Origin: Anaerolineae bacterium
Lineage (GTDB): Bacteria; Chloroflexota; Anaerolineae; JAFGEY01
Assembly: GCA_016783145.1 (NCBI GenBank)
Contig: JADHXD010000032.1
Coordinates: 1 to 39,440, forward strand
Reading direction: 5' to 3'
DNA: 39,440 bases
The position numbers were made by a program, and so were the translations under genes. The notes beneath the pieces are model-generated. The model was given only the letters and a program-made list of their open reading frames with translations. It ran no database searches and was not told the DNA's origin. Below are positions 1 through 39,440 of this stretch, piece by piece; position 1 is the stretch's first letter; every line of letters begins with the position of its first letter.

Positions 1-40
1 CGAAACCTTTTGCGGTTGCTTACGCCACTCGCAAGAATTC

Positions 41-481
41 ATGAATACGCAAGCGATGGCGGAGGCGGTGGCCGAAGGGTTGAGAGAAGCAGGGCGCGAG
101 GTTGACCTGTTCGATACGAACGACGGGCGATTCGACGTCGCCCAGTTCCCAAGCTACGACTGCCCCCTGCCGGGGATCTACGACGTAGCCTTTGGCTCGC
201 CGGACTACTGCTCCTACGTGGCCGGTAATCTCAAGCAGTTTATGGATGACCACTATATCGCTGACGTGCGCAAGGGCATGCAAGGGCTCAAGGACAAGCC
301 CTACGCGCTCTTCTACTCGCACGGCGGCGGCGGGCGCGTGATCGACGCGATGAAACAGATCTTTAGGCGTGTGGGTACCCTGATCGGCGAACCAGTGGGC
401 TCGCGCGGCTATCCCGCTCCGGACGTGCTGGGCAAGTGCAGGGCGCTGGGCAAGATGTTGGGAGACGCTGTCTCACGATAG
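41..481 (+). CDS. Flavodoxin-like protein, 5' end disturbed or cut by window edge
   Basis: The protein has the flavodoxin pattern: an NTQAMAEAVAEGL segment after the phosphate loop, a middle strand reading YDVAFGSPDY, and a YALFYSHGGGG strand. It should bind FMN and act as a cytosolic one-electron carrier or quinone/NADPH reductase-like protein. The first ATG in frame is at 41. However, bases 3-38 in another frame read KPFAVAYATRKNS and then stop at TGA 42-44. That looks like the missing first beta strand of a flavodoxin, which normally runs straight into the T-G-N-T phosphate loop. The gene therefore probably starts before the window and has a frame break near base 33-42. Alternatively, 41 is the true start of a shortened protein. 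Family assignment is fairly secure; the 5' end is not. Confidence 0.7.
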   Translation: MNTQAMAEAVAEGLREAGREVDLFDTNDGRFDVAQFPSYDCPLPGIYDVAFGSPDYCSYVAGNLKQFMDDHYIADVRKGMQGLKDKPYALFYSHGGGGRVIDAMKQIFRRVGTLIGEPVGSRGYPAPDVLGKCRALGKMLGDAVSR

Positions 482-545
482 AGGCTTGGGATCCGCTTTC
501 AGAGGGAGTCGCCCATCTCCTGGGAGTGATACTCGGCCTGCGATC

Positions 546-763
546 TCACAGTTCCGTCCACGCATCGCGGTCGATCTCTGCCTGACGCAAGATCTTGGCT
601 AGCAAGCCCCGGCTGATCTCACCTTCATGCGGGCTGGGAATGAACAGCTTGAGGGTACTCTTGATCATATACTCGTGCCGGCCGCCTGCTAAGGCCCCTC
701 AAAGCCTAGTCTGTGCAGGTTGCGGATCAGCTCCCTACGCTTGATAGGGCCAAAGGGAGGCAT
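546..763 (-). pseudogene. hicA: HicA-like mRNA interferase toxin, frameshifted
   Basis: The ATG at 763 overlaps the HicB stop by one base (TAATG), as expected for a coupled toxin-antitoxin pair. The first frame reads MPPFGPIKRRELIRNLHRLG, then FEGP, and hits TAG at 689-691. Shifting one base restores a HicA C-terminal half: AGGRHEYMIKST, then LKLFIPSPHEGEISRG, then LLAKILRQAEI, ending at TGA 546-548. The histidine in GGRHEY corresponds to the catalytic His of the double-stranded-RNA-binding-like HicA fold. One missing base near 690 explains the break, so the toxin is inactive unless this is a sequencing error. The order antitoxin-then-toxin is the reverse of the common hicA-hicB order but is known. 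Confidence 0.75.
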
Positions 764-1005
764 TACGTCGCTTCCAGCTCAATCGCGAGCGAGATCCCGT
801 CTACGACGGGCAGGGGATGTCCCAGGCGCAGCCCCAGGACAATCCAGCCCTCCAAGACCTCGCGCAACTGCTCGCGGCAATCTTCCAGTGTCTCAGCGTT
901 TGCGTATACGCCCTGAAAGCCGGGAATCTCGCCATAGAAAGAGCTGTCCTCCAAGATCTCATATCGGGCTCGTCGCATCGCTGCCAAGATGTACTCTGAT
1001 AGCAT
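763..1005 (-). CDS. hicB: HicB-family antitoxin
   Basis: An 80-residue protein with the partial RNase-H-like fold of HicB. It opens with an ARYEILEDSSFYGEIPGFQG strand pair, followed by an ETLEDCREQLREVLEGWI helix and a short C-terminal extension ending in IELEAT. It would neutralise HicA and may autorepress, although no separate DNA-binding domain is visible at this length. The ATG at 1005 was chosen because GGAG lies about 9 nt upstream; an in-frame start at 1035 lacks a site. The downstream hicA overlaps by one base and carries a frameshift, so this antitoxin may now lack a functional partner. Confidence 0.85.
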   Translation of the reverse strand: MLSEYILAAMRRARYEILEDSSFYGEIPGFQGVYANAETLEDCREQLREVLEGWIVLGLRLGHPLPVVDGISLAIELEAT

Positions 1006-1077
1006 TTGGCTTTCTCCTTCGGCAGGTCCTACCACCGATCAGCTATCTGGATTATAGCACAGGAACAGGCTGCGTCA

Positions 1078-1103
1078 AAAGCGTTGGATCTGTCATATCA
1101 GTT
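1078..1103 (+). repeat. Dispersed repeat, copy 1 (GCGTTGGATC core)
   Basis: The core AGCGTTGGATCTGTCATATC matches copies at 1366-1398 and 8114-8141. The shared part is GCGTTGGATC followed by an ATATCA/AAATCA block. All three copies lie on the same strand. Two flank decayed transposase sequence, so they could be insertion-sequence ends, but no matching inverted copy was found by eye. Confidence 0.4.
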
Positions 1104-1985
1104 TGCCATTGGCGGGTGTTCGCGAAGAATGCACGCCAAGTCGGCCTTGGTCTGGACCAACTCTAGGCGAACTGAGAATAGCAGTCGTGGTTGTGATTGC
1201 TTGCACCACTCCCAGCAACACCAAAACGCGGCCTGTTCGGCCCAGGCTATCGCAGAGGAGCGGAGGAAAGCCAAATGTGAGGTCAGCCCGGTCGAGGCGC
1301 AAGAGCAGCCACCTGTAGCAGTGGACTTGTCGAAGAGCGGAGGAGAGCACGCTGAGGCACGTAGTTGCCCAGGCGTTGGATCTGCGAAATCATGCCAGCA
1401 CAAGAGCTGTGGGTAGCTCCACACGTAGTCGTTGTCACGAACACCACTGAGCCACAAGCGATCTGACCCCATTCGAAGGCCGCCCTCGCCGCCTGGGTGG
1501 TTTCCAGGGCGGCGGAGGGACCCGACAAGACAGCAGCCCCCGAACAATCCAAAGATGATCGGTGATGCCAGCCGCAATGGCAGGTGTTCTGCGAAGCCAA
1601 CGTCGGCGATCGTTGGCCAGATAGAGCGGCGGGGCAGACTCTTGTGGTACGTGCAGAATCGGCAAATGTCTTGCCACATACGTGGCACCTGAACCGCCGT
1701 TCCTTCACCCTGTGCACGCCGATGTTTCCTTTGCAGGCTTGACCACTTGCGGGACAAGCCGAATTGGGGCAAGACACGGTCTGTGGGTCCACTTGGCTCC
1801 TTCTGGTTGATTTCGCAGACCGAGCCAGATTGTGCCAGTGGGTCCCAATCCCAGCAAGTGTGCCCCACCAAGGTTGAGTGGGGTCTTGCCGATGATGGCG
1901 TGCACGCCACCGTGAGCGGCATGCTCGCACCGGTTCCCGAGCGAGACAAGTGAGCGTGATGGGCATGGCGGGGGCGGTCCCGGCA
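1100..1985 (-). pseudogene. Decayed insertion-sequence transposase
   Basis: On the minus strand, between about 1790 and 1650, one frame reads DPQTVSCPNSACPASGQACK, then GNIGVHRVKERRFRCHVCGK, then TFADS. This is the zinc-ribbon N-terminus (CxxxxC...CxxC) of an IS1-like transposase type common in Chloroflexota. Downstream the expected DDE domain cannot be followed in any one frame. Scattered short stretches such as LVQTKADLACILREHP near 1170-1130 resemble helix-turn-helix segments. There is no start codon, full frame or clear terminal repeats. I see no intact gene in this stretch; it is best read as an old, eroded element. Confidence 0.5.
1366..1398 (+). repeat. Dispersed repeat, copy 2 (GCGTTGGATC core)
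   Basis: It reads TTGCCCAGGCGTTGGATC, then TGCGAAATCATGCCAG. Alignment to the copy at 8114-8141 is close over about 33 bases with a few mismatches. It sits just past the 3' end of the decayed transposase region. Confidence 0.4.
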
Positions 1986-2002
1986 CCGGGACCGCCCCCG
2001 CC
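1967..2002 (-). terminator. Strong GC hairpin after the S74 module
   Basis: Two perfect 17-base arms (GGCGGGGGCGGTCCCGG and its complement) are separated by 2 bases, about 12 bases past the end of the small exported protein gene. There is no T-run, so it is either a non-canonical terminator or an RNA-stabilising 3' hairpin. Confidence 0.6.
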
Positions 2003-2013
2003 TCGCTCGCTGG

Positions 2014-2292
2014 CTACGGAGCAGGGCGCAGGACAAGGGGCAGGAAGACCTGGTGTTTGGCTTCCCCACCCAGCCAGAACCCGCCGGACAGGGCATACCC
2101 CGCGCCGTTCATCGACAGGCCCGCGTCGGGCTGGCCGGCCGTGCCGCTCACGGCAAAGCCCTCCCCGCGGCTGGTGCCCCCGCCGCCGTCCACTGTCCAC
2201 CAGGAAAGGCCATAGGAGGTGCCCAGGGCGAGGGCGACGGCACCGAGCAGGAGCAGGGCGATCGGGATCCACAGGAAGATGGCTCGCCTCAT
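2014..2292 (-). CDS. Small exported protein with GGFW repeat and FLPLVLR tail
   Basis: A 92-residue protein. Residues about 6-28 form a hydrophobic signal or anchor segment. A glycine-rich body follows with two related units, GEGFAVSGTAGQPDAG and GAGYALSGGFW, and the C-terminus reads KHQVFLPLVLRPAP. Such SGG..Y.LSGGFW units followed by a (Y/F)LPL(V/M)LR tail recur in exported Chloroflexota proteins. The tail resembles a sorting or anchoring tag, but that role is my inference. The ATG overlaps the stop of the large upstream gene (ATGA), so the two are translationally coupled. A similar small partner follows the second surface protein at 11301-11561. Confidence 0.75.
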   Translation of the reverse strand: MRRAIFLWIPIALLLLGAVALALGTSYGLSWWTVDGGGGTSRGEGFAVSGTAGQPDAGLSMNGAGYALSGGFWLGGEAKHQVFLPLVLRPAP

Positions 2293-5200
2293 CGCTCACC
2301 TCCCGCCGATCCTCCCCCTGTGAGACGCCGGATCCAGGGCCCGAACCGCCGCGACATCCCGCCGAGCACGAGACCGAGGCCTGCCAGGAGCACACTCGTG
2401 GCCGGCGACAGGCCGCTGCGCAAAAGGGGGCGGGGAGAAGGGGCCGCGCTCGCTTCCAGCGTCGCCAGCCTGGCCTCAAAGTTGTCAAGCTGCTGACGGA
2501 GGGCGGCGTTCTCGATGTGCAGGGCGTCGACCTGGGCTGCCTGCTCCTGGCTGATGGCATAGAGACCCTGGATGGCGGCCATGGACACCCCGTCCGCGTC
2601 GAGGGTGCCGATGTAGCGGCGGTCCTCGCCGAGGCCAAAGGCTGTGTAGAGATCCCCCGCCATGGGGCCCATGTGGCGGATATCGTCTTCCTGCGAGAGG
2701 TACTGCCAGGTTTCGATGGGGACCTCGGCCAGCCGGGCGACCACCTCGCGCCCGTCCACGGGGGCAAAGGCGGTCTTGGCACTGCGATCGCTGAGCTGGG
2801 ACCACTGGCTGCTGCCCGCCGCCAGGTGCGCCCCGTTGGCGATGCCGCCACTGCCGTCGATCCCACTGATCAGCCAGAACCCGCCCGTCGCGCGGGCGAC
2901 AAACTCGTTGGGGCTCCAGGACCACGTATCATAGTTGTTGCTGTCGCTCCAGACGAAGGAGCCGTTTGCGCCGGCAGCAGTCTTGGCGCGGCGTCCGGCA
3001 GCAAAACTGTGGTCTCCGGCGGCCACGTTGCCGACCCCGCCGGGCACTGTGGATCGCCACCCGCTGGCCGTATTGGTGTCGCCCCCGCCCACGGTGGCGG
3101 ACGTGCCGCTGGCCACGTTGTCCCGCCCCCCGCCGACCGTGGCGTACACGCGGTCAATCCGCGTACCCGCGTTATCCCCGGCCTGGTTGTGGTAGCCACC
3201 GCCGACGGTCGTATAGTCGTCCGTGGCGAGATTCCCGTTCTCGGGATAAAAGTCCCCCCCGCCGGCGATCGTCGCGTAGAAGCCGCTGACGGTGTTGTTC
3301 GCCCCTCCCCCAACAGTGGCACGGCCGGCCTCGGCGGTGTTGTCCTCCCCGCCACACACTGTTGCCCCTTGCCCGTCGGCGGTGTTTCCGTCTCCTCCCG
3401 CCACCGTGCTCCCCCAGTTGCTGGCCCGGTTGTACCCGCCCCCGCCGACGGTGGCATAGTTATAGTCGGCGACATTGTGTGCCCCGCCACCGATGGTGCT
3501 CTGCTGACCGCTGGCCACGTTGTCCCCTCCCCCTCCCACGACCGAATGAAAGTTGCTTGCGGTGTTGTTCGCGCCACCGCTGACTACCGATTGATAGCCG
3601 CTCGCGGTGTTGGTGATCGTAGCCCCGTAGATGCTGAGCCCACCGCCGCCTGCTACGACGGCTCCAGTGCCGGTGGCATAGTTGTACCCGCCCCCGCTCA
3701 CGGTGGCATAGTCCGCAAGGACCTGGTTGTTCGTGCCCCCGGCGACCCCTGCGTAGAGGCCAGCGGCGAAGTTACTGTACCCTCCGCCGACGTAGGCGAA
3801 CTGCTGGCTGGCGACGTTGTACATCCCGGCACTCACCCCGGAGCGAATCCCGCTGGCCCGGTTGCCGATGCCGCCGTTGACGGTCGCGCCGTACTCTTCG
3901 GCGACGTTGCTCCATCCCCCGGCGACGAGGGCGTACTCGGCGGTGGCGCTGTTGGCCACCCCGCCTCCGACGACTGCACCGTGGCGGGTGGCCCTGTTGT
4001 AGTGCCCGCCGCCGATCGTGGCATAGGGATCCGCGCCGGTGTCTCCATCTGCCGTCCCCACGCGGTTGTCTCCCCCGCCGCCGATCGCCCCATAGTCGTC
4101 GTACACCCGGTTGTTGGTGCCTTCCAGGTCTGACTCCTCAGACGGCCCGCCGCCCGAAATGGTGGCAAAGCTGGCCCCAGCAAAGTTCCAAAAGCCGCCG
4201 CCCACGGTGGCATAGGCGCCGCCCGCCTCGTTGCCCTCGCCCCCAGCGGCCGTGCTGCCAGGGCCGAGGGCGCGGTTGTACCGCCCACCGCCAACGGCAG
4301 AGGCCTCTCCTGGTGCAAAGCCGCCGAGGCCGCCGGCCACGGTGGCGTGTGGGCCGGCAGCGTGGTTCTCCTCTCCCCCACCCACCGTGGTAGCCGTGGC
4401 CGTCACATAGTTGTTGAACCCGCCGCCGATGGTGCCGTGCTCGGCCTCCACGCTGTTATGCGCCCCGCCGCCCACGGTGGCATTCCATGCACTCGCGAGA
4501 TTGGCCGCGCCTCCGCCCACGGTGGCGTTCGGGCCCTCAACGGTGTTGAACCAGCCGCCGCCGACGGTGCCGTACGTCCCGTGGACCTGGTGCTCGCCGC
4601 CCCCACCCACAGCGGCTGCCGCCCCAGTGACGACGATGTGCTCGCCGCCAGCGACCGTTGCGGTGACCGTCTCGACGTAGTTCAGGTACCCCCCGCCAAT
4701 GGTGACCGCGGGCCCACCCGCCGTGTTCTGGCGTCCCCCTCCAACCACGGCGTGCGGGCCGGCGGCTGTATTGCCTTCGCCCCCGCCGACCGTCGACACC
4801 GCCCCTGTCGCCGCATTGACCATCCCGCCCCCAACCGTGGCGTGGTCGGCCCAGGTTCGGTTGCCGTCTCCGCCAGCGACGGTGCTAAAGGACGCTGCCG
4901 CGTGGTTGTAGGCCCCACCGCCCACAGCCGCATACGCGCCGTTTCCAGGCCCCCCACCCTCCCAGCCGGCCTGGCTGCCGATTCCCCCTCCTACCGTACC
5001 ATAGTTGTCCCACACCACGTTCGGGGCGACCTCCCCATAGTCGTCTGGGGAGCCTCCTCCGCCAATGGCCGCGCCGACTGCGTCTGGCCCGACACCGTTC
5101 CCCTCGAGCCCGCCGATCACGTTCGCGCTGACGCCGTTCGGCTCCAGGCGGAGGGCCCGTTCCTCGTGGACGCGCAGTTCGAGAGGCTGGTCATCGACCG

Positions 5201-6889
5201 TCCCTAGAAAGTGCGTCCCGGGCGAGGTCCCGGCGTTGCCCGACAGGCGCCAGTAAGAGTCGTCGTGGGCGTGTCGCTGCGCGCCGCCGTGCCGGATGTG
5301 CCGTCTCCATCAAAAGCCACGCTGAACGTGTTCCCCTCTATCAAGAGCCCCTCGCCATTGGCATAGGTCGTGTCCTCGTCGGGGGCACAGGTCCAGCCCG
5401 CCCCATCCCACTTGGCGACCTCACCCCCTGCACAGCCCTGCGGGAGGCGATAGGTCGTCGAGATGTGGAGGGTGACCTCACCCTCCTCCCCGCCGCCGGA
5501 AAGGCCGCTGCCGGCGTGGACGGCAGTGATGTCGCCCTGCCCGCCGGCGACGGGTTCGCAGACCACGTTCCCCTCCGCGTCGACCGCGCGGACGGCCTGC
5601 CCCTCCGGGCAGGGTTCGGCGATCCGGGCCTGGATGGTGGCGGTGACGACGTGGAAGGCATCGCCCTCCAGGGCCAGGCCGGGGCCGGGAGTGTAGGTGG
5701 TGTCGTCGTCGGCCTCGCAGACGACGCTGCCGTCGGCGTTGACCTGGCGGATGGCGTGCCCCTGTGGGCAGGGGTCGGCGATGCGGGCCTGGACCGTGGC
5801 GGTGACCACGTGGAAGGCGTCTCCTTCCAGCGCCAGGCCGGGGCCGGGAGCGTAGGTGGTGTCCTCATCGTCCCCGCACAGCCAGGTGCCGGTCGCCTCC
5901 TCCCACCGGGCCAACTGCGCATCCCTGCAAGCCTGCGGGAGCCGGTAGGCGCTAGAAATGGCGAGGGTCACGGCCTCTCCGCTGGCGACCTGAGCCAGCC
6001 CCTCTCCGGCGTAAATGCTCGTCCCGCTGACGACCACCGATACGTCGTCGAGGCCATCGGCAAACCCCGCAGGCACCCCGACCAGGCCCATCCAAGGGGC
6101 GTGCGTCGCGGACAAGGCCAGAGAGGCAGAGGGGACCGGCAGGGACAGCGAGAGGGTGACCGCACCGATCTCCCCGCCGCCGGTCAGGCCCTCCCCGGCA
6201 TAGACCGCGTCGATATCCCCCTCGCCACCACCGACCGGTTCGCAGACTATGCTCCCGTCAGCACGCACCTCCCGAAGTGCCGTGCCCGAATCACAGGCAC
6301 CCGTGACGCGCCGCTGGATAAACGAGGTGTCCACGTGGAAGGTGGTGTCGACCAGGGTCAGGCCCGTCCCCGGGGCGTAGGTGGTGTCGTCGTCGCCGTC
6401 GGCCAGGCCCACGGGCACGTCACCCAAGCCAGACCAGGGAGCCGTGGCGGCGTAGAGGGCATAGGGTGTGGGGGTCAGGGGCTGGCGCGGGGCGAGGGTG
6501 ACGTGGCTTGTCGCACTCCCTGCCGAGCGCACGGCGATCTCGAGATAGCGTGGCTCGCCGGCGAAAACGTTCTCCCCAAAGTCCAGGAGAAGGGTGAACG
6601 CACCGTCGGCCACCTCCACCCCTGGCCTGGGCACCGTGCTCCCGACCTGCGTGCCATGCGTGGCATCGTCATACAGACGGAACTCAAAGTCGTACCTGCC
6701 GTTAGCCGGGCTGGCGCCGTCCGTCAGGCTGCCCTGGTAGGTAAAGGCCGTGCCCAGCGCGCCTGCCATCCCCGCGTTTTCCCGCGGCGCAGGCCCTTGG
6801 GCGACGACCCCGGCCTGGGAAGTGATCAGTGCCAGCAGTGCCCATCCCAGGAAAAGCGAGCGCAGCGCGATCTGACCTTTGCTCCTCAT
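2289..6889 (-). CDS. Giant exported beta-roll protein with S74 chaperone domain, one frameshift
   Basis: The intact product would be about 1533 residues. The start is ATG 6889, preceded by AGGAGG at 5-6 nt. Domains in order: signal peptide (1 to about 30); an N-terminal beta domain (about 45-150) ending in PRQPLTPTPYALYA; repeats reading DDTTYAPGPGLALEG; about 43 glycine-triplet repeats (ATVGGG..N.A, mostly 16 residues apart, about 606-1300), probably a YadA-head-like left-handed beta-roll; an S74 intramolecular chaperone (SDRSAKTAF at about 1367, GLYAISQEQAAQVDAL); a coiled coil; and a C-terminal membrane segment (about 1494-1512). It is probably a trimeric surface fibre. The frame breaks near 5273: adding one base turns SDTPTTTL into SDHAHDDSYWRLSGNAG and joins both halves. 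Either the gene is broken or one base was lost in sequencing. Confidence 0.8.
2960..5110 (-). repeat. Tandem 48-bp coding repeats (GGG beta-roll)
   Basis: About 43 degenerate units encode x-T-V-G-G-G-x-x-N-x-A, most spaced 16 codons (48 bases) apart, with several longer insertions. The repeat is protein-level, with diverged DNA, and lies entirely inside the S74 protein gene. Such runs are prone to copy-number change and misassembly. Confidence 0.85.
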
Positions 6890-6967
6890 CGTTTCCTCCT
6901 TTGACCTGGATATTGACTCGGAACCACGCGACATCGAGATCTCGTCCTCGTACCGGGATGGCTCCGG

Positions 6968-6994
6968 GATCGTACCTGCCACAGCGGTACGATC
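6968..6994 (-). promoter_or_regulatory. Perfect inverted repeat in 5' leader of S74 gene
   Basis: GATCGTACC and GGTACGATC form 9-base arms around 9 bases. The repeat lies about 80 nt before the start codon, inside the predicted leader of about 250 nt. Another CGTACC half-site lies at 6951-6956. It could be a repressor operator or an RNA hairpin controlling translation. Confidence 0.55.
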
Positions 6995-7144
6995 GCAGAG
7001 GAGCGTCACCCGCTTCGACGGAGTGTGAGGACCACGAGGCGAGGTAGGGGTGCAGGCAAGTTGTGCGCATAGAAGGATGATAGACTCAGCGACGCGGTGG
7101 GTGTGTGTTGGAGATCAGATCGCCCTTGCGTGGTCTGCGCATAT

Positions 7145-7173
7145 TATATAGCACACGCCCGACCGAGGTTCAA
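7145..7173 (-). promoter_or_regulatory. Sigma-70-type promoter for the S74 module
   Basis: The -35 TTGAAC (7173-7168), 17-base spacer and -10 TATATA (7150-7145) run toward the S74 gene. Initiation near 7138 would leave a leader of about 250 nt that includes the inverted repeat at 6968-6994. Confidence 0.55.
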
Positions 7174-7720
7174 CTAGACGATCACCCCGATCGCATCGAA
7201 GGCGTCGCCAAAGGATTCTGTCCCCAGGACCGGCTTGAGGAGTTTAAGGTCGCCGGGCGTTGAGCTCTTGCCTTGTGTCCAGCGCTTGCCGGTATACGTC
7301 CTCGGCGGCTTTCGGCTCTCCCAGACCGGCCAGGGCATGGCCCATCCGAGTCAGGGCGAGACCACACAGGTCACAATCGCCGAGGTTCAACGCGATCGTC
7401 AACGCCTGTTCGCTGTATTCCCGGGCTGTATGATGATCGCCCAAGTGGTGGTACAGCAAGCTTGCATACGCCAGCTCAAAGACCTCAGCCCGCCAGTAGC
7501 TCGTCTCACGGAGCAGGCTCAGGGCAAGCACATAGCAAGCCTTGGCCCTGGCATAGTCGCCCAGTACGTTGCATACCTGGCCAAGGCGACCGAGCACGTC
7601 GCCTTCTTCCCCTTGATTGCCTATCCCGCGCCAGAGCTCAACGCTCTCCTCCAGGCAGGTCCAGGCGCGGGCATAGTGATTTTGGGCCAGAGGGGCAGGA
7701 TCTGCAGGGTATGCTCGACC
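7174..7720 (-). pseudogene. TPR-domain transcriptional regulator remnant
   Basis: One open frame from about 7700 to 7244 carries tetratricopeptide repeats: YARAWTCLEESVELWRGIGN, VLGRLGQVCNVLGDYARAKA, ELAYASLLYHHLGDHHTARE and LALTRMGHALAGLGEPKAAE. Helical pairs of this kind form the C-terminal sensor of LuxR/AfsR-type ATPase regulators. The frame stops at TAA 7244-7246. A neighbouring frame then gives GDLKLLKPVLGTESFGDAFD up to TAG 7174-7176, probably the original tail. No start codon, ATPase or DNA-binding domain can be traced upstream. It is an eroded fragment. A different C-terminal fragment of a similar regulator lies at 11800-12036 on the other strand. Confidence 0.6.
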
Positions 7721-8113
7721 GCTGCGGGGCGCTCGAGAGGCGGCCGGCCTACCAGCGGGCTCTGGCCCGCGCTTGGCTGGCAGCGGCCAACGTGCCGTAG
7801 GGTATTGCTGCCATCAATCGTGCCGGTCCCAAGAGAGTGTGCCTCTCGGGACATGACACCTGTGACCACTCTCTCGAGCGCATGAAAGAGGAACTCAGGG
7901 CCGAGACCGAGGTGCTGAGGGCGGGGGCGACCTACCGTCTGTGACCCTGACTCACAGCTTCCTGCAGTCGTCGATGCCGGCCAACCAGTCGCCGCCGCGG
8001 AGTTCGGCTGCCGCCCGCCGCTACGCGCGTGAGTCTCTCGTTTCGCACTGCTCTCCAGCACAATGGGCTGTTGTCACACCTGGCCCTGCGCGTCGGAGAA
8101 ACCTGTGCTTTGC
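7721..8113. other. Gene-free stretch
   Basis: I see no supportable gene here. Open frames lack ribosome sites and recognisable domains. The stretch probably contains further decayed parts of the regulator at 7174-7720. Confidence 0.5.
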
Positions 8114-8141
8114 CAAGGCGTTGGATCGATGATATCATACC
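8114..8141 (+). promoter_or_regulatory. Promoter inside dispersed repeat, copy 3
   Basis: TTGCCA, a 17-base spacer and TATCAT form a reasonable promoter ahead of the PHP gene. The same bases are copy 3 of the GCGTTGGATC repeat seen at 1078 and 1366, so the promoter may have been brought in or formed by a mobile-element end. Confidence 0.4.
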
Positions 8142-8246
8142 AGTATGAGAGTCCATTGCGCTCTCCTATGCGCCTGAACGGGACTGCTGGGCCGCTTCAC
8201 GGTGGGTGGCGATCGCTGTCCACAAGCGGAGGCATGGAGGATATCT

Positions 8247-9626
8247 TTGCAGGCCAAACTCCTGTATTGGTTCCAGGGTGAGCTGGACGACTCGGACTGC
8301 AAGCAGCACCTCCCACACGCGTTCACCGTGCCGCCGAACTGCAGCCAGATCCACATCTGCTTCTCCTTTACGCCCCAACGTGTTGGCGGCGTCGATAACC
8401 TGCTGACGCTCACCCTCTTCGATCCGAGCGGTTTTCGAGGCGCGGGGCACCGTGGTGGGCACACCCACCGCGTGCACATCGGTGCGTTCGAGGCCACGCC
8501 GGGATACTGCCCTGGAGTGCTTGCTCCCGGAGAATGGGTCGTACAGGTAGACACACATATGGTGATGGCAGGACAGCCCTGCCGGTACGATCTCCAGGTC
8601 TCAGGCATAGAGGCAGACGGGCACAAGCCACAAGCTGCTTCTCCGAGCACAGATTGCGCGCTCTCTGCGCCGGCGGAGCGCGGGCCGGGCTGGTACCGGG
8701 GGGACCTGCATACGCATACCACCCACTCGGACGGCCAAAGCAGTGTGCCGGAGCTGATCCAGGTCGCCCGTGATCGGGGATTGGATTTCCTTGCCCTGAC
8801 CGACCACAATACGGTTTCCGGCCTGCGGGAGATCGCCTACTGCTCACAGCCCGACCTGCTCGTGGTGGGAGGGTTGGAGCTGACCACATTCTGGGGACAC
8901 GCTCTGTGCCTGGGCGCACACGAGTGGATCGATTGGCGCGTCAGGCCTGGAGAGGGCGGGATGGCCCGCATTGCGGCGGAGGCATACGGTCGGGGGCAGG
9001 TTCTTGTCATTGCACATCCCCGCAGCATCGGGGATCCTGACTGCACTGGGTGCAGGTGGCTCTACCCAGAAATGATGCCCGGCACGGCTCGGGTGATCGA
9101 GGTGTGGAATGGTCCCTGGAACGGCGACAGCGGCAATGAGGAGGCGCTCGCCCTGTGGTACGATTGGCTCAACCAGGGAGTTCGCATGGTGGCCACAGCG
9201 GGGACCGACATACATGGCGGGCAAGCCGGGGGCGGGCCACTGGGGTACAGCGTCGTCTATGCCGACTCTCTATCTGAAGCGGGTCTCTTGCGGGCGCTGC
9301 GTGCGGGCCATCTTTACCTGAGCTCAGGACCACGGCTGGAGTTTGCGGCGCGCGCTGTGGATGGTCGAGAAGCGATGATGGGAGATCACGTTGCGGCGGG
9401 CCCTGCCGTGTTCACCATACGTTGGGACGAGTGTCCACCCCAAGCCACCTTGCGGATGGTCCAAGATGGCCAGGTCGCGGACCAGTGGCCTTGTGCCGGA
9501 CAGGGACACCGCGAATGGACACCACCGGGTGGTCGGGCGCGCTGGTGCCTACCCGAGGTGCGCGGCACGGATAGCGCGATGTTGGCCGTGGCCAACCCGC
9601 TCTTTGTGTGGGAAAGACGCCGATAG
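8247..9626 (+). CDS. PHP-domain metallohydrolase (CehA/McbA-like)
   Basis: About 459 residues. An N-terminal beta-rich part (about 1-150) precedes a PHP domain with the metal-binding signature GDLHTHTTHSDGQS, then LALTDHNTVSG, VLVIAHPRS and TAGTDIHGG. PHP proteins bind two or three metal ions and cleave phosphoesters; the CehA-like branch includes carbamate and ester hydrolases. The substrate here is unknown. A TTG start at 8247 is chosen because GGAGG (8236-8240) lies 6 nt upstream; a longer reading from 8202 lacks a site. No signal peptide is visible from this start. It stands alone between the two surface-protein modules. Fold confidence is high; function is open. Confidence 0.85.
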   Translation: MQAKLLYWFQGELDDSDCKQHLPHAFTVPPNCSQIHICFSFTPQRVGGVDNLLTLTLFDPSGFRGAGHRGGHTHRVHIGAFEATPGYCPGVLAPGEWVVQVDTHMVMAGQPCRYDLQVSGIEADGHKPQAASPSTDCALSAPAERGPGWYRGDLHTHTTHSDGQSSVPELIQVARDRGLDFLALTDHNTVSGLREIAYCSQPDLLVVGGLELTTFWGHALCLGAHEWIDWRVRPGEGGMARIAAEAYGRGQVLVIAHPRSIGDPDCTGCRWLYPEMMPGTARVIEVWNGPWNGDSGNEEALALWYDWLNQGVRMVATAGTDIHGGQAGGGPLGYSVVYADSLSEAGLLRALRAGHLYLSSGPRLEFAARAVDGREAMMGDHVAAGPAVFTIRWDECPPQATLRMVQDGQVADQWPCAGQGHREWTPPGGRARWCLPEVRGTDSAMLAVANPLFVWERRR

Positions 9627-9645
9627 GTGGCCGGCTGTGTGCGTC

Positions 9646-9668
9646 GGGCATCCTCGGGAGAGATGCCC
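9646..9668 (+). terminator. Weak hairpin after PHP gene
   Basis: GGGCATC and GATGCCC arms flank 9 bases, 20 bases beyond the stop codon. There is no T-run, so this is only a tentative terminator. Confidence 0.3.
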
Positions 9669-9722
9669 GGGCTGCACGACAGCTCGGATACCCACTGCAC
9701 CCCTCGCGCAGAGGAGTGACTG

Positions 9723-9848
9723 GTGATCGAAGCCCATCTCAAGACCGCTCGTCTTTGCTCGATCATCCTCACTGCCCTGGCGGTGTTCGCCGCTGCAGGA
9801 GGGCTTTTCCTCGAAGGCCTGTGCCGGGACAACCTCACCAAACGCTAG
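9723..9848 (+). CDS. Small membrane protein, possibly truncated
   Basis: A GTG start with AGAGGAG about 7 nt upstream opens a 41-residue frame. One hydrophobic segment (SIILTALAVFAAAGGLFL) is followed by EGLCRDNLTKR. The phrase GL..GL.RDN resembles the first helix and loop of longer four-helix membrane proteins in Chloroflexota (GLYRDN). This may therefore be the start of a gene cut short, or a genuine small membrane protein. The good ribosome site supports translation. It ends about 95 bases before the next surface-protein gene. Confidence 0.4.
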   Translation: MIEAHLKTARLCSIILTALAVFAAAGGLFLEGLCRDNLTKR

Positions 9849-9942
9849 ATCCCGCACGGGCAGCTTGCCGCCGGATCGTCACTCTGGAGATCGGATAGGA
9901 CGCTTGTTTCGCATCGTTCACGCACACGTCTGAGGAGGAAAA

Positions 9943-11289
9943 ATGCTTACCAAGAGAGTGCTCACTGCGATTCTCGTCGCCGGCGCTATGCTGCTGGCCG
10001 TAGGAACGGGCCCTGGGCGCGCCGGCGTAGCCCAGGCCTTGCCGCTAGGGATGGAAGCCAATCTAGAGCCAGTGACCATCCCCTACGCCGGTGCGCTGGC
10101 TGGCCCGGCAGGACAGCCGGTAGCTGACGGGCTCTACGACTTTGCCTTCGCCCTCTACGCGGCCGAGACTGGCGGGGAGTTGCTGTGGTCAGAGGTGCAA
10201 GAAGGGGTGACCGTAGAGGATGGCGCCTTTGAGGCTGCCCTGGGCCGGGCAGCGACTATCCCGGCTGCTGTGCTTGACGGCAGCGCGCACTGGCTCGCTG
10301 TCGCCGTGCGCGGTCCCGGCGAGGCAACCTTCACCGCCCTGTCCCCGCGCCAGCAGTTGAGCGCTGCATCGACCACGGCGAACAGCGCATCCGCCGGGGC
10401 GGCCTGTCCCCACGACCACGTGGGGGAGGTGTGGCAGGGGAGTGTCCCCTGGTCGAGCGGCGCCCTCAAGGTCCTCAACTACAGCAACGGCCCCAGCATC
10501 TGGGGCTGGAACGGCGGCAATGGCAATGGGCTCCGCGGCTATGCCACGGGTACCGGTCTCGGCGTGTATGGAGAGAGCCAGAACAGTGCGGGCGTCGTGG
10601 GCCGGAGCACGAGCGGTCGCGGCGTCGAAGGGTACACCACCTCGGACAGCCAATACGGTGTATACGGGAAAAGCGAGTCCGGCGGCACGGGCGGAATCGG
10701 TGTGGTGGGCTATGCACCAAACGGCAACGGGGTCGGCGTTCTGGGCGAGGGAGCGTGGTATGGCCTATACGCCAAGGGCGACCTGCGCGTAGAGGGCTAT
10801 TCCTTGTTTGACGGAGGAAAAACCGGATACGTGGTGGACGTGGCTCAAAACGACGACGTCGTGGCTCTGGAGGCCGGTGACGCCGTGGCCATCAGTGGCG
10901 CGGGGCCAGCCGTGATGGGCGAGATCCCGGTGATCAAGGTGCGCCGGGCCACAGCCGCTCAGGCGGGCGCCATAGTCGGCGTCGTGGACAAGCGCTTCAC
11001 GCCCGCACTGGAAGGAAGCGGACCGGACGAGATATCCAAGAGTGCCATCGACGACTCAGCCGCTGGCCCTGGCGAGTACCTGACGGTTGTCACGCTGGGT
11101 GCCTACAAGGCCCTCAAGGTCGATGCATCCTTCGGGGCCATCGCGCCAGGCGACCGGCTGGTGGCGTCCTCCAATCCCGGCTATGCCATGCGGGCTGACT
11201 CACCGCTGCCGGGAACCATCCTCGGCAAAGCTTTGGGAGAATGGTCATCCGGCACGGGCGTGATCCCCGTGATCGTTACGTTGCAGTAG
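9943..11289 (+). CDS. Exported tail-fibre-like surface protein
   Basis: A 448-residue protein with a signal peptide (1 to about 32). The N-terminal domain (IPYAGALAGPAGQPVADGLY to LSPRQQLSAAS, about 45-145) matches the N-terminal domain of the S74 protein at 2289-6889. The middle (about 175-290) has repeats such as GTGLGVYGESQNSAGVVG and SGRGVEGYT, typical of phage-tail or collagen-like fibres. The C-terminal part (about 300-448) contains GAYKALKVDASFGAIAPGDR and GTILGKALGEWSSGTGVIPV, a fibre-tip domain type. GAGGAGG lies just before the ATG. It lacks the S74 domain and beta-roll of its larger relative. It is probably a secreted or surface fibre; ligand unknown. Confidence 0.75.
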   Translation: MLTKRVLTAILVAGAMLLAVGTGPGRAGVAQALPLGMEANLEPVTIPYAGALAGPAGQPVADGLYDFAFALYAAETGGELLWSEVQEGVTVEDGAFEAALGRAATIPAAVLDGSAHWLAVAVRGPGEATFTALSPRQQLSAASTTANSASAGAACPHDHVGEVWQGSVPWSSGALKVLNYSNGPSIWGWNGGNGNGLRGYATGTGLGVYGESQNSAGVVGRSTSGRGVEGYTTSDSQYGVYGKSESGGTGGIGVVGYAPNGNGVGVLGEGAWYGLYAKGDLRVEGYSLFDGGKTGYVVDVAQNDDVVALEAGDAVAISGAGPAVMGEIPVIKVRRATAAQAGAIVGVVDKRFTPALEGSGPDEISKSAIDDSAAGPGEYLTVVTLGAYKALKVDASFGAIAPGDRLVASSNPGYAMRADSPLPGTILGKALGEWSSGTGVIPVIVTLQ

Positions 11290-11300
11290 GAGGCAGGCGA

Positions 11301-11561
11301 ATGAAGACGCGGATCACCCTTTTGCTGCTCCTGATCGCCTTTCTATTGCTGACCACCGCCTCTGGCGCGCTGCCCCCTTCTCGCGATCAGGGGGGACCCG
11401 GGACCCTGTCAGGCGGGAACTATCGACTGACGACCCTTGGGACACAGGCTGTGCCGGTCTCAGGCGGAGGGGCGTACCGGTTGACGGGGCCTTCAGCGTC
11501 CGGTCTGCAGGGCAGTGGCTGCTGCTGCACCTACTTGCCCTGCATGCTGCGGAACTACTGA
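11301..11561 (+). CDS. Small exported partner protein with YLPCMLRNY tail
   Basis: An 86-residue protein. Residues 1 to about 24 are a signal peptide (TRITLLLLLIAFLLLTTASG). The body has two short SGG.YRLT units (LSGGNYRLTTLG and SGGGAYRLTGPS). The end reads GSGCCCTYLPCMLRNY, a variant of the YLPL(V/M)LRN tail. AGGAGG lies 8 nt before the ATG, 11 bases after the preceding stop, so it is cotranscribed with the fibre gene. This repeats the two-gene design seen at 2014-6889. The run of three cysteines and the Cys in the tail are unusual and could allow lipid attachment or disulfide bonding; that is speculative. Confidence 0.7.
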   Translation: MKTRITLLLLLIAFLLLTTASGALPPSRDQGGPGTLSGGNYRLTTLGTQAVPVSGGGAYRLTGPSASGLQGSGCCCTYLPCMLRNY

Positions 11562-11799
11562 TCTCTCCCCCACAACTGCTGCGTCTGTACTCTATGGTTG
11601 ACATGGTGAGAAAACGCCCGTCGCCACCGTACAGCACGTGCTCTTGGCCAGACTTCTGGCTCAACACTGCGGGCTATGCGAGAGATCGAGGATCATTGAG
11701 CTCAAATAGGGGCTCTGTGTGACCCTCGACCACAGAGGCGCGGGAGTTGATGGACACCGCTGGCCAGGTCAACGGACTGGACAGATGCCAGCGGGGGTG

Positions 11800-12036
11800 G
11801 TAGAATGTGGCACGCCAGTGGGCAACTCCGGGGACCTGCGATCCGCAGAGGAAGCCGCGGGGCTCAGGCCTGCTGTGCGTGCGGATCGATTCCCCGTCTA
11901 CCAGGCGGACCGCAAGCAGACAACGGCCCTGGTGCGCGCCGAACTGGGCCGGACCGTCTTTGCCTCTGCGTGGGCCGAAGGCTGGACGATGAGGCCGGAG
12001 CAAGCCGTCGACTATGCGTTGGGGGCAGCAGAGTAG
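11800..12036 (+). pseudogene. C-terminal remnant of a LuxR/AfsR-type regulator
   Basis: From about 11878 one frame ends in DRKQTTALVRAELGRTVFAS, then AWAEGWTMRPEQAVDYALGA. This is the usual C-terminal helix pattern (L.AAR..LGE.AF..AWAEGR.MT.EQAV.YAL) of large TPR-containing ATPase regulators. A second frame just upstream (ARQWATPGTCDPQRKP) resembles the preceding helix, implying frameshifts. The rest of the gene is missing. Bases 11562-11800 hold nothing I recognise. Confidence 0.55.
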
Positions 12037-12093
12037 GCTAGTCAACTCTAGTCAGGCAAAGATCACCTATGTGGCGCAGTAGGAGGGGATGGA

Positions 12094-13098
12094 ATGCCGG
12101 AACTGAACGCGGACCAAAAGTACCTGGTGGAAGAGTTCTACGAAGACTATCGGGCAGGGCGTCTGAGCCGGCGCAGCTTTATGCGGCGGATCGTCTTCAT
12201 CATGGGCAGCGTGGCGGCAGCCATAGCGGTGATGAGCGCCATGGGCTGCACCGCCGAGGAGCTGCCGGCCCCGGACGAACCGATGCCCACCCCAGAGCCA
12301 GGCGAGACACCAGTGGTGAGCCCGCCTACGAGCGAGGCGACCGCTGGCGCCGACGCGGCCCTGGTGCCGGTGCCGGGGGCCACGAGCCCCTTTTCAGTGC
12401 CGGAAGGTCATCCCGCCGTGGAGACGAGCAGGGTCACCTTTACCAGTCAGGGGGACGAGATCGCGGCCTACCTGGCCCGTCCGGCGGGGGATGGGGTCCA
12501 TGCCGCCGTCCTGGTCTGCCACGAAAACCGTGGTCTGAACGCGCACATCGAGGATGTCGCCCGTCGGTTCGCGGTGGCTGGCTATGTGGCTTTGGCCATC
12601 GATCTGCTGTCGCGCGAGGGGGGCACGGCCTCCCACGGCTCCGACGAGGTGCCCGGGCTGCTGGGTCAGGCCGGCCCTGAACGACACGTGGCCGATTTCA
12701 TCGCTGGCTACCAGTACCTGCAAGGGCTCGACGACGTCGATGGCGAGCGGATCGGGATGAACGGCTACTGCTTTGGTGGCGGGGTCACCTGGGAGACAGC
12801 CACGCGACTGCCCGATCTGAAGGCGGCGGTGCCCTTTTACGGTCGGGCGCCCGACCTGGCGCGGGTGGCGGACATCCGGGCGGCTGTCCTGGGCGTCTAC
12901 GGCGAGCTGGACACGCGGATCAACGCGGGCATCGAACCGCTGGAGCAGGCGCTGATCGCGAGCGGCGTCACGCACCAGATCAACGTCTATCCCGGCGCAA
13001 ACCACGCCTTTCACAACGATACGGGCGGACGCTACGTCGAGGAGCAGGCCACCCAGGCTTGGGTGGATATGCTGGCCTGGTTTGCCCGATACCTGTAA
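12094..13098 (+). CDS. Exported dienelactone-hydrolase-family lipoprotein
   Basis: 334 residues. The N-terminus carries LSRRSFMRRIVFIMG, a twin-arginine-like motif, then a hydrophobic segment ending in the lipobox-like AMGC (about residue 51). A Pro/Thr-rich linker (about 58-100) leads to an alpha/beta-hydrolase domain of the dienelactone hydrolase type. Likely catalytic residues are Cys in GYCFGGG, Asp in YGELDTRI and His in NHAFHND. The family hydrolyses lactones or esters; this exported form has an unknown substrate. AGGAGG lies 8 nt before the ATG. A long cytosolic lead before the RR motif is common in Tat-exported members of this group. Confidence 0.8.
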   Translation: MPELNADQKYLVEEFYEDYRAGRLSRRSFMRRIVFIMGSVAAAIAVMSAMGCTAEELPAPDEPMPTPEPGETPVVSPPTSEATAGADAALVPVPGATSPFSVPEGHPAVETSRVTFTSQGDEIAAYLARPAGDGVHAAVLVCHENRGLNAHIEDVARRFAVAGYVALAIDLLSREGGTASHGSDEVPGLLGQAGPERHVADFIAGYQYLQGLDDVDGERIGMNGYCFGGGVTWETATRLPDLKAAVPFYGRAPDLARVADIRAAVLGVYGELDTRINAGIEPLEQALIASGVTHQINVYPGANHAFHNDTGGRYVEEQATQAWVDMLAWFARYL

Positions 13099-13217
13099 CC
13101 ACACGCGACCAGGTTGGCGCGCGACCCACCGTGGCAGTCTGCTGGACCTGGAGTGGGCGACAGGGGCTGAGTGCCCGGAGGGCCGAGATCGGGTAACCCG
13201 GGTGAGGGGGCATGCAA

Positions 13218-14678
13218 ATGATCGATGGCAACTATGTCGCTCGAGTCACGCCTGGCCTGCGGGTGCTCAGCGATGACCAGAAGGCCCGCATCCACGGGGC
13301 CACGCTCGAGATCCTGCGCCGGACCGGGGTGCGGGTGCTCGTGCCCGAGGTGCGAGCGCTCTTGTCCGCCGCCGGCTGTTGGCTCGACGGCGAGCGTGTT
13401 CGCATCCCGCCTCACCTCGTCGACTGGGCGGTCCGCGTCGCGCCCAAGCGGGTGGTACTGTGCGACCGCGATGGGGATGCGGCCATGTTCCTGGAGGGCT
13501 ACAGAAGCTACTATGGCACCGGATCGGACACGCCCTACGTGATCGACGCCTACAGCGGTCAGCGGCGGCAGGCCGTGCTCCAGGATGTGGCCGACGTCGC
13601 GCGCCTGGTGGACGCTCTGCCCCATATCAGCTTCCTCATGTGCATGGGCATCGCCTCCGATGTCCCGGCGTCGATCTCGGACCTGTACCACTTTCGCGCC
13701 ATGGTCGCCAACACGGCCAAGCCGATCGTCTACACGGCCTGGAACCTCCGGAACCTGCGGGCCATCGTCGAGATGGCCGAAGCGGTGGCCGGTGGGGCGG
13801 GCGCCCTGCAGCGCAACCCGTTCTGCGCCCTGTATGCCGAGCCGATCGCCCCGTTGACCCACGGCACGGAGAGCTGCGAAAAGCTGCTCTACATCTGCGG
13901 CAAGGGTCTGCCGGTGGTGTACACCCCGGGTCTCGTCACCGGTGCCTCGTCGCCGGTGACCCGGGCGGGTGCCATCGCTCAAGCCAATGCCGAGCTGCTC
14001 AGCGGGCTCACGATCTGCCAACTGATCCGCGAGGGCACGCCCGTGGTCGCCGCCGGCAGTGGCATGATGACGATGGACATGTCGAGCTTGTTGGCCTCCT
14101 ATGGCGCGCCCGAGTTTATGCTCGACTGGTGTGCGCTGAGCGAGATGGGCCACTACTACGGCCTGCCCATCTTTGGCTTTGCCGGGGTCACCGATGCCAA
14201 GACCTTTGACCAGCAAGCCGCGGCCGAGGGCGCGCTGTGGGTGCTGCTCGCCGCTCAGAGCGGGGGAAACCTGATCCACGACGTGGGCTACGTCGAGTCG
14301 GGACTGACCGCCTCCTACGAGATGCTGGTCAGCATGGACGAAGTCATTGGCTCGGTCGAGCGGTTCATGGGCGGAGTGGAGGTCAGCGAGGAGGCCCTGG
14401 CGCTGGACGTGATCGATCGGGTCGGTCCAGGTGGTCACTTTTTGGGGGAGATGCACACCCTGCACCACTTTCGCGAGAACTGGTATCCCAGTCTTCTTGA
14501 CCGACGCAATCGTGCGGGCTGGGAGGCCGGTGGGCGGCTTACCCTCGGCGACCGGGCCAGCGCCCGGGTCCAGGAGATCCTGAAGCACCACCGCCCGCTG
14601 CCGCTCGACGAGCCGGTGTCGGCGAGGCTAGACGCGGTCCTGCGTCAAGCCGAGTCGGGCGTGGGCCGGTGCTCTTGA
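13218..14678 (+). CDS. MttB-family corrinoid methyltransferase (no pyrrolysine)
   Basis: 486 residues along the whole trimethylamine methyltransferase (MttB) TIM-barrel family: LSDDQKARIHGATLEILRRT near the N-terminus, a central GLVTGASSPVTRAGAIAQAN, and GGNLIHDVGYVESGLTASYE before the C-terminal part. No in-frame TAG is present, so this is a pyrrolysine-free member like the glycine-betaine or proline-betaine methyltransferases, which pass a methyl group to a corrinoid protein. No corrinoid protein gene is adjacent. ATG 13218 was chosen over 13212 because GAGGGGG ends 7 nt upstream of it. The actual methyl donor cannot be predicted. Confidence 0.85.
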   Translation: MIDGNYVARVTPGLRVLSDDQKARIHGATLEILRRTGVRVLVPEVRALLSAAGCWLDGERVRIPPHLVDWAVRVAPKRVVLCDRDGDAAMFLEGYRSYYGTGSDTPYVIDAYSGQRRQAVLQDVADVARLVDALPHISFLMCMGIASDVPASISDLYHFRAMVANTAKPIVYTAWNLRNLRAIVEMAEAVAGGAGALQRNPFCALYAEPIAPLTHGTESCEKLLYICGKGLPVVYTPGLVTGASSPVTRAGAIAQANAELLSGLTICQLIREGTPVVAAGSGMMTMDMSSLLASYGAPEFMLDWCALSEMGHYYGLPIFGFAGVTDAKTFDQQAAAEGALWVLLAAQSGGNLIHDVGYVESGLTASYEMLVSMDEVIGSVERFMGGVEVSEEALALDVIDRVGPGGHFLGEMHTLHHFRENWYPSLLDRRNRAGWEAGGRLTLGDRASARVQEILKHHRPLPLDEPVSARLDAVLRQAESGVGRCS

Positions 14679-14707
14679 GCGACCAATAGCACTACCGAGC
14701 GAGGGAC

Positions 14708-15283
14708 CTAGTCGTCGTAGGTGTAGGGCTCGTAGTAGCCTGAATCAGGGTTGTCGTATGCTCCACCGGGCCACCCGGCGGAATCCTCTTCGAACTGGGT
14801 CGACGCGTCATAGGTGTCCACCTCGGGATGGCGAGGCCCGGCCTGAAATGTGCTGTCCACACCCGTCCCCCAGTCCACCGTGTCTTCCGCCCACTGAGTC
14901 GTACCCTGAGAGTGCTCGGCGCTTTCGAGGATGCTCCGCTCGACCACATTGAGCCGCTCTACCACAAGTGGCGCCAGGGCCCCCTGCCCGGATGCCACCA
15001 GCGCGGACCGGACCGCGTCACGCTGCGCTGCAAGATAGGCGAGAAACTCGGCATTCCTGGTCACCGGATAGTACGCGAGGATCTGCTGCCGTTCGAGCTC
15101 GCCCGCGGACAGCAAGGCGGTCAGCAGCTCGTGGTATCCCTCGTCGTTGCCAGACCGAGGTCCACCGTGAGTGGAATCTGTCACTCTCACGCCGCACGTG
15201 GGACACGTCCCCTCCGTGCTCGCGTACACCGCCTCGCACGCACGGCACCGGGTACAGCCTTGATCGGATGCCATCAGCGTCAA
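14708..15283 (-). CDS. Zinc-ribbon protein of unknown function
   Basis: A 191-residue protein opening with CTRCRACEAVYASTEGTCPT, then CG, a four-cysteine zinc ribbon. A helical middle (about 50-125) follows, and the tail is acidic and rich in Tyr, Gly and Asp (GGAYDNPDSGYYEPYTYDD). The TTG at 15283 is chosen because GGAGG lies 6 nt upstream; ATG 15274 would be too far from it. A clear promoter lies at 15325-15353. It converges on the methyltransferase gene. I do not recognise the family; the tail may be an interaction region. Confidence 0.65.
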   Translation of the reverse strand: MTLMASDQGCTRCRACEAVYASTEGTCPTCGVRVTDSTHGGPRSGNDEGYHELLTALLSAGELERQQILAYYPVTRNAEFLAYLAAQRDAVRSALVASGQGALAPLVVERLNVVERSILESAEHSQGTTQWAEDTVDWGTGVDSTFQAGPRHPEVDTYDASTQFEEDSAGWPGGAYDNPDSGYYEPYTYDD

Positions 15284-15324
15284 GCCCTTCCTCCGTCGTG
15301 GCCTCGAAATGCACTGCTGCCGCT

Positions 15325-15353
15325 ATCATAGCACGGATCAGGGAGCCAAGCAA
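15325..15353 (-). promoter_or_regulatory. Promoter of zinc-ribbon gene
   Basis: TTGCTT (15353-15348), 17-base spacer and TATGAT (15330-15325) run leftward. It lies back to back with the rightward promoter at 15381-15409. Confidence 0.65.
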
Positions 15354-15380
15354 CCCAGGGATATGGGTGCGTCTGTCCAC

Positions 15381-15409
15381 TTGCACGTAGGGGGGGAATC
15401 GAGTACAAT
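15381..15409 (+). promoter_or_regulatory. Promoter of unknown gene 15477
   Basis: TTGCAC (15381-15386), 17-base spacer and TACAAT (15404-15409), about 68 bases before the chosen start. The ATCGAGTACAATGCCCG context is repeated almost exactly at the promoter at 27414-27442. Confidence 0.65.
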
Positions 15410-15476
15410 GCCCGGTGGCGCGCTTTGCGGGTCGCAGTTGCCCACAGGCTTGCGCGAGATCGTGAGGGAACCGGAT

Positions 15477-16439
15477 ATGACCAGGCAAGATGAGCAATCG
15501 CCCGAAAGGGCCCAAGGGGATTCGGAACTTTCGTCCGATATCTGCGATAAGGTGTCGAGGAAGGTCTTTTTGCGCGCCTCTCTGGACACGCACAAGACCT
15601 ACGTATCGGGCCGCGCGATCGAGGCTATCCTGCCCAGCGTGTGGGCGGAGAGCGTAAGGCAACGCTGCGGGGAAATCGGAGGACGCGAACGGGAGCTCCT
15701 AGAGCGCTTGTTTTTCGTCGGGAGACACAACAACTACACATCGGTGCTGCCAGCCGATGATCATCCGGGTACCCGGCTACGTTCGTGGCAGTGCTTCTAT
15801 GAACTGGAAATGGACGCGGCCCAAACCTATGCCAGTCGCTTCTTTGGGGATACGTGCTTTTGCCCCGTGCGGGGTTTTCCCCAGGTGCAGCCAGGTGACG
15901 ACGTGGTGATCATCGGCAGCCAGGTGGCCAACTCGTCGACCAGGGCACTCTTGGGTGGGACGCGGCGGAGGGATCCTGCGTTCCTCATCGCCCACGATGG
16001 GTGGCGCACCGAGCTGCACTGGAACCTGGTTACGCCAGAGAATGCTCCCTTTACCACGATCACCGACTTTCGAGGGTTGCGCAAGTCCTTTGCGCACGCG
16101 ATATACGAGAGAGGTCGTGCCAGCCCCTACGAGTCTCTCATACACCCGACGGAGGCACGCTACCTCGACGACTATCTGCTGGTGACCGCCCTCCCGATCG
16201 AAAAGGGAAGCAAACCGCGGGTGCTGGTGCTCTCCGGCCTGCACGGCGCGGGGAGCCGGGCAGTGGATCTGATCTTGCGAGAGCCTCCCCGTGACCTGCT
16301 CGAGAAGGCGGTGCACCAGACCGCAGGGTCTGAGTACTTTCAGCTCTTGATCCACGTGGAGACTACCCCCGACCGACGGGGCGAGTTGATGCCCTCTCAT
16401 CCCGAACTCGTCGAGGCACGCGCGCTGGTCGTGGACTGA
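15477..16439 (+). CDS. Unrecognised 320-residue protein
   Basis: I do not recognise the family. The start ATG 15477 has GAGG about 11 nt upstream. Residues about 20-110 look helical, with a conserved-looking FFVGRHNNYTSVLPADDHPG stretch. A core alpha/beta part follows: GDDVVIIGSQVANSSTRALL (about 140-160) resembles a nucleotide- or ligand-binding strand-loop-helix. Later KPRVLVLSGLHGAGSRAVDL is a second strand-loop-helix. No signal peptide or membrane segment is seen. The strand-loop-helix pattern would suit a SLOG/TIR-like sensor or effector fold, but that is a guess. The gene stands alone with its own promoter. Confidence 0.6.
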   Translation: MTRQDEQSPERAQGDSELSSDICDKVSRKVFLRASLDTHKTYVSGRAIEAILPSVWAESVRQRCGEIGGRERELLERLFFVGRHNNYTSVLPADDHPGTRLRSWQCFYELEMDAAQTYASRFFGDTCFCPVRGFPQVQPGDDVVIIGSQVANSSTRALLGGTRRRDPAFLIAHDGWRTELHWNLVTPENAPFTTITDFRGLRKSFAHAIYERGRASPYESLIHPTEARYLDDYLLVTALPIEKGSKPRVLVLSGLHGAGSRAVDLILREPPRDLLEKAVHQTAGSEYFQLLIHVETTPDRRGELMPSHPELVEARALVVD

Positions 16440-16509
16440 GCTGGACACGGGACCGGCTGCCCGGCATTGGCCCTGCTCCAGGTGCCGACGCGCTTCTGAT
16501 GAGGGTGAA

Positions 16510-16538
16510 TTGACAAGCGGTCTGTCCTGTGATACAAT
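16510..16538 (+). promoter_or_regulatory. Promoter of arsR-permease operon
   Basis: Consensus TTGACA (16510-16515), 17-base spacer and TACAAT (16533-16538). The operator at 16537-16558 overlaps its -10 end. Confidence 0.8.
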
Positions 16539-16558
16539 ATATGCGCTAGCAGATATAT
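16537..16558 (+). promoter_or_regulatory. Palindromic ArsR operator
   Basis: ATATAT-GC-GCTAGC-AG-ATATAT is a 22-base palindrome with 18 of 22 positions symmetric. It covers the -10 and transcription start, as expected for ArsR-type repression released by a ligand. A related GAGATATATATG lies at 16972-16983 before the permease gene. Confidence 0.65.
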
Positions 16559-16575
16559 AGTGCCTGAGGTATGTT

Positions 16576-16908
16576 ATGCCTGAGTATGCTGAGCGCGTAG
16601 AGCTGTTCCACCTGCTCTCGCTGGAGAACCGGTTGCGTATCCTGGATGAGCTGCGCTATGGAGACGCCTGTGTCTGTCACCTGCAGCACAAGCTCAGGAA
16701 GCCGCAGGCATATGTGTCGCAGCAATTGCGCATCCTCAAAGATGCGGGCGTGGTCGATACCGACCGCGAAGGGGTAAACATCTTTTACCGGCTGGTCGAT
16801 CCCTTGGCCAGTTACTTGATCGACGTCGCATTGGGACCGATCGACGTGGGGCGTCCTGTCGATGCTCGCTGTCCCTGCCCACGCTGCGCTGTCAAGTCGA
16901 CCACATAG
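16576..16908 (+). CDS. arsR: ArsR/SmtB-family transcriptional repressor
   Basis: A 110-residue winged-helix protein. The signature ELRYGDACVCHL places a Cys-x-Cys in helix 3, like the arsenite-binding ELCVCDL site of ArsR. The recognition helix region reads PQAYVSQQLRILKDAGVVDT and is followed by a beta wing, DREGVNIFYRL. The tail CPCPRCAVKSTT adds three more cysteines that could complete a metal(loid) site. It is first in an operon with a COG0701 permease and two thioredoxin-like proteins. Trivalent arsenic or another thiophilic ion or compound is the likely inducer. Confidence 0.9.
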   Translation: MPEYAERVELFHLLSLENRLRILDELRYGDACVCHLQHKLRKPQAYVSQQLRILKDAGVVDTDREGVNIFYRLVDPLASYLIDVALGPIDVGRPVDARCPCPRCAVKSTT

Positions 16909-17013
16909 TCCGTCCGTGGATGGGTGCCTTGCAGATGCAAGGTTTCTTCTTGGGCAGTACACATTCATCTTGAGATATATATGCCACAAGTCATACTTGT
17001 GAGGAGGATTGTG

Positions 17014-18492
17014 TTGAACGTTCTGCTCCACATCATCTACCTGCTGCAGACCGGAATGGGCGCACTGGCCGCCTACCTGGCTGCGCACGTGCTGCTCTGC
17101 CTGCTGCCGGCGTTCTTTATCGCCGGCGCGCTGTCGGCCCTGATCCCCAAGGAAGCGATCACAAAGTACTTGGGCCGCGACGCGCCCAAGTGGATCTCGT
17201 ATCCGGCATCGGCGCTGGGTGGGTTCGTCCTCGCGGTGTGCTCGTGCACGATCATGCCCCTCTTTGCCAGCATCCACCGCAAGGGGGCGGGGCTCGGACC
17301 GGCGATCACCTTTCTCTTTGTCGGACCGGCGATCAACATCCTGGCGATCTCGTTCACCGGGGTGCAGATCGGGATGGATATCGCCCTGGCGCGGATCGTG
17401 CTCTCGATCGTCTTTGGCATCGGCATCGGCTGGCTGATGGCGATCCTCTTTCGTAAGGACGACGAGGCCCATAACAGCGAGACCAACGGATCGCGGGCCT
17501 TTGCGCAGGGGGCCAAAGTGCCTGCGCACACGTGGGTCTTTTTCTTGCTGCTGCTCGGCGTGTTGATCGCTGGCACGCTGCAGATCGGCCTGCTGACGAA
17601 CACCTTTGCCACGTTCAGCCTACCCGGTGCGTGGGCCAGTTCTTTCCAGACCTGGCTGGATGGCGTGGTACCGCCGGATCCCGCTCTGGGCATCGAGGGG
17701 GTGAGCGTGCACGGCGTGCTGTTGATCGGCCTGCTGATTGCGATCGGTGTGACCGCCTGGTTCGGGCTGAACACCGTGGACGAAGGCTTTAATACCTGGA
17801 CCTACGTCGCCCTGGCGCTGGTCACGTTGACGCTGCTGGTGGCCTCGTTCAGGGTCGTGGCTGCGGGTGACGGATTGAGTGTGGGCATCACCGGCAAGCT
17901 GATCGCCGAACTGGCGCTGATCGCCGCAGTGTGGTGGACGGCGACCAAAGCCTTTGAGGCGCACGAGGTGCAGGAATGGCTGTGGGAGACGTGGCGTTTC
18001 GTCAAGCAGATCATCCCCCTGCTGATCGTGGGGGTGTTCCTGGCCGGGATGGCGCGAGCGATCGTTCCTGGCACGTGGATCCGGGCCATCGCCGGGCGCA
18101 ACACCTGGTGGGCCAACCTGGTCGGCGTGCTCTTTGGCGTGTTCATGTACTTTCCGACGCTGGTCGAGGTGCCCATCGCCCAGACCTTTCTCTCGCTGGG
18201 CATGCACCGTGGGCCGCTGCTGGCTTACCTGCTCGCTGACCCGGAGTTGAGCCTGCAGTCGATCCTGATCACCAACTCGGTGATCGGCAAGGGCAAGACG
18301 GCGGCCTACGTGGTGCTGGTCACCGTGTTCAGCACCCTGTCGGGCCTGCTCTTTGGCGCGTGGGTGAACGGGACCAACGCCTGGGCGATCATCGGTGGCA
18401 CGGCGGCGGGCATCGCTGCGATCGCCGTCCTGGGCCTGTTCCTGGGCAGCCAGGGCAAGCAGCGTGAGACAGCAGCAGCAAGAGGCAATTAG
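17014..18492 (+). CDS. COG0701 (ArsP-like) permease
   Basis: About 492 residues and 10 or more membrane helices in two homologous halves. The hallmark CSCTIMPLFASIHRKGAGLG lies near residue 75 and FMYFPTLVEVPIAQTFLSLG in the second half. This family includes ArsP, which exports trivalent organoarsenicals; many members are only known as thioredoxin-associated permeases. The start is uncertain: AGGAGG (17002-17007) suits TTG 17014 (6 nt) better than GTG 17011 (3 nt), and an upstream in-frame ATG at 16981 has no site. A cytosolic linker (RKDDEAHNSETNGSRAFAQG) separates the halves. ArsR upstream and the thioredoxins downstream suggest metalloid or organo-metalloid export. Confidence 0.85.
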   Translation: MNVLLHIIYLLQTGMGALAAYLAAHVLLCLLPAFFIAGALSALIPKEAITKYLGRDAPKWISYPASALGGFVLAVCSCTIMPLFASIHRKGAGLGPAITFLFVGPAINILAISFTGVQIGMDIALARIVLSIVFGIGIGWLMAILFRKDDEAHNSETNGSRAFAQGAKVPAHTWVFFLLLLGVLIAGTLQIGLLTNTFATFSLPGAWASSFQTWLDGVVPPDPALGIEGVSVHGVLLIGLLIAIGVTAWFGLNTVDEGFNTWTYVALALVTLTLLVASFRVVAAGDGLSVGITGKLIAELALIAAVWWTATKAFEAHEVQEWLWETWRFVKQIIPLLIVGVFLAGMARAIVPGTWIRAIAGRNTWWANLVGVLFGVFMYFPTLVEVPIAQTFLSLGMHRGPLLAYLLADPELSLQSILITNSVIGKGKTAAYVVLVTVFSTLSGLLFGAWVNGTNAWAIIGGTAAGIAAIAVLGLFLGSQGKQRETAAARGN

Positions 18493-18525
18493 TCGAGTAC
18501 TCTGATATCAGAAGGAGACACAGAC

Positions 18526-18765
18526 GTGGAGATCAAGATTCTGGGTGGTGGTTGTCCCAACTGCCATCGACTGGAGAAACTGGCGCGTGAGGTCGTGGCT
18601 GAACTGGGCGTTGAAGCAACCTTTGCCAAGGTCGAGGACCTGAACCAGATCATGGCCTACGACATTATGAGCACACCAGCACTGGTCATCGATGAAGAGG
18701 TTAAGGTTTCCGGGCGCGTACCGCGCAAAGACGAGATCGCAGCTTGGATCCAGGCTGCGTCGTAA
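18526..18765 (+). CDS. Thioredoxin-family redox disulfide protein (TM0996-like)
   Basis: A 79-residue mini-thioredoxin. The active motif is GGGCPNCHRLE at residues 8-18, with the cis-proline in MSTPALVIDEEV. GTG start with AAGGAG 8 nt upstream, 33 bases after the permease. Such small proteins routinely follow COG0701 permeases and ArsR regulators and probably reduce the permease or its substrate in the cytosol. Confidence 0.88.
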   Translation: MEIKILGGGCPNCHRLEKLAREVVAELGVEATFAKVEDLNQIMAYDIMSTPALVIDEEVKVSGRVPRKDEIAAWIQAAS

Positions 18766-18778
18766 CAGGGGGGACGAG

Positions 18779-19009
18779 ATGCTGCAGATCAAGGTCTTTG
18801 GCACCACACCACCCTGTGCCAACTGCAAGCGGGCGGAGCGAGAAGCGCGAACGGCTGCTGGGGAGTTTCCCGGCCAGGTCGAGGTCATCAAGCTTGATGC
18901 GATGGGGCCGGAAGCGGATGCCTACGGGATCATGTCCACGCCACTGATGCAGGCTGAATCGCCCTGGGGGTGTTGGGCCGGGCGGTCTGTCGATCTGCGC
19001 TGCGGGTAG
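18779..19009 (+). CDS. Second thioredoxin-like protein, C-terminus altered
   Basis: A 76-residue reading. It begins MLQIKVFGTTPPCANCKRAE, a thioredoxin-like strand with a CANC motif, and keeps the cis-proline region GIMSTPLM. After that the expected last strand and helix are missing; instead it reads QAESPWGCWAGRSVDLRCG. Another frame gives IALGVLGRAVCRSALR, which looks like the missing end, so a frameshift near 18950 is likely. GGGGGG lies 5 nt before the ATG, 13 bases after the previous gene. It ends 15 bases from the oppositely oriented thioredoxin-like gene. Confidence 0.7.
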   Translation: MLQIKVFGTTPPCANCKRAEREARTAAGEFPGQVEVIKLDAMGPEADAYGIMSTPLMQAESPWGCWAGRSVDLRCG

Positions 19010-19024
19010 ACACTGGCGGTTGGC

Positions 19025-19354
19025 CTACGTGCTGTGTTCGAGGGCCTCCTGCAAAGCGGCCTGCACAAGCTCAATCGAGGGCATGCCCGATGCCCCATAG
19101 CGCCTTCACGTGAAGCCGAAACCGCTGGCTGAACGAGCGGCCGGGTCGATGTCCTGGCCGTTGATCTGGACCGTTGGGCTCCCCAGGAATCGAAGCTCGT
19201 TCGCTTGGTCCTGGCGGGTGACCAGCACGCGGTGCACCCGGACAGCGATGCCCAGACCGCGCGCGACATCCTGGACCTGCTGTACGGTCCGATCTGTGTT
19301 TGCACAGCCTTCTGTGTAGAGCACGTGAACGTCTAGCATAGACAGGCTTTTCAC
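19025..19354 (-). CDS. Thioredoxin-like candidate selenoprotein (in-frame UGA at a Cys position)
   Basis: Read through TGA 19106-19108, the protein is 109 residues. The start GTG 19354 overlaps the stop of the oxidoreductase gene (GTGA). The sequence has an N-terminal strand, VHVLYTEGCANT (Cys17); a middle LRFLGSPTVQINGQDIDP with the cis-proline; then FGFT-UGA-RRYGASGMPSIELVQAAL to TAG 19025-19027. Relatives I recall have Cys at this place (DFGL.CR.Y...G.P...LI..AL). The frame is unbroken and the downstream part is clearly homologous. A hairpin lies at 19078-19096. I infer selenocysteine at residue 83. Without read-through, an 82-residue truncated protein results. It probably works with the upstream oxidoreductase in a cytosolic reducing chain. 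The alternative is a TGC-to-TGA mutation or base error. Confidence 0.65.
19078..19096 (-). promoter_or_regulatory. Candidate bacterial SECIS hairpin
   Basis: On the minus strand, 9 bases separate the UGA from the stem. GGGGCAT pairs with ATGCCCT (six Watson-Crick pairs plus one G-U) around the loop CGGGC. The loop begins 16 nt after the UGA and has G at its second position, within the published bacterial SECIS model as I recall it (loop 16-37 nt downstream, early loop G). Confidence 0.55.
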
Positions 19355-20856
19355 TGTCCCTCAGCCACAAACTCAAGGATCTGTGCGACCCGGGGTCTCC
19401 TCTGGAGGATCCCGGAACAGTCGTGGCGCTTTTCCACCATCTGCTTCACCGCGGCGGACAGGGTCGTGTCCCCAAGAAGGATCGCGCTAACCATGTAGCT
19501 ATCTCGGAACACAAAGTAAAAGTACTGGCCGTCGATCTGCTCCTCGATCACCTCATAGCTTGCATCTCCCGGGTGGATCTGCCCGATACTGAACAGATCC
19601 ACTCCGAGGACCTTGAGCATGTTGGAGCGGGGTATACCGGCAAAGTCTGCTCGCAGGCCAGCAGCGTTCATTCCCGCTATCGTCCCCTGAAACTGCGATG
19701 GCGCCCAGGTTCCGTAGCTCACCCCTCGGTGCTCGGCCACGTCTCCGGCGGCGAATACGTCCGGGTGGGAGGTTCTCAGCGTGTTGTCGACAATGACCCC
19801 GCGGTTCACGTCCAGACCGGCAATGCGAGCCAGATAGCTGTTCGAGCGGACCCCAGTGGCGATGACAACCAGGTCTGCGGGTATCGTCGAGTCGTCTTGG
19901 AGGAGAGCACCGCGCACGCGTTCGTCGCCCAAGAGCTCCTGCGCTCGGGCCTGCCTTCGTATGGAGATGCCCAACGAGGTCACATAGCCCTCCAGGAGCT
20001 CGCCGGCCTTCTGGTTCAGTTGGCGGGGGAGCAGCCACCCGTGTCCCTCCAGAATGGTCACTTTCACCCCACGCTGGGCAAGCGCTCCGGCGGTCTCCAG
20101 GCCCAGCAGCCCGCCACCGATGCACACACATCTCAGGCCGGGCTGGCAGGTGGCGAGGATGGCGTCTGCGTGTGCGCGAGTTCTGAGAACGGTCACGTTC
20201 TCTCTGTTCGCTCCCGGAAAGGGAGGGACAAAGGGGTGCGCACCGGCGCTCAGGATCAACTTGTCGTAGCTGTGTTCCACGCCATCGCGCAGTGTGAGCG
20301 TTCTATCCTCTAGGTCGATCGCTCGGACCTCGACATCGTGAGTGGACTGGATGCCATGCGCCTCATACCAGCTCGCCGGATGAAGGTCCAACTGATCCGG
20401 GCCGACTTCTCCCGCCAGGTAGCGCGTCAGGTTCAGGCGGTAGTAGGGCAGGCAAGGCTCCTTGGAGAGCAGGATGATCTCTGCTTCGGACGAGGCTTGC
20501 CGCACGGCTTCGGCCGCGGAAACCCCAGCGATCCCGGCGCCCACGACCACGACCTTCCCTCGGAGCCCCGGCTGTGTGCCCGCGCTGGCTTTGATTGCCA
20601 GGGGCTCAAAGCGATCCGCCGCTGCGCCGCACACCGGGCACCTGGCCGGGGGACTGGCCCCAAAGTGAACGTACCCGCAGTTGAGGCACCGCCACCTGGT
20701 GGGGGAGGCCGGCTCCTGACTTGGGGAGACCTGGGCATGAAGCTCAAAGTAGTCTTTGGTTGACCCACAGACGGGGCAGCAGTCTGGCGGTTCCGGTCCA
20801 TAGTGGATGTACCCGCAGACCGTGCATATCCAGGATGTCGACTGGGCATCACTCAT
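19351..20856 (-). CDS. Double-rubredoxin NAD(P)H/FAD oxidoreductase
   Basis: 501 residues. Two rubredoxin-type iron sites come first: WICTVCGYIHYG with CCPVCGS (about 9-35) and WRCLNCGYVHFG with RCPVCGA (about 54-80). A pyridine-nucleotide-disulfide oxidoreductase follows, with the FAD-binding VVVGAGIAGVSAAEAV (about 101-117), an NAD-binding CIGGGLLGLETAGALAQRG (about 243) and the second FAD motif VFAAGDVAEH (about 365). It resembles NirB-N/rubredoxin reductase proteins that pass NAD(P)H electrons through rubredoxin to oxygen- or peroxide-reducing or thiol systems. SD GGAGAAG precedes the ATG. The last four bases overlap the thioredoxin-like gene, so that protein is the likely partner. Confidence 0.88.
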   Translation of the reverse strand: MSDAQSTSWICTVCGYIHYGPEPPDCCPVCGSTKDYFELHAQVSPSQEPASPTRWRCLNCGYVHFGASPPARCPVCGAAADRFEPLAIKASAGTQPGLRGKVVVVGAGIAGVSAAEAVRQASSEAEIILLSKEPCLPYYRLNLTRYLAGEVGPDQLDLHPASWYEAHGIQSTHDVEVRAIDLEDRTLTLRDGVEHSYDKLILSAGAHPFVPPFPGANRENVTVLRTRAHADAILATCQPGLRCVCIGGGLLGLETAGALAQRGVKVTILEGHGWLLPRQLNQKAGELLEGYVTSLGISIRRQARAQELLGDERVRGALLQDDSTIPADLVVIATGVRSNSYLARIAGLDVNRGVIVDNTLRTSHPDVFAAGDVAEHRGVSYGTWAPSQFQGTIAGMNAAGLRADFAGIPRSNMLKVLGVDLFSIGQIHPGDASYEVIEEQIDGQYFYFVFRDSYMVSAILLGDTTLSAAVKQMVEKRHDCSGILQRRPRVAQILEFVAEGQ

Positions 20857-20897
20857 CGCTTCTCCTCACAGGCTCTACTCAAAGCGGGCCCAACTGC

Positions 20898-20926
20898 TTG
20901 CGGCGAACGCGTCGATGTGCTACAAT
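20898..20926 (+). promoter_or_regulatory. Rightward promoter of MGH1-type gene
   Basis: TTGCGG (20898-20903), 17-base spacer and TACAAT (20921-20926). It overlaps the leftward promoter at 20934-20962, so only one can probably fire at a time. Confidence 0.65.
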
Positions 20927-20933
20927 GGTGCGG

Positions 20934-20962
20934 ATTATAGCCCAGCGTGTCTCAAACTGCAA
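20934..20962 (-). promoter_or_regulatory. Leftward promoter of rubredoxin oxidoreductase operon
   Basis: TTGCAG (20962-20957), 17-base spacer and TATAAT (20939-20934) give a leader of about 70 nt. Its start region overlaps that of the rightward promoter. Confidence 0.65.
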
Positions 20963-21048
20963 GCGCACCCACCACCGCGGCGTCGGGAAAACATATCCAT
21001 TCTCCAAGGTGCCCGGTGGCAGCGGTGCTGCGCAAGGAGACCATAGTC

Positions 21049-23739
21049 GTGCAACAGACGGCTGAACACAGACGCCTTACCGAATACCGCAAGCGCCGTT
21101 CGAACTGGAAACAGTGGGGGCCTTACCTCAGTGAACGTGCCTGGGGCACAGTTCGGGAGGACTATAGCGAGTACGGAGGGGCCTGGAGCTACTTCCCTCA
21201 CGATCACGCCCGACTGCGGGCGTACCGGTGGAATGAGGATGGATTGGCTGGCATCTCCGATCGCCGCCAGTACCTCTGCTGCGCGCTCGCCCTCTGGAAT
21301 GGACGTGACCCGATTCTCAAGGAGCGCCTCTTTGGCCTGACAGGCCCCGAAGGCAACCACGGCGAGGATGTCAAAGAGTGCTACTACTACCTCGACAGCA
21401 CGCCCACGCACAGCTATATGAAGATGCTCTACAAGTATCCGCAGGCGGAATTCCCATACCGCGAGCTGGTCCAGGAGAACGCCCGGCGCGGGACCGCCGA
21501 TGCAGAATACGAGCTGCTCGACACAGATGTCTTTGAGGGGGATCGCTACTTTGACGTCCTCGCCGAGTACGCCAAGGCCGACCAGAACGACATCTTTATC
21601 CGGATCAGCGTGACTAATCGTGGGAGGCAAAGTGCCGAGTGCTGCGTCCTGCCGACGCTGTGGTATCGCAACACGTGGAGCTGGGGATACGAGGATGGCC
21701 CGATGGGGGGCGTGCCAAGAAAGCCTTTGGTCAGGGAGGTGCCCAATCGAGGCGACGTCCTGGTCGCCGAAGCTCAGCACCCCAGGATGGGGACGTACTA
21801 TCTGTACGCCGAGGGCGCGCAACGCCTGCTGTTTACGGAAAACGAGACCAACGTTGCGCGGCTGTATGGAGCGCGCAATGCCATCCCCTATGTGAAGGAC
21901 GGGTTCCATCGCTACATCATCCACGACGAGAGGAGCGCCGTCAACCCAGATCAGGAAGGCACCAAGGCCGCGGCTCTCTATAGTGGCGCAATAGAGGCAG
22001 GTGCAACGCGTGTCATTCGCCTGCGCCTTTCCGACGTTGCCCACGCTGCGCCGCTTGAGGACTGTGCTCGTGTGTTCGAGCAGCGGCTGGCCGAAGCGGA
22101 CGAGTTCTACGAAGCGGTGCAGGGACCGGAGCTTGGCGACGATGTGAAGCACGTTCAGCGCCAAGCGCTCGCTGGGATGCTGTGGTCAAAGCAGTTGTAC
22201 TACTATGACGTCGAGCAATGGCTGCTGGGTGACCCTGCAGGTCCGGCGCCGCCCGGGACCCGTAGGCGTGGCCGCAACCGGGACTGGATGCATCTCAACA
22301 ACTTTGATATCCTTTCCATGCCGGACAAGTGGGAATACCCCTGGTATGCTTGCTGGGACCTGGCGTTCCACTGCATCCCGCTGGCACTGGTCGACGCGGG
22401 CTTTAGCAAGCGTCAACTGGAATTGATGACCCGCGAATGGTATATGCACCCCAACGGCCAGTTGCCGGCCTATGAGTGGGCCTTTGGGGATGTGAACCCG
22501 CCCGTGCATGCCTGGGCGGCCTGGCGTGTCTACCAGATCGACGCCCAGCGGCAGGGGAAGCCCGACGCGGCTTTTCTCAAGGGCATCTACCACAAGCTGC
22601 TGTTGAACTTCACCTGGTGGGTCAACCGCAAGGACCTCGAAGGCAACAACATCTTCCAGGGCGGATTCCTGGGATTGGACAACATCAGTGTCTTTGACCG
22701 CAGCCAGGCCTTGCCGATCGGCGGTCACATCGATCAGTCGGATGGCACGGCGTGGATGGGCTTCTACTGCCTGGGGATGATGAAGATAGCCCTGGAGCTG
22801 GCCAGAGAGGATCCGGTCTATGAGGACCTCGGCACAAAGTTCTACGAGCACTTTCTGAGCATCGCTCACGCAATGACCGACCGTGGTGGCGAAGGATACA
22901 GCTTGTGGGACGAGCAGGACGGGTTCTTTTACGATGCGCTGCATATGCCGGATCACAGCATCATTCCCCTCAAGGTGCGTTCGCTGGTCGGCTTGATGCC
23001 CATTCTAGCGGTGGAGACCATTGAGCCAGACGTGCTGAGAGAGCAGCGTGACTTTGCCCGACGAATGCGCTGGTTCACCAAGAATCGCTCTCACCTCAGC
23101 GGCAATATGGCCAGCGTTGACGTGCCTGGCGCAGGCCAGCGGATCCTCACTGCTATCCTGACCCGAGAACGGCTGGTAAGCATCCTGCGCTACATGTTGG
23201 ATGAGAACGAGTTTCTGTCAGAGTATGGGATCCGATCGTTGTCAAAGGTGCACCAGGCGCAGCCCTACACCGTCACTTTTGGCGAGGAGACCTTCACCGT
23301 CAACTACCAGCCCGCGGAGTCGCAGAGCCTGATGTTTGGTGGAAACTCAAATTGGCGCGGGCCGATCTGGTTTCCGATCAACTACCTGATTATCGAGTCC
23401 CTGCTCAAGTTCCACCACTACTACGGCGACTCACTTCGGGTCGAATGTCCCACCGGTTCGGGCAAATGGGTAACGTTGGCCGAGGTAGCTGAGGAGCTGT
23501 CGCGGCGACTGGTGCGGATCTTTCTTCCAGATAGGGAGGGCAGACGGCCTGCCCACGGCGGCACGAAGGCCTATCAGCAGGACCCGCACTGGCGTGACCT
23601 GGTACTCTTTTACGAGTACTTTGATGGGGATCACGGGTCAGGGCTGGGGGCCAGCCACCAGACCGGGTGGACAGGGCTGGTGGCTCAGCTTGTTCATCGG
23701 GGTGGTGGGGAGGCCTGGTGGGCCCTCCACGTCGCTTGA
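21049..23739 (+). CDS. MGH1-type / GH63-like glycoside hydrolase
   Basis: About 896 residues. GTG 21049 is preceded by AAGGAG at 9 nt. Early motifs are [38 protein letters not shown] and [20 protein letters not shown], typical of this family. The middle (about 410-520) has an (alpha/alpha)6-barrel pattern: [36 protein letters not shown], then [20 protein letters not shown]. Relatives include mannosylglycerate/glucosylglycerate hydrolases of the GH63 clan. No signal peptide, so probably a cytosolic enzyme cleaving an alpha-glycoside such as a compatible solute. The GH13_18 phosphorylase and GH130 enzyme 9-11 kb downstream fit a glycoside-catabolism theme. Exact substrate unknown. Confidence 0.85.
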
Positions 23740-23754
23740 GAGAGGAGAGAGGCC

Positions 23755-24861
23755 ATGGGTGAATGGGATTCGCGAGCGAACGGAATTGTGGATGGTCACG
23801 TGCACATGCGAGCAACGGCTGATGAGGCATCGATGCTCGCCATCTTGGAGGCAGCAGGCATCGAAAAGATGGCCCTGGTCGCCATCCAGGACCCGCAGGC
23901 AGGGGCCGGACTGCCTCAGGCACTGTATATGAAGGCGCGATACCCCAAGACGTTCTACGTCTTTGCCGGCCTGAACCACGCGGGGAGGCTCGCCGGAAAG
24001 CGCCTGGCGGTGCCTGGCCTGGTCGAGCAGGTGGAGAGCTTTGCGCGCATGGGATGTGACGGGATCAAGATGATCGAGGGCAAGCCCACTTCCAGGCAGC
24101 GGCTCGATGTTCCAGTCACAGACCCCTACTATGCCGAGTACTGGGCGCGGGTAGAGGAGCTGGGGACGCCCATCGTCTGGCATGTCAACGACCCGGAAGA
24201 GTTCTGGGATCCGGCACGGCTTCCCGGCTGGGCAAGGGAGAGGAACTGGGGGTACGGCCCGGACGATGTCCAGAAGGAGCAGTTGTATGCCGAGGTGGAT
24301 CAAGTGCTGGCCCGGCATCCCGGGCTCAAGATCATCTTTGCGCATTTCTACTTTCTCTCGGCTGACCTGCCCCGAGCGTCCCGTTTCCTGGATGACCATC
24401 CCACGGTGCGCTTTGACCTTGCCCCTGGCGTCGAAATGCTCTATAATCTCTCCCGCAACCCGGATGCCAGCAGAGGGTTCTTTGTCGAGTACGCGGATCG
24501 GATCGTGTTCGGCACGGACCTGTCCAGCGGACAGACGGTGCAAGAAGGCCGTGTCCGAGCCGGGCTTGTGTACCGCTGGCTGGAGAGCGACGACGTCTTT
24601 CGCGTTCCCAGGGAGGCCGACTTTTTGCTGGGTCCCCCTGAGGACGGGGTCATCCGGGGGATGTCCCTGTCCGATGAGGTGCTGTCCAGGATCTATGGCG
24701 GCAACTTTTCCGGGCTGGTGGGACCCGAGCCTCGCGCGCTAGACGTCGATCTGGCTGTTGACGAGTGCCAGCGTCTGGCTGCCATCGCGGCAGCGCTGTC
24801 GAACAGGCCGGCATCGGAGACAGAGGCCGCGCTGGTGGCAAGCAGGCTGGCCGGCAAGTGA
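23755..24861 (+). CDS. Amidohydrolase-2-type TIM-barrel hydrolase (COG2159)
   Basis: A 368-residue protein. It opens with VDGHVHMRA (HxH metal site at strand 1) and has PIVWHVNDPEEFW (His), LKIIFAHFYF (His) and IVFGTDLSSGQT (Asp), the metal ligands expected for the amidohydrolase/decarboxylase group. It probably hydrolyses a lactone or decarboxylates an aromatic or sugar-derived acid. It lies 15 bases after the MGH1 gene and likely shares its transcript. RraA-like, activase and enolase-superfamily genes follow, indicating an acid-sugar or aromatic catabolic group. A second member of the family lies at 28757. Confidence 0.82.
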   Translation: MGEWDSRANGIVDGHVHMRATADEASMLAILEAAGIEKMALVAIQDPQAGAGLPQALYMKARYPKTFYVFAGLNHAGRLAGKRLAVPGLVEQVESFARMGCDGIKMIEGKPTSRQRLDVPVTDPYYAEYWARVEELGTPIVWHVNDPEEFWDPARLPGWARERNWGYGPDDVQKEQLYAEVDQVLARHPGLKIIFAHFYFLSADLPRASRFLDDHPTVRFDLAPGVEMLYNLSRNPDASRGFFVEYADRIVFGTDLSSGQTVQEGRVRAGLVYRWLESDDVFRVPREADFLLGPPEDGVIRGMSLSDEVLSRIYGGNFSGLVGPEPRALDVDLAVDECQRLAAIAAALSNRPASETEAALVASRLAGK

Positions 24862-24972
24862 GCGCGCGCCAGCGGGCCAAGTCTCCGGTGAGGCCGTGCG
24901 ACGGGGCCGGCGCTGGGACGGATTATGGAGATCTGCTCACGATCGCTGCAAACCATTGAGGAAGGATGAGAC

Positions 24973-25710
24973 ATGATCGCGACGCCGGACATCGAACGTC
25001 CATCGAGGGACCTGATCGAGGGCCTGGCCCACATTGGGAGCGCCACGGCCAGTGGTGAGCTCTCCCGGCTTGGAATCCGGGATCCTCACATCCACGGCCC
25101 TGTCTGCTGGACCCCCGGGAAGACGGTTGTGGGTCCAGCCCTGACCTTGCAGTTCATGCCCAAGCGCGAAGACCTGCACGGCGGAGGGGAGTATATTAGC
25201 CCTGAGAGGCAGCTTCACCGCCACGTGCTCTATCACACGCAGCCGGGAGACATCGTGGTCGTCGATGCCCGAGGCGATATGGGCAGCGGGGTCTTTGGTG
25301 AGATGATGCTCACCTACTTCAAAGGCCGCGGCGGGATCGGCGTAGTCATCGACGGGTGCATCCGCGACTCTGCCCATGTGAAGGGACTGGGGCTGGGCCT
25401 GTGGCTGAGAGGGGTGACGCCCAACTACCATCGTCAGACCCACATCTTTCCCTTTGCCGTCAATGTGCCGGTCGCCTGCAGCAACGTTCTGGTGATGCCG
25501 GGCGACCTCATCATTGCCGACGACGACGGAGCTGTGGTCGTCCCCATCAAGCTCGCACCAGAGCTGCTGCGAAAGGCCAGTGAGCATCACGAGTGGGAAG
25601 ACTTTACCCGGATGAGGCTTGAAGAGGGTGGAGACCTGCGCCAGTACTATCCACTCAGCGATGAGGGAAGGATCGAGTATGAGGCGTGGAGGGCAGCGCA
25701 GGAAGCGTAG
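24973..25710 (+). CDS. RraA-like protein (aldolase/demethylmenaquinone-methyltransferase fold)
   Basis: 245 residues. The central GGIGVVIDGCIRDSAHVKGL matches the family signature (GG.V.DG..RD), and GSGVFGEMMLTYFKGRG precedes it. Members include the E. coli RNase E regulator RraA, but bacterial versions in catabolic clusters are mostly metal-dependent aldolases for 4-hydroxy-4-methyl-2-oxoglutarate-type compounds. The surrounding amidohydrolases and enolase-superfamily member favour an aldolase or dehydratase role here. SD GAGGAAGG precedes the ATG; its spacing is slightly long. Confidence 0.82.
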   Translation: MIATPDIERPSRDLIEGLAHIGSATASGELSRLGIRDPHIHGPVCWTPGKTVVGPALTLQFMPKREDLHGGGEYISPERQLHRHVLYHTQPGDIVVVDARGDMGSGVFGEMMLTYFKGRGGIGVVIDGCIRDSAHVKGLGLGLWLRGVTPNYHRQTHIFPFAVNVPVACSNVLVMPGDLIIADDDGAVVVPIKLAPELLRKASEHHEWEDFTRMRLEEGGDLRQYYPLSDEGRIEYEAWRAAQEA

Positions 25711-25819
25711 GCCGGGAGGGTCGCCGCTCACACTTTGCCGAGACACCTTGCTGTGAGATATGGAGAGGCTCACTCGTCGCCAGCGTGATCAATCACACCC
25801 ATCGCCAGGAGGGGCGCGT

Positions 25820-26743
25820 ATGAGTGCACAGGACCGAGATCCCAGGGGGCTGCTGTTTGACCTCGATACGTTTGCCGTTCACGATGGGCCAGGGATTCGC
25901 CTCGCCGTGTACCTGAAGGGGTGCCCGCTGGCCTGCAGATGGTGCCACAGCCCCGAGTCCCAGGGCGCAGATGCAGAGCTGATCTACTTGCGCGACCGGT
26001 GCGCTCTGTGCGGCGCATGCGTGAGTGTCTGCCCCCAGTCCGTGCACCAGGTGGATGAGAGCGGACACGCGCTTGACCGGGGTAGGTGTGTCGTCTGTGG
26101 CGCGTGCGTGGAGCACTGCCCCAATCGGGCGTTGGCGATCAAGGGCTACTGGGTTCACGCGTCGGACATCGTGGGCAAGGCGGTACGCTTGAGGCCGTTC
26201 TTTGACTCTTCGGGAGGCGGCGTCACACTGACCGGAGGCGAGGTGACGGCACAGGCAGACTTTGCTGCCGCGGTTCTTGATGGGTGTCGGTCCCAGGGGA
26301 TCCACACGGCCATTGAGACGTGTGGGGCAGCAAGCTGGTCGCACCTGGAGCGGCTGGTCGAGCGTGCCGACCTCGTGCTGTACGACCTAAAGCTGGTCGA
26401 CGAGGAGGCACACCGTCGATGGACGGGGGCGACAAACCGGTTGATCCTGGACAACGCCGCGCGGTTGGCCCAGGTCCAGCCGGATGGACGCCAGGTTCAA
26501 ATTCGCGTGCCGCTCATCCCCGGCGTCACCGCCACAGAAGGCAACCTGCGCGACATTTTCGCCTTTATGCACCGCGCCGGGCTCAAGCGGGTCGCGCTGT
26601 TGCCCTACAATCCGTCAGCCGGGGCCAAGTACGAGTGGCTGTGCCTACCCTACGAGATCCAGGCCGAGCCTCAAGACGCAGACTCCCTGGCGGGGATGGT
26701 CGCCCTGGCGCGCACGTATGGTCTGGACGCCGTGGTCGACTAG
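25820..26743 (+). CDS. Radical-SAM glycyl-radical-enzyme activase
   Basis: A 307-residue protein. The radical SAM motif CPLACRWC (CxxxCxxC) follows DTFAVHDGPGIRLAVYLKG, a hallmark of pyruvate-formate-lyase-type activases. A two-cluster ferredoxin insert follows (CALCGACVSVCP and CVVCGACVEHCP). GGGVTLTGGEVTAQ is the SAM-contacting stretch. It installs a glycyl radical on a partner enzyme, but no glycyl radical enzyme is in this window. ATG 25820 has AGGAGGGG upstream. The presence of this gene implies an anaerobic or facultative lifestyle. Confidence 0.9.
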   Translation: MSAQDRDPRGLLFDLDTFAVHDGPGIRLAVYLKGCPLACRWCHSPESQGADAELIYLRDRCALCGACVSVCPQSVHQVDESGHALDRGRCVVCGACVEHCPNRALAIKGYWVHASDIVGKAVRLRPFFDSSGGGVTLTGGEVTAQADFAAAVLDGCRSQGIHTAIETCGAASWSHLERLVERADLVLYDLKLVDEEAHRRWTGATNRLILDNAARLAQVQPDGRQVQIRVPLIPGVTATEGNLRDIFAFMHRAGLKRVALLPYNPSAGAKYEWLCLPYEIQAEPQDADSLAGMVALARTYGLDAVVD

Positions 26744-26762
26744 CCCGGCAGCGGCATCGCGC

Positions 26763-27130
26763 TCAGGGCGTCGCTGTGCCGGTGGCCACGACCTCTACCT
26801 CGTACCTGCCCGTGAACCAGCTTGATGGGTAATGCGGGTCGTCTGCGTGTACTGCGACCACGCAAGCCTGTCTCGGTGAACGTATCCTCCTCCCTGAGCC
26901 CGATCCTCCCCGTCGTAACAGCCGGTGTGGTGGTTGGCCAAGACATATCCTCCTGAAAAGCGAACGGACAGCGACTGCCCAGGAGAGACCGGTGTGGCAG
27001 GCGGCGCTTCCACGGTCACAGGGAGGCACTTTTCCCCCGTGGGCATGGGGAGGACCTCACAGGTAGACCGTGGCGTGGGGGAGCACGCGGCTGCAGCGAG
27101 ACACAACAGGACCGGTAGGATGGCAGGCAG
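26763..27130 (-). pseudogene. Decayed lipoprotein gene
   Basis: One frame begins LPAILPVLLCLAAAACSPTP, a lipoprotein signal with lipobox AAAC, then LPVTVEAPPATPVSPGQSLS and FSGGYVLANHHTGC. After about 26930 the frame is lost; a neighbouring frame ends in ADDPHYPSSWFTGRYEVEVV and stops at TGA 26763-26765. There is no start codon ahead of the signal segment. Together these look like a surface-domain lipoprotein broken by at least one indel. The rest of 26744-27480 holds a hairpin and a promoter but no further gene I can support. Confidence 0.5.
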
Positions 27131-27341
27131 ACGCGCAGACTACCAAGGAAGCCTGCAACCGGGTATGCGATTAGGTATGCTGCCCTTCGCCATCGTGCTG
27201 CCCGTTCGGGAGTCGCGCATGCGACCTGGAGCGTTCGGTGGAAGGGGCACGCTCACCGGGGGGAACGCCGGGCCTCTTCGACTGTGCTGCCATGACAACA
27301 TGGATTCGGCGCAGAGACAACCAGCATTCCTCCAGGGAGGC

Positions 27342-27371
27342 GCAGCCTGCCGGGCTTGACCGGCAGGCTGC
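27342..27371 (+). terminator. Terminator-like hairpin
   Basis: Perfect 12-base arms, GCAGCCTGCCGG and its complement, around a 6-base loop, followed by TTTGAG. The hairpin stands between the decayed lipoprotein and the enolase-superfamily promoter and could insulate the latter. Confidence 0.6.
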
Positions 27372-27413
27372 TTTGAGTCCCTCCGTCGGCCAACGCGGGC
27401 CGGACCTGCCCGT

Positions 27414-27442
27414 TTGCGTCCAGGGGACGGATCGAGTACAAT
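27414..27442 (+). promoter_or_regulatory. Promoter of enolase-superfamily gene
   Basis: TTGCGT (27414-27419), 17-base spacer and TACAAT (27437-27442), with the same ATCGAGTACAATGCCCG context as the promoter at 15381-15409. Confidence 0.65.
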
Positions 27443-27486
27443 GCCCGCTGGTCGCAGAGCTCTGCGGTGGGGTGAGGTGAACTGGT

Positions 27487-28641
27487 GTGAAGATAGACTC
27501 TATCCGACTCTCGGTCTTTGAGGCCGAGGGGGTCATAGGCCACTTCCAACTCATCGAGCAAGTCAGCGGCGGTAGGCGGCGCTGGTGCCAGCAGCCCCAC
27601 TCAACGGCAAAGGGAGAGGTCCAGGTCCTGCACGTGCGGACTGATGAGGGCGTGGAAGGCATCTGCACTGTTGGAGACGCGCGCTATGCCACGATGCGTC
27701 TGCGGGATCTCGAGCAACTGCGGGTCCTGGCGGTGGGCGAGGACCCCTTCGACCGCGAGCGACTCTACGGCAAGCTCCGCGCTGCAACGCGCACGATGTT
27801 TGCCAAGCCAGGATGGTTTGGTGCCTTTGACAACTGCCTGTGGGACATCGCGGGCAAGGTTGCGGGCCTGCCTGTCTACGCGCTCATCGGTCGGGCGCGC
27901 TCGAGCTGTCCGGCATACTATAACATCGCTGGCGGGAGAGGAGAGGGTGTCGAGAGCGCGGCTGTCGAGTCTGCTCAGCGTGCCATCAGCAGCGGGTTCC
28001 CGGCGGTCAAGGATCACTTTCGGGATACTGCCGATCGAAACATCGGCCTGTTCCAGGCTGTCCGTGAAGCTGTGGGCTCTGATGTGGACATCCTGCACGA
28101 CGCCGCGCTCGCTGGCTACACCTACGATGAGGCTTTGCGGGTCGGTCGGGCCCTACAGGACCTGCGCTTCGGCTGGTTCGAGGAGCCCTTGCCCGACGCC
28201 GGTCAAGCAGAGCTGCAGCGGCTCTGTGAGGCCCTGGACATTCCCATCCTGGCGCCAGAGTCGCTGATGCACGATGTGGATTTGTCCGCGCAGTGGCTCA
28301 TCTCGGGGACGGTGGACGATCTGCGCGCCAACGCCCGGCACGGTACGACCTCTGTCCTCAAGCTGGCCCATCTCGCAGAGCTGCACGGGGCGAATATCGA
28401 GCTCAATGGTCCTGGGGGGCTGTTCGGCCTGGTGCACGCTCACCTCGTGTGCGCCATCCAGAACACCAGCTACTATGAGTACTTTCCCAGCGGCACCCGC
28501 GATGAGGTAGGCACAGAGATCATGGGCCTGCTCAATCCCCCTGTGCCCCAGGATGGACACGTCACACCGCCCACATCCCCTGGCTGGGGCGCCGAGTGGG
28601 ACTGGACGTGCTTTGAGAAGAGGCGCGTTGCGGAGCGGTGA
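27487..28641 (+). CDS. Enolase-superfamily (mandelate racemase/muconate-lactonizing) enzyme
   Basis: A 384-residue protein with the capping domain first and the barrel after about residue 140. FPAVKDHFRD offers a K-x-H acid/base pair; metal ligands are probably Asp in DILHDAA, Glu in WFEEPLP and Glu in PILAPESL. This pattern fits an acid-sugar dehydratase or related racemase. The GTG start at 27487 has GAGG upstream. It heads a probable transcript that continues with an amidohydrolase, an MFS transporter and an ornithine-cyclodeaminase-like gene. Substrate not predictable from sequence. Confidence 0.83.
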   Translation: MKIDSIRLSVFEAEGVIGHFQLIEQVSGGRRRWCQQPHSTAKGEVQVLHVRTDEGVEGICTVGDARYATMRLRDLEQLRVLAVGEDPFDRERLYGKLRAATRTMFAKPGWFGAFDNCLWDIAGKVAGLPVYALIGRARSSCPAYYNIAGGRGEGVESAAVESAQRAISSGFPAVKDHFRDTADRNIGLFQAVREAVGSDVDILHDAALAGYTYDEALRVGRALQDLRFGWFEEPLPDAGQAELQRLCEALDIPILAPESLMHDVDLSAQWLISGTVDDLRANARHGTTSVLKLAHLAELHGANIELNGPGGLFGLVHAHLVCAIQNTSYYEYFPSGTRDEVGTEIMGLLNPPVPQDGHVTPPTSPGWGAEWDWTCFEKRRVAER

Positions 28642-28756
28642 CCCCGTCTGCGTGGACCCCAGGTCCGCCTGCGACTTGGGCACAACCCTGACCATAGAGA
28701 AGAAGAGCATCGTCACGATGCCGGGCGACTACTATGAGCTGCGAGGCTGGGACAAA

Positions 28757-29590
28757 ATGATCATCGACACCCATACCCATTTCTATGACCCATCCCGGCC
28801 TCAGGGTGTGCCCTGGCCCCCTCCTGAGAACACGCTGCTCTACCGCACCGTGCTGCCCGACGACTACAAGGCCCTGGCTGTGCCAGAAGGTGTGGGCGGC
28901 ACTGTCGTCGTCGAGGCCAGCGCCTGGCTGGAGGATAACCAGTGGGTATTGGACCTGGCTGCAGGGGATCCGCTCATCGTTGGGCTGGTCGGGCATATCG
29001 AGCCCGGTCGGGACGAGTTCGCCGCAGAGCTGGATCACTATGCGGGGAACCCGATCTTTCGGGGCATTCGCTGCGGACCCGCGCACTTGCGAAACGTGCG
29101 CAGGCAAAGCTTCCTGGCCGATATGGAGCGGCTGTCCGCGAAGGGCCTGGCGCTGGACGTGCTAGTCCACAAGCCCGTGGACAGCGTGTTGGCATTGGCC
29201 AGCTCTCTTCCAGAGCTGCGCATCGTCGTCGACCACATCGCCCACATGCCAATCGATGGACAGGCGCTCGACCCGGAATGGCTCGAGATCTACCGGCGGA
29301 TGTCCGAGCATCCACGGCTCTATGTAAAGGTCTCGGCTCTGATGGAAATGAGCACGATGCAGCCGGCGCCCGATGACGTCGGCTACTACCGCCCCATCCT
29401 GGATGCTCTGTGGAAGACATTCGGGGAGGACCGGCTGATCTATGGGAGCAACTGGCCGGTCTGCGAACGTGCTGGGGATTTCGCGTCGGGCATCAGGATG
29501 GTAAAGGCGTACCTGTCCGAGAAGGGCGGGACCGCCCACGAAAAGTTCTTCTGGAGAAACGCGGAAGCTGTCTATGGAATCGGGCGATGA
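28757..29590 (+). CDS. Amidohydrolase-2 family protein (lactonase-like)
   Basis: 277 residues from ATG 28757, which places MIIDTHTHFYDPSRPQGVPW at the very N-terminus as in COG3618-type lactonases. Further motifs are IRCGPAHLRN, RIVVDHIAHMPIDG and LIYGSNWPVCE. COG3618 enzymes hydrolyse sugar lactones or 2-pyrone dicarboxylate lactone. Longer starts at 28718 or 28553 exist but lack ribosome sites; the 28757 site itself is weak (GAGG about 10 nt upstream), so translation may be coupled. It follows the enolase-superfamily gene, consistent with a lactone/acid-sugar route. Confidence 0.8.
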   Translation: MIIDTHTHFYDPSRPQGVPWPPPENTLLYRTVLPDDYKALAVPEGVGGTVVVEASAWLEDNQWVLDLAAGDPLIVGLVGHIEPGRDEFAAELDHYAGNPIFRGIRCGPAHLRNVRRQSFLADMERLSAKGLALDVLVHKPVDSVLALASSLPELRIVVDHIAHMPIDGQALDPEWLEIYRRMSEHPRLYVKVSALMEMSTMQPAPDDVGYYRPILDALWKTFGEDRLIYGSNWPVCERAGDFASGIRMVKAYLSEKGGTAHEKFFWRNAEAVYGIGR

Positions 29591-29710
29591 GGGCGATCAC
29601 CGACACGGACATCGCCACCGCGCCGTCTCGATGGTAGCTTTACGAACGGGTGGCCCTCTGCAGGAGTAGCGGGCGCCCTGGACCCTACGCACTGGAACTG
29701 AGGAGGCACG

Positions 29711-30913
29711 ATGCGGCGTATTCGGCAGAGATTCGATATCACGATCTGGTCCCGCAATCTGGTCCTGTTCGCCACGGCCGTGTTTCTGATGCGCTTTGGC
29801 CAGGGGCTGCTCGGCGGGGTACGGATGAACTTTTTCGTCGACACGCTGGGCTTCAGCGGAGGGCAGGTCCTGTGGCTTGAGGGGATCCGCGAGCTGCCTG
29901 GATTGGGGTTGATCTTTGTCGCGGCTTTGACCATGCGCTTGCCTATCTCGCGCCAGGGCGCGCTCTCTCTGCTCCTGATGGGCGTTGGCTTTGTGCTCTA
30001 TGCCTTTGTCGGCTCCTATTCAGCGCTTCTGGCTGCCGCCATCGTGGCCAGCTTTGGCTTCCACATGTGGACGCCGCTCAACAGCGCAATTGGCATGTCG
30101 CTGAGCACCAAGGAGAACGCAGGACGTGTGCTGGGTACCCTTGCCTCTGTGGGTTCCCTGGCCGCCATCGCCGGGATGGGCGCGATCTCGTTGGTGTCGA
30201 GGCTCTTTGAGACGATGTCTCTGACCGTTTACTATCTGGTGGGGGGGACCGTTATCGTGCTCTCCGCCCTGTTGATCTTTCGACTGCCAAAGGACATCGG
30301 CTTGACCGAGGCCAAGCCGGCTCGGATCCTGGTCAAGCGGCGTTACTGGCTTTACTATGTGCTGATCTTTTTCGCGGGTGCGCGCAAGTTGGTCGTGGGC
30401 AGCTTTGTCACTCTGGTCCTGGTCCAGGACTTTGACCTGAAGGTGTGGCAGGTGAGCTCGCTCACGCTGGCCAGCAGCATCCTGACCCTGATTGCCGCGC
30501 CGTACATGGGCTCACTGATCGACCGTCTGGGCGAGCGGGTCACTACCCCTGTGGCCTATGCGGTCCTGGCCCTGGGCTGCCTGGGCTATGCCGCGGTCCA
30601 CAACCTCTGGATATTGATCGCGCTCTGGGTGGTGATGAAGCTGGTTACGCCGCTTGGCATGGGCCTCTCGACGTACGTGTACCGCAGCGCGCCACCGGAG
30701 GAACTGACGCCAACTCTCTCCGCTGGGGTAACCTTTGACCACATCAGCTCTGTCGGCATGCCCTTTCTGGCCGGCGCCTTGCTGCCTGTCATCGAGTATG
30801 AGGGTGTTTTCCTCGGAGCAGCCGTTCTGATCCTGCTCTCCATTCCCTTTGCACGGGCGCTCCAGATCCGCGCCCCCGCTGTCGCGCAGGCCGTGCCGAG
30901 CGCGGCCGAGTAG
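29711..30913 (+). CDS. Major facilitator superfamily transporter
   Basis: A 400-residue membrane protein with about 12 helices. It begins at ATG 29711 with GAGGAGG upstream. The helix-2/3 loop is shortened, but a GSLIDRLGERVTTP loop in the C-terminal half matches the MFS loop motif. It lies between the acid-sugar-type enzymes and the ornithine-cyclodeaminase-like gene and probably imports their substrate. Specificity unknown. Confidence 0.82.
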   Translation: MRRIRQRFDITIWSRNLVLFATAVFLMRFGQGLLGGVRMNFFVDTLGFSGGQVLWLEGIRELPGLGLIFVAALTMRLPISRQGALSLLLMGVGFVLYAFVGSYSALLAAAIVASFGFHMWTPLNSAIGMSLSTKENAGRVLGTLASVGSLAAIAGMGAISLVSRLFETMSLTVYYLVGGTVIVLSALLIFRLPKDIGLTEAKPARILVKRRYWLYYVLIFFAGARKLVVGSFVTLVLVQDFDLKVWQVSSLTLASSILTLIAAPYMGSLIDRLGERVTTPVAYAVLALGCLGYAAVHNLWILIALWVVMKLVTPLGMGLSTYVYRSAPPEELTPTLSAGVTFDHISSVGMPFLAGALLPVIEYEGVFLGAAVLILLSIPFARALQIRAPAVAQAVPSAAE

Positions 30914-30940
30914 CCTGGGCACTTGCACGCACCAGATGAC

Positions 30941-30969
30941 TTGACCTTGCGGGCGATATGTGGCAAAAT
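30941..30969 (+). promoter_or_regulatory. Promoter of ornithine-cyclodeaminase-like gene
   Basis: TTGACC (30941-30946), 17-base spacer and CAAAAT (30964-30969), about 40 bases before the start codon. Confidence 0.55.
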
Positions 30970-31009
30970 ACCCGCATGGAATCGCGCTATCAAGTGAGAG
31001 GAGAGTGAA

Positions 31010-31999
31010 ATGCCACTGCTGTTGACCCGCAAGAATGTTGAGGCTGTGCTGACCATGAAGGACGCCATCGCCGCTGTTGAGGAGGGGTTCCGGCAGTTGG
31101 CGCTGGGCAAGGTGATTATGCCGCAGCGACCTGTGATTCCTGTCGTTGAGCACCACGGCGTGTACCTGGCTATGCCGGCCTACGTTGGAGGGTCTGCAGA
31201 CGGAGGATCGCTGGCCCTGAAAGTGGTCACCGTCTATCACGACAACCCGCAAAAGTACGGTCTGCCGACGACGCTTGGCACTCTGCTCTTGAATGATCCG
31301 CGCACCGGGGCGCTGATGGCGATCATGGACGCCGGGTTCCTTACGGCGATGCGCACCGGCGCGGCGTCCGGCGTCGCGACCAAGTACCTGGCCCGAGAGG
31401 ACGCCCGAAGCGTGGGTATCTTTGGTGCGGGGGTGCAGGCTCGCACGCAGTTGATGGCTGTGTGCGAAGTGCGGCCCATCGAGCGAGCGGTTGTCTATGA
31501 CGTGTCGCCAGAGCACCGGGCCAAGTATGCCGCGGAGATGTCCGAGCGACTGTCCATCCCTGTCGAGCCCACGGATGATCCACGGACCTGTGCCCAGAAC
31601 GACGTGATTGCCACCGCCTCTTCGAGCAGCACCCCAGTCTTTGAGGGTGCGTGGTTGGCACCGGGCACGCACGTCAACGGGATCGGCTCTCACACTCCGA
31701 ACACGCGAGAACTGGACACCGAGACCATCCGGCGGGCCAAGGTGGTCCCTGACTATGCCGATGCGTGCCTGGCGGAGGCGGGGGATCTGATCCTCCCCAT
31801 CCAGGAAGGAGCAATCACCCGAGATCACATCTACGCCAGTCTGGGTGACATCGTGGCAGGACTAAAGGTAGGGCGGGAATCGCCAGAGGAAATCACGGTC
31901 TTCAAGTCGGTAGGGTTGGCCGTACAGGATGCTGCGAGCGCCGCCCGGGTCTATGAGCTGGCACGAGCTGCCGGAGTAGGGACAGAGATCGAGATCTAG
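31010..31999 (+). CDS. Ornithine cyclodeaminase / mu-crystallin family protein
   Basis: 329 residues. It starts with LLTRKNVEAVLTMKDAIAAV and has the typical GGSLALKVVTVYHDNP and GFLTAMRTGAASGVATKYLA stretches. The Rossmann motif is VGIFGAGVQARTQLMAV (about 126-142). GSHTPNTRELDTETIRRAKV follows. The family includes ornithine cyclodeaminase, alanine dehydrogenase and ketimine reductases, all NAD(P)-dependent. The context of sugar-acid genes does not fix the substrate. AGGAGAG precedes the ATG. Confidence 0.87.
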   Translation: MPLLLTRKNVEAVLTMKDAIAAVEEGFRQLALGKVIMPQRPVIPVVEHHGVYLAMPAYVGGSADGGSLALKVVTVYHDNPQKYGLPTTLGTLLLNDPRTGALMAIMDAGFLTAMRTGAASGVATKYLAREDARSVGIFGAGVQARTQLMAVCEVRPIERAVVYDVSPEHRAKYAAEMSERLSIPVEPTDDPRTCAQNDVIATASSSSTPVFEGAWLAPGTHVNGIGSHTPNTRELDTETIRRAKVVPDYADACLAEAGDLILPIQEGAITRDHIYASLGDIVAGLKVGRESPEEITVFKSVGLAVQDAASAARVYELARAAGVGTEIEI

Positions 32000-32301
32000 C
32001 ACTTTTCTTGGCCGGCGCCTTCGACCGCTGTGCCTTTGCGCCTCTCTTCAGTTTGCCCTTTGTGGGAGAGGATCTGCGTCGCGCCGTGGAAGAGAAAGAG
32101 CAGGGCTGAACCGCGCGGCGGGTCTGACGTGGTCGCTCGTGCTCAACAGAATCAGGGACAGGCGGTGTCACGTAGGCGGCGGGCATCCTCGTGTGCAGGC
32201 ATGCAGGTCGCTGGCAGGGCGTGCCGTCGATCGCCAGGAGATAGGGCGGATGCGTGACGACCGGCAGCAGCTTTTCCCTGCCCGCGGAGGAGACCAGAGC
32301 G
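32000..32301. other. Gene-free spacer
   Basis: About 300 bases with no supportable gene, promoter or clear hairpin. Open frames lack ribosome sites. Confidence 0.5.
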
Positions 32302-34074
32302 ATGACCCCTGAGGCCCGGATATACGACCATTTGGCTTTTCTCTATGGCGTGCAGCAGGCCGACAGCACCTGGCCGCAAGTCCGGGAACTCCTCGCTGCC
32401 TTTCAGGCGCAGCGCCCCGTCTCGCGAGAGGAGACCGGTTCGCCCGCGGAGCGCCTGAGTGAGCGAGACGCGGTCCTCATCACCTATGGCGATCAGATCG
32501 ACGAACCAGGCTGCACCCCCCTGCAGGCGCTGGCTCGATTTGCGGATGCTCAACTGGGGGGCATCATCAGCGCCATACACCTGCTGCCGTTTTTCCCCTA
32601 TTCATCCGACGACGGTTTCTCGGTGATCGACTATCGTCAGGTCGACCCGCACTTGGGAACGTGGACGGATATTCATGAGCTGGGTCAGCGGTTCCGCTTG
32701 ATGTTCGATGCCGTGATCAACCACATCTCTCGCCACAGCGACTGGTTCCAGGGCTTTCTCCATGGCCAAGAGCCCTTCACGGGTTACTTTATCGGCGTAC
32801 AGCCGGGGGAGGACCTCTCCAGAGTCGTCCGCCCGCGCGCACTGCCTCTGCTGACTCCTGTTGGGACCTCCCACGGGGTGGTGCACGTGTGGACGACGTT
32901 CAGTGAGGACCAGGTCGATCTCAACTATGCCAATCCTCAGGTCCTGCTGGAAGTCCTAGATCTCTTGCTCTTTTACGTGCTGCGGGGTGCTGAGATCATT
33001 CGCCTCGATGCTATTGCCTACCTGTGGAAAGAGATCGGCACGCCCTGCATTCATCTGCCCCAGACCCATCACGTGGTCAAGCTGCTTCGCGCGGTGCTGG
33101 ACGCGGTTGCTCCCCAGGTGCTGCTCATCACAGAGACCAACGTGCCACACGAGGACAACATCAGCTACTTTGGCGACCCGCTGCCAGGAACGGGCATAAC
33201 CGATGAGGCTCAGTTGGTCTACCAGTTCCCTCTTCCTCCGCTGGTGATGCACAGCATCCTGTCAGGCAGCGCCGGCGCGCTGTCCCGATGGGCAGCGGGA
33301 CTCGAGCTGCCAACAGAGAAAGCCTGCTTTTTCAATTTCACCGCCTCCCACGATGGCGTGGGCGTGATGCCGGCTCGTGGTCTGCTGACTGGAGATGAGA
33401 TCCAGGCGTTGGTCGACGCCACGCTTAGGCACGGAGGCCGAGTGTCCTACAAGGCCAACCCCGACGGCAGCCAAAGCGTGTACGAGCTCAACATATCCTA
33501 CTTTGACGCCCTCTCGGATCCGGCGTCCTCAGAGTCCGTGGATGTGCCGGTGAGGCGGTTCGTGGTCAGCCAGGCGATCATGCTTGCCCTGGCTGGCGTG
33601 CCGGGGATCTATGCCCACAGCCTGCTCGGGTCGCAAAGCTGGCACAAAGGAGTCGCGCAGACCGGGCGCAACCGCACGATCAATCGTCAGAAGTTTGAGC
33701 GGGCCGTCCTGGAGCGAGAGCTTGCTGACCCGGGTTCAGTGCGCAGCCGGGTCTTTGCTGCCTACCGCGATCTGCTGCGCGCACGGGCCAGCGAGGCGGC
33801 CTTTCATCCGCTTGGTCGCCAGAAGGTGCTCGATGTGGGGGAGGGCGTGTTTGCCTTGCTTCGTGATGTGGGCCAGGGCAAGAGCCGGGCCCTCTGCCTG
33901 CACAATGTCTCTGGCGAGCCACAGGTCGTGCATCTGCGCCTGGAGGACCTGGGCGCACCGTTCAGCGTCTTGCGGGATCTGATCTCTGGCGAGGAGATCT
34001 CGGTGGGCGGGGAAGGCTTTTCGCTCTCCTTGCCGCCCTACACCGTGAGCTGGCTAAAGCTGTGCGCTCTGTGA
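32302..34074 (+). CDS. GH13_18-type sugar phosphorylase (sucrose/glucosylglycerate phosphorylase-like)
   Basis: A 590-residue alpha-amylase-fold protein. LITYGDQI near the N-terminus and IHLLPFFPYSSDDGFSVIDY mark the sucrose-phosphorylase subfamily. Nucleophile Asp in IIRLDAIAYLWKE, acid/base Glu in LLITETNVPHEDN, and the third carboxylate in TASHDGVGVMP. Family members phosphorolyse sucrose, glucosylglycerate or glucosylglycerol to glucose 1-phosphate. Its co-location with an MGH1-type glycosidase makes a glucosylglycerate role attractive, but that is inference. ATG 32302 has GGAGGAG about 9 nt upstream; the in-frame start at 32254 does not. It is followed 53 bases later by a GH130 gene. Confidence 0.88.
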   Translation: MTPEARIYDHLAFLYGVQQADSTWPQVRELLAAFQAQRPVSREETGSPAERLSERDAVLITYGDQIDEPGCTPLQALARFADAQLGGIISAIHLLPFFPYSSDDGFSVIDYRQVDPHLGTWTDIHELGQRFRLMFDAVINHISRHSDWFQGFLHGQEPFTGYFIGVQPGEDLSRVVRPRALPLLTPVGTSHGVVHVWTTFSEDQVDLNYANPQVLLEVLDLLLFYVLRGAEIIRLDAIAYLWKEIGTPCIHLPQTHHVVKLLRAVLDAVAPQVLLITETNVPHEDNISYFGDPLPGTGITDEAQLVYQFPLPPLVMHSILSGSAGALSRWAAGLELPTEKACFFNFTASHDGVGVMPARGLLTGDEIQALVDATLRHGGRVSYKANPDGSQSVYELNISYFDALSDPASSESVDVPVRRFVVSQAIMLALAGVPGIYAHSLLGSQSWHKGVAQTGRNRTINRQKFERAVLERELADPGSVRSRVFAAYRDLLRARASEAAFHPLGRQKVLDVGEGVFALLRDVGQGKSRALCLHNVSGEPQVVHLRLEDLGAPFSVLRDLISGEEISVGGEGFSLSLPPYTVSWLKLCAL

Positions 34075-34127
34075 AACGCGCGTGACCCTATGCCGGGAAG
34101 TTGAAGAGGTCTCTGTGGAGGACAGGC

Positions 34128-35000
34128 ATGCAGTTTGAGCGATATCCGGGCAACCCTGTGCTGTGCCCCAAGCCCCTCAACGCGTGGGAAGCGCTGAATG
34201 TGTTCAATGCCGGCGTGGTACAGCACAACGGCCTGTTTCACATGTTCTATCGCGCTCAGGGCGTGGACCGTCGGTCCTCCATCGGTTACGCGGTGAGCGT
34301 AGATGGATTGGACTGGGCGCGTCTGGACAAGCCGGTGATGGCTCCCGGTGCCCCGTTTGAGACCCGGGGAGTGGAGGATCCGCGCATCACATCGATCGAC
34401 GGCACCTTCTACATGACCTACACGGGCTACTCGACACGTGGGACACGGGCCTCGATTGCCCGGAGCACGAACCTGATCCACTGGGAGCCCGTAGGAATAG
34501 CCCTGCCTGGCGAGGACAACAAGGATCACGCGCTGTTTCCGGAGCGGATCGGGGGACGGTACTGCATGTTCCACCGCCGCGAGCCGGATATCTGGATCGC
34601 TTATTCAGAAGACCTGATCCACTGGACGGACCACCAGCGCGTGTTTGGGCCCAGGCCGGGATGGGAGTCGTGGAAGGTGGGGATCAGCGGACCGCCGCTA
34701 AAGACGGAGAAGGGGTGGCTGCTTGTCTACCACGGCGTGGACGACGACCGGTTCTACCGGCAGGGGGTCGCCCTCCTCGATCTGGAGGACCCGACCCGGG
34801 TTCTGGCTCGACCTGCCGGCTTTGTCCTCGAACCACGCGAGCCCTGGGAGCACATAGGAGACGTGCCGCACGTGGTGTTCAGTTGTGCGACCCTTCAGGT
34901 GGGCGACGAGCTGTGGATCTACTACGGTGGCGCAGACCGGGTGATTGGACAGGCGAGTTGTCCCATGCGCCAGGTGATGGTCTTTCTGGACAGGGGGTGA
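34128..35000 (+). CDS. GH130-family glycosidase or phosphorylase
   Basis: 290 residues of five-bladed beta-propeller type. The family signature RGVEDPRITSIDGTFYMTYT is clear, with ALNVFNAGVVQHNGLFHMFY before and LWIYYGGADRVIGQA near the end. GH130 enzymes phosphorolyse or hydrolyse beta-mannosides. GGAGG lies 6 nt before ATG 34128, so the longer reading from 34101 was rejected. No signal peptide, so the protein is probably cytosolic. It may act with the adjacent phosphorylase on imported oligosaccharides. Confidence 0.87.
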   Translation: MQFERYPGNPVLCPKPLNAWEALNVFNAGVVQHNGLFHMFYRAQGVDRRSSIGYAVSVDGLDWARLDKPVMAPGAPFETRGVEDPRITSIDGTFYMTYTGYSTRGTRASIARSTNLIHWEPVGIALPGEDNKDHALFPERIGGRYCMFHRREPDIWIAYSEDLIHWTDHQRVFGPRPGWESWKVGISGPPLKTEKGWLLVYHGVDDDRFYRQGVALLDLEDPTRVLARPAGFVLEPREPWEHIGDVPHVVFSCATLQVGDELWIYYGGADRVIGQASCPMRQVMVFLDRG

Positions 35001-35003
35001 GCC

Positions 35004-36071
35004 ATGGATGGTAGAGAGCGCGTGGTGCGCACTCTGCGCTTTGAGGGCCCCGATCGCACGCCCCGCGACCTGTGGACGCTTCCCGCAATCGGCATGTTTC
35101 GCCAGGATGAGCTGGACGCGATGCTGGAGCGGTTCCCATCGGACATCGCCGGACCTCAGGTGCAGTACGGGCGCGGCGAGCGGGAAAGAGGCACGCCGTA
35201 CGTTGTCGGATCCTACGTCGATGCGTGGGGATGCGTGTGGCACGTCGCTGAGGCAGGCGTGGTCGGAGAGGTCAAGGGCCCACCGCTCGCTGACTGGTCA
35301 GCCCTCGATCGGTTCAAGCCTCCGTACGAGATCCTGGATACGGCCGATTTCGGCAGCGCGTCGCGGGAGCGTGCCGGGCCGGACGGTTCGGCCTTTGGCT
35401 CGTTCAGGGAGGGCGTCGGTTTCCCCACCTTCCGAGGACAGCGCGGAAGCTTTGTGCTCGCAGGGACCACGATCCGCCCCTTCGAGCGGATGCAGTTCCT
35501 GCGCGGGAGTGAGGCGCTCTTCCTCGACTTGGGGTATCAGCCTGCGGAGCTCTGTCGACTGCGGGACATGGTGCACGAGTTCTACATGCGCGAGCTTGAG
35601 CTGTGGGTCAAGACAGATGTGGACGGCATTTCGTTTATGGACGATTGGGGCTCACAGAAGAGTCTGCTCATCTCACACAGTCAGTGGCAGTCCACCTTCA
35701 AGCCTCTGTACAAGGACTACTGCGATCTGATACACTCTGCAGGCAAGTTCGCCTTTTTCCATTCCGATGGTCAGATCGCGGACATCTATCCCGACCTGAT
35801 CGAGATCGGTGTAGACGCCGTCAACTCGCAGCTCTTCTGCATGGACGTCGAAGCGCTGGGTCGCCAGTTCAAGGGACAGATCGCGTTCTGGGGCGAGATC
35901 GACCGCCAGCACATTCTTCCCTTTGGCACACCAGAGGAGGTGCGAGCCGCCGTGCGCCGCGTGCGCGCTGCGCTGGACAATGGATGTGGGGGGGTGTTCG
36001 CGCAGTGCGAGTGGGGTATTGGAGTGAGCGCAGAGAACGTCGCCGCGGTGTTTGACGCCTGGCTGGAGTGA
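35004..36071 (+). CDS. URO-D-family (MtaA/CmuA-like) methyltransferase
   Basis: 355 residues of the uroporphyrinogen-decarboxylase superfamily: RERVVRTLRFEGPDRTPRDL at the start, ELWVKTDVDGISFMDDWGSQ in the middle, FAFFHSDGQIADIYPDLIEI and IAFWGEIDRQHILPFGTPEE near the end. Non-haem members of this group are corrinoid methyltransferases or demethylases. A true HemE is unlikely given the divergent N-terminus. It starts 4 bases after the GH130 stop with AGGGGGTGAG upstream. It may relate to the MttB-family gene at 13218, but the two are far apart. Confidence 0.83.
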   Translation: MDGRERVVRTLRFEGPDRTPRDLWTLPAIGMFRQDELDAMLERFPSDIAGPQVQYGRGERERGTPYVVGSYVDAWGCVWHVAEAGVVGEVKGPPLADWSALDRFKPPYEILDTADFGSASRERAGPDGSAFGSFREGVGFPTFRGQRGSFVLAGTTIRPFERMQFLRGSEALFLDLGYQPAELCRLRDMVHEFYMRELELWVKTDVDGISFMDDWGSQKSLLISHSQWQSTFKPLYKDYCDLIHSAGKFAFFHSDGQIADIYPDLIEIGVDAVNSQLFCMDVEALGRQFKGQIAFWGEIDRQHILPFGTPEEVRAAVRRVRAALDNGCGGVFAQCEWGIGVSAENVAAVFDAWLE

Positions 36072-36083
36072 AGGGTCCGGAAC

Positions 36084-36112
36084 TTGCCATCGCACGTGAA
36101 AGATGCTACAAT
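36084..36112 (+). promoter_or_regulatory. Promoter of sensor kinase gene
   Basis: TTGCCA (36084-36089), 17-base spacer and TACAAT (36107-36112), about 65 bases before the start codon. Confidence 0.7.
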
Positions 36113-36177
36113 CGGTGACGTCCCCCTGACGACCGTTGGGGGGCAAGAGGCGGGCGCTCTTGAGTAGGAGAGGTGAC

Positions 36178-37452
36178 ATGACGGACAGTTCACCCCGGGC
36201 CTTGGTAGCCACCCAGGGACACGATGGGCCCCTGACGCACATCGAGCACGCCCGCGAACTAAAGATCCAGCATCTGATGCGCATCCTGGAGGTCACGCGC
36301 CTCCTCAATGCAACGCTGGATCCCGATATTCAGCTCCAGATGATCCAGGACGTGGCCATTGAGCTGACCGAGACAGGGGCCGCTTCCATCTTTCTGCGCG
36401 ACAGCCGGACAGGCGAGCTCTTTTTCCTGTCCGCCCTTGGAGGAGGCGCGGATGGGGAAGGTGGGGGGCAGCTCTTGCGTATCCCAGTTCCCATTCGGGG
36501 GAGCATCGCTGGCTCAGTGGCTACAACGGGTGAACCGGCTGTCGTGAACGATGTCAGCCAAGATGAGCGTCACTATGATGGGGTGGACGCTGAGACCCAG
36601 TTTGTGACCCGCTCCATCTTGGCCGTGCCTCTGATCCGGAGAGGCAAGATCATCGGCACGCTCGAGGTGTTGAACAAGGTTGGTGGGAGGACGTTCACCG
36701 ACGATGACCTGGAACTGCTGACCATGCTGGCTGCTCAAGCCGCTGTGGCCATTGAGAACGCGCGGCTGTTTCAGCAGAGCGACCTCGTCTCCGAGATCGT
36801 CCACGAGCTGCGGACGCCGATGACCTCGATCATTGGCTACACCAGATTGCTGACGCTCGGTCAGGTCCCCGAGGAGTCCAAGAAGCAGTTCGCCGCCGTG
36901 ATCCACAGGGAAGCCACCCGGCTGGGCCATATGGTCAATGACTTTCTGGATTGGGTGCGGCTGGAGGCCGGACGCGTGCAGTTGGCGAGGGAGCCGGTGG
37001 ACGTGGTTCAGCTCGTGAACCACACCGTGCAGGTGATCGAACCGCAAGCCCAGGAGCGCGGCATTGTCGTGGGCAAGAGAGTACCCTTCGAGAGTCTCTA
37101 CGTTATCGGAGATGAGGGACGTCTGAAACAGGCGCTCCTTAACCTGGCCAGCAACGGCGTCAAGTACAATCGCGATGGCGGTCGACTCGATTTCACCGTC
37201 GAACAGGTGGGGGACTCTGTCTCGATCTCGGTGCGTGACACCGGGATCGGGATCCCCGAAGACAGCCTGGACAGGCTCTTCCAGCGTTTCTACCGCGTGC
37301 CCGGCACCGAGGACATTGTGCGCGGAACGGGCCTGGGGCTCAATATCACCAAGTCTCTGGTCGAAGCCCACGGCGGCCGGATAGCCGTGGATAGTACGGT
37401 CGGCGAAGGAGCGACGTTCACCGTCACCCTGCCGCTGGCCGAGCCATCCTGA
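36178..37452 (+). CDS. GAF-domain sensor histidine kinase
   Basis: 424 residues with no membrane segment, so cytosolic. A helical lead and GAF domain (about 30-190) contain [17 protein letters not shown] and [20 protein letters not shown]. The dimerisation domain has the H-box [20 protein letters not shown] (phospho-His about residue 206), followed by the ATPase with N-box [17 protein letters not shown]1 [12 protein letters not shown] and G2 [20 protein letters not shown] precedes ATG 36178. No response regulator gene is adjacent, so it is an orphan kinase in this window. Confidence 0.92.
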
Positions 37453-37586
37453 GCCGGCTGGACGGAACACTCGCAAGTCGCAGATGGTTTTGTCTAGTTT
37501 CTATGTGTGCCTGTAGTCAAGGGCGATCTACCGGGCATGCCCTGCGGGGTTGTGCCCGGATTCCATTCTCTGTAGAAAGGGTCAAG

Positions 37587-38915
37587 TTGAAGCGTTCTGT
37601 GTGGTTATTGGGACTCTTGCTGCTTCTGGTCGGGCTTGTCGCCTGCCAGAAAGCAGCTTCCACGTCAGCCGAGGTGGTGCCGACTGCCACCGCCGAAGCA
37701 ACGTCGTCGCCGGCTGCGGATGGAGCAACGCCAAAGCCCACGGCGACACCGCAGCCTACGGCGATAGCAGCGGCGAGTACACCTACGTCGGCGACAGGAT
37801 CCAAACCGTCTCCGACGCCGGTGGAAGGCGCGGTGCTCTCTCCGACCCCGACTCGCGCCTGGAAGATCCCCCAGGTCAGGGAGAGCGACTGGGTCAAGGG
37901 GGATCGCGGTGCAGGGGCGGTACTGGTAGAGTACAGCGACTTCCAGTGACCGTACTGTGCAGGGTCGGCGACCCTGCTCAATCGTCTGTCAGACGCGTAT
38001 CCGACGGAGCTGTTGGTGGTGTTCCGGCACTTTCCGCTCGTCTCGATCCATGACAAGGCGGTCCCTGCGGCCGAAGCCGCTGAAGCGGCTGGGGCTCAGG
38101 GCCGCTTCTGGGAAATGCACGACCTGTTGTTCGAGCATCAGAGCGACTGGGCGAGCCAGACTCCAGCGGAGGCGATCGGGTTCTTTGCGAGCTACGCCCG
38201 GCAATTGGGGCTTGACGAGCAGCGGTTCCGCCGCGAGCTCGAGGAGGGCACGTATCGCGAGACGGTGCAGCGCCAGTACGACGAGTCTGTCGCTGCCGGG
38301 CTGCGCGGCACGCCAACCTACTTTTTGAATGGGGAGTTGTACGATGGGCCTCGAACAGACTTTGTGTTGGGTGGACTAGCCAAGCTCTACAACTATGATG
38401 GTCCGGCCTATGCGAGGCCGGCTGCGGTCATCGATGCGTCAAAGTCGTACTTTGCAGAGATCGAGACCAGCCAGGGCGACCTGTGCGTGGAGCTCTTTGC
38501 CAAGCAGACGCCCAAGACCGTCAACAGCTTTGTTTTCCTGGCCCAAGAGGGTTACTTTGACGGTGTGCTGTTTCACCGGGTCATGCCTGGCTTTGTGGCC
38601 CAGGCCGGAGATCCCACTGGAAGCGGCTTTGGCGGTCCGGGGTACAGCTTTGAGGACGAGATCGTGCCTGAGCTCAAGCACGATAGCCCAGGGATCCTGT
38701 CTATGGCCAATGCTGGGCCGAACACGAACGGCAGCCAGTTCTTTATCACCTTGAAGGCCGTCCCTGAACTCGATGGCAAGCACACGGTCTTTGGGCGTGT
38801 GGTCAGCGGTATGGAGACGGTCGACAAGCTGACACCTCGCGATCCGCAGGAAAACCCGTACGCGCCGGCGGACTCAATTGTCAAGATGACCGTTGTCTCC
38901 GCCTGTCCCGATTAG
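37587..38915 (+). CDS. DsbA-cyclophilin lipoprotein, candidate selenoprotein (U-P-Y-C)
   Basis: Read through TGA 37947-37949, the protein is 442 residues. TTG 37587 follows AAAGGG by 5 nt. The signal peptide ends in the lipobox LVAC (Cys20), then a Pro/Thr-rich linker (about 25-105). The DsbA-like domain has [18 protein letters not shown] (Sec121, Cys124), [20 protein letters not shown] and cis-Pro [10 protein letters not shown] (about 243). A cyclophilin domain follows from about 288: [37 protein letters not shown]. Chloroflexota relatives I recall have CPYC here. UGA replaces the first, nucleophilic Cys, the frame is intact, and a perfect hairpin follows at 37959-37977. I infer a membrane-anchored extracytoplasmic thiol oxidoreductase/isomerase with Sec. 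Termination at UGA would leave a useless lipoprotein stub. Confidence 0.75.
37959..37977 (+). promoter_or_regulatory. Candidate bacterial SECIS hairpin
   Basis: Nine bases after the UGA, GCAGGGTC pairs perfectly with GACCCTGC around the loop GGC. The loop begins 17 nt after the UGA and starts with G. Stem length and spacing fit the bacterial SECIS model and match the hairpin at 19078-19096. Confidence 0.65.
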
Positions 38916-38984
38916 CGCGGGGGTTTGCTCCGTAGGCGCCCGACATAGGGCACGTTGTTCGCGGATGTGTCACGTCTCTTTTAG

Positions 38985-39010
38985 CGAGGCGCTCGAGTCT
39001 GAGCGCCTCG
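38985..39010 (+). terminator. Hairpin after DsbA-cyclophilin gene
   Basis: Perfect 10-base arms CGAGGCGCTC and GAGCGCCTCG around 6 bases, about 70 bases past the stop. There is no T-run on the plus side. It lies between the lipoprotein gene and the oppositely oriented tRNA gene and may serve both. Confidence 0.5.
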
Positions 39011-39061
39011 TGATGATCGGGGCCGCCTGCTCTGGCTTGAGAGCCGCAGAGAAAAGGGGAA

Positions 39062-39134
39062 AGCCACCCTGGGGACTTGAACCCCAAACCTGGCGCTTAC
39101 GAAGCGTCTGCTCTGCCGATTGAGCTAGGGTGGC
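39062..39134 (-). tRNA. tRNA-Thr (CGT anticodon)
   Basis: A 73-base cloverleaf on the minus strand. The acceptor arm GCCACCC pairs with GGGTGGC; the D arm is GCTC...GAGC; the anticodon loop TTCGTAA carries CGT; the T arm is GGGG-TTCAAGT-CCCC with discriminator T. The anticodon stem has one A-C mismatch (28-42). CCA is not encoded. The anticodon reads ACG threonine codons. Confidence 0.92.
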
Positions 39135-39145
39135 CAACGCAGACC

Positions 39146-39173
39146 ATTATACTCAAAGAGATGGAATAGGCAA
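39146..39173 (-). promoter_or_regulatory. tRNA-Thr promoter
   Basis: TTGCCT (39173-39168), 16-base spacer and consensus TATAAT (39151-39146) run toward the tRNA gene. Confidence 0.7.
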
Positions 39174-39226
39174 ATCGCGACCTAGCATCACCTTTGAACG
39201 CTCGTTAACAACTGCATAGCTGTAAC

Positions 39227-39255
39227 TTGCCTACCTGACGGGTCGGGGATATACT
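39227..39255 (+). promoter_or_regulatory. Promoter of gene at 39302
   Basis: TTGCCT (39227-39232), 17-base spacer and TATACT (39250-39255), 47 bases before the start codon. Confidence 0.65.
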
Positions 39256-39301
39256 ATTGAGCACAAATTGACAGTCAGCGATGATCATAGGAGGTGGAGC
39301 G

Positions 39302-39440
39302 ATGGATCATCCCCCTGAGGTGCTCGACAAGGCCCGGCGTATGGAGCGACTTGTACTCCGTATTGAGGCTGGCGAATCTTTGAGCCAAGTGTGCGCGGAT
39401 TTGGAGTTGGAGGTCAAAGCCAAAGATCTGCGCAGGCTGC
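39302..39440 (+). CDS. Unrecognised protein, 3' end outside window
   Basis: ATG 39302 has AGGAGG 8 nt upstream and a good promoter. The visible 46 residues include ARRMERLVLRIEAGESLSQV and a helix-turn-helix-like end (CADLELEVKAKDLRRL). It could be the start of a DNA-binding protein or transposase, but too little is present to decide. Confidence 0.55.
   Translation, partial: MDHPPEVLDKARRMERLVLRIEAGESLSQVCADLELEVKAKDLRRL

Follow-up and report, generated by a model that had tools for sequence, protein, structure and literature searches.

Gene structure and domain content

A gene that very probably encodes a selenoprotein lies close to the end of the window, by which we mean the whole stretch of 39,440 nucleotides analysed here, from a draft genome of the Anaerolineae (Chloroflexota). 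The predicted product combines a lipoprotein signal peptide, a linker, a DsbA/DsbG-like thioredoxin domain and a cyclophilin domain. The coordinates of these and of the neighbouring features are listed in Table 1.

Table 1. Features of the DsbA-cyclophilin locus (positions in the window)
Feature	Position	Strand	Basis
GAF-domain sensor histidine kinase, directly upstream of the gene	36136..37452
Candidate ribosome-binding site AGAAAGGG ahead of TTG start 37587	37574..37581	+	read from sequence
Very probable selenoprotein gene, 442 residues, single in-frame TGA, terminator TAG	37587..38915	+	sequence, Pfam
Lipoprotein signal peptide, lipobox LVAC, Cys20 predicted acylated	37587..37646	+	translation
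DsbA/DsbG-like thioredoxin domain (Thioredoxin_4, aa 101-257), UxxC, cis-Pro 243	37887..38357	+	Pfam
UGA, very probably decoded as selenocysteine 121	37947..37949	+	frame, relatives, tree
Proximal hairpin hp1, 8 bp, loop GGC, 17 nt UGA-to-loop, candidate SECIS	37959..37977	+	folding, registers
Distal hairpin hp2, 5 bp, loop GUC, 38 nt UGA-to-loop	37983..37995	+	folding, registers, covariation
Cyclophilin-type peptidyl-prolyl isomerase domain, aa 290-435	38454..38891	+	Pfam, alignments, AF2 model
tRNA-Thr (CGT), downstream of the gene	39061..39135	-

We take the TTG codon as the start, as the signal peptide and the spacing suggest. The ORF list begins the frame further upstream, at an in-frame ATG (37503) from which it is likewise open. 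The linker after the signal is rich in Pro, Thr, Ser and Ala and has low model confidence; the pLDDT of the AF2 model (17 sequences, mean 79.4) is below 50 at residues 1-4 and 16-90.

Thioredoxin_4 (Pfam: PF13462) matches with 73.5 bits and DSBA (Pfam: PF01323) with 55.1 bits, both above the gathering cut-off, and the Thioredoxin_4 match runs across the TGA codon. Codon 121 falls at the position of the first Cys in the DsbA/DsbG-like CxxC motif (CPYC). The frame reads YSDFQ-U-PYCAGS and continues for another 321 codons to the TAG, exactly as the first-pass annotation had described it when it placed a UGA at the nucleophilic Cys. In the AF2 model residue 121 stands immediately before the helix 122-137. 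An annotation that treats the UGA as a stop ends the gene at residue 120 and loses both domains.

The Pro_isomerase domain (Pfam: PF00160) scores 160.1 bits, above the cut-off. Of the residues taken to matter for cyclophilin function, Arg331 as the catalytic Arg, Phe336, Gln339, Phe386 and His399 are present and the Trp121-equivalent is Glu394. Among cyclophilin-type isomerases, the best solved chain is 3jb9_d (Ppi1), which aligns with aa 290-429 (E 2.1e-45). A thioredoxin-fold fusion is named in none of the solved-chain matches listed (60 of 169). Foldseek against the PDB returned cyclophilin-type matches, and those listed (50 of 1087) include neither a clear two-domain match nor a named thioredoxin-fold fusion; 8j07_S gives a large alignment with a poor rmsd.

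Selenocysteine machinery and the use of TGA

The candidate selenoprotein of the first-pass annotation is accompanied in its own genome by Sec machinery. SelB (302 bits), SelD (371 bits) and tRNA-Sec (RF01852, 69.7 bits) are over their cut-offs, and SelD has one in-frame TGA in the motif AAG-U-AAK, which we take to be the catalytic position. The RF01852 cut-off is also exceeded in 5 of 14 control genomes, so the ARAGORN call of a tRNA-Sec with anticodon TCA matters here. For SelA, an N-terminal part (positions 1-147 of 455) was detected at a contig end with 151 bits, below the cut-off of 267.9. As the assembly is a draft of 233 contigs (92% complete, 5.5% contamination), the contigs with Sec machinery could be foreign.

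TGA is still an ordinary terminator locally. It ends 8 of the 13 other large plus strand ORFs picked in the window, and 4 of the 6 among these with Pfam matches. The codon is therefore not simply reassigned.

The UGA codon in relatives

A search of the class gave matches at E ≤ 1e-30 in 360 of 396 genomes, and many of the lower-ranking matches listed cover the cyclophilin part only; a search of the window's own family covered this genome alone. We took the 30 best loci, 100 chosen among the class matches listed and 80 from named genomes. We discarded 57 of the 207 entries because their alignment stopped short of residue 380, and counted the window entry, a duplicate of locus L022, once. The full-length set consists of 149 loci, 130 from the class and 19 from named Chloroflexota. 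At column 121, 55 loci from 54 genomes have TGA, 75 have a Cys codon (TGC or TGT) and 19 encode another residue. Locus L024, the nearest relative with 57% identity over the columns used for the tree, shares the TGA.

Removing five rows that were identical around the site (two Sec and three Cys, the latter being genes present in two collections) left 144 rows for a tree, calculated with the site masked. The named Chloroflexota records that agree around the site with three class loci include one labelled Anaerolineae and one labelled Anaerolineaceae, which points to Anaerolineae as the class. This is a quick LG+G4 tree with SH-aLRT support only and one flagged long-branch pair. At least 11 changes between Sec and the rest are needed on it, 8 of them forced by well-supported branches, compared with 43 when the labels are shuffled; the count is blind to gain versus loss. 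Sec and Cys states even occur inside one genus code (Sec in G303, Cys in G277). The alternation of Cys and Sec among close relatives, by which the first-pass annotation proposed to judge its candidate, is thus present. These repeated switches offer natural before/after pairs for asking why selenium is employed in extracytoplasmic folding.

All 53 Sec rows have the second Cys (Cys124) and the cis-Pro. A lipobox-like pattern is found in 52 of the 53 Sec, 62 of the 72 Cys and 16 of the 19 other relatives.

We rejected tRNA-Sec as a marker separating Sec from Cys genomes, as it is over the cut-off in 334 of the 396 class genomes. With presence set at a best E ≤ 1e-10, a cut chosen and read by eye from the table, it was found in 39 of the 54 Sec genomes and in 31 of the 34 among them that are at least 90% complete; 15 and 3 genomes, respectively, are without such a strong match.

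The 19 homologs with another residue at the nucleophile column (L174, L181-L183, L190, L193-L195, L197-L200, L203-L208 and L216) have Ser, Thr, Ala, Glu or Asp there, and 18 of them come from family code f27. The second Cys is kept in 14 of the 19, and 14 have an additional Cys at the fourth residue before the column, for example YCDFQ-S-x-x-C. These homologs possibly use a different chemistry.

That the UGA is a true stop, owing to a pseudogene or a sequencing error, with the 3' part dead or separately started, is scarcely credible: TGA is formally a stop codon and an internal in-frame TTG opens a frame of 300 aa (38013-38915), but the recurrence of TGA at column 121 in 55 loci contradicts this for the family, one Pfam domain for the most part and a second one entirely are encoded in the 321 codons past it, and the downstream structure follows Sec and not Cys (see below). 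Decoding of the UGA as another, selenium-free amino acid, by a code change or by near-cognate readthrough, is very improbable too. Readthrough is compatible with the sequence alone, but column 121 alternates with Cys and the genome holds Sec machinery together with a TGA-containing SelD; as TGA also still terminates neighbouring ORFs in the window, we rejected a code reassignment.

The finding of related Chloroflexota with a stop codon at the same place argues for a real selenoprotein family and against a broken gene. Comparison of these sequences makes it very probable that the gene is a real selenoprotein of DsbA-like/cyclophilin fusion architecture, a judgement that excludes the enzymology. 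It adds an exported selenoprotein architecture, present in 54 of the genomes examined.

Hairpins downstream of the UGA codon

The 8-bp hairpin with loop GGC that the first-pass annotation put forward as SECIS-like is exactly as described: its stem (37959-37966 with 37970-37977) is perfectly Watson-Crick paired and begins 9 nt past the UGA. The published bSECIS consensus has a loop of 3-9 nt, a stem of 4-16 bp, a G in the first two loop positions, a UGA-to-loop distance of 16-37 nt and an energy ≤ -7.5 kcal/mol. The proximal hairpin hp1 satisfies the rules on loop, stem, G and spacing. The distal hairpin hp2, the counterpart of a conserved hairpin with a CUGGUAG apex in the relatives, is outside the rules on spacing alone. 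The named hairpin is hence real and suitably spaced, but it is hp2 that is better conserved and covaries.

The 60-nt region after the UGA folds at -21.4 kcal/mol (z -1.87 against dinucleotide shuffles, of which 9 of 200 were equally stable). An 8-bp stem within the SECIS spacing arises in 10% of 5000 synonymous-codon shuffles if G-U pairs are allowed and in 0.46% if only Watson-Crick pairs are. The hairpin in the window gene alone is moderately improbable, and its significance comes from the family.

Over the 48 nt after the site, the mean fold z against synonymous-codon shuffles is -1.50 in Sec and -0.36 in Cys genes, with values below -1 in 37 of 53 and 19 of 72 genes, respectively (Mann-Whitney p=3.8e-8, on rows that are not independent). 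For the family count we used a version of the SECIS rules with a stem of at least 6 bp instead of 4 and the energy limit dropped. A hairpin fitting these rules is present in 49 of the 53 Sec genes, where synonymous shuffling would give 14.4, and in 15 of the 72 Cys genes, where it would give 10.2. Conservation of UGA and hairpin together, which the first-pass annotation had asked for in sister strains, is seen among these more distant relatives in that the hairpins are kept in Sec and not in Cys genes.

The strongest signal of the register scan is hp2, columns 35-41 with 45-51 (T of TGA = 1). A stem of at least 5 bp forms there in 38 of the 53 Sec genes, where synonymous shuffles predict 9.4, and in 4 of the 72 Cys genes. 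The hp1 register (i+j=44) is occupied in 18 Sec genes (4.6 expected) and 8 Cys genes, and registers 42-45 pooled in 35 Sec genes. A shifted hairpin at i+j=59 is found in 20 Sec genes (7.0 expected), including 10 of the 15 without hp2. There is an unexplained excess at i+j=47 (24 of 53, 8.8 expected) and at some other registers. A 5-bp stem is absent from all tabulated registers in three of the 53 Sec rows (L040, L161, L167). The two Sec DsbA-cyclophilin genes of genome G293 (L052 and L191) differ from each other and have their hairpins placed differently.

In 52 distinct Sec rows, 69.4% of the pairs of the two-hairpin structure are formed. Its covariation is 0.236; shuffles give 0.122, none of the 500 reaching the observed value, and sliding the structure along the alignment gives 0.157 at most. 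Two cruder measures give no clear excess over the slid versions: 12 pairs with a double change are equalled (12) at slide -3, and two of the slides reach 30 further pair types, against 31 in the actual position. Pairing fills 80.8% of the cells of helix 2, which has double changes at 6 of its 7 pairs, and 59.4% of those of helix 1, whose register shifts between subgroups. The hp1 region of the 38 genes bearing hp2, which played no part in picking them, has a mean z of -2.03 against shuffles.

Seven pairs of a Sec and a Cys gene were picked by eye from the tree, and in all seven the hairpin found at the register of the Sec gene is shorter in its Cys partner (Table 2). The pairs L046/L051 and L133/L149 belong to the same clade and are not independent. 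The Cys gene L149 retains a 6-bp stem at the proximal position.

Table 2. Hairpin length at the register of the Sec partner in related Sec and Cys genes
Hairpin	Pair (Sec/Cys)	Identity	Stem, Sec to Cys
Distal	L046/L051	81%	8 to 2 bp
Distal	L133/L149	76%	8 to 2 bp
Distal	L147/L142	86%	8 to 2 bp
Distal	L027/L030	73%	9 to 4 bp
Distal	L041/L184	43%	8 to 5 bp
Shifted, i+j=59	L035/L036	83%	7 to 4 bp
Shifted, i+j=59	L156/L155	62%	8 to 3 bp

A comparable hairpin in SelD

SelD was found at E ≤ 1e-60 in 101 of 120 genomes of the class, and 98 of the 103 matches listed have one TGA. In the distal region (columns 28-49) of 30 such TGA sites the mean z against shuffles is -2.32, and at 18 sites at most 5% of the shuffles are as stable. 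A hairpin type GGCGCAG-GUN-CUGCGCC recurs there; in the genome of the window the SelD distal loop lies 33 nt after the UGA, within the published limits. Folding is less marked in the proximal region (mean z -1.20, 4 of 30 sites), which lends slight support to a proximal partner hairpin in SelD. A distal hairpin is common to two unrelated genes, the DsbA-cyclophilin gene and SelD. At locus L020 (minus strand), a SelD with an in-frame TGA lies downstream, on the same strand, of a frame which we take to be YedF-like; the two are likely a selenium operon.

It is unlikely that Sec is inserted with hp1 as the sole SECIS and hp2 as a by-product of codon choice. Such a role for hp1 fits its spacing of 17 nt, within the published 16-37 nt that hp2 exceeds at 38 nt, and also the nearest relative L024 and locus L170, which carry hp1 without hp2. 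Against it stand the better conservation of hp2 in Sec genes, the double changes in its helix and the comparable distal hairpin after the UGA of SelD.

We tentatively propose instead, as a reading that may well be wrong, that the class uses a tandem SECIS. Its proximal hairpin would be GC-rich and variable in sequence and register; its distal hairpin, with a conserved, G-first apex about 33-38 nt after the UGA, would be the one recognised by SelB. If true, the DsbA-cyclophilin gene and SelD would have in common a bacterial SECIS of a separate class, and selenium supply would control two folding catalysts that share a membrane anchor. The tandem hairpins offer a testable hypothesis on what SelB reads in Chloroflexota.

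Predicted function and redox partners

In the proposed mechanism, SelB and Sec-tRNA would decode UGA 121, guided by one or both of the hairpins 3' of it. Export of the 442-residue product and its lipidation at Cys20 would follow. With its putative UxxC site of Sec121 and Cys124, the DsbA/DsbG-like domain may make, break or shuffle disulfides of exported proteins, and the attached cyclophilin may isomerise X-Pro bonds of the same clients, so that two folding catalysts would share a single membrane anchor. Termination at the UGA would leave only the anchor and linker, as the two active domains sit at this codon or beyond it; the whole activity should therefore depend on selenium. From sequence, we infer Sec insertion in vivo, lipidation, both enzyme activities and the selenium dependence.

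A somewhat unlikely alternative is that the protein acts outside the cytoplasm chiefly as a reductase or as a peroxidase-like thiol enzyme, with the cyclophilin as a binding module only. Sec favours nucleophilic attack and reduction chemistry, which suits such an enzyme. DsbD_TM, an outward carrier of reducing power, was found in 28 of 29 Sec genomes and exceeded the cut-off in 26. These 29 were chosen from the 54; 28 of them are at least 90% complete and one (G250) is at 85%. The exception is the genome of the window, where DsbD_TM was not found, and the matches in 10 of 14 control genomes mean that its presence is not specific. In favour of a binding module, 45 of the 53 Sec rows have Tyr or Phe in place of the cyclophilin His126-equivalent; against it, the Arg55-equivalent is retained in 45 rows and the Gln63-equivalent likewise in 45. 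The Glu at the Trp121-equivalent and the loss of the Arg55-equivalent in 8 of 53 Sec rows count against our preferred explanation, a pair of active folding catalysts.

No VKOR was found in the genome of the window at E ≤ 0.001. The flanking ORFs around 96 loci are lineage-specific neighbours, and inspection by eye of their 14 largest clusters brought out no obvious redox partner.

Comparison with known selenoproteins

The first-pass annotation knew of no lipoprotein fusing a Sec-DsbA to a cyclophilin. This stands as far as the open-licence literature in PubMed Central goes, including the accessible text of PMC13188914, PMC9312934 and PMC1794560 (subscription journals mostly fall outside this scope), where no Sec-DsbA/cyclophilin fusion was met; the selenoproteins of this group are scarcely mentioned there at all. 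The lipoprotein part of the claim is not new. The NF041057 'Rcas_1661 family thioredoxin-like (seleno)lipoprotein' corresponds to the DsbG-like selenoprotein in the accessible part of PMC13188914, and occurs in the same phylum. Like the window protein with its lipobox and UPYC, it is a lipoprotein with a thioredoxin-like domain and UxxC.

The NF041057 HMM matches aa 10-254 of the window protein with 106.5 bits, below the cut-off of 190. In the phylum it is over the cut-off in 21 of 301 genomes, and 14 of the 26 matches listed over the cut-off have one TGA, so Sec in such a lipoprotein is already known. Proteins of this type (L233-L252) are about 26-35% identical to the window protein over the aligned domain. 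Unlike them, the window gene has a C-terminal cyclophilin fused, and the hairpins after the UGA are placed differently. The DsbA-like selenoprotein forms 1 and 2 (Pfam: PF01323) are also described in the accessible part of PMC13188914; form 1 has UxxC in a DsbA-type domain, like the window protein. The words cyclophilin and lipoprotein are absent from the main text of that paper as accessed, which has nothing on a cyclophilin fusion.

A further comparison is with the Cys DsbA-cyclophilin fusion lipoproteins of Chloroflexota (75 of the 149 loci), which have an identical domain order; TGC or TGT replaces TGA, and the hairpins are near chance level. Sec in a DsbG-like lipoprotein is thus known, and only its fusion to cyclophilin was not met in the open-licence literature searched.

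Among the NF041057-type proteins, genomes G617 and G653 (L248, L249) each have two adjacent genes with a TGA at the site. A 680-codon frame in G013 (L253) has two DsbA-like domains, the first with TGA and the second with Cys.
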